A DNA stretch of 37,796 nt from Cryptosporangium minutisporangium. Lineage in GTDB: Bacteria > Actinomycetota > Actinomycetes > Mycobacteriales > Cryptosporangiaceae. The notes beneath the pieces were generated by a model that was not told the DNA's origin, ran no database searches, and saw only the letters and a program-made list of their open reading frames with translations. The DNA is taken from assembly GCF_039536245.1 (NCBI RefSeq), contig NZ_BAAAYN010000055.1, positions 1-37,796 on the forward strand, written 5' to 3'. Every line of letters starts with the position of its first letter. Within the stretch, counting starts at the first letter, position 1. A program made the position numbers and the translations under genes. This document shows, piece by piece, positions 1-37,796 of the stretch.

Positions 1-53
1 GCGACCTTGGAGGTCGGGGCGGGAGCGGACCGGAAGGGAAGCAGGTTACGCAT
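1..53 (-). CDS. Possible 5' end of a gene running off the left edge
   Basis: An ATG at 53 reads leftward on the minus strand as MRNLLPFRSAPAPTSKV with no stop before the window edge. A GAGGG-like ribosome site lies just upstream. Only 17 codons are visible, so no family can be named. The orientation would make it divergent from the DUF3040-like gene at 392. The call rests only on the start context and the open frame. Confidence 0.3.
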   Translation of the reverse strand, partial: MRNLLPFRSAPAPTSKV

Positions 54-391
54 GCCCTCTATGTCGGGAGGGCGGAGTGCGCCGGGCGGTGCGGAAAAGT
101 TTCCGCTCGGGAGCCCCCGTCCGGGCCTGGCCACCGGCTCCCGATCAGCAACTTCGACCACGCGCGCGGCCTGGAGTGCCCGCGCGCAAGCCTGATCGCC
201 ATCGATCGATGGTTGGATCGACGACCGGACCGCGAGGCATCCAACTCCCGATCGGTGACCGGCCTCCGCGACGGTGGTGCCGATCGTCGGCAATGTCGGT
301 CTGCCTCAATCGGCCGGTGCCGGATCTGGTGGGACGCGGCGCGGCGGAGCACGGTCGAGGTCAGGACAAGGCCGGGCGAAGGAGGTCCCGA
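54..391. other. Intergenic stretch, no convincing gene
   Basis: Several overlapping frames are open, as expected in GC-rich DNA, but none has a ribosome site or recognisable protein pattern. It probably holds promoters for the leftward gene start at 53 and the rightward gene at 392. I could not identify a -35/-10 pair. Confidence 0.4.
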
Positions 392-724
392 GTGCTCACG
401 TCAGACGAACAGCAAGCCTGGGAGGAGATCACCAGGCGCTATCCGGCCGACGCCGCGGAGGAGCCCGTGCGTCCTGGCGCTGAATCGCTCCGGCGTCAGA
501 AGTGGGCGACGCGATGGTACGACCTGGCCTTCGCGGCGTTACTCGGCGTAGGGCTCGGAGTCCTTCTGGTCATGATCGGGGCCGCGGCGGTCGGGGCCCT
601 GCTCTGCCTGGTTGTGCTGTTCAGTTGGGGTCTGCGGTTCTGGTGGAACGAAGTGCGCGCCGCGGGCGGGTGGTCCGACCGTTCCCGTTCGGGAGGAGGC
701 CCAGATGAGCGACGAGATCGCTGA
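392..724 (+). CDS. Small DUF3040-like membrane protein
   Basis: This 110-residue protein opens with LTSDEQQAWEEI, the usual style of DUF3040 proteins, where a short acidic cytoplasmic helix precedes two membrane helices. Residues about 50-90 form two adjacent hydrophobic segments, followed by a basic tail. The GTG start at 392 was chosen because GGAGG sits six bases upstream; the frame is open much further 5' but that part is arginine-rich shadow sequence. The 3' end overlaps the universal stress protein by 20 bases, so the pair is probably translationally coupled. DUF3040 has no known function. I infer a membrane-associated stress role only from the neighbour. Confidence 0.7.
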   Translation: MLTSDEQQAWEEITRRYPADAAEEPVRPGAESLRRQKWATRWYDLAFAALLGVGLGVLLVMIGAAAVGALLCLVVLFSWGLRFWWNEVRAAGGWSDRSRSGGGPDERRDR

Positions 725-1205
725 GTGCCGGAGCGCCGCTGTGCCGCCGCCCATCGTCGTGGGCGTCGACGGCTCCGAGAGCTCGGTCGACGCCCTGCGG
801 TGGGCGATCGACCACGCCTGGCTGCTGGAGTCGTCCGTGGAGGCGGTGACCGTCTGGAACCAAGCGGAGACCATCGGCCTATCGCTCGGCGGTGCCGCGG
901 TGCCGTCTGATCTGACCGCGGGCATCGCCGTCGCCGAACGCCTTCTGGAGGACTCGATCGCTGCGACCGGATGCGGTCAGGCGGACTCGGTTCGACGTCG
1001 CGTGGTGCAAGGAGACCCGGCGCGGACACTGCGGGAAGCAAGCGAGACGGCGCGGCTGCTGGTGGTCGGTAACGGAGGGCACGGGGTGGCGACGAGGCTG
1101 TTCGGAGGGTCGGTGAGTCAGTCCTGCATCCGGCACGCCCGATGCCCCGTCCTGGTGTTTCCGCAGGTCGTCTCACGTCGTCAGGACGCGGTGTACGTGA
1201 ACTGA
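705..1205 (+). CDS. Universal stress protein (UspA family)
   Basis: This is a single-domain Usp of 166 residues. It begins its first strand with IVVGVDGSESS, where the conserved Asp and the small loop contact nucleotide. It ends with the nucleotide-binding pattern VVGNGGHGVATRLFGGSVS, matching G-x2-G-x9-G-S, followed by CPVLVF. The complete G-x2-G motif suggests an ATP-binding type. The ATG at 705 is preceded by GGAGGAGG at 692-699. It overlaps the DUF3040-like gene and probably shares its transcript. Usp proteins help survival under energy or redox stress; the partner of this one is unknown. Confidence 0.92.
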   Translation: MSDEIAECRSAAVPPPIVVGVDGSESSVDALRWAIDHAWLLESSVEAVTVWNQAETIGLSLGGAAVPSDLTAGIAVAERLLEDSIAATGCGQADSVRRRVVQGDPARTLREASETARLLVVGNGGHGVATRLFGGSVSQSCIRHARCPVLVFPQVVSRRQDAVYVN

Positions 1206-1509
1206 CGGCTGAGCAGGCGCCAGGGCGCGCTCCGCCAGGCGTGTCCGAAACACGGGCACGACACCGTCAGGCGGCTGCCGATGGACGTGGGCACCGTCAT
1301 GGTGGCAACGGTGCAGAAGAGCACGGAGCCGGACGCTGAAGATGCGGGCGGCGTTGACCGGAGCACGTCCGGGAGCGGGCCGGGTGCCGGACGGCGAGGA
1401 CTGTTCACCGCCCGCCTCAGGAAGCCGGAAGGTCTTCGGGCGTGCCGTTTGCCGCATCGACGCCCGGGTAAGTGGCCGGGGTCCGAACCCATACCGCGAG
1501 GAGCGTCCC
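1206..1509 (+). other. Intergenic stretch before the Rieske oxidoreductase
   Basis: No supported gene lies here. Frames open on both strands are low-complexity and lack ribosome sites. It must contain the 3' end of the stress-protein transcript and possibly the promoter of the oxidoreductase. I saw no strong terminator hairpin, so read-through is possible. Confidence 0.4.
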
Positions 1510-3048
1510 GTGGCCGAATCGCCCACGCTGCCGGGTGCCGTCGAGTCGTACTGGATGGACAGCACCGAGGCGACCAGGTACCCGGCGCTGACCGCCGACC
1601 TCGAGGTCGACGTGGTCGTCGTCGGGGGCGGCATCGCCGGACTGTCCACCGCGTGGGAGCTGACCGAGGCCGGGCAGACCGTGGCGCTCGTGGAGGCGGA
1701 CCGGATCGCGGCGGGTGTCACCGGATACACGACGGCGAAGCTGTCGGTGCTGCACACCCTGATCTACGACAAGGTGCGCACCTCGTTCGGCGCGGACTCG
1801 GCGCGGCTCTACGCCGAGTCGCAGCAGCGAGCGGTGGAGCGGGTGGCCGCGGTGGCCGCAGGGCTCCGGATCGACTGTGATCTGGAGCGGGTTCCCGCGT
1901 TCACGTACGCCGAGTCGACCGACAACCTGGAGCAGCTCCACGCCGAGGCTCACGCCGCGGCGGACGCCGGCTTGGACGCCTCCTTCGTCACCGAGACCGG
2001 CCTGCCGTTCCCGGTCGCCGGCGCCGTCCGGGTCGAGGAGCAGGCGCAGTTCCACCCTCGCAAGTACCTGCTCGGCCTCGCTGACGACCTGACCCGCCGC
2101 GGCGGACAGATCTTCGAACGGACCTCGGCGACCGGCTTGGACGAAGGAAATCCGTGCGCCGTGACGACCGAGGCCGGGCACACGATCACCGCCCGGCACG
2201 TCGTGGTCGCCACCCACTACCCGGTCTTCGACCGAGCGCTGCTCTTCGCCCGCCTCGAACCACGACGCGAGCTGGTGGTCGCCGGCGCGATCTCTGCCGA
2301 CCGTGACCCCGGTGGCGTGTACCTCACCCCCGAGCAGAACACCCGATCGGTCCGTACCGCTCCGTACCGGGACGGGCAACGTCTGCTCATCGTCACCGGC
2401 GAGCATTTCACGCCGGGCGCGGGGGAGGTCACCGAGCAGTGGGAGACCCTCGCCGAGTGGACCCGGCAGCGCTTCCCCGGGACGCAGATCGCCTACCGCT
2501 GGGCAACGCAGGACAACACCAGTACCGATCAGGTGCCGTTCATCGGACGCTTCCATCCCGGCACCGACAAGGTCTGGGTCGCCACCGGCTTCGGCGGATG
2601 GGGGATGAGCAGCGGTGTCCTCGCGGGCCAGCTCCTCGCGGCTCGGATCACCGGATCCGAACCGCCCTGGGCCGACCTCTACGATCCCGGCCGGCTGAAT
2701 CTGGTGCGCGAGGCCGGCTCGATGCTGAAGCTCCAGGCCAAGGTGGCCGGCCACTTCGTCGGCGACCGGGTCCGCCCCTCCCACGTCGATTCGGTGGACG
2801 ACATCGAACCGGGCACCGGCGCCGTTGTCCGGGTACACGGGCGGCAATGCGCGGCCTACCGCGACGACACCGGTCAGCTCCACGCCGTGTCGGCACGGTG
2901 CACCCACCTCGGCTGCATCGTGCAGTTCAACGACGCCGAAACCGCGTGGGAATGTCCGTGCCACGGCTCCCGGTTCGGCATCGACGGTGCCGTCATCCAA
3001 GGTCCGGCCAACCAACCACTGCAACCGCAAGACGTCGCTGGCGGGTAG
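1510..3048 (+). CDS. FAD-dependent oxidoreductase with C-terminal Rieske [2Fe-2S] domain
   Basis: The 512-residue protein joins two redox modules. Residues about 33-380 form a DAO-type FAD domain with the dinucleotide loop GGGIAG at 39-44. Residues about 430-512 form a Rieske domain with CTHLGC at 464-469 and CPCHGS at 482-487. C464, H466, C482 and H485 would bind the cluster, and C469 with C484 would form the disulfide. The layout matches a known family of cytosolic FAD/Rieske proteins, such as Bacillus YhfW, whose substrate is not settled. The GTG at 1510 has an AGGAG site six bases away and gives a family-like N terminus; upstream extension lacks similarity. Electrons likely pass between FAD and the cluster within one chain. 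Confidence 0.9.
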   Translation: MAESPTLPGAVESYWMDSTEATRYPALTADLEVDVVVVGGGIAGLSTAWELTEAGQTVALVEADRIAAGVTGYTTAKLSVLHTLIYDKVRTSFGADSARLYAESQQRAVERVAAVAAGLRIDCDLERVPAFTYAESTDNLEQLHAEAHAAADAGLDASFVTETGLPFPVAGAVRVEEQAQFHPRKYLLGLADDLTRRGGQIFERTSATGLDEGNPCAVTTEAGHTITARHVVVATHYPVFDRALLFARLEPRRELVVAGAISADRDPGGVYLTPEQNTRSVRTAPYRDGQRLLIVTGEHFTPGAGEVTEQWETLAEWTRQRFPGTQIAYRWATQDNTSTDQVPFIGRFHPGTDKVWVATGFGGWGMSSGVLAGQLLAARITGSEPPWADLYDPGRLNLVREAGSMLKLQAKVAGHFVGDRVRPSHVDSVDDIEPGTGAVVRVHGRQCAAYRDDTGQLHAVSARCTHLGCIVQFNDAETAWECPCHGSRFGIDGAVIQGPANQPLQPQDVAGG

Positions 3049-3111
3049 GCCGCGCGGCTGGTGCGGGCTCCGGCGCCGAGCGGGTGATCGTCGGCTGGCG
3101 GCGGACCTGGG

Positions 3112-4353
3112 TCAGGTCAGGCGGTCGGCTCGGTCGAGCAGATACCGCTGCTCGACGCGGTTGTCGGTCAGGGTTGCTGCCTCGCGGTAGAGGGTGGCCG
3201 CGCCGCGTCTGTCGCCGGTCATCTCCAGGAGGTGTGCCCGGACGGCGCGTTCGCGTTGGCGGGTCAGGGGCTCCTCGTCCAGTTGGTGGCGACGGTTGAG
3301 GTCGTCGAGGAGCGCCAGGCCGCGGGCCGCGCCGTAGGCGTTGGCGACGGCGACGACCCGGCTGAGTCGCACGGGCGCGGTGGGGCTGAGCCGTTCGAGC
3401 CACAGGTAGAGTGCCGCGATCTGCGGCCAGTCCGTTCGGTCGGTGGACGGGGCGGCGGCGTGCACGGCCGCGATCGCCGCCTGGAGCTGGTACGGGCCGA
3501 TCTCCCGCCGGATCCAGGCGCTGTCGATCAGTTGGGTGCCTTCGCGGATCAGGTCGGAGTTCCACCGATCCCGGTCCTGTTCGTCCAGCGGTATCAGCGC
3601 GTCGTCGGCGTTGGTGCGGGCGGCGCGCCGGGACTCGGTGAGTAGCATGAGCGCGAGCAGGCCGGCGACTTCGGGGTCGTCCGGAAGGGAGTCCCGGAGC
3701 ATGCGGGTGAGCCGGATCGCTTCGCGGGTCAGGTCGACGCGGGCGAGTTCGTCGCCGGCGGAGGCTGTGTAGCCCTCGTTGAAGATCAGGTAGAGCACCT
3801 GCATCACGGCGACGATCCGGTCCGCGCGATCAGCGTCGGTCGGCGGGGTGAAGCGCGCGCCGACGCGAGCCAGTTGCTGTTTGGCGCGGCTGATCCGCGT
3901 GCCCATGGTGGCCTCGACCGTGCCGTAGGCGTGCGCGATCTCGGCGGTGGTCAGACCACCGACGGCGCGCAGGGTGAGCGCCACCTGGGAGACGCTGCTC
4001 AGCGCGGGGTGGCAGCAGAGCAGTAGCAGCGTGAGGCTGTCGTCGGTCTCCGACGGCGGCTCAGCCCGGCGAGCCGGCTCCTGCATGGCCACGTCACCGA
4101 GCCCGACGTGCTGTTCGCGGCGGCGCCGGGCCTGGTCGGCGCGGAGGTGGTCGACCATCCTCCGGTAGCCGATTCGGATCAACCAGCTGCGCGGGTTCTC
4201 CGGGACGCCGTCGACGGGCCACGTGCGGCTCGCGGCGAGGAGTGCCTCCTGCACCGCGTCCTCCGCGAGGTCGAAGTGTCCGAAGCGGCGCACCAGTGCG
4301 CCGAGCACCTGCGGCGCCTCGATGCGCAGCAGGTGCTCGACGTCGGGGGTCAT
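3112..4353 (-). CDS. ECF42-type sigma factor with long C-terminal extension
   Basis: The 413-residue protein has sigma region 2 at about 8-80 (including DLAEDAVQEAL and the PENPRSWLIRIGYRR segment) and region 4 at about 107-160 (TTAEIAHAYGTVEATMGTRI). It then has about 240 residues with the LIFNEGYTAS motif of DUF6596 and helical repeats. This architecture, next to a DGPF/YCII gene, defines group ECF42. In this group the C-terminal extension is needed for activity and no classical anti-sigma factor is known. Its ATG overlaps the YCII stop as ATGA, so the two are coupled. Promoters matching the group's published consensus lie upstream of this operon and of the divergent gene, implying autoregulation. 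Confidence 0.93.
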   Translation of the reverse strand: MTPDVEHLLRIEAPQVLGALVRRFGHFDLAEDAVQEALLAASRTWPVDGVPENPRSWLIRIGYRRMVDHLRADQARRRREQHVGLGDVAMQEPARRAEPPSETDDSLTLLLLCCHPALSSVSQVALTLRAVGGLTTAEIAHAYGTVEATMGTRISRAKQQLARVGARFTPPTDADRADRIVAVMQVLYLIFNEGYTASAGDELARVDLTREAIRLTRMLRDSLPDDPEVAGLLALMLLTESRRAARTNADDALIPLDEQDRDRWNSDLIREGTQLIDSAWIRREIGPYQLQAAIAAVHAAAPSTDRTDWPQIAALYLWLERLSPTAPVRLSRVVAVANAYGAARGLALLDDLNRRHQLDEEPLTRQRERAVRAHLLEMTGDRRGAATLYREAATLTDNRVEQRYLLDRADRLT

Positions 4354-4721
4354 GCGGTGAAGTCCTCGCCCATGATCGGCCGGATCTCGATCGGCTCGCC
4401 CAGCACCTCGACGATCCGCGAGCCGATCTCGACGGCGCGTTCGTGGCTGGCCACATCAATCACGGCGAAGCTAGCCAGAACCTCCTTGAGCTCCGCGAAC
4501 GGCCCGTCGGTGGCCACCACACCGGCGGGCGTCCGGTGAATGGTCGTACTGACCGCGGGGTGGCCGAGGCCCTCGCTGGTGACTAACTCGCCGGTGGCGG
4601 TCAGTTCCTGCTCGAACTTCTGGTAGGCGGCGAACGCGGTCAGCGCCTCCGCGGACGGCGTGTCCGCGGTCGTGGCGTCCCAGGCGGCGGCCGGGGTGTA
4701 GCTGAGCAGCAAATACTTCAT
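4350..4721 (-). CDS. YCII/DGPF-family protein, ECF42 partner
   Basis: This 123-residue protein carries the signature DGPFAELKE in its second half and ends with EIRPIMGEDF, both typical of YCII-related DGPF proteins. Such genes almost always flank ECF42 sigma genes, and they are thought to be targets or modulators of the sigma factor. Whether they have an enzymatic role is not established. Two ATGs compete: the one at 4727 touches the GAGG ribosome site, while the one at 4721 sits six bases from it, so 4721 was chosen. The gene lies 44 bases after the DUF998 gene and overlaps the sigma gene by four bases. Confidence 0.92.
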   Translation of the reverse strand: MKYLLLSYTPAAAWDATTADTPSAEALTAFAAYQKFEQELTATGELVTSEGLGHPAVSTTIHRTPAGVVATDGPFAELKEVLASFAVIDVASHERAVEIGSRIVEVLGEPIEIRPIMGEDFTA

Positions 4722-4765
4722 GGTCATCCTCGGTGTCGACGTTCGTGGTGAGACGGTACGGCCGG

Positions 4766-5410
4766 CTACGCGGCGCGGCGCAGCCTCACCGCCAGAACGG
4801 TCGTCCAGGTGAAGGCGACCAGCCCGGTCGCGGCGATTTGCAGGCTCATTTGCTCGGGCGACATGGGCAGCAACAGGACGAGCGCCACCGCGCCGTTCGC
4901 CACGGCCGGCAATGCTGCCCGGCGGCGGATGTACCGGACGGTCAGCACGATGGCGGCGATGGCCACGGCCGTGAAGGCGACGGCGGCCGCGACCGAGTGC
5001 ACGACGCTGTGCCACGACATGTGGGCGACCGGTCCGTCGGGAGTGCCGACCGGGAAGCCGTACTCCGGATCCGCCGTGAACAGCCCCGCCGCGATGAGAC
5101 CGGCGCCGAAGATCCCGATGAGGATCGGCAGCGCGCGACGGCCCACCCCCTCGGTGAGCGTCCGTCGGACGCCTACGGCCAGCGCCAGCACGCCGACGCC
5201 GGCCGCCACGAACGTCGCCCTCTGGACCCAGCCGAGTTCGCCGGTGGCGAGCTGGCTGATCGGGTGGCGGGTGAGGTCGAATCCCTGCCGGGTCAGCATC
5301 TGGGCGATGGCGGAGGCGAAGAAGATCGGCCCGGCGAGAGCGCCGGCGAGTAGCAGACGTCCGGACGAGCGGTGAGTTGACGGGGCGGCGGGGATCGCGT
5401 AGGTGGCCAT
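4766..5410 (-). CDS. DUF998 family membrane protein
   Basis: The 214-residue protein has about six hydrophobic helices. The first, after SSGRLLLAGALAGPIFF, is followed by the DUF998 hallmark FDLTRHPISQLATGELGW. The later segment GTPDGPVAHMSWHSVVHSV is also typical. DUF998 proteins are integral membrane proteins of unknown function. The ATG at 5410 was preferred over 5422 because GGAG lies seven bases upstream. It is the first gene of the YCII-sigma operon and starts 31 bases downstream of a predicted ECF42 -10 element, so it is probably a direct sigma target. Confidence 0.88.
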   Translation of the reverse strand: MATYAIPAAPSTHRSSGRLLLAGALAGPIFFASAIAQMLTRQGFDLTRHPISQLATGELGWVQRATFVAAGVGVLALAVGVRRTLTEGVGRRALPILIGIFGAGLIAAGLFTADPEYGFPVGTPDGPVAHMSWHSVVHSVAAAVAFTAVAIAAIVLTVRYIRRRAALPAVANGAVALVLLLPMSPEQMSLQIAATGLVAFTWTTVLAVRLRRAA

Positions 5411-5441
5411 GACGGTCTCCATTCGGTGCCGTTGTTGCCGC

Positions 5442-5471
5442 TACCTCGGAGCTCGTCCGGGAAGTTCGACA
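5442..5471 (-). promoter_or_regulatory. Predicted ECF42 promoter for DUF998-YCII-sigma operon
   Basis: On the minus strand TGTCGAA (5471-5465) is followed by exactly 16 bases and CGAGGTA (5448-5442). This matches the ECF42 consensus as I recall it, with TGTCGA at -35 and CGA or CTC at -10. The -10 ends 31 bases before the ATG at 5410. Confidence 0.75.
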
Positions 5472-5506
5472 CCTGGCCGATGTGACGTAGACCACACAGG
5501 TTGGGC

Positions 5507-5535
5507 GTCGAAGCGCGGACGTCACCTCCGAGGTA
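5507..5535 (+). promoter_or_regulatory. Predicted ECF42 promoter for the DUF1579-like gene
   Basis: GTCGAA (5507-5512, preceded by C) is followed by exactly 16 bases and CGAGGTA (5529-5535). Elements and spacing match the opposite-strand promoter at 5442-5471, and both are followed by CGGCA after one variable base. The ATG at 5563 lies 27 bases downstream. Confidence 0.72.
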
Positions 5536-5562
5536 CCGGCAGCACTCACCGAGGAGGACAAC

Positions 5563-5988
5563 ATGATCGAGAACCCGCAGCCGAGCGTCGAACTGCAAGC
5601 GCTGGAACGACTCGTCGGCACCTGGAAGGTGACCGGCGGCGCCGAAGGAACCGTGCGATACGAGTGGATGCCCGGCCGGTTCTTCCTGCTGCAGCACGTC
5701 GATCTCACCCAGTTCGGCCAGCCGGTCACCGGCCTCGAGGTGATCGGCCACCTGCACCCGTTCGGCGAACCCGTCGGCGACGACGTGGTGTCGAGGTTCT
5801 ACGACGCGGTCGGCAACACCTTCGACTACGTCTACGAACTGAGCGCGGACACCCTCACTATCTGGGCGGGCGCAAAAGGTAGCCCGGCCTACTACCAGGG
5901 CACGTTCAGCGCCGACGGCAGCACGGTCACCGGTGCCTGGACCTACCCCGGAGGGGGAGGCTACGCGTCGACCATGACGCGGAACTGA
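5563..5988 (+). CDS. DUF1579-like small beta-barrel protein
   Basis: The 141-residue protein starts with a short helix and LERLVGTWKVTGGAEGTVRYEWMPG as a pattern (first half LERLVGTWKV, then EGTVRYEWMPG). It continues with alternating strands and ends TVTGAWTYPGG. This is the layout of DUF1579/lipocalin-like single-domain proteins, thought to bind small hydrophobic ligands; the ligand is unknown. The ATG has GAGGAGGA eight bases upstream. It is divergent from the ECF42 operon, carries the same predicted promoter, and is followed by a strong terminator, so it is a one-gene transcript. I infer it is an ECF42 effector. Confidence 0.82.
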   Translation: MIENPQPSVELQALERLVGTWKVTGGAEGTVRYEWMPGRFFLLQHVDLTQFGQPVTGLEVIGHLHPFGEPVGDDVVSRFYDAVGNTFDYVYELSADTLTIWAGAKGSPAYYQGTFSADGSTVTGAWTYPGGGGYASTMTRN

Positions 5989-6036
5989 GTTCTCGTCCGC
6001 TCGGCGCAGGCGTGATCCTGCGCCGAGCACGAACTC
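5987..6036 (+). terminator. Strong hairpin terminator
   Basis: Perfect 12-base arms GCTCGGCGCAGG (5999-6010) and its complement (6017-6028) enclose a six-base loop. Outer GAGTTC/GAACTC arms extend the stem. It overlaps the stop codon of the DUF1579-like gene. There is no U-run, which is common in actinobacteria. Confidence 0.85.
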
Positions 6037-6152
6037 CGATCAGCACGCGGCCACCCGCTGATCGGCGGAGCCGGCCGCTCGACGCCTCGCCGGCCCGGCG
6101 AGCACTGCCCGGTGCCGCGCCGACCCCTCCGGCGGGGCGGCACCGGCTCGCC

Positions 6153-6857
6153 TCAGACGATCGACGCGGCGGCCTGAAGGATCATGTCGGTCACTGCGGC
6201 GGGCTGCGACGCGGGGATCGCGTGCGACGCGCCCTGCAGTTCCGCCCGGCTGCGGGCGCCGGCGCGCTCGGCCATGAAGCGGTGTGCCTCGAGCGGGATG
6301 TTGAAGTCGAGCTCGGGGTAGACGAACCAGGACGGCACGGACTTCCACGCCGGTTCGCCGGAGCCCTCGTTCAGCGCTGTGGTGTTGAGCGGGCGCTGGG
6401 CAGCCGCGTCGAGGGCGGCGCGTTCGGCCGGGACGTCGGCGATGAACTGCTGGTGGAACTTATCCTGCCGGATGTACAGGTCGACGGTTCCGTCCGGCAG
6501 GGGCACCTCGGTGAGCGTCTCGCCGAGGGTGCCGCCGGGGAACTTGCCGGAGAGCTCGCCGATGCTCTCGCCGGCCTCGGGTGCGAACGCGGCGACGAAC
6601 ACGAGGGCCTTGACGTGGTCGTGGCCGACGGCGGCGTTGGAGATGACCGCCCCGCCGTAGGAGTGACCGACGAGCACGACCGGCCCCTCGATCGTGGCGA
6701 GAACGCTGGAGACGACGGCGGCGTCGCCGGACAGACTGCGCAGCGGGTTGGGTGCGGCGACCACTCGGTAGCCGTCGGCCTGCAGCCGCTGGACGACGTC
6801 GTTCCAGCTGGCAGACTCGGCGAACGCGCCGTGGACGAGGACGATGGTGGGCTTCAT
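6153..6857 (-). CDS. Alpha/beta hydrolase
   Basis: The 234-residue protein has an intact alpha/beta hydrolase plan. HGAF at 9-12 supplies the oxyanion hole, GHSYGG at 64-69 holds nucleophile Ser66, Asp184 lies in YPELDFNIP, and His212 lies in GASHAIPASQP. It resembles small esterase-like hydrolases acting on unknown carbon-oxygen bonds. The ATG at 6857 follows a GAAAGG ribosome site that overlaps the stop of an upstream lipase remnant, so it was once the next gene of an operon. It probably still shares a transcript with RidA and the serine hydrolase. Confidence 0.9.
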   Translation of the reverse strand: MKPTIVLVHGAFAESASWNDVVQRLQADGYRVVAAPNPLRSLSGDAAVVSSVLATIEGPVVLVGHSYGGAVISNAAVGHDHVKALVFVAAFAPEAGESIGELSGKFPGGTLGETLTEVPLPDGTVDLYIRQDKFHQQFIADVPAERAALDAAAQRPLNTTALNEGSGEPAWKSVPSWFVYPELDFNIPLEAHRFMAERAGARSRAELQGASHAIPASQPAAVTDMILQAAASIV

Positions 6858-6868
6858 GGCAGTGCCTT

Positions 6869-7021
6869 TCAACAGGTCGACAGAATGGTGGACAGGAAGT
6901 CGACGGCCTGACGGATCGCGCCGACCGCCGCCCGCGTCTCACGCAGAGCGTTGAGCATCACGAAGTCGTGGATGATTCCCTGGTAGCGCACCGCGGTGAC
7001 GGGGACGCCGGCCCGGCGGCG
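6869..7021 (-). pseudogene. 3' remnant of an HSL-family acetyl-hydrolase/lipase
   Basis: One frame reads AGVPVTAVRYQGIIHDFVML, then NALRETRAAVGAI and QAVDFL, ending at a stop at 6871-6869. This is the C-terminal end of hormone-sensitive-lipase-type alpha/beta hydrolases, including the catalytic His in IHDF. Everything 5' of this, including the HGGG motif and nucleophile, is missing, and the remnant starts about 20 bases after the RidA stop. The junction with the next hydrolase keeps its ribosome site, which suggests deletion of an operon gene from its 5' side. Confidence 0.78.
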
Positions 7022-7040
7022 GGTTCGAGGACAGGGATGG

Positions 7041-7502
7041 TCAGGATCTGAGTTCGACGAGCAACTCGACCTCGACCGGGCTGTCGAGGGGCAGCACCGC
7101 CACGCCGACGGCGGAGCGGGCGTGGACGCCGGCCGGTCCGAACACGTCGTGCAGGAAGGTCGAGGCGCCGTCGATGACCGCGGCCTGGCTGGTGAACGAC
7201 GGCGCCGAGGCAACGAAGCCGGTGACCTTGACGATGCGGGCCACCGCGTCGATGCCGACCAGCGCTTCCACCGCCGCCAGGGCGTTCACGGCGGCGGTCC
7301 GGGCCAGGTCGGCGGCCTCGGCGATGTCGACGGTGTCGCCGACCTTGCCGGTGGCCGGCAGCGTTCCGCCGACGAAGGGCAGTTGGCCGGAGGTGTAGAC
7401 GTACGGTCCGGAGCGGACCGCAGGTGCGTAGCCTCCGACCGGTGCCGCGACGTGCGGCAGCGTGACGCCGAGCTCGACGAGCCGGTCGGTCCAGATTTTC
7501 AT
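7041..7502 (-). CDS. RidA-family (YjgF/YER057c) protein
   Basis: The 153-residue protein has the RidA-like order: SGPYVYTSGQLPFVGGTLP near residue 35, IVKVTGFVAS in the middle, and GVHARSAVGVAVLPLDSPVEVE near the end. The last Arg in ARSAVG corresponds to the arginine that binds the substrate carboxylate in RidA. It belongs to the longer YjgF-like subgroup, so imine deaminase activity is plausible but not certain. The ATG at 7502 is preceded by AAAGG. It sits between the serine hydrolase and lipase remnant on the same strand. Confidence 0.9.
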   Translation of the reverse strand: MKIWTDRLVELGVTLPHVAAPVGGYAPAVRSGPYVYTSGQLPFVGGTLPATGKVGDTVDIAEAADLARTAAVNALAAVEALVGIDAVARIVKVTGFVASAPSFTSQAAVIDGASTFLHDVFGPAGVHARSAVGVAVLPLDSPVEVELLVELRS

Positions 7503-7618
7503 CGGTGTGCCTTTGTTCGGTGTGGTGGTCGTACCGGCCGCGTGCGTGGTCACCGGCTGCCCGATCGTCGACTCGACGGCAGGCCGGCTTCCGTGGCCGG
7601 GCGGGAGGGCAGGTCCGG

Positions 7619-8872
7619 TCAGCGGGCGGCTGGTGCGTCGGGGCGTTGAGGCCGCTCGCCGAGCACCGTGGTGAACAGGGCCTCGCGCAGCGCCACCTCG
7701 CGCGGGTCGTCCCAGAGGTGGAAGCCACTCCGGTTCATGGCATACGCGAATCCGACACCGGTGTCGGGGTCGGCGAAGGCGAACGAGCCGCCCAGGCCCA
7801 TCGTGCCGAACGCCGTCCCGGACGCGGAGCCGAAGCGGAACGCGGGGAACGGCTTCATGTAGCCCAGCGAGTACTGGGTGGGTAGGCGCAGGATCTGGTC
7901 GTCGAGTCCTCGCGACGGCGTCGCTGCGGGACTGGTCAACTCGTCGAGCGTCGACGTGGTGAGCCCGAGCCCGCCGCCGCCGGTCGCGGCGTCGCCGTAG
8001 AGTCGCGCGATCGAACGCACCTCGCCGACACCGTTGACAGCGGGGATCTCGGCGGCCTGGACCTCGGGCCGGTTGATGCTGTCCGGGACGCCGAGTACTC
8101 GTGGGTTCCGGAACGCGCGGGCGCTCAGGCTTCTCGGGTTCGCGAACGCCAGCGCGAAGGCTGCCGGCATCGCGTTGAGGTGGAGCAGCATCTCCCAGGG
8201 CCGGAACCCGTGGAAGCGGGCGATGCGGCGGCGATCGACGCTGTCCGGCAGCCCGATGTGAAATTCCAGGCCGAGTGGTTTCGCCACCTCGTCGGCGAAG
8301 AATTGCCCGAGGTGGCGACCGCGCGAGTCGATCCGGCTGACGAGCTCGCTCTCGTACCAGCCGAGCGTCGTGCCGTGGTAGCCGTGGTGTTCGCCCGGCG
8401 TCCATGCCGGGCGCTGATCGGCCAGCGCTGCGGCCAGGGTCGGGGAGCCGGACAGGTCACGCAGGTCGAGCGGCCGATCGATCACCGCCAACCCGGCCTG
8501 GTGGGAGAGCAGTTGACGCACGGTGACGCCTGCTTTGCCCGCCGCCGCGAACTCGGGCCAGTAGGCCGCTACGGGTTGGTCGTAGTCGAGCAGTCCGCGC
8601 GAGTGCAGGACCGCGACGGCCATCGACGACACCCCTTTGGTCGTCGAGAAGACCGGCACCATCGTGTGCCGTTCCCACGGCTCGCGTGCTGGGCCGTCGC
8701 GATAACCGCCCCACAGATCGACCACCTTGCGGCCGTCCCGGTAGACCGCGCAGGCGGCGCCGATCTCCCGCCGCTGCGCGAAGTTACGCCGGAACGCGTC
8801 GGCCACCGGACCGTAACCCTGCTCCACGTCGCCGTGAACCATGGCGGACGGCACGTCCACTCTGAGTACCAA
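7619..8872 (-). CDS. Beta-lactamase-fold serine hydrolase (class C/EstB type)
   Basis: The 417-residue protein carries the S-x-x-K motif STTK at 76-79 with nucleophile Ser76 and Lys79. YHGTTLGW follows as the Tyr-containing second motif. The C-terminal SLGYMKPFPAF and GLGGSFAFADPDTGVGFAY blocks are typical of COG1680 esterases. No signal peptide is evident, so it is probably cytoplasmic and more likely an esterase than an antibiotic beta-lactamase. The start is uncertain: TTG at 8872 has GGAGAGG five bases upstream, while ATG at 8842 lacks a ribosome site. It is divergent from the XRE/MmyB regulator, which probably controls it. Confidence 0.88.
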   Translation of the reverse strand: MVLRVDVPSAMVHGDVEQGYGPVADAFRRNFAQRREIGAACAVYRDGRKVVDLWGGYRDGPAREPWERHTMVPVFSTTKGVSSMAVAVLHSRGLLDYDQPVAAYWPEFAAAGKAGVTVRQLLSHQAGLAVIDRPLDLRDLSGSPTLAAALADQRPAWTPGEHHGYHGTTLGWYESELVSRIDSRGRHLGQFFADEVAKPLGLEFHIGLPDSVDRRRIARFHGFRPWEMLLHLNAMPAAFALAFANPRSLSARAFRNPRVLGVPDSINRPEVQAAEIPAVNGVGEVRSIARLYGDAATGGGGLGLTTSTLDELTSPAATPSRGLDDQILRLPTQYSLGYMKPFPAFRFGSASGTAFGTMGLGGSFAFADPDTGVGFAYAMNRSGFHLWDDPREVALREALFTTVLGERPQRPDAPAAR

Positions 8873-8927
8873 CTCGACCTCTCCTCGTCCGCGAGACATC
8901 GAACGGTGGCACGGGGCGCGCGAGCGA

Positions 8928-8950
8928 ACCAGGGATCGACAGTCCCTGGT
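8928..8950. promoter_or_regulatory. Palindromic candidate operator between divergent genes
   Basis: ACCAGGGA (8928-8935) and its exact complement TCCCTGGT (8943-8950) are separated by seven bases. A further half-site ACCAGGGG lies at 8973-8980. The set falls between the serine hydrolase start at 8872 and the regulator start at 9000, where a repressor would control both. Confidence 0.6.
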
Positions 8951-8999
8951 AGAAGGGGCGGGAAGGGCCTCCACCAGGGGCGAGTCGTAAGATCACGAG

Positions 9000-9797
9000 G
9001 TGAACCGCGAGGCCTTGGCAGACTTCCTGCGACATCGGCGAGCCGCCATCGTCCCCGCTCAACGCACGTCTCGCCGCACCTGCGGACTACGTCGTGAAGA
9101 AGTCGCCGAGCGCGCGTACATCTCGATCGACTACTACACACGGCTCGAGCAGCGACGCGGGCCGCGGCCCTCGCCCGAGGTCGCGTCGGCACTCTCCCGA
9201 GCGCTCGACCTGACCATCGACGAGCGCGATCACCTGTTCCACCTGATCGGTCACAACCCGCCGCAAAAGGTCCCGGACCGCGACGACGTCGATCAGGGTC
9301 TGCGTCGAGTGCTGCACGCGCTCGACGGGAACCCGGCGCTGATCGTCTCGAACCTGGGCCAGACCCTGCTGCAGAACCGATTGGGCCTGGAGCTCTTCGG
9401 CGATCAGACGCGTTACACGGGTTTGGCGCGAAGCGCTTACTACCGGTGGTTCACGATGCCGGAGGAACGCAGCCTGTACCCCGCGGACATCCACGCCGAC
9501 CAGAGCGCCACCTACGCCGCCAGCGTGCGGGCCTCGGCGGACCTCGAACCCGACCCAACCGAAGCAGAGCTCTTGATCGAGGCGCTGCGTGAGCAAAGCC
9601 CCGAGTTCCGCCGTCTGTGGGAGAACCACGAGGTGCGGCTCTGCCGCCAGGAGACCACGTCGCTGCTCCACCCGACGGCGGGCCGGTTGGACTTCGACTG
9701 CGAGGTCGTTCTCAGCCACGACCGCAGGCAGCGGATGCTGGTCTTCACCCCGCGCTGCGGCACGGATCTCCGCCACCTGATCACTGAGCCACGCTGA
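9000..9797 (+). CDS. XRE-family regulator with MmyB-like ligand domain
   Basis: The 265-residue protein has an N-terminal helix-turn-helix at about 5-80 (LRREEVAERAYISIDYYTRLEQ). The C-terminal domain begins near residue 100 with LHALDGNPALIVSNLGQTLL and contains YYRWFTMPEERSLYP. That is the PF17765 MmyB-like fold, related to PAS and thought to bind a fatty-acid-like ligand. Such regulators often sit divergent to oxidoreductases or hydrolases, as here. No ribosome site precedes the GTG at 9000, but TAAGAT at 8988-8993 would place transcription start at or near it, so translation may be leaderless. Confidence 0.92.
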   Translation: MNREALADFLRHRRAAIVPAQRTSRRTCGLRREEVAERAYISIDYYTRLEQRRGPRPSPEVASALSRALDLTIDERDHLFHLIGHNPPQKVPDRDDVDQGLRRVLHALDGNPALIVSNLGQTLLQNRLGLELFGDQTRYTGLARSAYYRWFTMPEERSLYPADIHADQSATYAASVRASADLEPDPTEAELLIEALREQSPEFRRLWENHEVRLCRQETTSLLHPTAGRLDFDCEVVLSHDRRQRMLVFTPRCGTDLRHLITEPR

Positions 9798-9832
9798 TTC
9801 CGCGGCTGGCTGAAGCCCTTTTCGCGCCTCCG

Positions 9833-9946
9833 TCAGAACCGATCGGGAGCGAGGCATGCCAGCACGCCGCCCGCGATGAGCGCGACCGCGAAGAAGAGCG
9901 CGAGCAGCACGGCATGCCGCGCGGCCCACTTGACGAGTGCTCGCAT
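9833..9946 (-). CDS. Possible 37-residue single-span membrane protein
   Basis: This short frame reads as a basic N terminus (MRALVKWAARH), one hydrophobic helix (AVLLALFFAVALIAGGVLA) and a short CLAPDRF tail. A GAGGGG-type ribosome site lies about eight bases before the ATG at 9946. It is convergent with the XRE gene. A Cys right after the helix could be a coincidence rather than a lipobox. The clean topology and start context favour a real small protein. Confidence 0.45.
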   Translation of the reverse strand: MRALVKWAARHAVLLALFFAVALIAGGVLACLAPDRF

Positions 9947-9993
9947 CTGCCGCCCCTCAGTCGATCCGGGCATCAGGCGGATAGTCCCACAGT

Positions 9994-10040
9994 GCCGCAG
10001 GGCGTCTGACCGGCTTTCGGCTGGTCAAGCGCCCTGCGGC
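9994..10040. repeat. Long imperfect hairpin
   Basis: Perfect 11-base arms GCCGCAGGGCG (9994-10004) and CGCCCTGCGGC (10030-10040) enclose a second stem made by TGACCGGC and GCTGGTCA, with a short TTTCG-like loop. It could terminate transcription from either side or be a palindromic repeat unit. No U-run is present. Confidence 0.65.
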
Positions 10041-10675
10041 GGGAATTCGGCGGGGTGATGGAACCGACGCCCCTACCCAAGAGGAGCCGATCAATCCGGG
10101 TGGCTTCGTCGGCGTCGGGCCGAGGTGACGTGACGTCGATGCCGTGGGCTGACGGTACGCCGGCGATCCGCCCGGGCACGGCTGGGGCGCCGGGTAGGGA
10201 GAGGTGCCGCCCAGACAGCCAGCTCGCGGGCACGCTGTGCGGCTAACCCGGTCGTTCGCTCGCGCCAGCGAACTTCGAGAGCCGGCGGGAGTGCGAGGTC
10301 GGGGAGTACGACCGAACGCCGGAACACGATCGACTCACCGGCGTCGCGGGCGCCGGAGATGAGCAAGAGCATGGTGAACCCTTCGTCAGCGGTGGGCGCG
10401 GCGGATCGCCGTGCCACGTCGCCGGCCGCGGGCGCTGCCTCGGGGTAGCCGGCGGGTTGCTAGCTGAACGGCCAGGGGTTCGTGCTCGTCATGTCGGCCA
10501 GGTTAGGCGAATCCGCGCGCGGCGTCTCGTCCATAAATTGACGTAGGGCACCACAGAGCCGACTCCGGTTAGCGTTCGGCTAACGGACGCCCTGAAGTCT
10601 TCGCCGTGGAGCCGCACGAGGCGGCGACCAGGCGCCCAGGTTCACCCCGGGCCGCCACAGGCTGAGGGGAACATC
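10041..10675. other. Intergenic stretch with a possible coding remnant
   Basis: No convincing complete gene is present. On the minus strand, 10417 to about 10250 reads with good third-position GC and includes MLLLISGARDAGESIVFRR, but the continuation is arginine-rich shadow, so it could be a gene fragment of unknown family. GTTAGC (about 10577) and GCTAAC, five bases apart, form a small palindrome about 90 bases before the RTX-like gene and may be a regulatory site. Confidence 0.35.
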
Positions 10676-11359
10676 ATGAAGACATCTCGGGGGACGCTCC
10701 GCTCATTCGCAGCGGGAGCGGGTCTCGTCCTAGTCGGCGTCGTCGCGTTGGGCGCTGCGCAGCCCGCCCAGGCGGTGCCGGAGTGCAATGGCTTTTCCGA
10801 GGCGTTCGCTGCGCAGGTGGGGTACGACACGCACGTGCTCCCGGCGGGTGGTGGGGTGTACAACTTCGCCGCGAACCCGAATCCCGACTGGGTGCTGGGT
10901 AGCGGCGCCGTGGACGACATCACCACCGGCGGCGGCGGCGACATGGTCTGCGGTCGTGGCGGCAACGACATCATCAACACCAACGGCGGATACGACCACG
11001 CGTTCGGCGACGCCGGCGATGACACCATCGACCTCGGCTCCGGGCTCCTCGACTACGGGGAGGGCAACGGAGGCCTCGACGACATCGACGGTGGCCCGGG
11101 CGACAACGTGATCTTCGGTGACGGCCAGCAGCCGAAAACTAACGACGACGCCGACGTCATCCAAGGCGGACCCGACCACGACGAGCTCTACGGTGGTGGC
11201 GGGGACGACGTAGTCACCGGTGGGCAGGGCGACGACGAACTGTTCGGTGACGTGGGTGCGGACGACCTGACCGGTGGGCCGGGCAACGACAGCGCCGACG
11301 GCGGTGTCGATGTCGACGTCGATGCCTGCAACGCCGAGACCCTGGTGAACTGCCCGTAA
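10676..11359 (+). CDS. Secreted RTX-like calcium-binding repeat protein
   Basis: The 227-residue protein starts with a Sec signal peptide (basic MKTSRGTLR, hydrophobic core, AQA cleavage region near residue 33). From about residue 80 it is built of glycine- and aspartate-rich nonapeptides such as GGGGDMVCG, GRGGNDIIN, GGGGDDVVT and GGPGNDSAD, matching GGxGxDxUx. These repeats form calcium-bound beta-rolls. A CNAETLVNCP tail adds two cysteines. AGGGG precedes the ATG. Unlike classical RTX proteins it has a Sec signal and no type I secretion genes nearby, so it is probably a small Sec-exported protein. Its function is unknown. Confidence 0.9.
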   Translation: MKTSRGTLRSFAAGAGLVLVGVVALGAAQPAQAVPECNGFSEAFAAQVGYDTHVLPAGGGVYNFAANPNPDWVLGSGAVDDITTGGGGDMVCGRGGNDIINTNGGYDHAFGDAGDDTIDLGSGLLDYGEGNGGLDDIDGGPGDNVIFGDGQQPKTNDDADVIQGGPDHDELYGGGGDDVVTGGQGDDELFGDVGADDLTGGPGNDSADGGVDVDVDACNAETLVNCP

Positions 11360-11368
11360 GGCATCGAG

Positions 11369-11412
11369 GGCGAGTGCGTTCAGGTGGCCGGGGCCAGCTG
11401 AACGCACTCGCC
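11369..11412 (+). terminator. Very strong hairpin terminator
   Basis: Perfect 14-base arms GGCGAGTGCGTTCA (11369-11382) and TGAACGCACTCGCC (11399-11412) surround an inner TGGCC/GGCCA stem. It lies ten bases after the RTX-like stop codon. Confidence 0.9.
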
Positions 11413-11448
11413 GCTCGCGTGGCTGGGCCAGCCGTATGAGGATGGCCG

Positions 11449-11742
11449 TTGTCGTACCCCGTTCTCTTCGCACCCGGCATGACGCCGGCCATCATCGATG
11501 TCTCTCCCTACTGGCGACCACCCGCCTTCGCCGACGGCGTCGTCGTGGCCGACGCGCTGTGCCGGTACGGCGCGCGCCCGTCGCTGCCCGGAGAAGTCAA
11601 CGTCTCGACGGCGGCAGTGGCCCGCGCTCTGCTCTTCCGCATGGCCACCACCAACGAGCGCCTCGAAGCCGGACTCGACGTCCCGAACCCGCACGAGGAA
11701 GCCGCCCGGTACGCATGCGCAGCCACCGCGATCGGCGCGTAG
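11449..11742 (+). pseudogene. C-terminal remnant of an aminoglycoside-phosphotransferase-like protein
   Basis: The frame opens just after an in-frame TGA and reads VLFAPGMTPAIIDVSPYWRP, then FADGVVVADAL. This is the end of the catalytic region of a phosphotransferase-fold family, in which HGD-x-x-x-N precedes LFAPG and the Asp of IIDxSPYWRPP binds metal. The HGDLxxxN loop and everything before it are absent. A TTG at 11449 could start translation but has no ribosome site. The remaining 97 codons run to a normal stop. Confidence 0.72.
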
Positions 11743-11993
11743 TCCTCACTTCCGACCTGTTCCCGTGAAACAGGGCGACGATTTTCTGCGGCTTATCCGT
11801 GGCAGGTGAGTAAGTTGGTTCCTCCGTTGCCTAGCGCCCACTCAATTATCCGGCGGCGATGGTATTGATCGCGGTCCGTCGTAGGCCGAAGCAGGTGATC
11901 CGAAGTCCTCATCTATCGGTGCGCCGTAGCCGTTGACGGCCCTGCTGTCCAGGAAGAGACTGCACGGAAGGGTTCAAAACGCGGGGGAGGAAG

Positions 11994-12578
11994 ATGATGG
12001 TTCGTCGTATCGCAGTCATTCTCGCCATTGTTCCGGCCCTGTTACTCTTTTGGGTTGATCCAACGGTTGCTGCGTCGTTCAACACCAGATGTACGAACCG
12101 TGACGTGCAGGGTTTGGCCCGAACCGGCCCCATCGGCGCTCGGCAGACCCTGGAAGGTAAGGACACCCCGCTGTCACGCGCCTGGCAAACCTGCCAATTC
12201 CGGCTTTACGATGAGACGCCGCACACCTTCACCACTCGGGACCATTTCTTGGCCGGGATATTCGTCTACGAGTCGACAGAGGTCCCCGGTTACGATCGAG
12301 CCGCGACGATCGCCTACCTGAAAGGCGTCAAGGCGCGGCTACTCTGGGCCCGATCGGGTAAATTCGGGCAATTCCGCGAGGTGCCGTTGACCCGAACGAA
12401 GATCCAAAGCTACCGATTGCTGCCGGAGTCCGGTGGCCGGGTGCTGCTAGTGCACCACTACGCGATTTTCCCAGCAGGATCGCTCGCGCCGGGTGACTAC
12501 ACCTGGCGACTCTGGCTGTACGACCCGATCGAGGGTCCTACCGTCTACGGCGGAACGGTCACCATCGTCAACAGATGA
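11994..12578 (+). CDS. Secreted protein of unknown function with a TTA codon
   Basis: The 194-residue protein has a clear signal peptide: RRIAVILAIVPALLLFWV followed by a likely cleavage near AA at residues 26-27. The mature part holds four cysteines at most and alternating strands (VKARLLWARSGKFGQFREVP, RVLLVHHYAIFP), suggesting a beta-sandwich. I recognise no family. GGGGGAGG precedes the ATG pair at 11994/11997. Leu17 is encoded by TTA (12042-12044), very rare in GC-rich actinobacteria. The 5' flank is less GC-rich than its surroundings, which hints at acquired DNA. Confidence 0.75.
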   Translation: MMVRRIAVILAIVPALLLFWVDPTVAASFNTRCTNRDVQGLARTGPIGARQTLEGKDTPLSRAWQTCQFRLYDETPHTFTTRDHFLAGIFVYESTEVPGYDRAATIAYLKGVKARLLWARSGKFGQFREVPLTRTKIQSYRLLPESGGRVLLVHHYAIFPAGSLAPGDYTWRLWLYDPIEGPTVYGGTVTIVNR

Positions 12579-12633
12579 TCCGCGGCCGGGCAGCGCGGTG
12601 CTGGCCAGATGGTGCTACAAGTCGACAGCGCGC

Positions 12634-13047
12634 TCAGCCGCGGACCATCCGGTGTCCACGGGCCGTGTCCGTGTATTCGCGGACCCGATGGATGAGGCCA
12701 TCGCGGAGCTCGAACACGAGACAGTAGTCGTTGAAATAATGGTTGCCGTTGGCAAGCGTCGCGGTCATTGTCTCTTCCACGACTACTCGCTCCCCATCGG
12801 CGTAAAATCCGCGGAAATCGACGGCAACGTCGCGGACGAATAAGCGGGAGAAGTCCTCAGCGAGGAAGTGTACGATGGCCTTTCTGCCGACCATTTGGCT
12901 GGGCGCCTCCAGCGCGACAGCGGTTGCATTGTCTGCAGGCGCGAGCCACTCGGCATCCTCAGTGAAAACAGCGGCGATCTGTTCAGCGTCGTAGCTGGCG
13001 AATGCTTTCCAGGCGTTCTGAACGATGGCTACGTTCTGCGGCGACAT
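12634..13047 (-). CDS. SnoaL/NTF2-like protein
   Basis: The 137-residue protein follows the SnoaL-like plan: N-terminal helices (VAIVQNAWKAFASYDAEQI), then AAVFTEDAEWLAPA, VGRKAIVHFLAEDF and a final sheet (VVVEETMTATLANG, YCLVFELRDGLIHRVREY). This cone-shaped fold binds small molecules; members include polyketide cyclases, isomerases and non-catalytic binders. Conserved Asp and His are present but the activity cannot be assigned. The ATG at 13047 was chosen for its family-like start; the ribosome site is weak. It is convergent with the secreted protein at 11994. Confidence 0.85.
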   Translation of the reverse strand: MSPQNVAIVQNAWKAFASYDAEQIAAVFTEDAEWLAPADNATAVALEAPSQMVGRKAIVHFLAEDFSRLFVRDVAVDFRGFYADGERVVVEETMTATLANGNHYFNDYCLVFELRDGLIHRVREYTDTARGHRMVRG

Positions 13048-13172
13048 GCCTGCGACCGTAGGCCGGTACCGCACGGGCGTCTGGCGGGTTTCGGCCGTCG
13101 TCCCCATCGAATCCGAGCAGATGTCTCGTTGAGCAGCACAGTCGACGAACCGGCGCACCCGGCAGACGTCCC

Positions 13173-13238
13173 GTGCGAGTTGTCGAGTTATCGCCCTCTC
13201 CGAGCGTCGTTACACCGCGATAACTCGCCAATTCGCAC
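13173..13238. repeat. 22-base inverted repeat with 22-base spacer
   Basis: The arm at 13173-13194 (GTGCGAGTTG, then TCGAGTTATCGC) matches the reverse complement of 13217-13238 at 20 of 22 positions, and the inner 11 bases are perfect. It lies between the divergent SnoaL-like gene and the truncated monooxygenase start. It could be a large operator, a hairpin, or the end of a lost element. Confidence 0.75.
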
Positions 13239-13392
13239 CAGTCGCGAACGCACGGTGCGATGCGCATCCGGACGGGTGCTCGCGTCGGCTCGCGTCGGTG
13301 CCTCCCTTTCTACGTCGACGGCTACCGCCCTGCTGACTGACCGCAGCGGAGCGGGCGGGTGGCCGGGTTTCCTCTCAGTCGAAGGACGTGTC

Positions 13393-13458
13393 GTGACCAC
13401 CCCACAGATGATGCTGGCCATCCAGATCGCCAACGGCTACGGCGCTCAGCCCGGGGCG
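13393..13458 (+). pseudogene. 5' stub of a luciferase-like monooxygenase
   Basis: A GTG with AAGGA upstream begins MTTPQMMLAIQIANGYGAQPG, whose first twenty residues resemble the start of LLM-class flavin- or F420-dependent monooxygenases, where QIxNGYGAQPGAW forms the first strand and loop. After about 22 codons the similarity stops. The frame stays open to 13830 only as shadow sequence over a different protein tail. The family call is from memory of the N-terminal pattern and is moderate. Confidence 0.5.
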
Positions 13459-13585
13459 CTCTACCCACACGGCGCCGCGGCTTTCACCACCATCCAGCAG
13501 CTGGCCGGTGCAGCCGGCGGCGCAGTGCTCGTCTCCGCGTACACGATCGGAGCGAATGCATCGGACGGCGGCAGGCTGAGCGCGG

Positions 13586-13808
13586 CTGATCGACCGGCGT
13601 GGGATTCGACACCGTCGACGCGGGATCGTTCGCCGACAGCTGGCGCATCGAACCGGAGACCTCGGCCCACACCCGCCTCTACCTCGCCGACCCCTCCATC
13701 CCGGTCGAGCAGGTGCTCCAGGCCCCGGCCGCGCCGGTGTCGGCGACCACCCTGCGCCAAGCCATCGAGGCAGCCGAGCGCGTACGGGTGGCCGACCGCA
13801 CCTTCTGA
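13586..13808 (+). pseudogene. C-terminal remnant of an F420-dependent reductase-like NAD(P)-binding protein
   Basis: From 13599 the frame reads GFDTVDAGSFADSWRIEPET, then TRLYLADPS and AAERVRVADRTF with a normal stop. This is the tail of NADP-binding proteins of the COG2085 type (reductases related to F420:NADP oxidoreductase). Just upstream, LIDR can be read from 13586 in a different frame, so there is a one-base shift at about 13598. The Rossmann GxGxxG start is absent. It lies directly after the monooxygenase stub, giving a composite relic. Confidence 0.65.
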
Positions 13809-13861
13809 AGCGGAGTCGTCGCCGGTGTAATTGCGGTAGCCGAAGGTGGGAAGCTGGGCCC

Positions 13862-14494
13862 GTGGTGGCTCCGATCGGCATTCCAGACAGCGATCTAGTT
13901 TCGGCGGCGCTGGAAGATGCACGCGCGAGCCTTCGACAGGTCCCCGACGACGGGTGGGGAATGCCGGCGGCCGGTCTCGACTGGACCTGCCGGGAGACGA
14001 TGGCGCACATCCTGGATGACCTGGGCGCCTATGCGATGCAGTTGTCAGGGACACATGGCCACGAGGGTTATGCGCCGCTGATGGAGTTCTCGCTGACTCC
14101 CGGGCGACCCGCGTGCATGTTCTGGCCGGTGGAGAGCGGTGGCACACGAGCGGTGCTCGACTGCCTCGACGCTGTCGGGGGTCTTCTCGTCGCGGTAGTC
14201 GCCAGCGTGCCCGCTGACCGCACCGGCTGGCATCCGTACGGAAACCCCGACCGTTCGGCTCTGGCTGCGATGGGGATCGTCGAGCTGGTCCTTCACACCC
14301 GCGACATCGTGGGCGCGCACCATATCGACTACCGGGCGCCGGCGCAGATCGTCGCGCCGTGCCTTGAGCGCATCTTCGCCCACGCCGTACGTTCCGATGA
14401 TCCCTGGCACGACCTGCTGGCCGCCACTGGCCGTACTCCGGAGAGCCGGGGGCGCGCTTGGCGCTGGAACTCCACGGCCAGGGAAGTCCTCTGA
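13862..14494 (+). CDS. Maleylpyruvate-isomerase/DinB-fold family protein
   Basis: The 210-residue protein has the four-helix DinB-like plan of the actinobacterial mycothiol-dependent isomerase family. WTCRETMAHILDDLGAYA contains His49 of the metal site. VELVLHTRDIVGAH later supplies another His, and the intermediate GLLVAVVASVP block is also typical. Relatives use mycothiol or zinc in thiol transfer or detoxification. The substrate is unknown. Start is GTG at 13862 or 13865; the GGTGGGA site is weak. It overlaps no neighbour and is followed by an SDR tail. Confidence 0.8.
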   Translation: MVAPIGIPDSDLVSAALEDARASLRQVPDDGWGMPAAGLDWTCRETMAHILDDLGAYAMQLSGTHGHEGYAPLMEFSLTPGRPACMFWPVESGGTRAVLDCLDAVGGLLVAVVASVPADRTGWHPYGNPDRSALAAMGIVELVLHTRDIVGAHHIDYRAPAQIVAPCLERIFAHAVRSDDPWHDLLAATGRTPESRGRAWRWNSTAREVL

Positions 14495-14526
14495 TCCCTC
14501 TGGTCGCACCCCGCTCCGCCGGGTGG

Positions 14527-14640
14527 GCCGCCCAGGACGTCGCCGGCGCCATCCTCTACCCGGCCAGTGACCTGTCCAACTTCGTCACGTCGGCCGATCT
14601 GTTGGTGGACGGCTGGCTCATCTCGTCGACGAGCTTCTGA
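14527..14640 (+). pseudogene. C-terminal remnant of a short-chain dehydrogenase
   Basis: The frame reads QDVAGAILYPASDLSNFVTS and ADLLVDGWLISSTSF, ending at a stop at 14638-14640. This is the standard SDR ending (DVAxAVLYLASDxxxFVTGxxLxVDGG). A Gly-to-Trp change at the VDGG position and loss of all upstream motifs (Rossmann loop, YxxxK) show decay. It lies 32 bases beyond the isomerase-like gene. Confidence 0.75.
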
Positions 14641-14707
14641 CCGGCGTGTGCAACGGTTCGGCGTTCGGCGGCGTTCAGGAGGCGACCAGGACGACAGTTC
14701 GACGGGG

Positions 14708-15253
14708 ATGATGCTGATGGACCGGGACGCCGACGACGAGTTCGTGCGGTTCGTCAACGAGCGCAGCCGATCGCTGTTGCGGTACGGCTACGTGCTGGCC
14801 GGCGATCCGCACACCGCCGCCGACCTGGTCCAGGAAGCCTTGCTCCGGCTCCGCGACGCCTGGGACCGCGGCAAGGGTCGGGAACATCCCGAGGCCTACG
14901 CCCGGATCACGATGTCCCGGCTGCACATCAGCTGGTGGCGGCGCCGTCGCGGCGAGCAGCTCACCGGCATGGTGCCCGACCGGAACTCGCTGGATCCCGG
15001 CTTACGCCGGGTGGAGGACGACACCGGCCTCTGGCAGGCCCTTGAGGTGCTCGGCCGACGGCAACGCGCCGTGATCGTCCTCCGCTACTACGAGGGCCTC
15101 GACGACGGCGAGATCGCGGAGATCCTCGGCATCTCCCGGGTCACCGTCCGCAGCCAGGCACTACGCGGTCTGCGCCGACTACGCAGCCATTTGACCGACG
15201 ACCGGATCGTCTCGCTCAGCGTCGTCCACAACGAGAGGAGCAACCGTGCCTGA
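14708..15253 (+). CDS. SigE-type ECF sigma factor
   Basis: The roughly 181-residue protein has region 2 (YVLAGDPHTAADLVQEALLR) and region 4 (LGRRQRAVIVLRYYEGLDDG, then IAEILGISRVTVRSQALRGL). The short, compact SigE-family form (TIGR02983 type) is common in actinobacteria. Candidate ATGs lie at 14708, 14711 and 14717; GGGG just before 14708 is the only nearby purine run. The gene overlaps the next by eight bases (GTGCCTGA), so both proteins are probably made together. The downstream membrane protein is the likely signalling partner. No auto-promoter could be recognised. Confidence 0.9.
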   Translation: MMLMDRDADDEFVRFVNERSRSLLRYGYVLAGDPHTAADLVQEALLRLRDAWDRGKGREHPEAYARITMSRLHISWWRRRRGEQLTGMVPDRNSLDPGLRRVEDDTGLWQALEVLGRRQRAVIVLRYYEGLDDGEIAEILGISRVTVRSQALRGLRRLRSHLTDDRIVSLSVVHNERSNRA

Positions 15254-16508
15254 CGCGTTGGAAATCTCCCTCGCCGAGGTCCTCCGCCGGGCCGCCGACG
15301 CGGCCCCCGAACCCGCCGCTGACGCCGGTGAAGCACTGCTCCGCGAACGTGCCCGCCGGGCCGGAATTCCTCGTTCCCGGATGCTGACGCTCGCGGCCGC
15401 GATCACCGTGCTGATCGTCCTGGCGGCCGTCGTCACGGTGCTCGAGCTCGTCGCCGGGGACGAGGACATGCGTCCGATCACCCCGCCGGTGCGGATCATC
15501 CACACCGACTACGAGGACGGCGCCCCGATCACCGATGTCTGGCCGGACGCCGTCCGGACCGTCCCGGCCACGATCCCGATCAACGGCCGGCCCAACCCGT
15601 TCAACGTCGAACGCGTGCTCCCGGACGGCCAGCTGCTGGTCACTCCGGTCGGGGAGGAATCCAACATCTCGCATCTGTGGGCGCTGAACCCGGCGACCGG
15701 CAAGGCTCGGCCGGTCAGCCCGTCCGGCGAGTGGGTCACGGTCGTCGGACAGCAGGTCGACGCGGGAGAGGTCCGTTGGATCGCCTGGATCAGCCAGCCC
15801 TCGGGGGCCGCCGAGCCCGACGCCCCGGTCTACCTCTGGTACGCGCCCGCGTCCGGCGGGAAGGCGCGTAAGGCGCTGAGCACGCCGATCAGTACGTCGG
15901 GTGGCGTCGACCAGAGCGCGGTCCGGGTATTGATCGACGGCGACACGCTCATCGTCACCCCGGCATTGAAGAAGGAGAAGGGCCAGGCCTCGAGCGTGGT
16001 CCGCACGGTCCGCATCGGAGAGGACCGGATCCGCACGGTGCCGGACGCGGCCGGGATGACCGTGCTGCAGTGGCCGTGGCTCAGCGACGCCCGCACGCCC
16101 GGTCACCGAACGATCCGGAACGCCGAGACCGGGGAACTACGTCAGGCTCGGCTGCCAGCGGACTGGACCGACGTCGACTGCTCGCTCTCGTGGTGCGTCG
16201 GGCGGCAGGGGGGCCGGATCATGGTGTCCCCGCGCGACGGATCGCAGGCCCGCCCGCTCGCGAACGGTAAGCCCGACATCGGCGTCGTCCGTGACCGGTT
16301 CCTGTTCGTCTCCGGCCGGACCGTGTACGACCTGCAGACGAGGAAGACGCTGACGCTGCCGCGCGCCGCCGGCGAGCAGAACAAGGTGTGGGTGTCGATC
16401 AGCATCATCGGTGAAGGAGGCGGGACGCCGATGTTCGCCTGGGTGAAGTCCGACGCGTCCGAGCAGATGGAGTCCTATCTGCTGATCGATGCGCAGGCCA
16501 TGGTCTGA
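15246..16508 (+). CDS. Membrane-anchored propeller-like partner of the ECF sigma factor
   Basis: The 420-residue protein has a cytoplasmic N terminus of about 45 residues (EVLRRAADAAPEPAADAGEA) and one membrane helix at about 47-70 (MLTLAAAITVLIVLAAVVTV). The external part is beta-rich with repeated blade-like segments such as LLVTPVGEESNISHLWALNP and FLFVSGRTVYDLQT. I saw no ZAS anti-sigma motif (HxxxCxxC). The GTG at 15246 has GAGGAG upstream. Coupling to the sigma gene suggests a sensor or anti-sigma role, but this is inference. The outer domain may bind a ligand or cell-wall part. Confidence 0.78.
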   Translation: MPDALEISLAEVLRRAADAAPEPAADAGEALLRERARRAGIPRSRMLTLAAAITVLIVLAAVVTVLELVAGDEDMRPITPPVRIIHTDYEDGAPITDVWPDAVRTVPATIPINGRPNPFNVERVLPDGQLLVTPVGEESNISHLWALNPATGKARPVSPSGEWVTVVGQQVDAGEVRWIAWISQPSGAAEPDAPVYLWYAPASGGKARKALSTPISTSGGVDQSAVRVLIDGDTLIVTPALKKEKGQASSVVRTVRIGEDRIRTVPDAAGMTVLQWPWLSDARTPGHRTIRNAETGELRQARLPADWTDVDCSLSWCVGRQGGRIMVSPRDGSQARPLANGKPDIGVVRDRFLFVSGRTVYDLQTRKTLTLPRAAGEQNKVWVSISIIGEGGGTPMFAWVKSDASEQMESYLLIDAQAMV

Positions 16509-16517
16509 GCGACCACC

Positions 16518-16549
16518 GCGGGCCGGGAAGCACGTGCCTCCCGGCCCGC
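16518..16549 (+). terminator. Hairpin terminator after the sigma operon
   Basis: Perfect 11-base arms GCGGGCCGGGA (16518-16528) and TCCCGGCCCGC (16539-16549) lie ten bases after the stop at 16508. Confidence 0.88.
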
Positions 16550-16581
16550 AGCGTCAGGTCGCCGAGGAGGACGGGCGTTCG

Positions 16582-17114
16582 ATGGTCCATCCGATCGGAG
16601 TGGTCGAGTCGGCTCTGGCGTCGGCCGAGCCGTTGACCGTCACCCAGCTGCCGCCTCCGCTGCCGGACGGCATCCCGTTCGCGGTCACTCTCACCGCCGT
16701 CAACGAGGCCGGCGTCCTCGTCGGCACCGCACCGGGCTGGAACGCCAGCGGCCAGTCGGAGCAACACGCGGCCGCATGCCACGACGGTGTCTACACCGAC
16801 CTGCACCCCGCCGGCTCGACACGGAGCCTCGCGGTCGCCTCAACGACACCGGCACAGTGGGTCTGGAGACTGCCGAGATCCCGAGTGGACCGCTCCAGGC
16901 GCACTTGCTGATCGGCGGCCAGCTGACACGCCTCGCGCCGACCCGACCGGCTAGCGCTTCGAGCGCATCGTCTCCGTACCGTGACCGGCTCGCCGTCGGG
17001 GGCCGCACCGATGGCGAGTTGGTCGTGCTCGGCGGAGTTCGACGCCACGAGCGCGACGCGCCCTGCCCTCCCGTCCCGGCGACCGGATTGCAAACAGTCC
17101 AATGTGTCGTCTAG
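16582..17114 (+). pseudogene. Frameshifted HAF-repeat-like protein
   Basis: The frame from ATG 16582 reads LTAVNEAGVLVGTAPGW and HDGVYTDLHPAGSTRSLAV. This resembles HAF repeats (VNxxGxVVGxxxxxxxxHAFLYxDGVxTDLG). At about 16838-16842 similarity jumps to another frame, which reads LNDTGTVGLETAEIPSG and QAHLLIGGQLTRLAP; restoring one base would join them. That frame runs to 17114 but similarity fades after TDGELVVLGG, so more changes are likely. HAF repeats form extracellular blade-like structures. A single-base assembly error cannot be excluded. Confidence 0.6.
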
Positions 17115-17199
17115 CCGACGCTTCCTGGGAACGCGCCGTAACAGTCGACATTCTCGGCTGGGTCGCCGGAGGGTCCGGCGAGATACGGGGTGCACGAGA

Positions 17200-17859
17200 G
17201 TGATATGTACGCGTTCCCGAATGGTCGCGCTGCTGGCCGTCCTGGCCGGGGCCTTGGCGGTACTGGCGCCGTCGCCGGCCGCAGCGGCCGAGGACGATCC
17301 GCCGCCGCTGACCATCACGCGCTACCCGGACAAGTTCCCCTGGGCCGACGCGGTGATCGACCTGCCCTGGACCGGGGCCGTGCTGAAGGACGGCACCGTG
17401 TGTCCCGGTGGCCGGATCGATTTCACTCCCAATCCGGACTACCCGAGCTTCGGGCGAGCGACCGTCGGTAACTTCAACTACAGCATCCGGCTGGAGGAGT
17501 CCGGCGGCGTCACCACGGCGAACGCGAGGGAAGCGATCGTCCAGCTCAGCTGCCAGCGCAGCGACAACTACATCGGGACGAACTTCCACTACCTCTACTA
17601 CTTCAAGTGGAGCGGTTCGAAGAACTCTTCCAAGGGCGCTTACTACCCGGTGGTGCGCGACTTCATCACCTCCGGTGACGCGTCGTCCAGCTCCACGCAC
17701 CTGGTGACGTTCATCGACGGCCGAGTCGGCGCGATCGACGTCCGGCACTTCCTCTACCAGCGTGGATCGTGGCTCCGCACGTTCACCTGGACCGCCGACG
17801 GATTCGTCGCGAACGTTCCGCTGCCGTTCTACCCCGAGGCCGACACGCCTCCGGTCTGA
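17200..17859 (+). CDS. Secreted protein of unknown function
   Basis: The 219-residue protein starts with ICTRSRMVALLAVLAGALAV and reaches an AAAA cleavage region at about 30, a good Sec signal peptide. The mature domain is rich in aromatics and strands (RATVGNFNYSIRLEESGG, NFHYLYYFKWSG, VRHFLYQRGSWLRTFTW) and has two cysteines, CPGG and LSCQRS. No family recognised. GTG at 17200 keeps Arg residues in the n-region; ATG at 17221 is the alternative. A strong terminator follows. Confidence 0.75.
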   Translation: MICTRSRMVALLAVLAGALAVLAPSPAAAAEDDPPPLTITRYPDKFPWADAVIDLPWTGAVLKDGTVCPGGRIDFTPNPDYPSFGRATVGNFNYSIRLEESGGVTTANAREAIVQLSCQRSDNYIGTNFHYLYYFKWSGSKNSSKGAYYPVVRDFITSGDASSSSTHLVTFIDGRVGAIDVRHFLYQRGSWLRTFTWTADGFVANVPLPFYPEADTPPV

Positions 17860-17868
17860 TCGCGGAAC

Positions 17869-17898
17869 GGGCCGCCTCCCGGCACGGGGAGGCGGCCC
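17869..17898 (+). terminator. Perfect hairpin terminator
   Basis: Arms GGGCCGCCTCCC (17869-17880) and GGGAGGCGGCCC (17887-17898) pair over 12 bases with a six-base loop, nine bases after the stop. Confidence 0.92.
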
Positions 17899-18217
17899 CC
17901 GTCAGCCTGCCGATTCACCCAGCATGCGCCCGTAAAGGCAGGGTGATGGGTTTGGGGCCCATTCGACGCTCGAACTTACGGAGATTGCTGAGGTCAGCGC
18001 TATCGCTGACCGGCCACCACGTGCACGAATCGCCACCGCGGACCAGAAGTTGCTGGTCCTCCTCGTGCTCTCGAAGCGAACCGCACCCGTACGGACGGCC
18101 GACAATTCAGCTCGCGATGCCGCCCGGCTACTCACATGGTTCGGCCCGACGGTGGTGCTCGAGTATGAGCATGGATCCGCCCACAGCCGGTGGACCGACA
18201 ATGGTCCAATCCTTCCG
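17899..18217 (+). other. Intergenic stretch with small hairpin
   Basis: No supported gene. GGTCAGCG (17993-18000) and CGCTGACC (18005-18012) form a perfect 8-base hairpin with a four-base loop. It may be a regulatory or processing site in the leader of the gene at 18218. Confidence 0.45.
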
Positions 18218-18907
18218 ATGAAGACTTCAGGGAGCGTTCCGCGGCGGGGCTGGGTGTCTCCGGTAGCCGTAGCCGTCACCGTGCTGGTGTTCGTCGCGGT
18301 GGCTCTCGCGATCGCTACTCGGTCGGGCTCGGCCGACGACTCGGCCCGTTCCACTGATGCGTTGACCGCGCCGTCGCAGGTGTCCCGTCTCTCGGAGGCC
18401 CGGCAGGCCGAGATCGCGCACGGCTGCGGCAGGTCCTGGAACGGGAATTCGTCGGCGACCGGGACGATTTACAACTTGGTGGGCCTGCCCTCCTACGGCT
18501 GGGTGTTGATCTACGCGCCGGGTTACACCGTGGTGTGCGAACTGAACGGCGAAGGCGGGCCGTACAACGCTGGCGGCGGTGAGACGACTCCCGCCGAGCT
18601 GGCCCTGGTTGATGTGCCGTACCAGATCGACCACGACGAGGGCGGCATACGTGAAGACGAGGCGAACCCCGGCGGGTATCGGGTGATCGCCGGTCGGGTG
18701 CCGCCGGAGGTCGACAGCATCCGGATTACGCTCACGAACCGCGTCGCGTCGACCCGTACGAACAACGGCACGTTCCTCATCTGCTTCAACTACAACGACG
18801 GCGACTGGCTCTGGGGCGGGCCGCCCCGGATCGAGGCGTTCACGGATGGTCCTTCCGGCGGGGCGGTCGCCGTTCCCTCCGGCGGACCGGCCGCGCGCTG
18901 GCGTTGA
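18218..18907 (+). CDS. Membrane-anchored or exported protein of unknown function
   Basis: The 229-residue protein begins MKTSGSVPRRGWVSPVAVAV and has one hydrophobic span to about residue 38. An external Ser/Asp-rich linker and a folded domain follow, with three cysteines (HGCGRSW, VVCELNG, LICFNYN). The pattern YNLVGLPSYGWVLIYAPGY and DSIRITLTNRVASTRT suggests beta structure. No family recognised. The ATG at 18218 lacks a clear ribosome site; it was chosen because it gives a proper signal-anchor. Its gene is followed by another membrane protein in the same direction. Confidence 0.68.
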   Translation: MKTSGSVPRRGWVSPVAVAVTVLVFVAVALAIATRSGSADDSARSTDALTAPSQVSRLSEARQAEIAHGCGRSWNGNSSATGTIYNLVGLPSYGWVLIYAPGYTVVCELNGEGGPYNAGGGETTPAELALVDVPYQIDHDEGGIREDEANPGGYRVIAGRVPPEVDSIRITLTNRVASTRTNNGTFLICFNYNDGDWLWGGPPRIEAFTDGPSGGAVAVPSGGPAARWR

Positions 18908-19001
18908 CGAGCCGTCAGCTCCAGTGCTGACGTCGACGGCCGCCAGCCGCAATTCGAACCGCGACCTTGTCACCGTCTGGAGTCCACAGCAAACTCGTCG
19001 G

Positions 19002-19331
19002 ATGCCGGGGGGAGCGTGGCGTGGAGCGGCGATCGGCTTCGCGGTGGGTGTGGCGTTGGTTGGCCTACTCATTCTTTTGCCGAGCGCGGTTCAGGGGTCC
19101 TTCTACGAAATCACTGATTCGTTGCTGGTTTTAGGCGTTCCGCTAGTGGTCGTAGCGACGGCCGTCGGCGTCGTAGTCGGGGCGTCGGGTCGCCGCGCGC
19201 TGACGGACCGTTCACCGACTGCGCCTCTTCCACCCTCCCGGCTCGTGCTGATCGGAGCGGCGGCGCTCGGCGTCTGCGTCCTCGCCGGGTTGCTGTTCCT
19301 ATCCGGGACAGGAATTCTCCGCCTGCACTAG
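19002..19331 (+). CDS. Small three-helix membrane protein with a TTA codon
   Basis: The 109-residue protein has three hydrophobic segments: about 9-31, 41-64 and 76-99. It begins MPGGAWRGAAIGFAVG. The frame is open 5' to 18846, but that part is proline-rich and overlaps the previous gene, so ATG 19002 is preferred although the ribosome site is poor. Leu44 is encoded by TTA (19131-19133). No family recognised. The same strand and short spacing suggest co-transcription with the gene at 18218. Confidence 0.6.
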   Translation: MPGGAWRGAAIGFAVGVALVGLLILLPSAVQGSFYEITDSLLVLGVPLVVVATAVGVVVGASGRRALTDRSPTAPLPPSRLVLIGAAALGVCVLAGLLFLSGTGILRLH

Positions 19332-19517
19332 CTGCAGTGCCTGTCGAACATCGCACCTGCGCGGAGCGACTGAGCCTCTGGCGGTCGCCAGCGGTCAGCG
19401 GCCCGTTGGTGGGTACCCGGCCGCGCTCGCGGCGCGGCCGGCATCGACCGTGCACTCTGCGCGACGCTCTAGGCTGCGACGGACATGGTGCGCGGGACGG
19501 GCGACGCCGGAGCGGGG

Positions 19518-19982
19518 ATGGCGATGCGGCGAGGATTGTCGGCGGGGCTCGTACTCGTCGGGGTGTTGCTCGGGGCCGGATGCGGCGACCCGGAACCTGA
19601 CCTCAGTGCGGGCGCCCCGCCTTCGTCCGCCGGGCCGGTGTCGGCATCGCCGTCCCCGTCGGCCTCGACGTGGACGCAACTGCGCCTCGAAGTACCCCCG
19701 CAGGCGACCACGGACGGCACCCCGGCCGGCCGGCTCTGCGCGTACCTCACCGCGCTGCAACCGCGCCTGGAGCGCGAACCGAGCGCTGAGGAAGCACGTA
19801 GCGTGCTGGCACGCAGGCTCGCGAAACTCGGGGGCGCGGAGGCCGACCTGCGCGACGCGATCACCACGCAGCTGGACACGCTGACCTCGCAGCGCTGCCC
19901 GGAAACGCGCGAGGCAGTGCTGAGCGCGGTGGGCGCCGACGACTTCCGCGCTGCGCTGGGGCTACCCACGGCCCTACGGTGA
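19518..19982 (+). CDS. Lipoprotein of unknown function
   Basis: The 154-residue protein has a lipoprotein signal peptide: MAMRRGLSAGLVLVGVLLGA then GC with Cys22 as lipidation site. A Ser/Pro linker (residues about 30-50) leads to a helical domain with two cysteines (RLCAYLTAL and SQRCPETRE) that could pair. GGAG lies five bases before the ATG at 19518. No family recognised. A short perfect hairpin follows the stop. Confidence 0.75.
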   Translation: MAMRRGLSAGLVLVGVLLGAGCGDPEPDLSAGAPPSSAGPVSASPSPSASTWTQLRLEVPPQATTDGTPAGRLCAYLTALQPRLEREPSAEEARSVLARRLAKLGGAEADLRDAITTQLDTLTSQRCPETREAVLSAVGADDFRAALGLPTALR

Positions 19983-19986
19983 CCGC

Positions 19987-20007
19987 GCCTGCGGCGGCAC
20001 CGCAGGC
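19987..20007 (+). terminator. Short hairpin terminator
   Basis: GCCTGCGG (19987-19994) pairs perfectly with CCGCAGGC (20000-20007) across a five-base loop, just after the lipoprotein stop. Confidence 0.7.
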
Positions 20008-20153
20008 CTGGGTGATCATCGAGACTTCCGCCTCCGTGGCCTCGTTAGCGTGATCAGGGCGGGAACGAGGACGGCTCCGCCGGCCGGGAGCTGGCGCCAG
20101 CGCGCTACGGACGGCCTGGCTGATCGACAACCTGCTCAACTACGGTCCTTGGC

Positions 20154-20676
20154 GTGTCGTCCAGATCCGCCAGGTCGCGGCTCGGGCACGACCCGCTGAT
20201 ACCGGTCGCTGGTCGGTTCAGCCCGGGGCAGTTGGCTGCGATGGCGCGCGATAAGAAGGTCGGGGTGCGCGTGGCGGTCGTGGCCGATAGCCCAACGCCA
20301 GCGGACGTGCTGGTAGCTCTGGCCATGGACTCGTCGCCGGCGGTGCGGCGTGCGCTGGCTCGCGGTATTACGGCGCCGCCGGAGGCTCTTCGAGCACTAG
20401 TGCAGGATGCGGACTGGAAGGGTGCGGGACGCGCTGGCGGAGAACGCTGGGTGCCCGGCAGAGGTCTTGCGGGAACTGATCGAGGATCCGCATTGGTCGG
20501 TCCGAGCCTCCGTGCCCTTCAATCCTCGTGCCGACGATCGGGTCCGAGCCGCCATCCTGCGCTCGGCCGATGAGACCCTCCGCTACCTGCTCGCATGCGC
20601 TGGTTGCGAAGCTCGCATCCCGCTACGGCGGTCAACCGCCGGCGTCGCGCGTGCGCCACGGCAGCCCCGCGGGTGA
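20154..20676 (+). pseudogene. Frameshifted leucine-rich-repeat-variant (LRV/HEAT-like) protein
   Basis: The first frame reads LAAMARDKKVGVRVAVVADS, PTPADVLVALAMDSSPAVRR and PPEALRALVQDADWK. The next frame reads VRDALAENAGCPAEVLRELI and EDPHWSVRASVPFNP. Together they form regular LRV units of about 24 residues (xVRxAVAxNPxxPxxxLxxLAxDxDxx). The joint is at about 20418-20422, where AAGGGTGCGG holds one G too many for AAG GTG CGG. The start is GTG 20154. After 20676 no further repeat is seen. The repair needs one base, so an assembly error is possible. Confidence 0.75.
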
Positions 20677-20830
20677 CCGGCCGGAGGCCGGATGCGCCGG
20701 ACTCGTCTCGCCGATGGCGTCACCAGGCGTCCACGTCGCCGCCCGCAGGCGGACCGCTAAGGCCAGTTGATGGGTGCTCGGCCGTCTCGTTCGTCGCCCT
20801 GCTGCGACGGTAGTCGGGCAAGCTGTCGCG

Positions 20831-21244
20831 GTGACCGATGAACCGCTCAGTGACGCCGCGGCGGCGCGGCTTCGGCAAGCGATCACCGCCGTGCAACGGG
20901 ATCTGGACGTGATCGGTGCCGAGATCGGGTTGGTCGGCGCTTACAGCGGCGGCTATCGGATCGTGTTGACCGACACGGGTGACTTCCTGAGTGGCGAGCC
21001 GCTCTACGCAGACGACGAAAGCGACGCGCTGTGGTGCGCGGCGAGCAATGCTCAGGCCCTCGTCAACGAGTTCCGATGGCAAGTTTGGCCGGTATGTCCC
21101 GAGCACGATCTGGGCCTGCACCTCTGGTCGGCGGGCGCTGGGCCGGACTGGACACTGGACCACACGGACTGGAACGTGCCGGCCTGGCGATGCCGCGCCG
21201 GAAAGGGGCACGAAGTCGCGCTGGTCGGTGAACTATCCCGTTAG
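20831..21244 (+). CDS. Conserved-looking cytoplasmic protein of unknown function
   Basis: The 137-residue protein begins MTDEPLSDAAAARLRQAITA and has a helical first part, then LVGAYSGGYRIVLTDTGDFL. The end contains WPVCPEHDLGLHLWSAGAGP, DWNVPAWRCRAGKGHEVALV. The Cys-x2-His and later Cys-x6-His spacing could bind zinc. No signal or membrane span. GTG 20831 was chosen because upstream sequence overlaps the LRV debris and lacks pattern. I recall similar short proteins in actinomycetes but no named family. Confidence 0.6.
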   Translation: MTDEPLSDAAAARLRQAITAVQRDLDVIGAEIGLVGAYSGGYRIVLTDTGDFLSGEPLYADDESDALWCAASNAQALVNEFRWQVWPVCPEHDLGLHLWSAGAGPDWTLDHTDWNVPAWRCRAGKGHEVALVGELSR

Positions 21245-21291
21245 CACCGCGCTGGCAACCGCGAGGCCCGCGCCCTAGCCACGCGTACGGT

Positions 21292-21623
21292 TCATGCGTT
21301 GGCGGCGAGGTGCTCGATCGTCGTGAAGCTGATCAGCACTCCGAGATCGTGGCGACCGTCCGGTCGGTGGATCGGATCGGTGAGGTCGACGAATGGAGGA
21401 GTAGACCGCACCTGGCGAGGAGGACATCGATCGACGGGAAGTCGGCGGGGAGGCTCACCGGCTCGTAGTCACTCGTCATCGGCAGGAGTTCGCCGGCCAG
21501 GCGCACCGAGCCCCGAGTCTCCTGCGCGGCCTCCCAGTAGGCGGTCATGGCGCCCGCAGGCAGAAGAGTCGGGTACGCGCCCTCAGGTGTCCGCGGCAAC
21601 GGAGTGGCGTCCCACGTCGACAC
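21292..21623 (-). pseudogene. Frameshifted hypothetical protein
   Basis: The first frame on the minus strand reads TPEGAYPTLLPAGAMTAYWE and SLPADFPSIDVLLA. It then loses pattern. One base later another frame gives VRSTPPFVDLTDPIHRPDGR, HDLGVLISFTTIEHLAANA and a stop at 21294-21292. GCCAGGTGCGG would read GCC GAG GTG CGG with one base restored, so a one-base deletion near 21405 is likely. No family recognised. The GTG at 21623 is the earliest start. An assembly error is possible. Confidence 0.6.
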
Positions 21624-21686
21624 GCCGCCCGGCCGACAAGCCGAACAGCGTGTCGACCACCACTGTGAACGTTCGTGGTCAGGGCG

Positions 21687-22664
21687 CTAGATCATGCGGC
21701 GCCGTACCCGCCACACCACCACCCCGATCAGGACCGCCGCGACGGCGATGAACAGGGCCGTCTCGATGAGCTGGAACGTCCAGAACCGATCGGCCGGGTG
21801 GTAGACCCCGAACTGCTGGATGCCCCGCGCGTGCAGGAACTGGTTGAGGTTGGTGCCGGCCCGGTTGGCGGCGTCCTCCAGCTCGTAGTACTCGGTCGAG
21901 CTCAGCCTGCGCCCGGTGGCGTCTGCGTAGCCGTGTTCGATCATCCAGTCAGCGAAGCTGGGCACGGGCCAGTGCCCCGCCTGGTCCTTCGAGCCGCCGA
22001 CGGGGACCGGCTCCATGGTGGTGAGCGGTGTGGCGTACGCGGGACGAGCCAACAGCGCCACCGACATCCGGGCGGCGAGGAACGCCCCGAACGCGACGCC
22101 GAACGCGGGCAGGCTGCGCCGCAGGATCGCCCCCGCGGCGGTGGCGACGCCGAACGCGAACAGCGCGTACGCCACCGGAACAAGTCCCTCCAGGTCGAAG
22201 GCGTCGTACTGGAACCGCCCTTCCCACGCGTCGAATGGCTGACGGAACCAGGTGAGCACCGCGGTGAACATCCCGGTGAGCGTGACGGTGACGCCGGCCA
22301 GTGCCGCGAGCTTGGCCGCCAGCCAGCGCATCCGCGGTACGGCCTGCGTCCAGGCGAGCTGCCAGGTGCCGTCCTCCAGTTCGCGCGCGAGCAGCGGCGC
22401 ACCGAGGAACGCACCGATGACGACGGGGACCAGATAGAAGGCCGCCAGGAGGTTCTCGACGTACCCGTACTCCTCGTCGAGCCGGCGGAAGGAGGCCGCG
22501 CAGGCGTCGTTGTTGCCGGCCTCTCCCGCACACCGGGCGGGACCGCCGGGGAACAGGTCGTGGGCCTGCGTCCCGAGCACGAGCAGGGCAATGCCGAACA
22601 TGCCGACGAGCAAACCCAGGACGCAGACCTCGGTCCGGTGCTGGCGCCAGATCAACCACGCCAT
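21687..22664 (-). CDS. ABC-2-type transporter permease
   Basis: The 325-residue protein has six hydrophobic segments: one near residues 12-32, four between about 95 and 225, and one near 298-318. It opens MAWLIWRQHRTEVCVLGLLV, the usual start of actinobacterial ABC-2 permeases encoded beside GntR regulators. LLARELEDGTWQLAWTQAVP matches the typical ExxxGTxxLxxxxPV coupling motif. A large external loop lies between segments 5 and 6. GGGGGTGG precedes the ATG at 22664, which overlaps the ATPase gene by 13 bases. The substrate is unknown; relatives act in cell-envelope stress or drug efflux. Confidence 0.88.
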   Translation of the reverse strand: MAWLIWRQHRTEVCVLGLLVGMFGIALLVLGTQAHDLFPGGPARCAGEAGNNDACAASFRRLDEEYGYVENLLAAFYLVPVVIGAFLGAPLLARELEDGTWQLAWTQAVPRMRWLAAKLAALAGVTVTLTGMFTAVLTWFRQPFDAWEGRFQYDAFDLEGLVPVAYALFAFGVATAAGAILRRSLPAFGVAFGAFLAARMSVALLARPAYATPLTTMEPVPVGGSKDQAGHWPVPSFADWMIEHGYADATGRRLSSTEYYELEDAANRAGTNLNQFLHARGIQQFGVYHPADRFWTFQLIETALFIAVAAVLIGVVVWRVRRRMI

Positions 22665-23560
22665 GCCGCCACCCCCGACGTGACCGCCGCGCTCGGCTCG
22701 GACGGCCGGCGCAGGTACGCCAGCACCAGGTCTTCCAGCGCGACCGGCTGGGCCTGCCACCCAGGCGCGGCCGGGATCGCGCCGTCGCGTACCAGCAGGG
22801 TCGTGTGCCGGTCGCTGTGGACAGCCTCCACGACGGCGCCGGCCCGGTCGAGGTCGGTGGCCGTGCGCGGGCCGACGAGCAGCCGGTGCTCGGCGAGGAG
22901 GGTGTCGATGTCACCGGCGAGCGTGACCCGGCCGTGGTTGAGCACGACCAGGTGGTCGCAGACGCGCTCCAGCTCGTGCACGACGTGGGAGGAGAACAAG
23001 ACGGTCACCCCACCTTCGGCCACCGCGCCCATGAGGACCTGCAGGAACTCGTGCCGGGCCAGCGGGTCGAGGCTGGCCACTGGCTCGTCGAGGACAAGCA
23101 GGTCCGGCCGCTTCGCCAGGGCCAGAGCCAACGCGACCTGGGCCTGCTGCCCGCCGGAGAGCGTCCCGGCCCTACGGTCGAGCGGGATGCCCAGCTTCGC
23201 CAACCGGCGCTCGGCCAGCCCTTGGTCGAACCGCAGGTTGCAGGCCCGGCCGAAGCGGAGCATCTCGGCGACGGTGAAGCGCTTGTACAGCGGGTGGTCC
23301 TGGGCCAGGAACCCGACCCGGGACAGAGTTTGCGGGGTGCTGGCCGTGACGTCGTGGCCGAGGACCTCCACCGTGCCGGTGCTCGGTGCCAGCAACCCGA
23401 CGACCAGGCGCAGCAGCGTGGTCTTGCCCGCGCCGTTCGGCCCGACCAGGGCGATCACGCCGCCCGCCGGCAGGGCCAGGGTGCAGTCGCGCAGCGCCCA
23501 ACCCCTCCGGTACCGCTTGCCCACACTGTCGGTGCGCAGCGCGAATTCGGTCGCTGTCAC
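22652..23560 (-). CDS. ABC transporter ATP-binding protein
   Basis: The 302-residue protein has Walker A GPNGAGKTT at 40-48, Q-loop (VGFLAQDHPLYKRFTV), signature LSGGQQAQVALALALA, Walker B LLVLDEP and switch His in FSSHVVHELE. It is a CcmA-like ATPase with a C-terminal extension of about 80 residues, as in two-component ABC-2 systems. The GTG at 23560 overlaps the GntR stop as GTGA, and the 3' end overlaps the permease, so the three genes form one tightly coupled operon. GAGG lies upstream of the start. Confidence 0.95.
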   Translation of the reverse strand: MTATEFALRTDSVGKRYRRGWALRDCTLALPAGGVIALVGPNGAGKTTLLRLVVGLLAPSTGTVEVLGHDVTASTPQTLSRVGFLAQDHPLYKRFTVAEMLRFGRACNLRFDQGLAERRLAKLGIPLDRRAGTLSGGQQAQVALALALAKRPDLLVLDEPVASLDPLARHEFLQVLMGAVAEGGVTVLFSSHVVHELERVCDHLVVLNHGRVTLAGDIDTLLAEHRLLVGPRTATDLDRAGAVVEAVHSDRHTTLLVRDGAIPAAPGWQAQPVALEDLVLAYLRRPSEPSAAVTSGVAAWRG

Positions 23561-23952
23561 GCCACGTCCTCATTCCTCGTCTGCTGGTGGACAGCAGTGA
23601 AGAGCGCGTTGACCGCCCGCTCGTCGAGGCCGGCCGCGTACGCGCGCCGCAACCAGGTCGCCAGGCCGCGGCCCAGCGACGTATACGTCGATGCCGACAT
23701 CACGGCCGACTGCTGTTCATTGACGAACGTGCCCTGGCCGGGCCGGCCGGTGACCAGGTTCTCCTGTTCCATCTGCCGGTACGCCTTGGCGACGGTGTTC
23801 GGATTGATCGCCAGGTCCTCGACCACCTCGCGGATGAGCGGGAGGCGGTCACCGGGTTGAAGAAAGCCCAGCAGCACCGCCTGGCGGACCTGCTGGACGA
23901 GTTGCAGGTACGGCGGCACGCCGGAGTGGGTGTCGAGCCGGAAGACGAACAC
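23557..23952 (-). CDS. GntR-family regulator, YtrA subfamily
   Basis: The 131-residue protein has the winged helix at about 10-78: GVPPYLQLVQQVRQAVLLG, REVVEDLAINPNTVAKAYRQ and GRPGQGTFV. The rest is a short helical dimerisation tail, the mark of the YtrA subgroup. These repress their own ABC-transporter operons, often responding to cell-wall antibiotics. GTG at 23952 follows AAGGGG. A perfect palindrome just upstream is the expected operator. Confidence 0.93.
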   Translation of the reverse strand: MFVFRLDTHSGVPPYLQLVQQVRQAVLLGFLQPGDRLPLIREVVEDLAINPNTVAKAYRQMEQENLVTGRPGQGTFVNEQQSAVMSASTYTSLGRGLATWLRRAYAAGLDERAVNALFTAVHQQTRNEDVA

Positions 23953-23963
23953 GGTAGCCCCTT

Positions 23964-23993
23964 ACTGCTTTACTAGTGCCATAGTAAAGCAGT
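23964..23993. promoter_or_regulatory. Perfect palindromic GntR/YtrA operator
   Basis: ACTGCTTTACTA (23964-23975) and TAGTAAAGCAGT (23982-23993) are exact 12-base inverted arms with a six-base spacer. It starts 12 bases upstream of the regulator's GTG and is strikingly AT-rich for this DNA, so it likely also covers the promoter. Confidence 0.85.
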
Positions 23994-24104
23994 CAAAGAG
24001 AGCCGACGCGCCCGCACGACCGCGGCACCAGATCCGTGAGCTGATGGCCCTGATCGGCGCAGAACCCGGCGGAGGCGCCGGCGGTGCGAGCACCTCGTCG
24101 ATCG

Positions 24105-24686
24105 TCAGGTCGCTGGGACCGGGTCGGCGGTCGTGTGGAGCGGCGCGAGCGCGGCACTCCAGCTGATCAGCTGGTCCAGCATGGTGGTGAGGGCCTGCTG
24201 TTGGTGCGGGGCAGGGGTGAACTCGCTGAAGTTGGCGAAATCGTTCCACAGGCTCAGCGAGACCTGAGCGGTGACGTGGGCGATCTGTAGGGCGCTGAGC
24301 GTCAATCGGAGTTGTTCGACGGCGCGGACGCCACCGTCGACACCGTAGGAGACGAAGCCGGCGGCCTTGTTGGCCCACTCGCCGTGGACCCGGTCCAGGG
24401 CGTTCTTCAGCGCGCCCGGGGCGGAGTGGTTGTACTCGGGGGTGACCAGGACGTAGCCCTGGTATCGGGCGATGGTGCGGGCCCAGCTTTTGGTGTGCTC
24501 GTGCGTGTAGACGCCGCGGGCGGGTGGCACCGGCTCGTCGATCGCAGGAAGGTGGTGGTCGGCCAGGTCGACGAGTTCGAAGGTGGCGTCGGTGCGCTGC
24601 TGGGCGAGGTCGAGCACCCAGTGGGCGACGGCTTCGCCGTTACGGCCCGGGCGGGTGCTGCCGAGGATGATCGCGATCTTGAGCAT
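24105..24686 (-). CDS. NAD(P)H-dependent FMN reductase
   Basis: The 193-residue protein has the flavodoxin-like start IAIILGSTRPGRNGEAVAHW, with the phosphate loop GSTRPGRNG, and the second FMN motif TPEYNHSAPGALKNALD near the middle. The family (PF03358, SsuE/ArsH/chromate-reductase-like) reduces FMN, quinones or azo dyes. The start is seven bases after the stop of the upstream hydrolase, with AAGGAG inside that gene's end. As the last gene of the TetX-like cassette it may supply reduced flavin or reduce the same substrate. Confidence 0.93.
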   Translation of the reverse strand: MLKIAIILGSTRPGRNGEAVAHWVLDLAQQRTDATFELVDLADHHLPAIDEPVPPARGVYTHEHTKSWARTIARYQGYVLVTPEYNHSAPGALKNALDRVHGEWANKAAGFVSYGVDGGVRAVEQLRLTLSALQIAHVTAQVSLSLWNDFANFSEFTPAPHQQQALTTMLDQLISWSAALAPLHTTADPVPAT

Positions 24687-24693
24687 CAGTGGA

Positions 24694-25239
24694 TTACTCC
24701 TTGACGGGGGTGTCGCCCAGGAAGGCGTCGATGGCGGCGAACGTGGCGTCGGGGGCGTCTCGCACGGGCAGGTGGCCGCCGGGAACGAGCGCGAAGCGCG
24801 AGCCGGGAATCGCCTCGGCGTACCGGCGGCCGAATTCTGGGGACACGACGGCGTCGTGCTCGCCCCAGATGAGAAGTGCCGGGACGGCGAGCTCGCGGAT
24901 CCGGTCGAGAAGGGTCGGGTCTTCCCAGGTCCCTCCGGCATAGGTGCGGAGCGCGGCTAGGTTGCCGGGTGGTGGGCCTTCCTGTTCTTCGAGCAGGTTG
25001 AGGTAGGTGGCGGCGAGATCGGCGACGCTGGACAGGGTCTCCGGACGGGGGGTCCCGTCCCAGCCGGGGTGAACGGGCGCGAGCACTCGATGGAAAGTGG
25101 CGAGATGGTCGCGCAGGGAGTCCAGGCTTGCTGGCCCAGCGGCGCCGTGTAACAGCAGAACGGGATGTTCGCTCCGGCTGGCCTCGCGCACGATGAGCGC
25201 GAGACCGAGGCGGAGGTGGAGCGGGTGGTTGTCGGTCAT
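24694..25239 (-). CDS. Alpha/beta hydrolase with nucleophile region deleted
   Basis: The 181-residue frame keeps the ends of an alpha/beta hydrolase: VLLLHGAAG with His31-Gly32, acid Asp129 in LLIWGEHDAVV, and His156 in LVPGGHLP. The piece that should hold the GxSxG nucleophile, the first helix after it and the cap is absent. YLNLLEEQEG (to residue 88) jumps directly to PPPGNLAALRTYAG, a segment that in relatives lies far downstream. Relatives are about 260-280 residues. The frame is intact and AAGGAGG precedes the ATG. As an enzyme it should be dead; whether it persists as a scaffold or is a fresh pseudogene is unknown. Confidence 0.8.
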   Translation of the reverse strand: MTDNHPLHLRLGLALIVREASRSEHPVLLLHGAAGPASLDSLRDHLATFHRVLAPVHPGWDGTPRPETLSSVADLAATYLNLLEEQEGPPPGNLAALRTYAGGTWEDPTLLDRIRELAVPALLIWGEHDAVVSPEFGRRYAEAIPGSRFALVPGGHLPVRDAPDATFAAIDAFLGDTPVKE

Positions 25240-25253
25240 GACGGGGTCCTCCT

Positions 25254-26402
25254 TCAGTGGCCGTCGGCGGCGTAGGCGGCGAACTGGTCGAGGAGGCTCT
25301 GCGGTGCGTTGGCGTCGAAGCAGAGCGCCAGGTTGTCCGCGGCCTCCTGGGAGGCGCCGGTACTGCGGGGGAACAGGTCGCGTTCGTAGGCGGCGAGGGC
25401 GGCTTCGACGTCACCGGGGTGCGCGGCGATGGCCTTGCCAAGTTCGGCGCCGTCGAACATGGCGAGGTTGGCGCCCTCGCCGGCGAACGGGGACATGACG
25501 TGCGCGGCGTCGCCGAGGAGGGTCACGCCAGGGACGCGATCCCAGCGGTGCCCCACTGGCAGCGCGTTGATGGTCCGGGGGACCAGCGGGCTGTCGGCTT
25601 CGGTGATCAGGGCCTGTAGCTCCGGCGCCCAGTCGGCGAAGTGCTCGAGGAGAATGGCTTTCGTCTTGACGGTGTCGGTGAAGTCGACGCTTCCGACCCA
25701 ATCCTGCGGCGCCTTGAGCGCGATGTAGAAGTGCAGGCTGCCGTCCGGTTCCCGGTGGGCGAGGAAGCCCTTGTCCGGGCCGAGCGCGAACAGCATGCCG
25801 CTACCGACTACGGCGGCCGGCCCGGGGTGCCGGGCGTCGGCGTCGTGGAGGTCGACCTCGACGAACGACATCCCCGTGTATGCGGGTTGGGCGTCGGAGA
25901 CGAGCGGGCGGATCCGCGACCACGCACCGTCCGCGCCCACCAGCAGGTCCGTCGTGGTCGTGGATCCGTCGGCGAAGGCCAACTCGTGCCGGCCGCCGCC
26001 GATCGGGCGGGCGCGGATGACCTTCGTTCCCCACCGGATCGCGTCGTCCGGCAGCGAGTCGAGCAGCAACTGACGCAGTCGGCCGCGGTCGACCTCCGGT
26101 CGGTCACCGGCCTCGCCGGCCGCCGAGGCTTCGTCGGCCTCTTCCATACGGACGCTGTTGCGCTGGTCGAGGATGCGCATGGCCTGGCCGCCGGGGTGAA
26201 TGATTCCGCGGAACTGGTCGAACAGTCCGGCGTCACGCAGCGCGAGTTGGCCGTTGTGGTCGTGGATGTCGAGCATGCCGCCTTGCGTGCGGGCGGACGG
26301 TGAGGCGTCCACCTCGTAGATCGTGGCGGGAATGCCGTGGACGTGGAGGACCCGGGCCAGGGTCAATCCACCCAGACCGGCTCCGACGATGGCGATGTTC
26401 AT
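25254..26402 (-). CDS. TetX-like FAD-dependent monooxygenase
   Basis: The 382-residue protein has the FAD loop IVGAGLGG (GAGLGG at 7-12), then GGMLDIHDHNGQLALRDAGL, closely parallel to TetX's GGTLDLHxxxGQxAMxxAGL. DLLVGADGAWSRIR is the DG motif, and LLGDAAHVMSPFAGEGANLA (GD at 297-298) is the second FAD motif. TetX enzymes hydroxylate tetracyclines; related enzymes act on other aromatics, so the substrate here is open. GGAG precedes ATG 26402. It lies just 3' of a TetR gene, with its own TetR-type operator. Confidence 0.9.
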   Translation of the reverse strand: MNIAIVGAGLGGLTLARVLHVHGIPATIYEVDASPSARTQGGMLDIHDHNGQLALRDAGLFDQFRGIIHPGGQAMRILDQRNSVRMEEADEASAAGEAGDRPEVDRGRLRQLLLDSLPDDAIRWGTKVIRARPIGGGRHELAFADGSTTTTDLLVGADGAWSRIRPLVSDAQPAYTGMSFVEVDLHDADARHPGPAAVVGSGMLFALGPDKGFLAHREPDGSLHFYIALKAPQDWVGSVDFTDTVKTKAILLEHFADWAPELQALITEADSPLVPRTINALPVGHRWDRVPGVTLLGDAAHVMSPFAGEGANLAMFDGAELGKAIAAHPGDVEAALAAYERDLFPRSTGASQEAADNLALCFDANAPQSLLDQFAAYAADGH

Positions 26403-26416
26403 GACTCTCCTTTTCG

Positions 26417-26443
26417 CGAACAAGTTCTTAACGAACACGTTCG
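26417..26443. promoter_or_regulatory. TetR operator pair before the TetX-like gene
   Basis: CGAACACGTTCG (26432-26443) is palindromic except at its two central positions, and on the minus strand it reads CGAACGTGTTCG, identical to the site before tetR. A weaker copy CGAACAAGTTCT (26417-26428) is offset by 15 bases. Confidence 0.8.
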
Positions 26444-26482
26444 GTATGGACGTGCGTCGGTCAGTTGATTGGCCGCGATGAT

Positions 26483-27151
26483 TCAGTGGGCGCGAAGGCC
26501 GTCGATGAGCGTGCCGAAAGCCCAGCGCATCCGTTCCTCGCCCGTGCCGGAGAGCAGCTCGTCGCGGACCCGGATCAGGTTGGGATAGGTGTCGGATTTC
26601 GCTTCTGCGACGGCGATGGCGAGGTCCTCGTATTCGCCGTCGGCTTCCGCCGCCTGATCGCGGCTGCCCTGTTCGGCCGCGGTGGCGGTCGCGTGTTGGA
26701 GCAAGATGTCGACGCCCCACGCGGCCTGCCGAGGAGGGACGCCACCGGTATGCAGCAGCCCGAGGACCGTGTCGATCAGGCGTAGGTAGTGCGGACCGGA
26801 CGGGCGCAGTATCAGCACTGAGCGAGCGAGGCTCGGATACGCGAATAGCAGTTCGGTGTAGGTGCAGAGCACGTCGATGAGCTGGTCGCGCCAACTTCCA
26901 GCGCCGCCGGCAGGGCTCCGTTCGGCGATCAGCTCGTCCAGTAGTGCGCCGTGTAGTTCTGCAGTGTTGCGGACGTAGACGTACAGCGAGGCGGGACCGG
27001 TATCGAGCTCGGACGCGAGTCGCCGCATCGTCACTCGCTCCAGGCCCTCTTCGCGCATGATGCCCAGAGCCACCGCGACCAGTCCGTCCCGGCTGAGGGG
27101 CGGCTTGGCCGGACGATCGCGGCGACTCACAGGTACTCGGCGCGGGCTCAT
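26483..27151 (-). CDS. TetR-family repressor
   Basis: The 222-residue protein has an N-terminal helix-turn-helix at about 18-65 (RDGLVAVALGIMREEGLERV, then TMRRLASELDTGPASLYVYV). The ligand domain includes LLFAYPSLARSVLILRPSG, resembling the TetR_C tetracycline-type group. ATGs exist at 27157 and 27151. The predicted -10 ends at 27159, which places transcription start at about 27151 and favours a leaderless message starting there. It probably represses itself and the downstream flavin cassette through the paired operators. Confidence 0.92.
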   Translation of the reverse strand: MSPRRVPVSRRDRPAKPPLSRDGLVAVALGIMREEGLERVTMRRLASELDTGPASLYVYVRNTAELHGALLDELIAERSPAGGAGSWRDQLIDVLCTYTELLFAYPSLARSVLILRPSGPHYLRLIDTVLGLLHTGGVPPRQAAWGVDILLQHATATAAEQGSRDQAAEADGEYEDLAIAVAEAKSDTYPNLIRVRDELLSGTGEERMRWAFGTLIDGLRAH

Positions 27152-27187
27152 GAACATGATCGTAGCGAACGTGTTCGTTACCGCCAA
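27151..27187 (-). promoter_or_regulatory. tetR promoter with embedded operator pair
   Basis: On the minus strand TTGGCG (27187-27182), a 17-base spacer, and TACGAT (27164-27159) form a sigma-70-like promoter. CGAACGTGTTCG (27166-27177) fills the spacer and a 9-of-12 copy TGAACATGATCG (27151-27162) lies 15 bases away. Confidence 0.75.
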
Positions 27188-27564
27188 TTCTCGGACCGGC
27201 GCTGTGGAGGGCCCGCTCCGGGACCCGGCCGGCGCACCACCGCTCGACCACGCGACATCCAGTTCGGCAAAGCCATCCGACCCAGCCTGCCATCCGTCCC
27301 GCGGGCGGCTGGACCACCCGAAATCCAGCCACGACACGCCGCCGACCCGCCGAGTCGCGTCTGGACGTTGTCCGCCGTGCGTCCGGCCGTACTTCGTGAG
27401 CTGCGGAATGTGAGTCAGCTCGACTTCGGGTTGGGGTGAGTCCGCAGGGCGTCCGTGGCCGACGAAGCCGCCTGTTGCGGTCCGTTTGCTGCCAGCGCGG
27501 TTGCTGCCGCGTGCAGCGCGTCGGTCACACTGCAAGGATCGCCTGTCCTTCAAAGGTTCGGATG
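27188..27564. other. Intergenic stretch, nothing recognised
   Basis: No supported gene on either strand. It separates the tetR promoter from the 3' end of the lipoprotein gene. Open frames here are low-complexity shadows. Confidence 0.5.
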
Positions 27565-29046
27565 TCAATCGAGGAGACCGATGCTGGCGAGCACCGCCGA
27601 GCGGTAGAGCACCAGCGGGTCGGTCGACCTGTCCAGGCGCACGAGGACGATCTGGTCCCGCGGGCCGAGCGACGTCCGGCCGCTACCGCCATCGCGGAGC
27701 GACACGACGATGTGTCTCCCGTCCGGGGTCGCAACGATCTCGCCGAGCCGTTGATCGTCGCCGACGTCGAGGAGTTCGGTGCGTCGCCCGTAAATGTCCG
27801 CCATGAGGAGGGCGTCGTTCCGCTCGTACAGCATGCGGCCACGGGTCAGCGCGAGCCTGGGCTGCGCGTGCGCCGGTGCCCTGGTGACGTCACCGCCCGC
27901 GGTGAGGGTGAAAACTTCACCCCCGGGTGAGAACCGCAGTCCGGCCGGAGAATTGGCGTCCATCCCTGCGACACCGGTAGCCGCCGGCGTCGCCTTCACC
28001 GAACGGAGCTGAGCGATGGCCAGATCCGACGACCAGACGCGGGTGGGCGACGGCGTCCCGAGGTCGGGATCCTCGTCCACCTCCGCGATCAGCGCGTAGT
28101 CCCCCGCGAACGTCGCGGTGACTCTCCCGAGATCCGTCGGCCCGCCGATGATCGGGCGGACCTTCCCGCTCGGAAGGTCGACGACGAGCAGGCGGGCGCC
28201 TGCCGTCGCCACGGCATAGCGCCCGTCCCGGGCCAAAGACACGTCGCCGACCGGGCGCACCAGCGTCCGCACCGCACCCGCCGGGCTGATCAGGCTGAGC
28301 GCCCGGAGCCCTCGCACCAGATGCACGGCGACGAACGCCCCCTCGGCGAACACACCCCGCGCGAACGCCGGGACGGTCGTGCGCACGGCGCCCGTCGCCG
28401 TGTCGGCGATCACGAGCGAGCCCGACTCTTTCGCCGCTAGGTACCGGCCATCCGACGAGACCGCGGTCGGATACTCCGGCAGCCTCACCGCCTTCGACGG
28501 CGCACCGGACGCCAGATCGATGCCGCCGAAGCGCGAGCTCGCCCCCTCGGCCCAGTAGGCCCCACCGTCACGAGCGAGTTCGCAAATACCCGCTGGCCGG
28601 ATGATTCGCCGATCCGGTCCGATGGTGAGGCAGCCGGTGCCCGTGGCCGTAACCGTGGCCGACAGTGGGAACACGCGATCGGGGTGGACGGAGTCCGGCA
28701 GCGTCACATCAAATACCCGTCCCCCGCTCAAGAAGGCCGAACGCCGTTCGTCGCCCGGCCACCGGGCAACCGTCGGCAGTGTGGGGTTCCCCTGAGCGAG
28801 CCGCACGTGCTGCCGGACGGGCGCAACGCCGGCGATGTCGTCGCCGAAACGCGCGACCGCCCGCAGCCCGAGGATGTCGGTGCGCGACTCGTCCGGCGTC
28901 CGGGTCAAGAACACTGCCGGGCCCAGCCCGGTCACCCCCGCCGGAAGCGCGTTGACCCGCTCCGGCAGCGAGTCGTCGGCGCGGGACCCGACACAGCCGC
29001 CGGCAGCCAGCACCAGGACCACCACCACCGCTACCACCCGCCTCAC
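27565..29046 (-). CDS. Propeller-like lipoprotein
   Basis: The 493-residue protein has a lipobox: VVVVLVLAAGGC with Cys18. The mature protein is beta-rich with recurring blades such as AVSSDGRYLAAKESGSLVIA, DVSLARDGRYAVATAGARLL and IVATPDGRHIVVSLRDGG. SxDGRYxA units recur about every 40-60 residues, as in WD40/TolB-like propellers. It is probably anchored outside the cytoplasmic membrane. Function unknown. The GTG at 29046 overlaps the stop of an AraC remnant (GTGA), so its original promoter may be lost. Confidence 0.82.
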   Translation of the reverse strand: MRRVVAVVVVLVLAAGGCVGSRADDSLPERVNALPAGVTGLGPAVFLTRTPDESRTDILGLRAVARFGDDIAGVAPVRQHVRLAQGNPTLPTVARWPGDERRSAFLSGGRVFDVTLPDSVHPDRVFPLSATVTATGTGCLTIGPDRRIIRPAGICELARDGGAYWAEGASSRFGGIDLASGAPSKAVRLPEYPTAVSSDGRYLAAKESGSLVIADTATGAVRTTVPAFARGVFAEGAFVAVHLVRGLRALSLISPAGAVRTLVRPVGDVSLARDGRYAVATAGARLLVVDLPSGKVRPIIGGPTDLGRVTATFAGDYALIAEVDEDPDLGTPSPTRVWSSDLAIAQLRSVKATPAATGVAGMDANSPAGLRFSPGGEVFTLTAGGDVTRAPAHAQPRLALTRGRMLYERNDALLMADIYGRRTELLDVGDDQRLGEIVATPDGRHIVVSLRDGGSGRTSLGPRDQIVLVRLDRSTDPLVLYRSAVLASIGLLD

Positions 29047-29270
29047 GCCGTGAGCCGCACCCGGTAGGCCGACGGGGACTCGCCGCAGTTCTGCCCGAAC
29101 GCCCGGGCGAACGCGCTGACGTCGGTGAACCCACTGTCACCGCGATCTCCCCCGGACGGTGCCGGCAACGTCAACAACGCCATCGCACGCATCAGCCGTG
29201 CCCGCAGCAGATCCGTACCCCACGACATCCCCACCGCCGCCGGGAATTGGCGGCGCAGCGGGCCCGGAAA
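29043..29270 (-). pseudogene. C-terminal remnant of an AraC-family regulator
   Basis: The frame reads LRRQFPAAVGMSWGTDLLRA, RLMRAMALL and SGFTDVSAFARAFGQNCGES, then PSAYRVRLTA and a stop. These match the two helix-turn-helix units of AraC proteins. Between them PAPSGGDRGD replaces the usual PSVxEIAxxVGF helix, so part of the second unit is damaged. There is no N-terminal sensor domain and upstream sequence is patternless. Confidence 0.78.
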
Positions 29271-29581
29271 CCGCGTCGGCAGGCAACCGCGCAATCGGCC
29301 ACCGCACGTCTGTCGGCGGCAGATGAGGGAGGTAGGGATATGGCGAGCAGTCTCCGAAAGATTCGGTCGAGCCCAACGACGCCACCCGACTGGTAAACGC
29401 CGTCCAGACCCCAGCAGTCGCACTGCCCGGTTGGCCACGGTCATCCTGACGGATAGGAAGGCACCCTGAGCTGCTGGCAGGGCGCGGACTGATCTAGTCA
29501 ATCGCCCGTCCTACCAGGGGCTCCTTCATGTACGCCACCGCCCTGACCGGATTGGACAAGGGTTGGGAAGGGTTCATTGAT
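29271..29581. other. Intergenic stretch, nothing recognised
   Basis: No supported gene. It lies between the decayed AraC tail and the 3' end of the response regulator. I saw no terminator hairpin of note. Confidence 0.45.
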
Positions 29582-30196
29582 TCACTCGCCTGCTTCGGTG
29601 CGCGGCGGGTATTCGTCGATCAGTGTGCGCACGTCGTCGACAGGTTCAGCGACGGCGGCCCACTTGGTGCGGATCCGGGTCAGGTAGGAGCGCACCGTGG
29701 GGATTGTGACGCCCATGCGCCGGGCGGTGGCGGCCAGCGTGCTGCCGGTGCCGTAGAGGTAGAGGGCGCGTGCCTCCTGCGGGGACAGCTCGGGCGGATC
29801 GTCGTTGATCAGACTCATCAGTTCGGCGGTGAGGGCCACTTGCCCGTTGTGGACGCTGCGGATGGCGTCGGCGAGCTTGGTAGCGTCGTCGTCCTTGACC
29901 AGATACCCGCTGGCGCCGGCGCGGACGGTCGCCCGCACGTGGCGCCGCTCACCGTGGACGGAGAACACCAGCACCCGCGCGCCGGAACGGCGCAGCCTCG
30001 CGACGTTGGCGGCGGCGTCGGTGCCGTCTTCGAGTCGCAGGTCGAGCAGGACGACATCGGCCGGCGGTGCCTCGGTGAGATGCACGCTGACCGTAGTCGC
30101 GGCATGGACGACGTCGATGTCGTCCGCCCCGGTGAGCAGGGCGCGCAGCCCGGCTGGCACCAGCTTGTCGTTGTCGACGATCGCGACCCGGATCAT
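29582..30196 (-). CDS. NarL/LuxR-type response regulator
   Basis: The 204-residue protein has a receiver domain with acidic Asp8 and Asp10, phosphoacceptor Asp52 in VVLLDLRL, Ser79 and Lys101. The C-terminal LuxR helix-turn-helix (LSPQEARALYLYGTGSTLAA, VTIPTVRSYLTRIRTKWAA) binds DNA. ATG 30196 overlaps the histidine kinase stop as ATGA, so the two are coupled. The tail ends after the DNA-binding domain. Targets are unknown; the membrane protein at 31560, divergent from the kinase, is the nearest candidate. Confidence 0.93.
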   Translation of the reverse strand: MIRVAIVDNDKLVPAGLRALLTGADDIDVVHAATTVSVHLTEAPPADVVLLDLRLEDGTDAAANVARLRRSGARVLVFSVHGERRHVRATVRAGASGYLVKDDDATKLADAIRSVHNGQVALTAELMSLINDDPPELSPQEARALYLYGTGSTLAATARRMGVTIPTVRSYLTRIRTKWAAVAEPVDDVRTLIDEYPPRTEAGE

Positions 30197-31422
30197 GCCG
30201 GCCACCGCAGGTCGACTCGGGTGCCCTCGCCGGGGTGGCTGTCGATGCCGGCCGCGCCCCCGACCTCCTGCATGCGGGCGGTGATGGACTGCTGGATGCC
30301 GTACCCGAGCGCGGTGGTTCCAGGGTCGAAGCCTGCGCCCTGATCGACGACGGCGACGGTGATGGCGGGTGAGGAGTGACGGTCGGCCAGAGCGGTCAGC
30401 CGCACTCGGCTGGTGCCCGCATGCCGGGCGACGTTCGCGAGGGCCTCGCCGGTTGCGTGGCGGAACGCGTGAAGCACCTCGGGCGGCATCGTGTCGGGCA
30501 GGTTGGCGAAGTGGTATTCCACGCGCAGCCCTTGGGTGGCGATCTCGTTGCCCGCCTCGACCAGCGCGAGCGAGAGTTCGGTGAGAGTACCGTCGGGGTC
30601 GTCGGGGGTGACCCCGCGTAGCACGTTGGCGCTGATCGCGGCCTGACGCCGCACCCGTTCGTCGGGGTGACCGGCCGGGCCCCGCCCGGCGATCGCGGTC
30701 AACACCCGCAGCGGCCCATCGTGCAGGGCCCGGTGCCTGCGTAACTGCTCGTGGAAGTGGCGCATCCGTTCCTCGTTCTGGCTGCGCCGGGCGGCCACTC
30801 GTTCCCGCGCGGTGATCACCTGCTCGGTCGCTGCGTCGATCGCGTCGGCGACCCCCCAGAGTCGGCGGATGAACAGGCAACAACAGACGGCGGTGACCAC
30901 CTGCCAGCCGACGATGTTCGCGATGGAGGCCAGGTCGGGATAGTTGGGTGACGGAATCTCGGTCGCGCCGAACCCGGCCGCCAGTACCAGGCATGCGCCG
31001 ATCGTGGCGTGCCAGGACGCGGTGGCGAGGGCGACCGCCACGCCGGTGGAGACGGCGAGCGGCTCGAAGTCGGGTACGGCGACCGTGGCGAATGCCTCGG
31101 CGGTCAGCGCCCAGGGCAGAGTGGCCGCAGCGGTGGCGGTGACCATGACGTCTCCGGCCAGCACGGCTCGGGGGATCGGCTCGCGCCAGGCGACAGCGGT
31201 CAGGAACACCAGGTTCCACGCGGCGACCGTCAGGTAGGTGCCGGCGGCCAGGAGCGTGTTGGTGAACCCGTGCGCCTGGTTGAGCGACACGATGCTGAGA
31301 GCGACCATCGCCAAGGTGCCGAATCGGGACAACAAGATCACGCCGGTGGCGATTGCTCGGATTCGCTGGTGCAGACCGACCGTCAGTGGCAGAACCGAAT
31401 CCCTGCCCACCTCGCTGTCCAC
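30193..31422 (-). CDS. NarL-class sensor histidine kinase
   Basis: The 409-residue protein has about five membrane helices between residues 25 and 190 with no large external domain, so it probably senses a membrane or intramembrane signal. His234 in RALHDGPLRVL is the phospho-site, within a DHp helix of HisKA_3 type, though the usual VxQ after LHD is replaced by PLR. The HATPase_c domain has N-box ATGEALANVARHAG, VVDQGAGFDP and GYGIQQS. The GTG start at 31422 is the first in frame. It phosphorylates the coupled response regulator. Confidence 0.92.
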   Translation of the reverse strand: MDSEVGRDSVLPLTVGLHQRIRAIATGVILLSRFGTLAMVALSIVSLNQAHGFTNTLLAAGTYLTVAAWNLVFLTAVAWREPIPRAVLAGDVMVTATAAATLPWALTAEAFATVAVPDFEPLAVSTGVAVALATASWHATIGACLVLAAGFGATEIPSPNYPDLASIANIVGWQVVTAVCCCLFIRRLWGVADAIDAATEQVITARERVAARRSQNEERMRHFHEQLRRHRALHDGPLRVLTAIAGRGPAGHPDERVRRQAAISANVLRGVTPDDPDGTLTELSLALVEAGNEIATQGLRVEYHFANLPDTMPPEVLHAFRHATGEALANVARHAGTSRVRLTALADRHSSPAITVAVVDQGAGFDPGTTALGYGIQQSITARMQEVGGAAGIDSHPGEGTRVDLRWPA

Positions 31423-31559
31423 GCCCGCAGTTTGGCATGGCTACCGCGCACCGTCGATGCCGCACAGATGCGGCATGGACGCCGGACGTACTCCGATTCC
31501 ACACTCGTCGACAGAACCCGCTCCGAACACCGTCCAGCGTTATTGGGGAGGCGTTTCTG

Positions 31560-31982
31560 GTGACCGAAGCCAGCATTCGCAGCGATTCGGAACCTACTCA
31601 CCCCGCCCGGCCCCGAAAGGCGACGACGGCAGCTGTTCTGCTGATCGTGTTCGGCGGCCTGGGCCTCCTGTTCGCCTTGCTGGTGATGTCGTTCGTCAAC
31701 GATTCGGCCGACCATGGACAGTCGATGGCGGGGATCGCGTACGTCCTGGTCTATGCCCAGTTCGCGCTCTCGGGGACGCAGATCGTCTCCGGCGTGTTCG
31801 TCTGGCAGGGCCGCGATTGGGCCCGCGTCCTGGCGATAGCGCTGTGCTCGCTCAACATCGTCGGTGCGGCGGTGACGCTGATCAGCGGAGCGGTCTTTCA
31901 GGCGCTCCTGGCCGTTGCGCTGAACGTCGCGCTGATCCGAGCGCTCAACGACGACGACGTTCGTGCCTGGTGTGACCGGTAG
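31560..31982 (+). CDS. Four-helix membrane protein
   Basis: The 140-residue protein has a basic cytoplasmic start and four hydrophobic segments (about 22-44, 58-78, 85-105, 108-128): TTAAVLLIVFGGLGLLFALL, GIAYVLVYAQFALSGTQIVS and so on. GTG 31560 has GGGGAGG eight bases upstream. No named family; similar small proteins in actinobacteria are called hypothetical. It is divergent from the histidine kinase with 137 bases between, so it may be a target or accessory sensor. Confidence 0.75.
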   Translation: MTEASIRSDSEPTHPARPRKATTAAVLLIVFGGLGLLFALLVMSFVNDSADHGQSMAGIAYVLVYAQFALSGTQIVSGVFVWQGRDWARVLAIALCSLNIVGAAVTLISGAVFQALLAVALNVALIRALNDDDVRAWCDR

Positions 31983-31992
31983 GGCTTGCTCC

Positions 31993-32211
31993 ATGACGAT
32001 TTCAGATAGGCCGGAAGCCAGGACGATGGCGCATGCACAGATGGACGCGGCACTGGCGGAAGGACGCGCCGAGCCGCTGGCCAGCTACGTCACCGACCTC
32101 GTCTTCTACGACCACCGCTGGTGGCTCCTCGGCCGGGAGCACTGGTCGCTGCTGGAAGACCCGGGTCTCCTGGCGGAACTGAGCCGGCCGCGGATTTGGA
32201 TCGAGGAGTGA
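31993..32211 (+). CDS. Small hypothetical protein
   Basis: The 72-residue frame starts MTISDRPEARTMAHAQMDAA and ends LSRPRIWIEE, with YVTDLVFYDHRWWLLGREHW in the middle. It is unlike shadow sequence, being rich in W, Y, D and E. The ribosome site is poor (AGGGC). It begins ten bases after the previous stop, so could be co-expressed. No family recognised. Confidence 0.5.
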   Translation: MTISDRPEARTMAHAQMDAALAEGRAEPLASYVTDLVFYDHRWWLLGREHWSLLEDPGLLAELSRPRIWIEE

Positions 32212-32317
32212 GAGCCCGGTCGACGCTATCCGTGTGGAGCCGGCCGGCAACGAGGCCGGGCAGCTCTGTCCGGGGTGCGCGAAACGGTGTGTCTTTCTGC
32301 AGGCGAGGGGGTGACCC

Positions 32318-32500
32318 GTGCGGTGGGTGGCGCGGTATCGGGAGTCCCACTCGCAGGTCCAGGTCCAGGTTCTTTTCGTCGTCGGCATCGCGCTGGTCAT
32401 GCGCGTCCTCGGCGCGTTGGCCATTGCTCTGAGCGTGCGGACCCCGGTCACCAGCGCGACCTCTCCGATCACCGTAACGGCCGCTGATCCCATCCAATGA
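32318..32500 (+). CDS. Small single-span membrane protein
   Basis: The 60-residue frame reads MRWVARYRESHSQVQVQVLF, then VVGIALVMRVLGALAIALSV and a Thr/Ser-rich tail. One membrane helix with a basic N terminus is clear. GTG 32318 has AGGGGGTG upstream. It precedes the larger membrane protein by 21 bases. Confidence 0.5.
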   Translation: MRWVARYRESHSQVQVQVLFVVGIALVMRVLGALAIALSVRTPVTSATSPITVTAADPIQ

Positions 32501-32521
32501 GTACGATTACGGGAGCCCGCT

Positions 32522-33862
32522 GTGTGGCCGAGCCTTCCCCCGCAAGCCCTCTCCACGGCTGATCGTGAGGCGCTCGGACGCCCCGAGACGGTGTTCCGGT
32601 CTCGCCAGCCGGTTTCGCTGAGAATCGCGGCATCGGTCGTCGGCGGTGGCTGCGCCACGGCCATCGTCCTGGCGCTACTCGGTCTGCCATTCATCGGTCT
32701 CGTGATGCTTGCCGTCGTTGTCGGATCGCTGGGCATCTGGCGACTCCTGCCTCCAGCCCTCGAGCGTCGCTGGCTCGCCGTTCACGAGCACGGCTTCGTC
32801 GACGTCGTCGAGTTTCCAGTCGGCCCTCCGGTCCTCCAGACCGTCCGGTGGAGCGAGGTAGCCCACGCACAGTTGTCGAGCGACCCCGCTGATGCCTTCA
32901 CGCTCGCGATCCGGCCGCCACCGGGAGCAGCCTCCGCTCCGATGGCTGGCGCCCTTCCCGCGGAGACCCGCCATGCCGAGGTCGCACCTGGCGGATCGGC
33001 CAGCGCGCTGCCGGCTGCGCTTGGCAACGATGGAGCAGCACCGCGATTGCTCTCCCTGACCGGTCTCGCGCCCCGAGGCCGGCTGATCGACACGATCGGA
33101 CGTCACGTTCCTGGCAGCATCGACCCCACGGCCCAGCGGAACTGGGCCGAGGCCCACCAGCATGACCGTCGAGTCGCCGCTGGCCTCGGCGCACTCGTTG
33201 TCGCAACCCTGCTCCTCACCGTGATCCTGCCCGGCAGCGGCTCGGCCCAGCGATCCGTCGCCGGGTCGTTCACCCCGCACAGCGCGCCGCGGAGCTACTC
33301 CACTGCTATCGACTCTCCCCTCCCGCCGGTCTACAGCGAGACCCCCTCAGCCCCCACCGCACCGGACGAGGGATCCAGCGGCGTGGTCTCCGGCATTCCC
33401 GGCTCGACCTACGACTACGCCGCCGTCTGCGACGGCACCGTGTTCCCCGACGCCCCGGCCTACACGGGCCCACCGCGCCACTACGTCTACGTCGACGTCG
33501 AAGCCCGAGGCCACGAGGCGGAGTACTACCTCGGCGATCTCAGCGCCTGGGAGTCTGACACCCCGAGCGAGATCCAGCTGGTCGCCTGCGTGCAGTACAC
33601 GCTGGGCAGCGTGATCGGCAGCTGCCGCTATCAGGGAACAGGCGGCAAGGTCCTCACCCAGACTCTGCGCAACGCCACGTACGAGGTGTGGGTCCGGTCG
33701 GCGCGGACCGGCCAGATGGTCGGCCACAGCAGGTTCCGCGGGAGTGTCAGATCCTGCGAGGAAACGATCGTGACCTTCGGCGGCAGAGCACCGTCGATAC
33801 AGATCACTCGGCCGAGCCTCGCCCAGCTCCGGAGCTCCATCGGACGATACGTGACCGGCTGA
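32522..33862 (+). CDS. Large membrane protein with external C-terminal domain
   Basis: The 446-residue protein has two N-terminal helices (about 33-55 and 57-75), a cytoplasmic PH-like part (WLAVHEHGFVDVVEFPVGPP, QTVRWSEVAHAQLS), and a third helix at about 220-240 (AAGLGALVVATLLLTVILPG). The external part has a Ser/Pro linker and a domain with four cysteines (YAAVCDGTVFPD, VACVQYTLGS, GSCRYQGTGG, SCEETIVTFG). CQVQYTLG-like strings occur in actinobacterial secreted proteins of unknown role. GTG 32522 with GGGAG eight bases upstream. Function unknown. Confidence 0.8.
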   Translation: MWPSLPPQALSTADREALGRPETVFRSRQPVSLRIAASVVGGGCATAIVLALLGLPFIGLVMLAVVVGSLGIWRLLPPALERRWLAVHEHGFVDVVEFPVGPPVLQTVRWSEVAHAQLSSDPADAFTLAIRPPPGAASAPMAGALPAETRHAEVAPGGSASALPAALGNDGAAPRLLSLTGLAPRGRLIDTIGRHVPGSIDPTAQRNWAEAHQHDRRVAAGLGALVVATLLLTVILPGSGSAQRSVAGSFTPHSAPRSYSTAIDSPLPPVYSETPSAPTAPDEGSSGVVSGIPGSTYDYAAVCDGTVFPDAPAYTGPPRHYVYVDVEARGHEAEYYLGDLSAWESDTPSEIQLVACVQYTLGSVIGSCRYQGTGGKVLTQTLRNATYEVWVRSARTGQMVGHSRFRGSVRSCEETIVTFGGRAPSIQITRPSLAQLRSSIGRYVTG

Positions 33863-33869
33863 CCCCTAC

Positions 33870-33900
33870 TGCCCCGCGTCATCGGACCCGCTCCGGGGCA
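33870..33900 (+). terminator. Probable hairpin terminator
   Basis: TGCCCCG (33870-33876) and CGGGGCA (33894-33900) pair perfectly around a 17-base loop, eight bases after the stop at 33862. Confidence 0.55.
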
Positions 33901-34161
33901 CGAGGCAACCGTCCTCATAGCGGCGATCACTAGTGGGGGTGAACAGCACATCTGACGCCAGGGCTTCTCGGAAGCGGCCAGCGTCTTGTTGACCGAGCGG
34001 GCCGTCTGGTCGCCGGGCGAGGAGCAGCCGCACCCCATCTGCGCCGCTAACTCGCGGACGGAAAGGGCGGCACACGGGCGTCCATCGATTGATAAGGCGC
34101 GGGTACAGCCGGTCGCCGATCGATCGCTGAGTAGTCGGGACAGCGCGGCGCCGTCCCGCCG
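33901..34161. other. Intergenic stretch, nothing recognised
   Basis: No supported gene. Frames are open on both strands without pattern. With the next fragment it forms a gap of over 600 bases of probable debris. Confidence 0.4.
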
Positions 34162-34389
34162 GTGTGGGATGCGCCGGCGAACACCGCTTCGCCCCGCAAC
34201 GGGCACTCACCCGCCGCCCTCGCAGGAAGCACCGCCGAGCAATGCCTGAGCATCGACCGTGCCTGGTGGCGACTCCACCGCGGCCAACCAGGCCACCACT
34301 ACTCGGACCTCTACCACGCCCTACTCATCGACGCCGCTGACCTCGCCACCGCAATCGACAACAGCCAACAGCCGCTTCACGCCAACTAG
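34162..34389 (+). pseudogene. Probable 3' remnant of an unknown gene
   Basis: The frame ends with RAWWRLHRGQPGHHYSDLYH, then ALLIDAADLATAIDNSQQP and a stop at 34389. Codon use here is gene-like (C-ending), but the first 20 codons are not. There is no ribosome site at the ATG 34162. The ending resembles plasmid- or element-type helper proteins of actinobacteria, but I cannot name it. Confidence 0.35.
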
Positions 34390-34523
34390 CGTGCTCAGAC
34401 TCGCCAACTACCGTGCTCAGTCACAGAGCGCCGCCGCCTGCCGGTTGGTAAATGCCCGTGATGAGGGCTCCTCGAGAGACGCATCCAACCAGGGCCGGCC
34501 CGGGCGGCGGCCCCGCCGACCGC

Positions 34524-35114
34524 TCACGGGACCGGGCTGATGCTCCGCACGATGCGTTCCAGCTGCTCAACCGGTACGCGGTGTCGCCCGGAGACGAGGA
34601 TGAACACGTCGTCGCCGGTGCGTACCACCGCGAGGTGCTCGGTCCCGTCGGCGTCGCTGTCGGCGCGGATCTGCGCGGTCCCGACCGGGACGTCGAAGCT
34701 GCGGAGCTCGGTCCCGCGGTAGTACGCGGCGGCCAACCAGTCGGCGATCTGGGCGCGATCCGCTGCCGGTGTGGTCGCCTGCGGCCGGATCACGGTGACG
34801 GAGATGTAGTCGGCGGCACCGCGATCGTGGAGGCGGGTCGTGGATCGCGCGCTCGGGACACCCGGCAGCACCGACCGGCATATTCCAGGCTCGGGCGGCA
34901 TCGCGCACGTCGTCGTGGTCTCTCTCGGTGGCGCTTCCGCGGTGCCCGGCAGATACCCGATGCGGAACCCCTCCAGCGGCTGCTCGGGCACGGCGGTCGT
35001 CGCGTGGGTGCTGGTGGCCGGCGGGGGCGTCGCCTCGGGACCGGTCCGCGTCAGCTGAGTCGCGACCAGGACGACGACTGCCAGGGCCAGGATCCCGCCG
35101 GCTACGCCGCCCAT
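34524..35114 (-). CDS. Membrane-anchored protein of unknown function
   Basis: The 196-residue protein starts with one helix (MGGVAGGILALAVVVLVATQ) and a Pro/Thr-rich linker (residues about 24-45). The external domain has two cysteines (TTCAMPPEPGICRS) and ends AAYYRGTELRSFDVPVGTAQ, LAVVRTGDDVFILVSGRHRV and EQLERIVRSISPVP. This is a serine-free, lipoprotein-like sensory domain layout. There is no ribosome site at ATG 35114, so the start is uncertain and a cytoplasmic N-terminal part may be lost. Confidence 0.65.
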   Translation of the reverse strand: MGGVAGGILALAVVVLVATQLTRTGPEATPPPATSTHATTAVPEQPLEGFRIGYLPGTAEAPPRETTTTCAMPPEPGICRSVLPGVPSARSTTRLHDRGAADYISVTVIRPQATTPAADRAQIADWLAAAYYRGTELRSFDVPVGTAQIRADSDADGTEHLAVVRTGDDVFILVSGRHRVPVEQLERIVRSISPVP

Positions 35115-35505
35115 CGCAGCCGACGACGGCGCGCGCCACGGCTACCGTCGTCCACGGGTGCGGCGTCCACACGCAGTGTCTACACCAGAGGGCCCACGGA
35201 GCGGGTCGCGACCTGGAATTCGCGACGCGCGGGCATGCAGCGACTTGGCGTGATGGTCGCCGGTCCAGCGCACCGGGCGTCAGCTCGGCCGGCCCGAGCA
35301 CGCCAGTTGCCCTCTGATTGCCGCCGCCAGCGGCGCGAGGCTTGGCGAGAAGGTTCTCGGTGGCGCGGGCCCGCCCCCATAGCCAGGGCGACCGACCCCG
35401 TCATGTGGTCGTCGCCGGTGTGAGGCACCGCGGCGTGCTCGCGGGCCGGGGAAAGGACGTGCGGCAGACACCTCCGCGCCCCGCCTCGGGCGACAAAGTG
35501 AGGGA
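35115..35505. other. Intergenic stretch, nothing recognised
   Basis: I found no supported gene on either strand in these 391 bases. Frames are arginine-rich shadows. It could hold the promoter of the gene ending at 34524. Confidence 0.45.
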
Positions 35506-35724
35506 CTAGGAGTCTCTGGCGCGATCCAAAATTTTGTTTGTATTCCGATTCCTGCGTGCTTGCGAGAGAGCGAAGGTGCCTCCCGCAACAACACTCGCCA
35601 CCGCGCCTGGCGCCCATACGCTGAGCTCCGAGTCCCGCACAAGCGCGAGAACGCCCACGACCAGGAGCCCCACCAGGGCGATCACGGCGCCGAACCAGGG
35701 TGACCGAGGGCTGCCTATGCTCAT
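35506..35724 (-). CDS. Small two-helix membrane protein
   Basis: The 72-residue protein reads MSIGSPRSPWFGAVIALVGL, LVVGVLALVRDSELSVWAPG and AVASVVAGGTFALSQARRN. Two membrane helices are followed by a basic tail (NRNTNKILDRARDS). The ATG at 35724 has a GGTGGA-type site upstream. The 3' end is unusually AT-rich (AAAATTTTG near 35528), unlike its neighbours. Confidence 0.6.
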   Translation of the reverse strand: MSIGSPRSPWFGAVIALVGLLVVGVLALVRDSELSVWAPGAVASVVAGGTFALSQARRNRNTNKILDRARDS

Positions 35725-35872
35725 CGCGGTCCACCAATCTAGAGCCCGTCGCAGCGAGGGCAGTTTGCCGTGGCGCACCCGACCCTCGGGGCGAAACGAC
35801 CGATTTGGCCGGCTGGGCGTGGCCGGGAGAACGCCACCCGGTCGTGCCCCGGCTTCCGGAGGCCGCTGCGTA

Positions 35873-36108
35873 TCACCGGAGCACCCAGAAGTCACCGCGG
35901 CGCTGGACCATGGAGATGTAAGTCCAGGTCATCGACACGGCGCGGTCGCCGTGAGCCTCGTGATAGCCGTCGGCGGCCACCGTGAGGGCGACCGGTCCGC
36001 GGGCGATCCGGGTGGTACGCAGCTGGAACCGCAGCAGTGCCTCGGTCGCGAGGAGACTGATCAGACCGGCGAGGGCGAAGGCGAAATCGCCGGTCGCCGG
36101 CCCGGGCG
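35873..36108 (-). pseudogene. Fragment of a YcxB-like membrane protein
   Basis: The frame reads GDFAFALAGLISLLATEALL, then RTTRIARGPVALTVAADGYH and MTWTYISMVQRRGDFWVLR before a stop. YcxB-like proteins have membrane helices followed by a PH-like sheet with W-x-x-I and FxVL. Here the first helix and the part after FWVLR are missing. It is fused in frame to a preceding TPR-type remnant. Confidence 0.55.
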
Positions 36109-36595
36109 CAGGACAGCGCGGCCAGAGTGCAGGCGTCGGCGCGTTCGCCGGGTGGGTTGTAGCGGGCGGCGGCCAGGGTCGCGATGGCGGTGCGGGCGTG
36201 GTGCCCGTCGAGGTAGGCGGCCTGGGCGTCCGGGGTGTGCGCGACGTAAGGCTCGGTGTGCGGCTGGCAGGGCTCGTGGCGCCCGAGCGGACCTCCGCGG
36301 CGGCCGAGGCGGCGTGGTCGGGTGGAACCTCACCGCAGAGCAGCGCGTGGAAGAGCGCTGTGGTCAGCGCCGCGCGCAGGAAGGGGGTCAGGGCGTCGGG
36401 CTGGCCGGTCAGCGCGGCGCGCAGCAGCCCGACCGCCTCCCCGGGACGATGTTGTCCGCACAGGACATAGGCGCGCAAGGCGACCAGAAGCGTGTTGGTC
36501 CAGTGCTGCGCGTCCGGCGGCAGGTCCGCGCTGAGCGTGAGGACACCCGGGTAGTCGTGGGGGTCGCCGCGAGCGTAACGGGGGTCAGGCGGGCG
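36109..36595 (-). pseudogene. Frameshifted TPR-regulator-like remnant
   Basis: From about 36580 the minus strand reads DYPGVLTLSADLPPDAQHWT, NTLLVALRAYVLCGQHRPGE and LRAALTTALFHALLCGEVPP. Near 36310 it shifts frame and continues as EPYVAHTPDAQAAYLDGHHA, RTAIATLAAARYNPPGERAD and ACTLAALSCARAGD. Regular helical spacing resembles C-terminal TPR-like regions of actinobacterial regulators. There is no helix-turn-helix start. The end runs into the YcxB-like fragment. Confidence 0.5.
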
Positions 36596-36611
36596 CGGGC
36601 GCGCGCCTCGG

Positions 36612-36776
36612 CTAGGGACGTGCGGCGGGGAGGTAGGCGTTCGGGCGGTGGAGGAACCAGACGACGAGGCTCACCACGACGATGCCGGTGGCCGCGCCGA
36701 ACAGAAAATCCGAGCGGGTGAGGGCCAGCACGGCGAGGCTCACGAGGCCGAGCACGGTCCAGTACACCAGTGTCAT
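36612..36776 (-). CDS. Short two-helix membrane protein or fragment
   Basis: The 54-residue frame reads MTLVYWTVLGLVSLAVLALT, RSDFLFGAATGIVVVSLVVW and FLHRPNAYLPAARP. Two membrane helices are clear. It could be a complete small protein or a piece of the YcxB-like protein beside it. No clear ribosome site. Confidence 0.4.
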   Translation of the reverse strand: MTLVYWTVLGLVSLAVLALTRSDFLFGAATGIVVVSLVVWFLHRPNAYLPAARP

Positions 36777-36797
36777 GACGAAGGTTGGACCAGCCCT

Positions 36798-37019
36798 TTC
36801 CGCCACACCACTCGGACCTGGGTCGAACGCCAATTCGGATCCGCCGTGGCCCGCGCCTACGCCGGCCATGAAGGTCGCACCGACGCAGGCACCACCGCGA
36901 CCTACGTCCGTGCCGACCTCTACGAGGTTGCCACTGCGCTCGCCGCGCTCACGGGCGAACCTCACCCCCTCGCCCAGCTCGCCACTTCCATCACAGGTAC
37001 TTTCCAGCCCAGCCGCTAA
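36798..37019 (+). pseudogene. C-terminal remnant of a tyrosine recombinase/integrase
   Basis: The frame from 36798 reads FRHTTRTWVERQFGSAVARA, YAGHEGRTDAGTTATYVRAD and LYEVATALAALTGEPHPLA. This fits box II of tyrosine recombinases: HxxR, then GH, then the nucleophile Tyr in TYVRA, as in integrase-like proteins of actinobacterial plasmids. The N-terminal domain and the first catalytic Arg are missing. The end at 37019 is normal. It supports a decayed mobile element here. Confidence 0.6.
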
Positions 37020-37204
37020 GCGGGCTTATGTCCTGTCAGGACTGGCCGTGCAGCTTCCCGGGCCGTGTCGATGTCGATCAGGTTCGGCGGCGCCGACCAG
37101 CTCGCCGCTGCCTCCGACGCAGGCACGCCAGACGCGGGATAGGCACCCTGTCCGGGCGGGTAGAACGGGTCAGCTCCCGACGAGGGGGGTTGCACCGGGC
37201 TCAC
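37016..37204 (-). CDS. Doubtful small proline-rich protein
   Basis: The 62-residue frame starts SPVQPPSSGADPFYPPGQGA and ends PPNLIDIDTAREAARPVLTG. Its end overlaps the recombinase remnant tail by four bases on the other strand. The last 25 codons look gene-like, so it might be another 3' remnant. Ribosome site weak. Confidence 0.28.
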   Translation of the reverse strand: MSPVQPPSSGADPFYPPGQGAYPASGVPASEAAASWSAPPNLIDIDTAREAARPVLTGHKPA

Positions 37205-37241
37205 TCCAGAACGAAGTACAAGGGCGGTCTGCGGTGCGGCG

Positions 37242-37424
37242 CTACTTGTTCCCGTCGGGGTGGGCGTGCGCCGGATAGCCGAACGTCTCGGTCGACCCGC
37301 TGCCGGACCCTGCGACGGCGGCCGACGCCGCCCCCACGACGAGCGCGGCGACGAGGCAGAGGAGCGCCGGTAGCCGGCGGCGCACAGGGAGACCGGCCGA
37401 CGGCCCTGAAAGCGGTGTTTGCAC
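37242..37424 (-). CDS. Possible small exported protein
   Basis: The 60-residue frame has a signal-like part (PVRRRLPALLCLVAALVVGA, then ASAAVAG) and a short tail FGYPAHAHPDGNK. GTG 37424 has GGGAAG eight bases upstream. A signal peptide with little mature protein may mean a lost 3' part or a tiny exported peptide. Confidence 0.4.
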   Translation of the reverse strand: MQTPLSGPSAGLPVRRRLPALLCLVAALVVGAASAAVAGSGSGSTETFGYPAHAHPDGNK

Positions 37425-37471
37425 GGGTTTACTTCCCGGACGAGAGGCGGAGGGTCAGCGTCGGCTGGAGC

Positions 37472-37780
37472 CTACCGGACCGACGACGGCGAGCCGTTCG
37501 ACCGATACGAGTAAGGCCAGCAGCCCGGCTCCCGGGCGCGCCGCACGCCGGACGCCGTGAGCGCGGCGAGGATCTGCCCGGCGCTCGCGCTCGTGGCCAT
37601 CAGTACCCCCCAGTCCAAGGTCAGCCCGACCAGCGCGGGATCGGAGCAGGCGATGAACTCGGCGTCGTACCAGGAGTCGCAGTCCTCGTGGCCGACGCCG
37701 CACAGCTCGGTGCCCCAGATGTTGTCCCAGGCCCAGTCCCAGAACTCCTCGCTGTCGCGGTCGGCGGCGGGAATGTGGAT
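37472..37780 (-). pseudogene. 5'-truncated gene fragment, right after an in-frame stop
   Basis: The minus frame begins directly after an in-frame TAG (37783-37781) and reads ADRDSEEFWDWAWDNIWGTE, LCGVGHEDCDSWYDAEFIAC and SDPALVGLTLDWGVLMATSA, ending CWPYSYRSNGSPSSVR with a stop at 37474-37472. Trp, Asp, Glu and Cys content is clearly protein-like, with six cysteines. There is no start codon until an internal ATG at about 37590. So the 5' part is missing or disrupted. Family unknown. Confidence 0.5.
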
Positions 37781-37796
37781 CTAACGGTGTTTCTGG

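Follow-up and report, generated by a model that had tools for sequence, protein, structure and literature searches.

How an ECF42 sigma factor may be held in check is the question raised by a divergent gene pair of Cryptosporangium minutisporangium, as PMC6180224, in its passages on ECF42, describes a lack of identifiable anti-sigmas near ECF42 genes, and a 2022 review states, where it deals with the ECF42 extension, that the interaction partners of most of it are still to be identified (PMC8999054). The stretch of DNA that we analysed, called the window throughout, is contig NZ_BAAAYN010000055.1 from position 1 to position 37,796 (37,796 nucleotides). An earlier note on this DNA had described matched ECF42 promoters that point outward between the two genes. 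Our main news is the RsfG-like gene to the right of the promoter pair and the palindrome in the middle of the pair; the RsfG-like homology and the Crp-like palindrome were both missed by the earlier note. Taken together, we read the region as one that controls an ECF42 module conserved among actinobacteria, and we give the whole explanation developed below a probability of about 0.6.

The sigma factor of the leftward operon (Table 1) contains regions 2 and 4 followed by an extension of approximately 200 residues, and it adjoins a DGPF/YCII gene, a combination by which the ECF42 group is recognised; its Pfam matches, which come from sequence models only, include no TPR model. The genome contains 15 full-length ECF42-type genes including this one, and in the sigma tree the window sigma is placed inside a clade of RsfG-linked ECF42 factors (24 rows, which are 23 loci and the window; support 100/99). 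The gene starts at 5410 (minus strand) and 5563 (plus strand) are plausible, as GGAG-type ribosome sites can be seen by eye upstream of both. A gene for an FAD-dependent oxidoreductase with a C-terminal Rieske domain (1342-3048) faces the far end of this operon in convergent orientation.

Table 1. Features of the ECF42 locus in the window, with positions, strand and supporting evidence.
Feature	Positions	Strand	Evidence
ECF42-type sigma factor, 413 aa, long C-terminal extension	3112..4353	-	Pfam Sigma70_r2, Sigma70_r4_2 and DUF6596 above cut-off
DGPF/YCII-like protein	4350..4721	-	Pfam YCII, E 7e-10; stop codon overlaps sigma start codon (ATGA)
DUF998 protein, first gene of the operon	4766..5410	-	Pfam DUF998, E 6.5e-34, frame from 5422
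Predicted operon promoter	5436..5471	-	-35 TGTCGA 5466-5471, N17, -10 CGAGGTA 5442-5448, predicted start ~5436
Crp/GlxR-type palindrome TGTGACGTAGACCACA	5481..5496	.	9/10 matches to TGTGA-N6-TCACA, 9 bp from each -35 box
Predicted rsfG-like promoter	5506..5541	+	-35 CGTCGA 5506-5511, N17, -10 CGAGGTA 5529-5535, predicted start ~5541
RsfG-like protein, 141 aa, beta barrel; putative anti-sigma or ECF42 partner	5563..5988	+	phmmer to 7qh3 (RsfG), E 1.8e-58

The divergent genes are separated by two outward sites of the form YGTCGA-N17-CGAGGTA-n-CGGCA, with exactly the spacing and the variable base that had been described. The minus-strand site, read from 5471 down to 5436, has the letters TGTCGAACTTCCCGGACGAGCTCCGAGGTAGCGGCA, that is TGTCGA-N17-CGAGGTAgCGGCA, and the plus-strand site (5506-5541) has the letters CGTCGAAGCGCGGACGTCACCTCCGAGGTACCGGCA, that is CGTCGA-N17-CGAGGTAcCGGCA. 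When up to three mismatches were allowed, the window matched at these two sites only, and shuffled windows gave a mean of 0.04 matches (n=100) with no shuffle reaching two; a chance origin of the pair was ruled out by these shuffles, by simulated sequence and by the genome counts given below. ECF42 sigma factors use CGA or CTC at -10, and the TGTCG -35, the CG-type -10 and the N17 spacing by which ECF42 promoters are recognised are all found at the window locus. The promoters of the ECF42 factor RpoE10 of Sinorhizobium meliloti read TGTCGG-N17-CGTC according to Table 1 of PMC6180224, and since the window shares this N17 spacing, transcription starts are predicted near 5436 and 5541. As the earlier note had observed, the arms 5436-5451 and 5526-5541 form an inverted repeat with 15 of 16 matching positions. 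Although a repeat search of the window extends the arms to 19 nt with 89% complementarity, as would befit the operator palindrome of a repressor, we reject that reading as highly improbable, since the -35 boxes, always at N17, match the arms in conservation, the promoters of a close pair can be anywhere between 30 and 51 bp apart depending on the locus, and N17 is also reported for the S. meliloti ECF42 promoters in the part of PMC6180224 that describes them. The matched -35 boxes support the original claim of two outward ECF42-type promoters, and the pair very probably represents just that.

Conservation among relatives points in the same direction. A profile from seven RsfG-like proteins was searched against species genomes, which gave 166 relatives, and the best 80 were kept as loci; in 75 of these best 80 the rsfG-like gene and a DGPF-ECF42 operon diverge, a figure that describes the closer half of the relatives. 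The named loci of this divergent kind span 15 families, and DUF998 was recognised in 57 of the 75. The five exceptions are one locus at a contig end (L099), in which both promoters are still visible, one with the genes on the same strand (L109), and three Streptomyces contigs (L090, L103 and L111). With the promoter called by a fixed rule, for which the best match in the roughly 420 bp upstream was taken, the rsfG side has a promoter in 76/76 loci (the 75 divergent loci and the window), and the operon side in 72/76. Among the operon-side misses, L043 and L047 differ in one -35 base, L095 has its operon promoter about 1 kb off, beside its DUF998 gene, and in L115 no operon-side promoter was found. 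The best match scored at least 12/14 on 71/76 rsfG sides and 59/76 operon sides, compared with 0.2% for simulated sequence. A distance of exactly 34 bp separates the -35 boxes in 52 loci, counting the window, and in the 52 aligned loci the -35 and -10 columns are invariant and the spacers variable.

The genome scan that had been proposed for the motif (YGTCGAA-N16-CGAGGTA, in the 9.23-Mb genome of the organism itself) gave three matches, namely the window pair and C34:9757, and reversed-pattern controls gave none. As a third promoter, C34:9757 was discarded, because it lies antisense inside a frame that by eye is RidA-like and is probably a chance match. A search with YGTCRAR-N16-CGAGGTA in the genomes of 28 of the 80 loci gave 53 matches, with 37 in the module and 16 elsewhere, and all of these 16 start with C; the T-starting matches lie inside the module in 31/31 cases, a split by first letter that was made after the matches had been seen. 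One of the 28 genomes had no match at all and one had a match elsewhere only, and the reversed-pattern control gave 0-2 matches per genome. Close copies of the promoter site look confined to the module. Four ECF42 loci with a sigma factor about 58% identical (L202, L207, L210 and L212) have TGTCGA combined with a CGAC -10, and the CGAGGTA -10 may therefore be specific to the ECF42 subgroup of the window. The idea of a self-contained regulon holds for the close motif, but it does not reckon with 14 other full-length ECF42-type paralogues in the genome, one of which has the same promoter layout, and cross-talk among them may occur. As far as sequence can tell, the promoter pair is real, conserved and specific.

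Between the -35 boxes, column counts over 52 loci revealed a third conserved block with the consensus TGTGATCYRNRTCACA. Its counterpart in the window is centred at 5488.5, which is 52.5 bp from both predicted starts. In 58 of the 59 loci with a spacing of 33-35 bp, the block scores at least 8/10 to TGTGA-N6-TCACA, compared with 0.7% of shuffles, and exactly 9 bp flank it on each side in 52 of those loci; a palindrome that scores 8 is also present in two Micromonospora loci, whose spacing is 44 bp. This count dropped 7 of 81 rows (L090, L095, L103, L104, L109, L111 and L115), as they have no promoter pair less than 80 bp apart. A common inverted repeat in spacers of other lengths was considered and rejected, with 2/15 above the shuffled 95% level (L045 and L108). 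All loci that lack the palindrome fall into a single RsfG clade (with Agromyces, Microbacterium, Rhodococcus and Occultella among its members), in which it is absent, with scores of at most 6, from 14/14 loci with a close promoter pair and spacers of 30-51 bp. In this second clade, GAA/TTC tracts often take the place of the palindrome as judged by eye (L093, L096, L097, L100, L102, L105-L108, L110, L114, L116, L118 and L119), and the replacement sequence may be a site for the alpha subunit or for another regulator.

A TGTGA-N6-TCACA palindrome in the promoter region is the mark of Crp/GlxR regulons, and the window has one with 9/10 matches. Outside its central bases the palindrome is identical to the consensus of GlxR in the relevant part of PMC4254451. 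It also fits the motif GTG(N)6GNCAC given for Crp of Streptomyces coelicolor in the section of PMC10033298 that compares motifs, in which a different motif is derived for S. tsukubaensis. Over the genomes of 20 relatives, picked largely because their module carries the palindrome, TGTGA-N6-TCACA occurs 257 times versus 8 times for controls. When 394 genomes of the class were scanned for GTGA-N6-TCAC-N10-TGTCGA, with no protein as a guide, 11 matches turned up in 10 of them, with 3 for the control; six of the 11 lie in loci of this kind (L005, described below, included), and around the other five no such genes were found within about 4 kb. The genome of the organism itself encodes four proteins with a strong HTH_Crp_2 match, and one of them, the Crp/FNR-family protein L170, matches 3h3u, which we take to be the CRP of Mycobacterium tuberculosis, with E 3.8e-107 and the same residues throughout the DNA-recognition region. 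Another regulator could bind the palindrome, or the sequence could merely favour the RNA polymerase alpha subunit, and the presence of only two perfect TGTGA-N6-TCACA sites in the own genome, the choice among four HTH_Crp_2 proteins and the other sequences found at this position in the second clade would all agree with that. However, the fit to the GlxR consensus and to the S. coelicolor Crp motif and the genome-wide excess of the palindrome in the 20 relatives make such an explanation unlikely, and a Crp-type protein probably uses the central palindrome.

The gene to the right of the pair had been labelled DUF1579-like, a label that must be given up, as Pfam PF07617 reaches 12.8 bits against a cut-off of 25.2 and the protein is a homologue of RsfG. 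Among proteins of solved structure it is closest to RsfG of Streptomyces tsukubaensis (7qh3), with 66% identity, and the predicted model of the protein (mean pLDDT 93.4) finds as its best Foldseek match the same entry, titled 'anti-sigma factor RsfG' (E 4.3e-19, TM 0.91), followed by far weaker fold matches to spirocyclases (OlmO), nitrobindin and fatty-acid-binding proteins. Both sequence similarity and fold similarity, by which we define the RsfG family, are thus present. Two-hybrid and pull-down assays show that RsfG binds the ECF56 factor SigG1 (PMC7730460, section 7), and a higher level of sigG1 message is reported for an rsfG mutant.

In the RsfG tree, in which 13 rows belong to no group, the ECF42-linked genes form one clade of 83 rows with support 100/98, which takes in three Streptomyces strays, two hydrolase fusions and two ungrouped rows. 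In these fusions, which come from Microbacteriaceae-type loci, the RsfG domain is at the C-terminus of an alpha/beta hydrolase (L109, 5071-6420; L124, 5046-6311), and the fused genes are downstream of the DGPF-ECF42 operon on the same strand. The nearest rows outside the clade are RsfG itself, L123, L130 and L136, and the last three adjoin sigma genes with a SnoaL_2 extension. In a sample of 396 genomes, a sigma factor of at least 61% identity was found in five genomes, our own included, and an RsfG-like gene is beside the operon in 5/5; 11 other sample genomes have a sigma match at E 1e-115 or below, and of these G032 alone contains RsfG-like genes, which are on other contigs. Since the RsfG-like gene tracks the closest sigmas and its nearest tree rows are sigma-adjacent, a role as sigma partner is favoured. 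A signature of sigma-binding residues was also sought in RsfG and proved uninformative, as three residues are common to the ECF42-linked and SnoaL_2-linked proteins only. The earlier assignment of the gene to the ECF42 regulon agrees with its matched ECF42-type promoter, but it is incomplete, as an RsfG homologue may itself be a regulator.

The main alternative is that the RsfG-like barrel is an ECF42 output only, with a ligand-binding or enzymatic role beside DGPF and DUF998, and that the sigma factor is controlled via its C-terminal extension. The ECF42 regulon of S. meliloti has an operon for hydrophobic-ligand-binding and glyoxalase-like proteins (section 12 of PMC6180224), which suits an output role, as do the weak fold likeness to OlmO, nitrobindin and fatty-acid-binding proteins, the two hydrolase fusions, and 11 RsfG-like loci from other classes, several of them on short contigs, for which no sigma gene was found nearby. 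On the three Streptomyces contigs L090, L103 and L111, no ECF42 gene was found near the RsfG-like genes, and the other genes look plasmid-like by eye. Against a mere output stand the ECF sigma factor bound by the closest characterised relative (section 7 of PMC7730460) and the sigma genes next to the nearest rows outside the clade. We regard this alternative as a serious competitor whose chances fall somewhat short of even, and we see an even chance that the RsfG-like protein acts on the window ECF42 sigma.

Two related arrangements are of interest here. In the genome of the organism itself, an ECF42 paralogue (L005, G000:C11, 999-1092) has mirrored ECF42-like promoters and a perfect Crp-type palindrome, which is one of the two perfect sites of this genome; the promoters are again 34 bp apart with 9 bp on either side of the palindrome, and the opposite gene is MFS-like by eye. 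As L005 is outside the RsfG-linked sigma clade, the shared layout points to borrowing, to two separate origins, or to loss in the intervening lineages. The genome G722 has two partial, mutually complementary copies of the module (L227 and L240), with promoters kept in both. Copy one retains both promoters, the palindrome, the rsfG-like gene and the DGPF gene, and no sigma match was found in it, apart from what by eye is a short remnant; copy two, on another contig, has the sigma gene (79%), DUF998, a short DGPF match, the operon promoter and a partial palindrome upstream, and no rsfG-like match in the 6.5 kb taken. The two stretches would add up to one full set, as expected if the parts work in trans.

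We propose the following mechanism for the module, whose architecture, homologies and conservation can be read from the sequence itself. Judging by the conservation of the matched promoters, the ECF42 sigma factor would transcribe its own DUF998-DGPF-sigma operon leftward and the rsfG-like gene rightward. By analogy with RsfG and SigG1, the RsfG-like barrel would most likely bind the ECF42 factor, so that each burst of sigma activity would yield the sigma's own partner or brake, and a small ligand of the barrel may release the sigma factor. A Crp/GlxR-type dimer midway, equidistant from both starts, would couple both promoters to the cAMP or carbon status, either by activating or by blocking them. 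Transcription from the pair, RsfG-sigma binding and Crp binding are thus the steps that we infer. Autoregulation cannot be proven by a motif, because RpoE10 of S. meliloti did not raise its own operon despite the matching motif (section 12 of PMC6180224).

The window locus resembles the ECF42 systems of Streptomyces venezuelae and S. meliloti RpoE10, the latter as described in PMC6180224, in the long sigma extension and the DGPF/YCII neighbour, and also in the TGTCG-type -35 at N17 from the -10; these ECF42 factors control other small operons. In contrast to RpoE10, whose own operon was not raised, the window has matched promoters on both sides, a Crp-like site and an RsfG homologue, and this divergent homologue, if it acts on the sigma, would also set it apart from the usual ECF42 trait of having no nearby anti-sigma gene. 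With SigG1-RsfG of S. tsukubaensis (PMC7730460, in the parts on this pair) it shares the fold and the linkage to an extension-bearing ECF sigma gene. However, SigG1 belongs to a different sigma group and has a SnoaL_2 extension, whereas the window sigma is ECF42-type, and sigG1 and rsfG are co-transcribed, with an extra start of rsfG's own, whereas the window gene is divergent and has its own predicted ECF42-type promoter. As in actinobacterial Crp/GlxR regulons, there is a palindrome of the TGTGA-N6-TCACA type and a Crp/FNR-family orthologue in the genome; unlike in these regulons, the site is symmetric between two ECF-type promoters and centred at -52.5 for both predicted starts.

In its passages on RsfG, PMC7730460 treats ECF42 only as another extension-bearing group, and the literature passages on ECF42 covered here name no partner for it. 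We found no paper in the open-licence literature, as far as its text was covered, that connects ECF42 to either an RsfG homologue or Crp, and an earlier notice is possible. ECF42 factors are widespread. The RsfG-like protein, a conserved relative of an anti-sigma factor whose activity is proven, is encoded behind a matching promoter and is a concrete candidate for a partner. From the Crp-like site one would expect the module to react to cAMP status, and further modules could be recognised by the 34-bp layout. Tentatively, and with chances that we put only a little below even, a large ECF42 subgroup may be under a ligand-sensing, soluble anti-sigma of the RsfG family whose gene the sigma factor itself transcribes from a promoter that mirrors its own, and a single Crp dimer may gate transcription both ways. 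If this is true, the RsfG-like protein would be the first protein partner for ECF42, and the module would link ECF42 stress genes with cAMP signalling.
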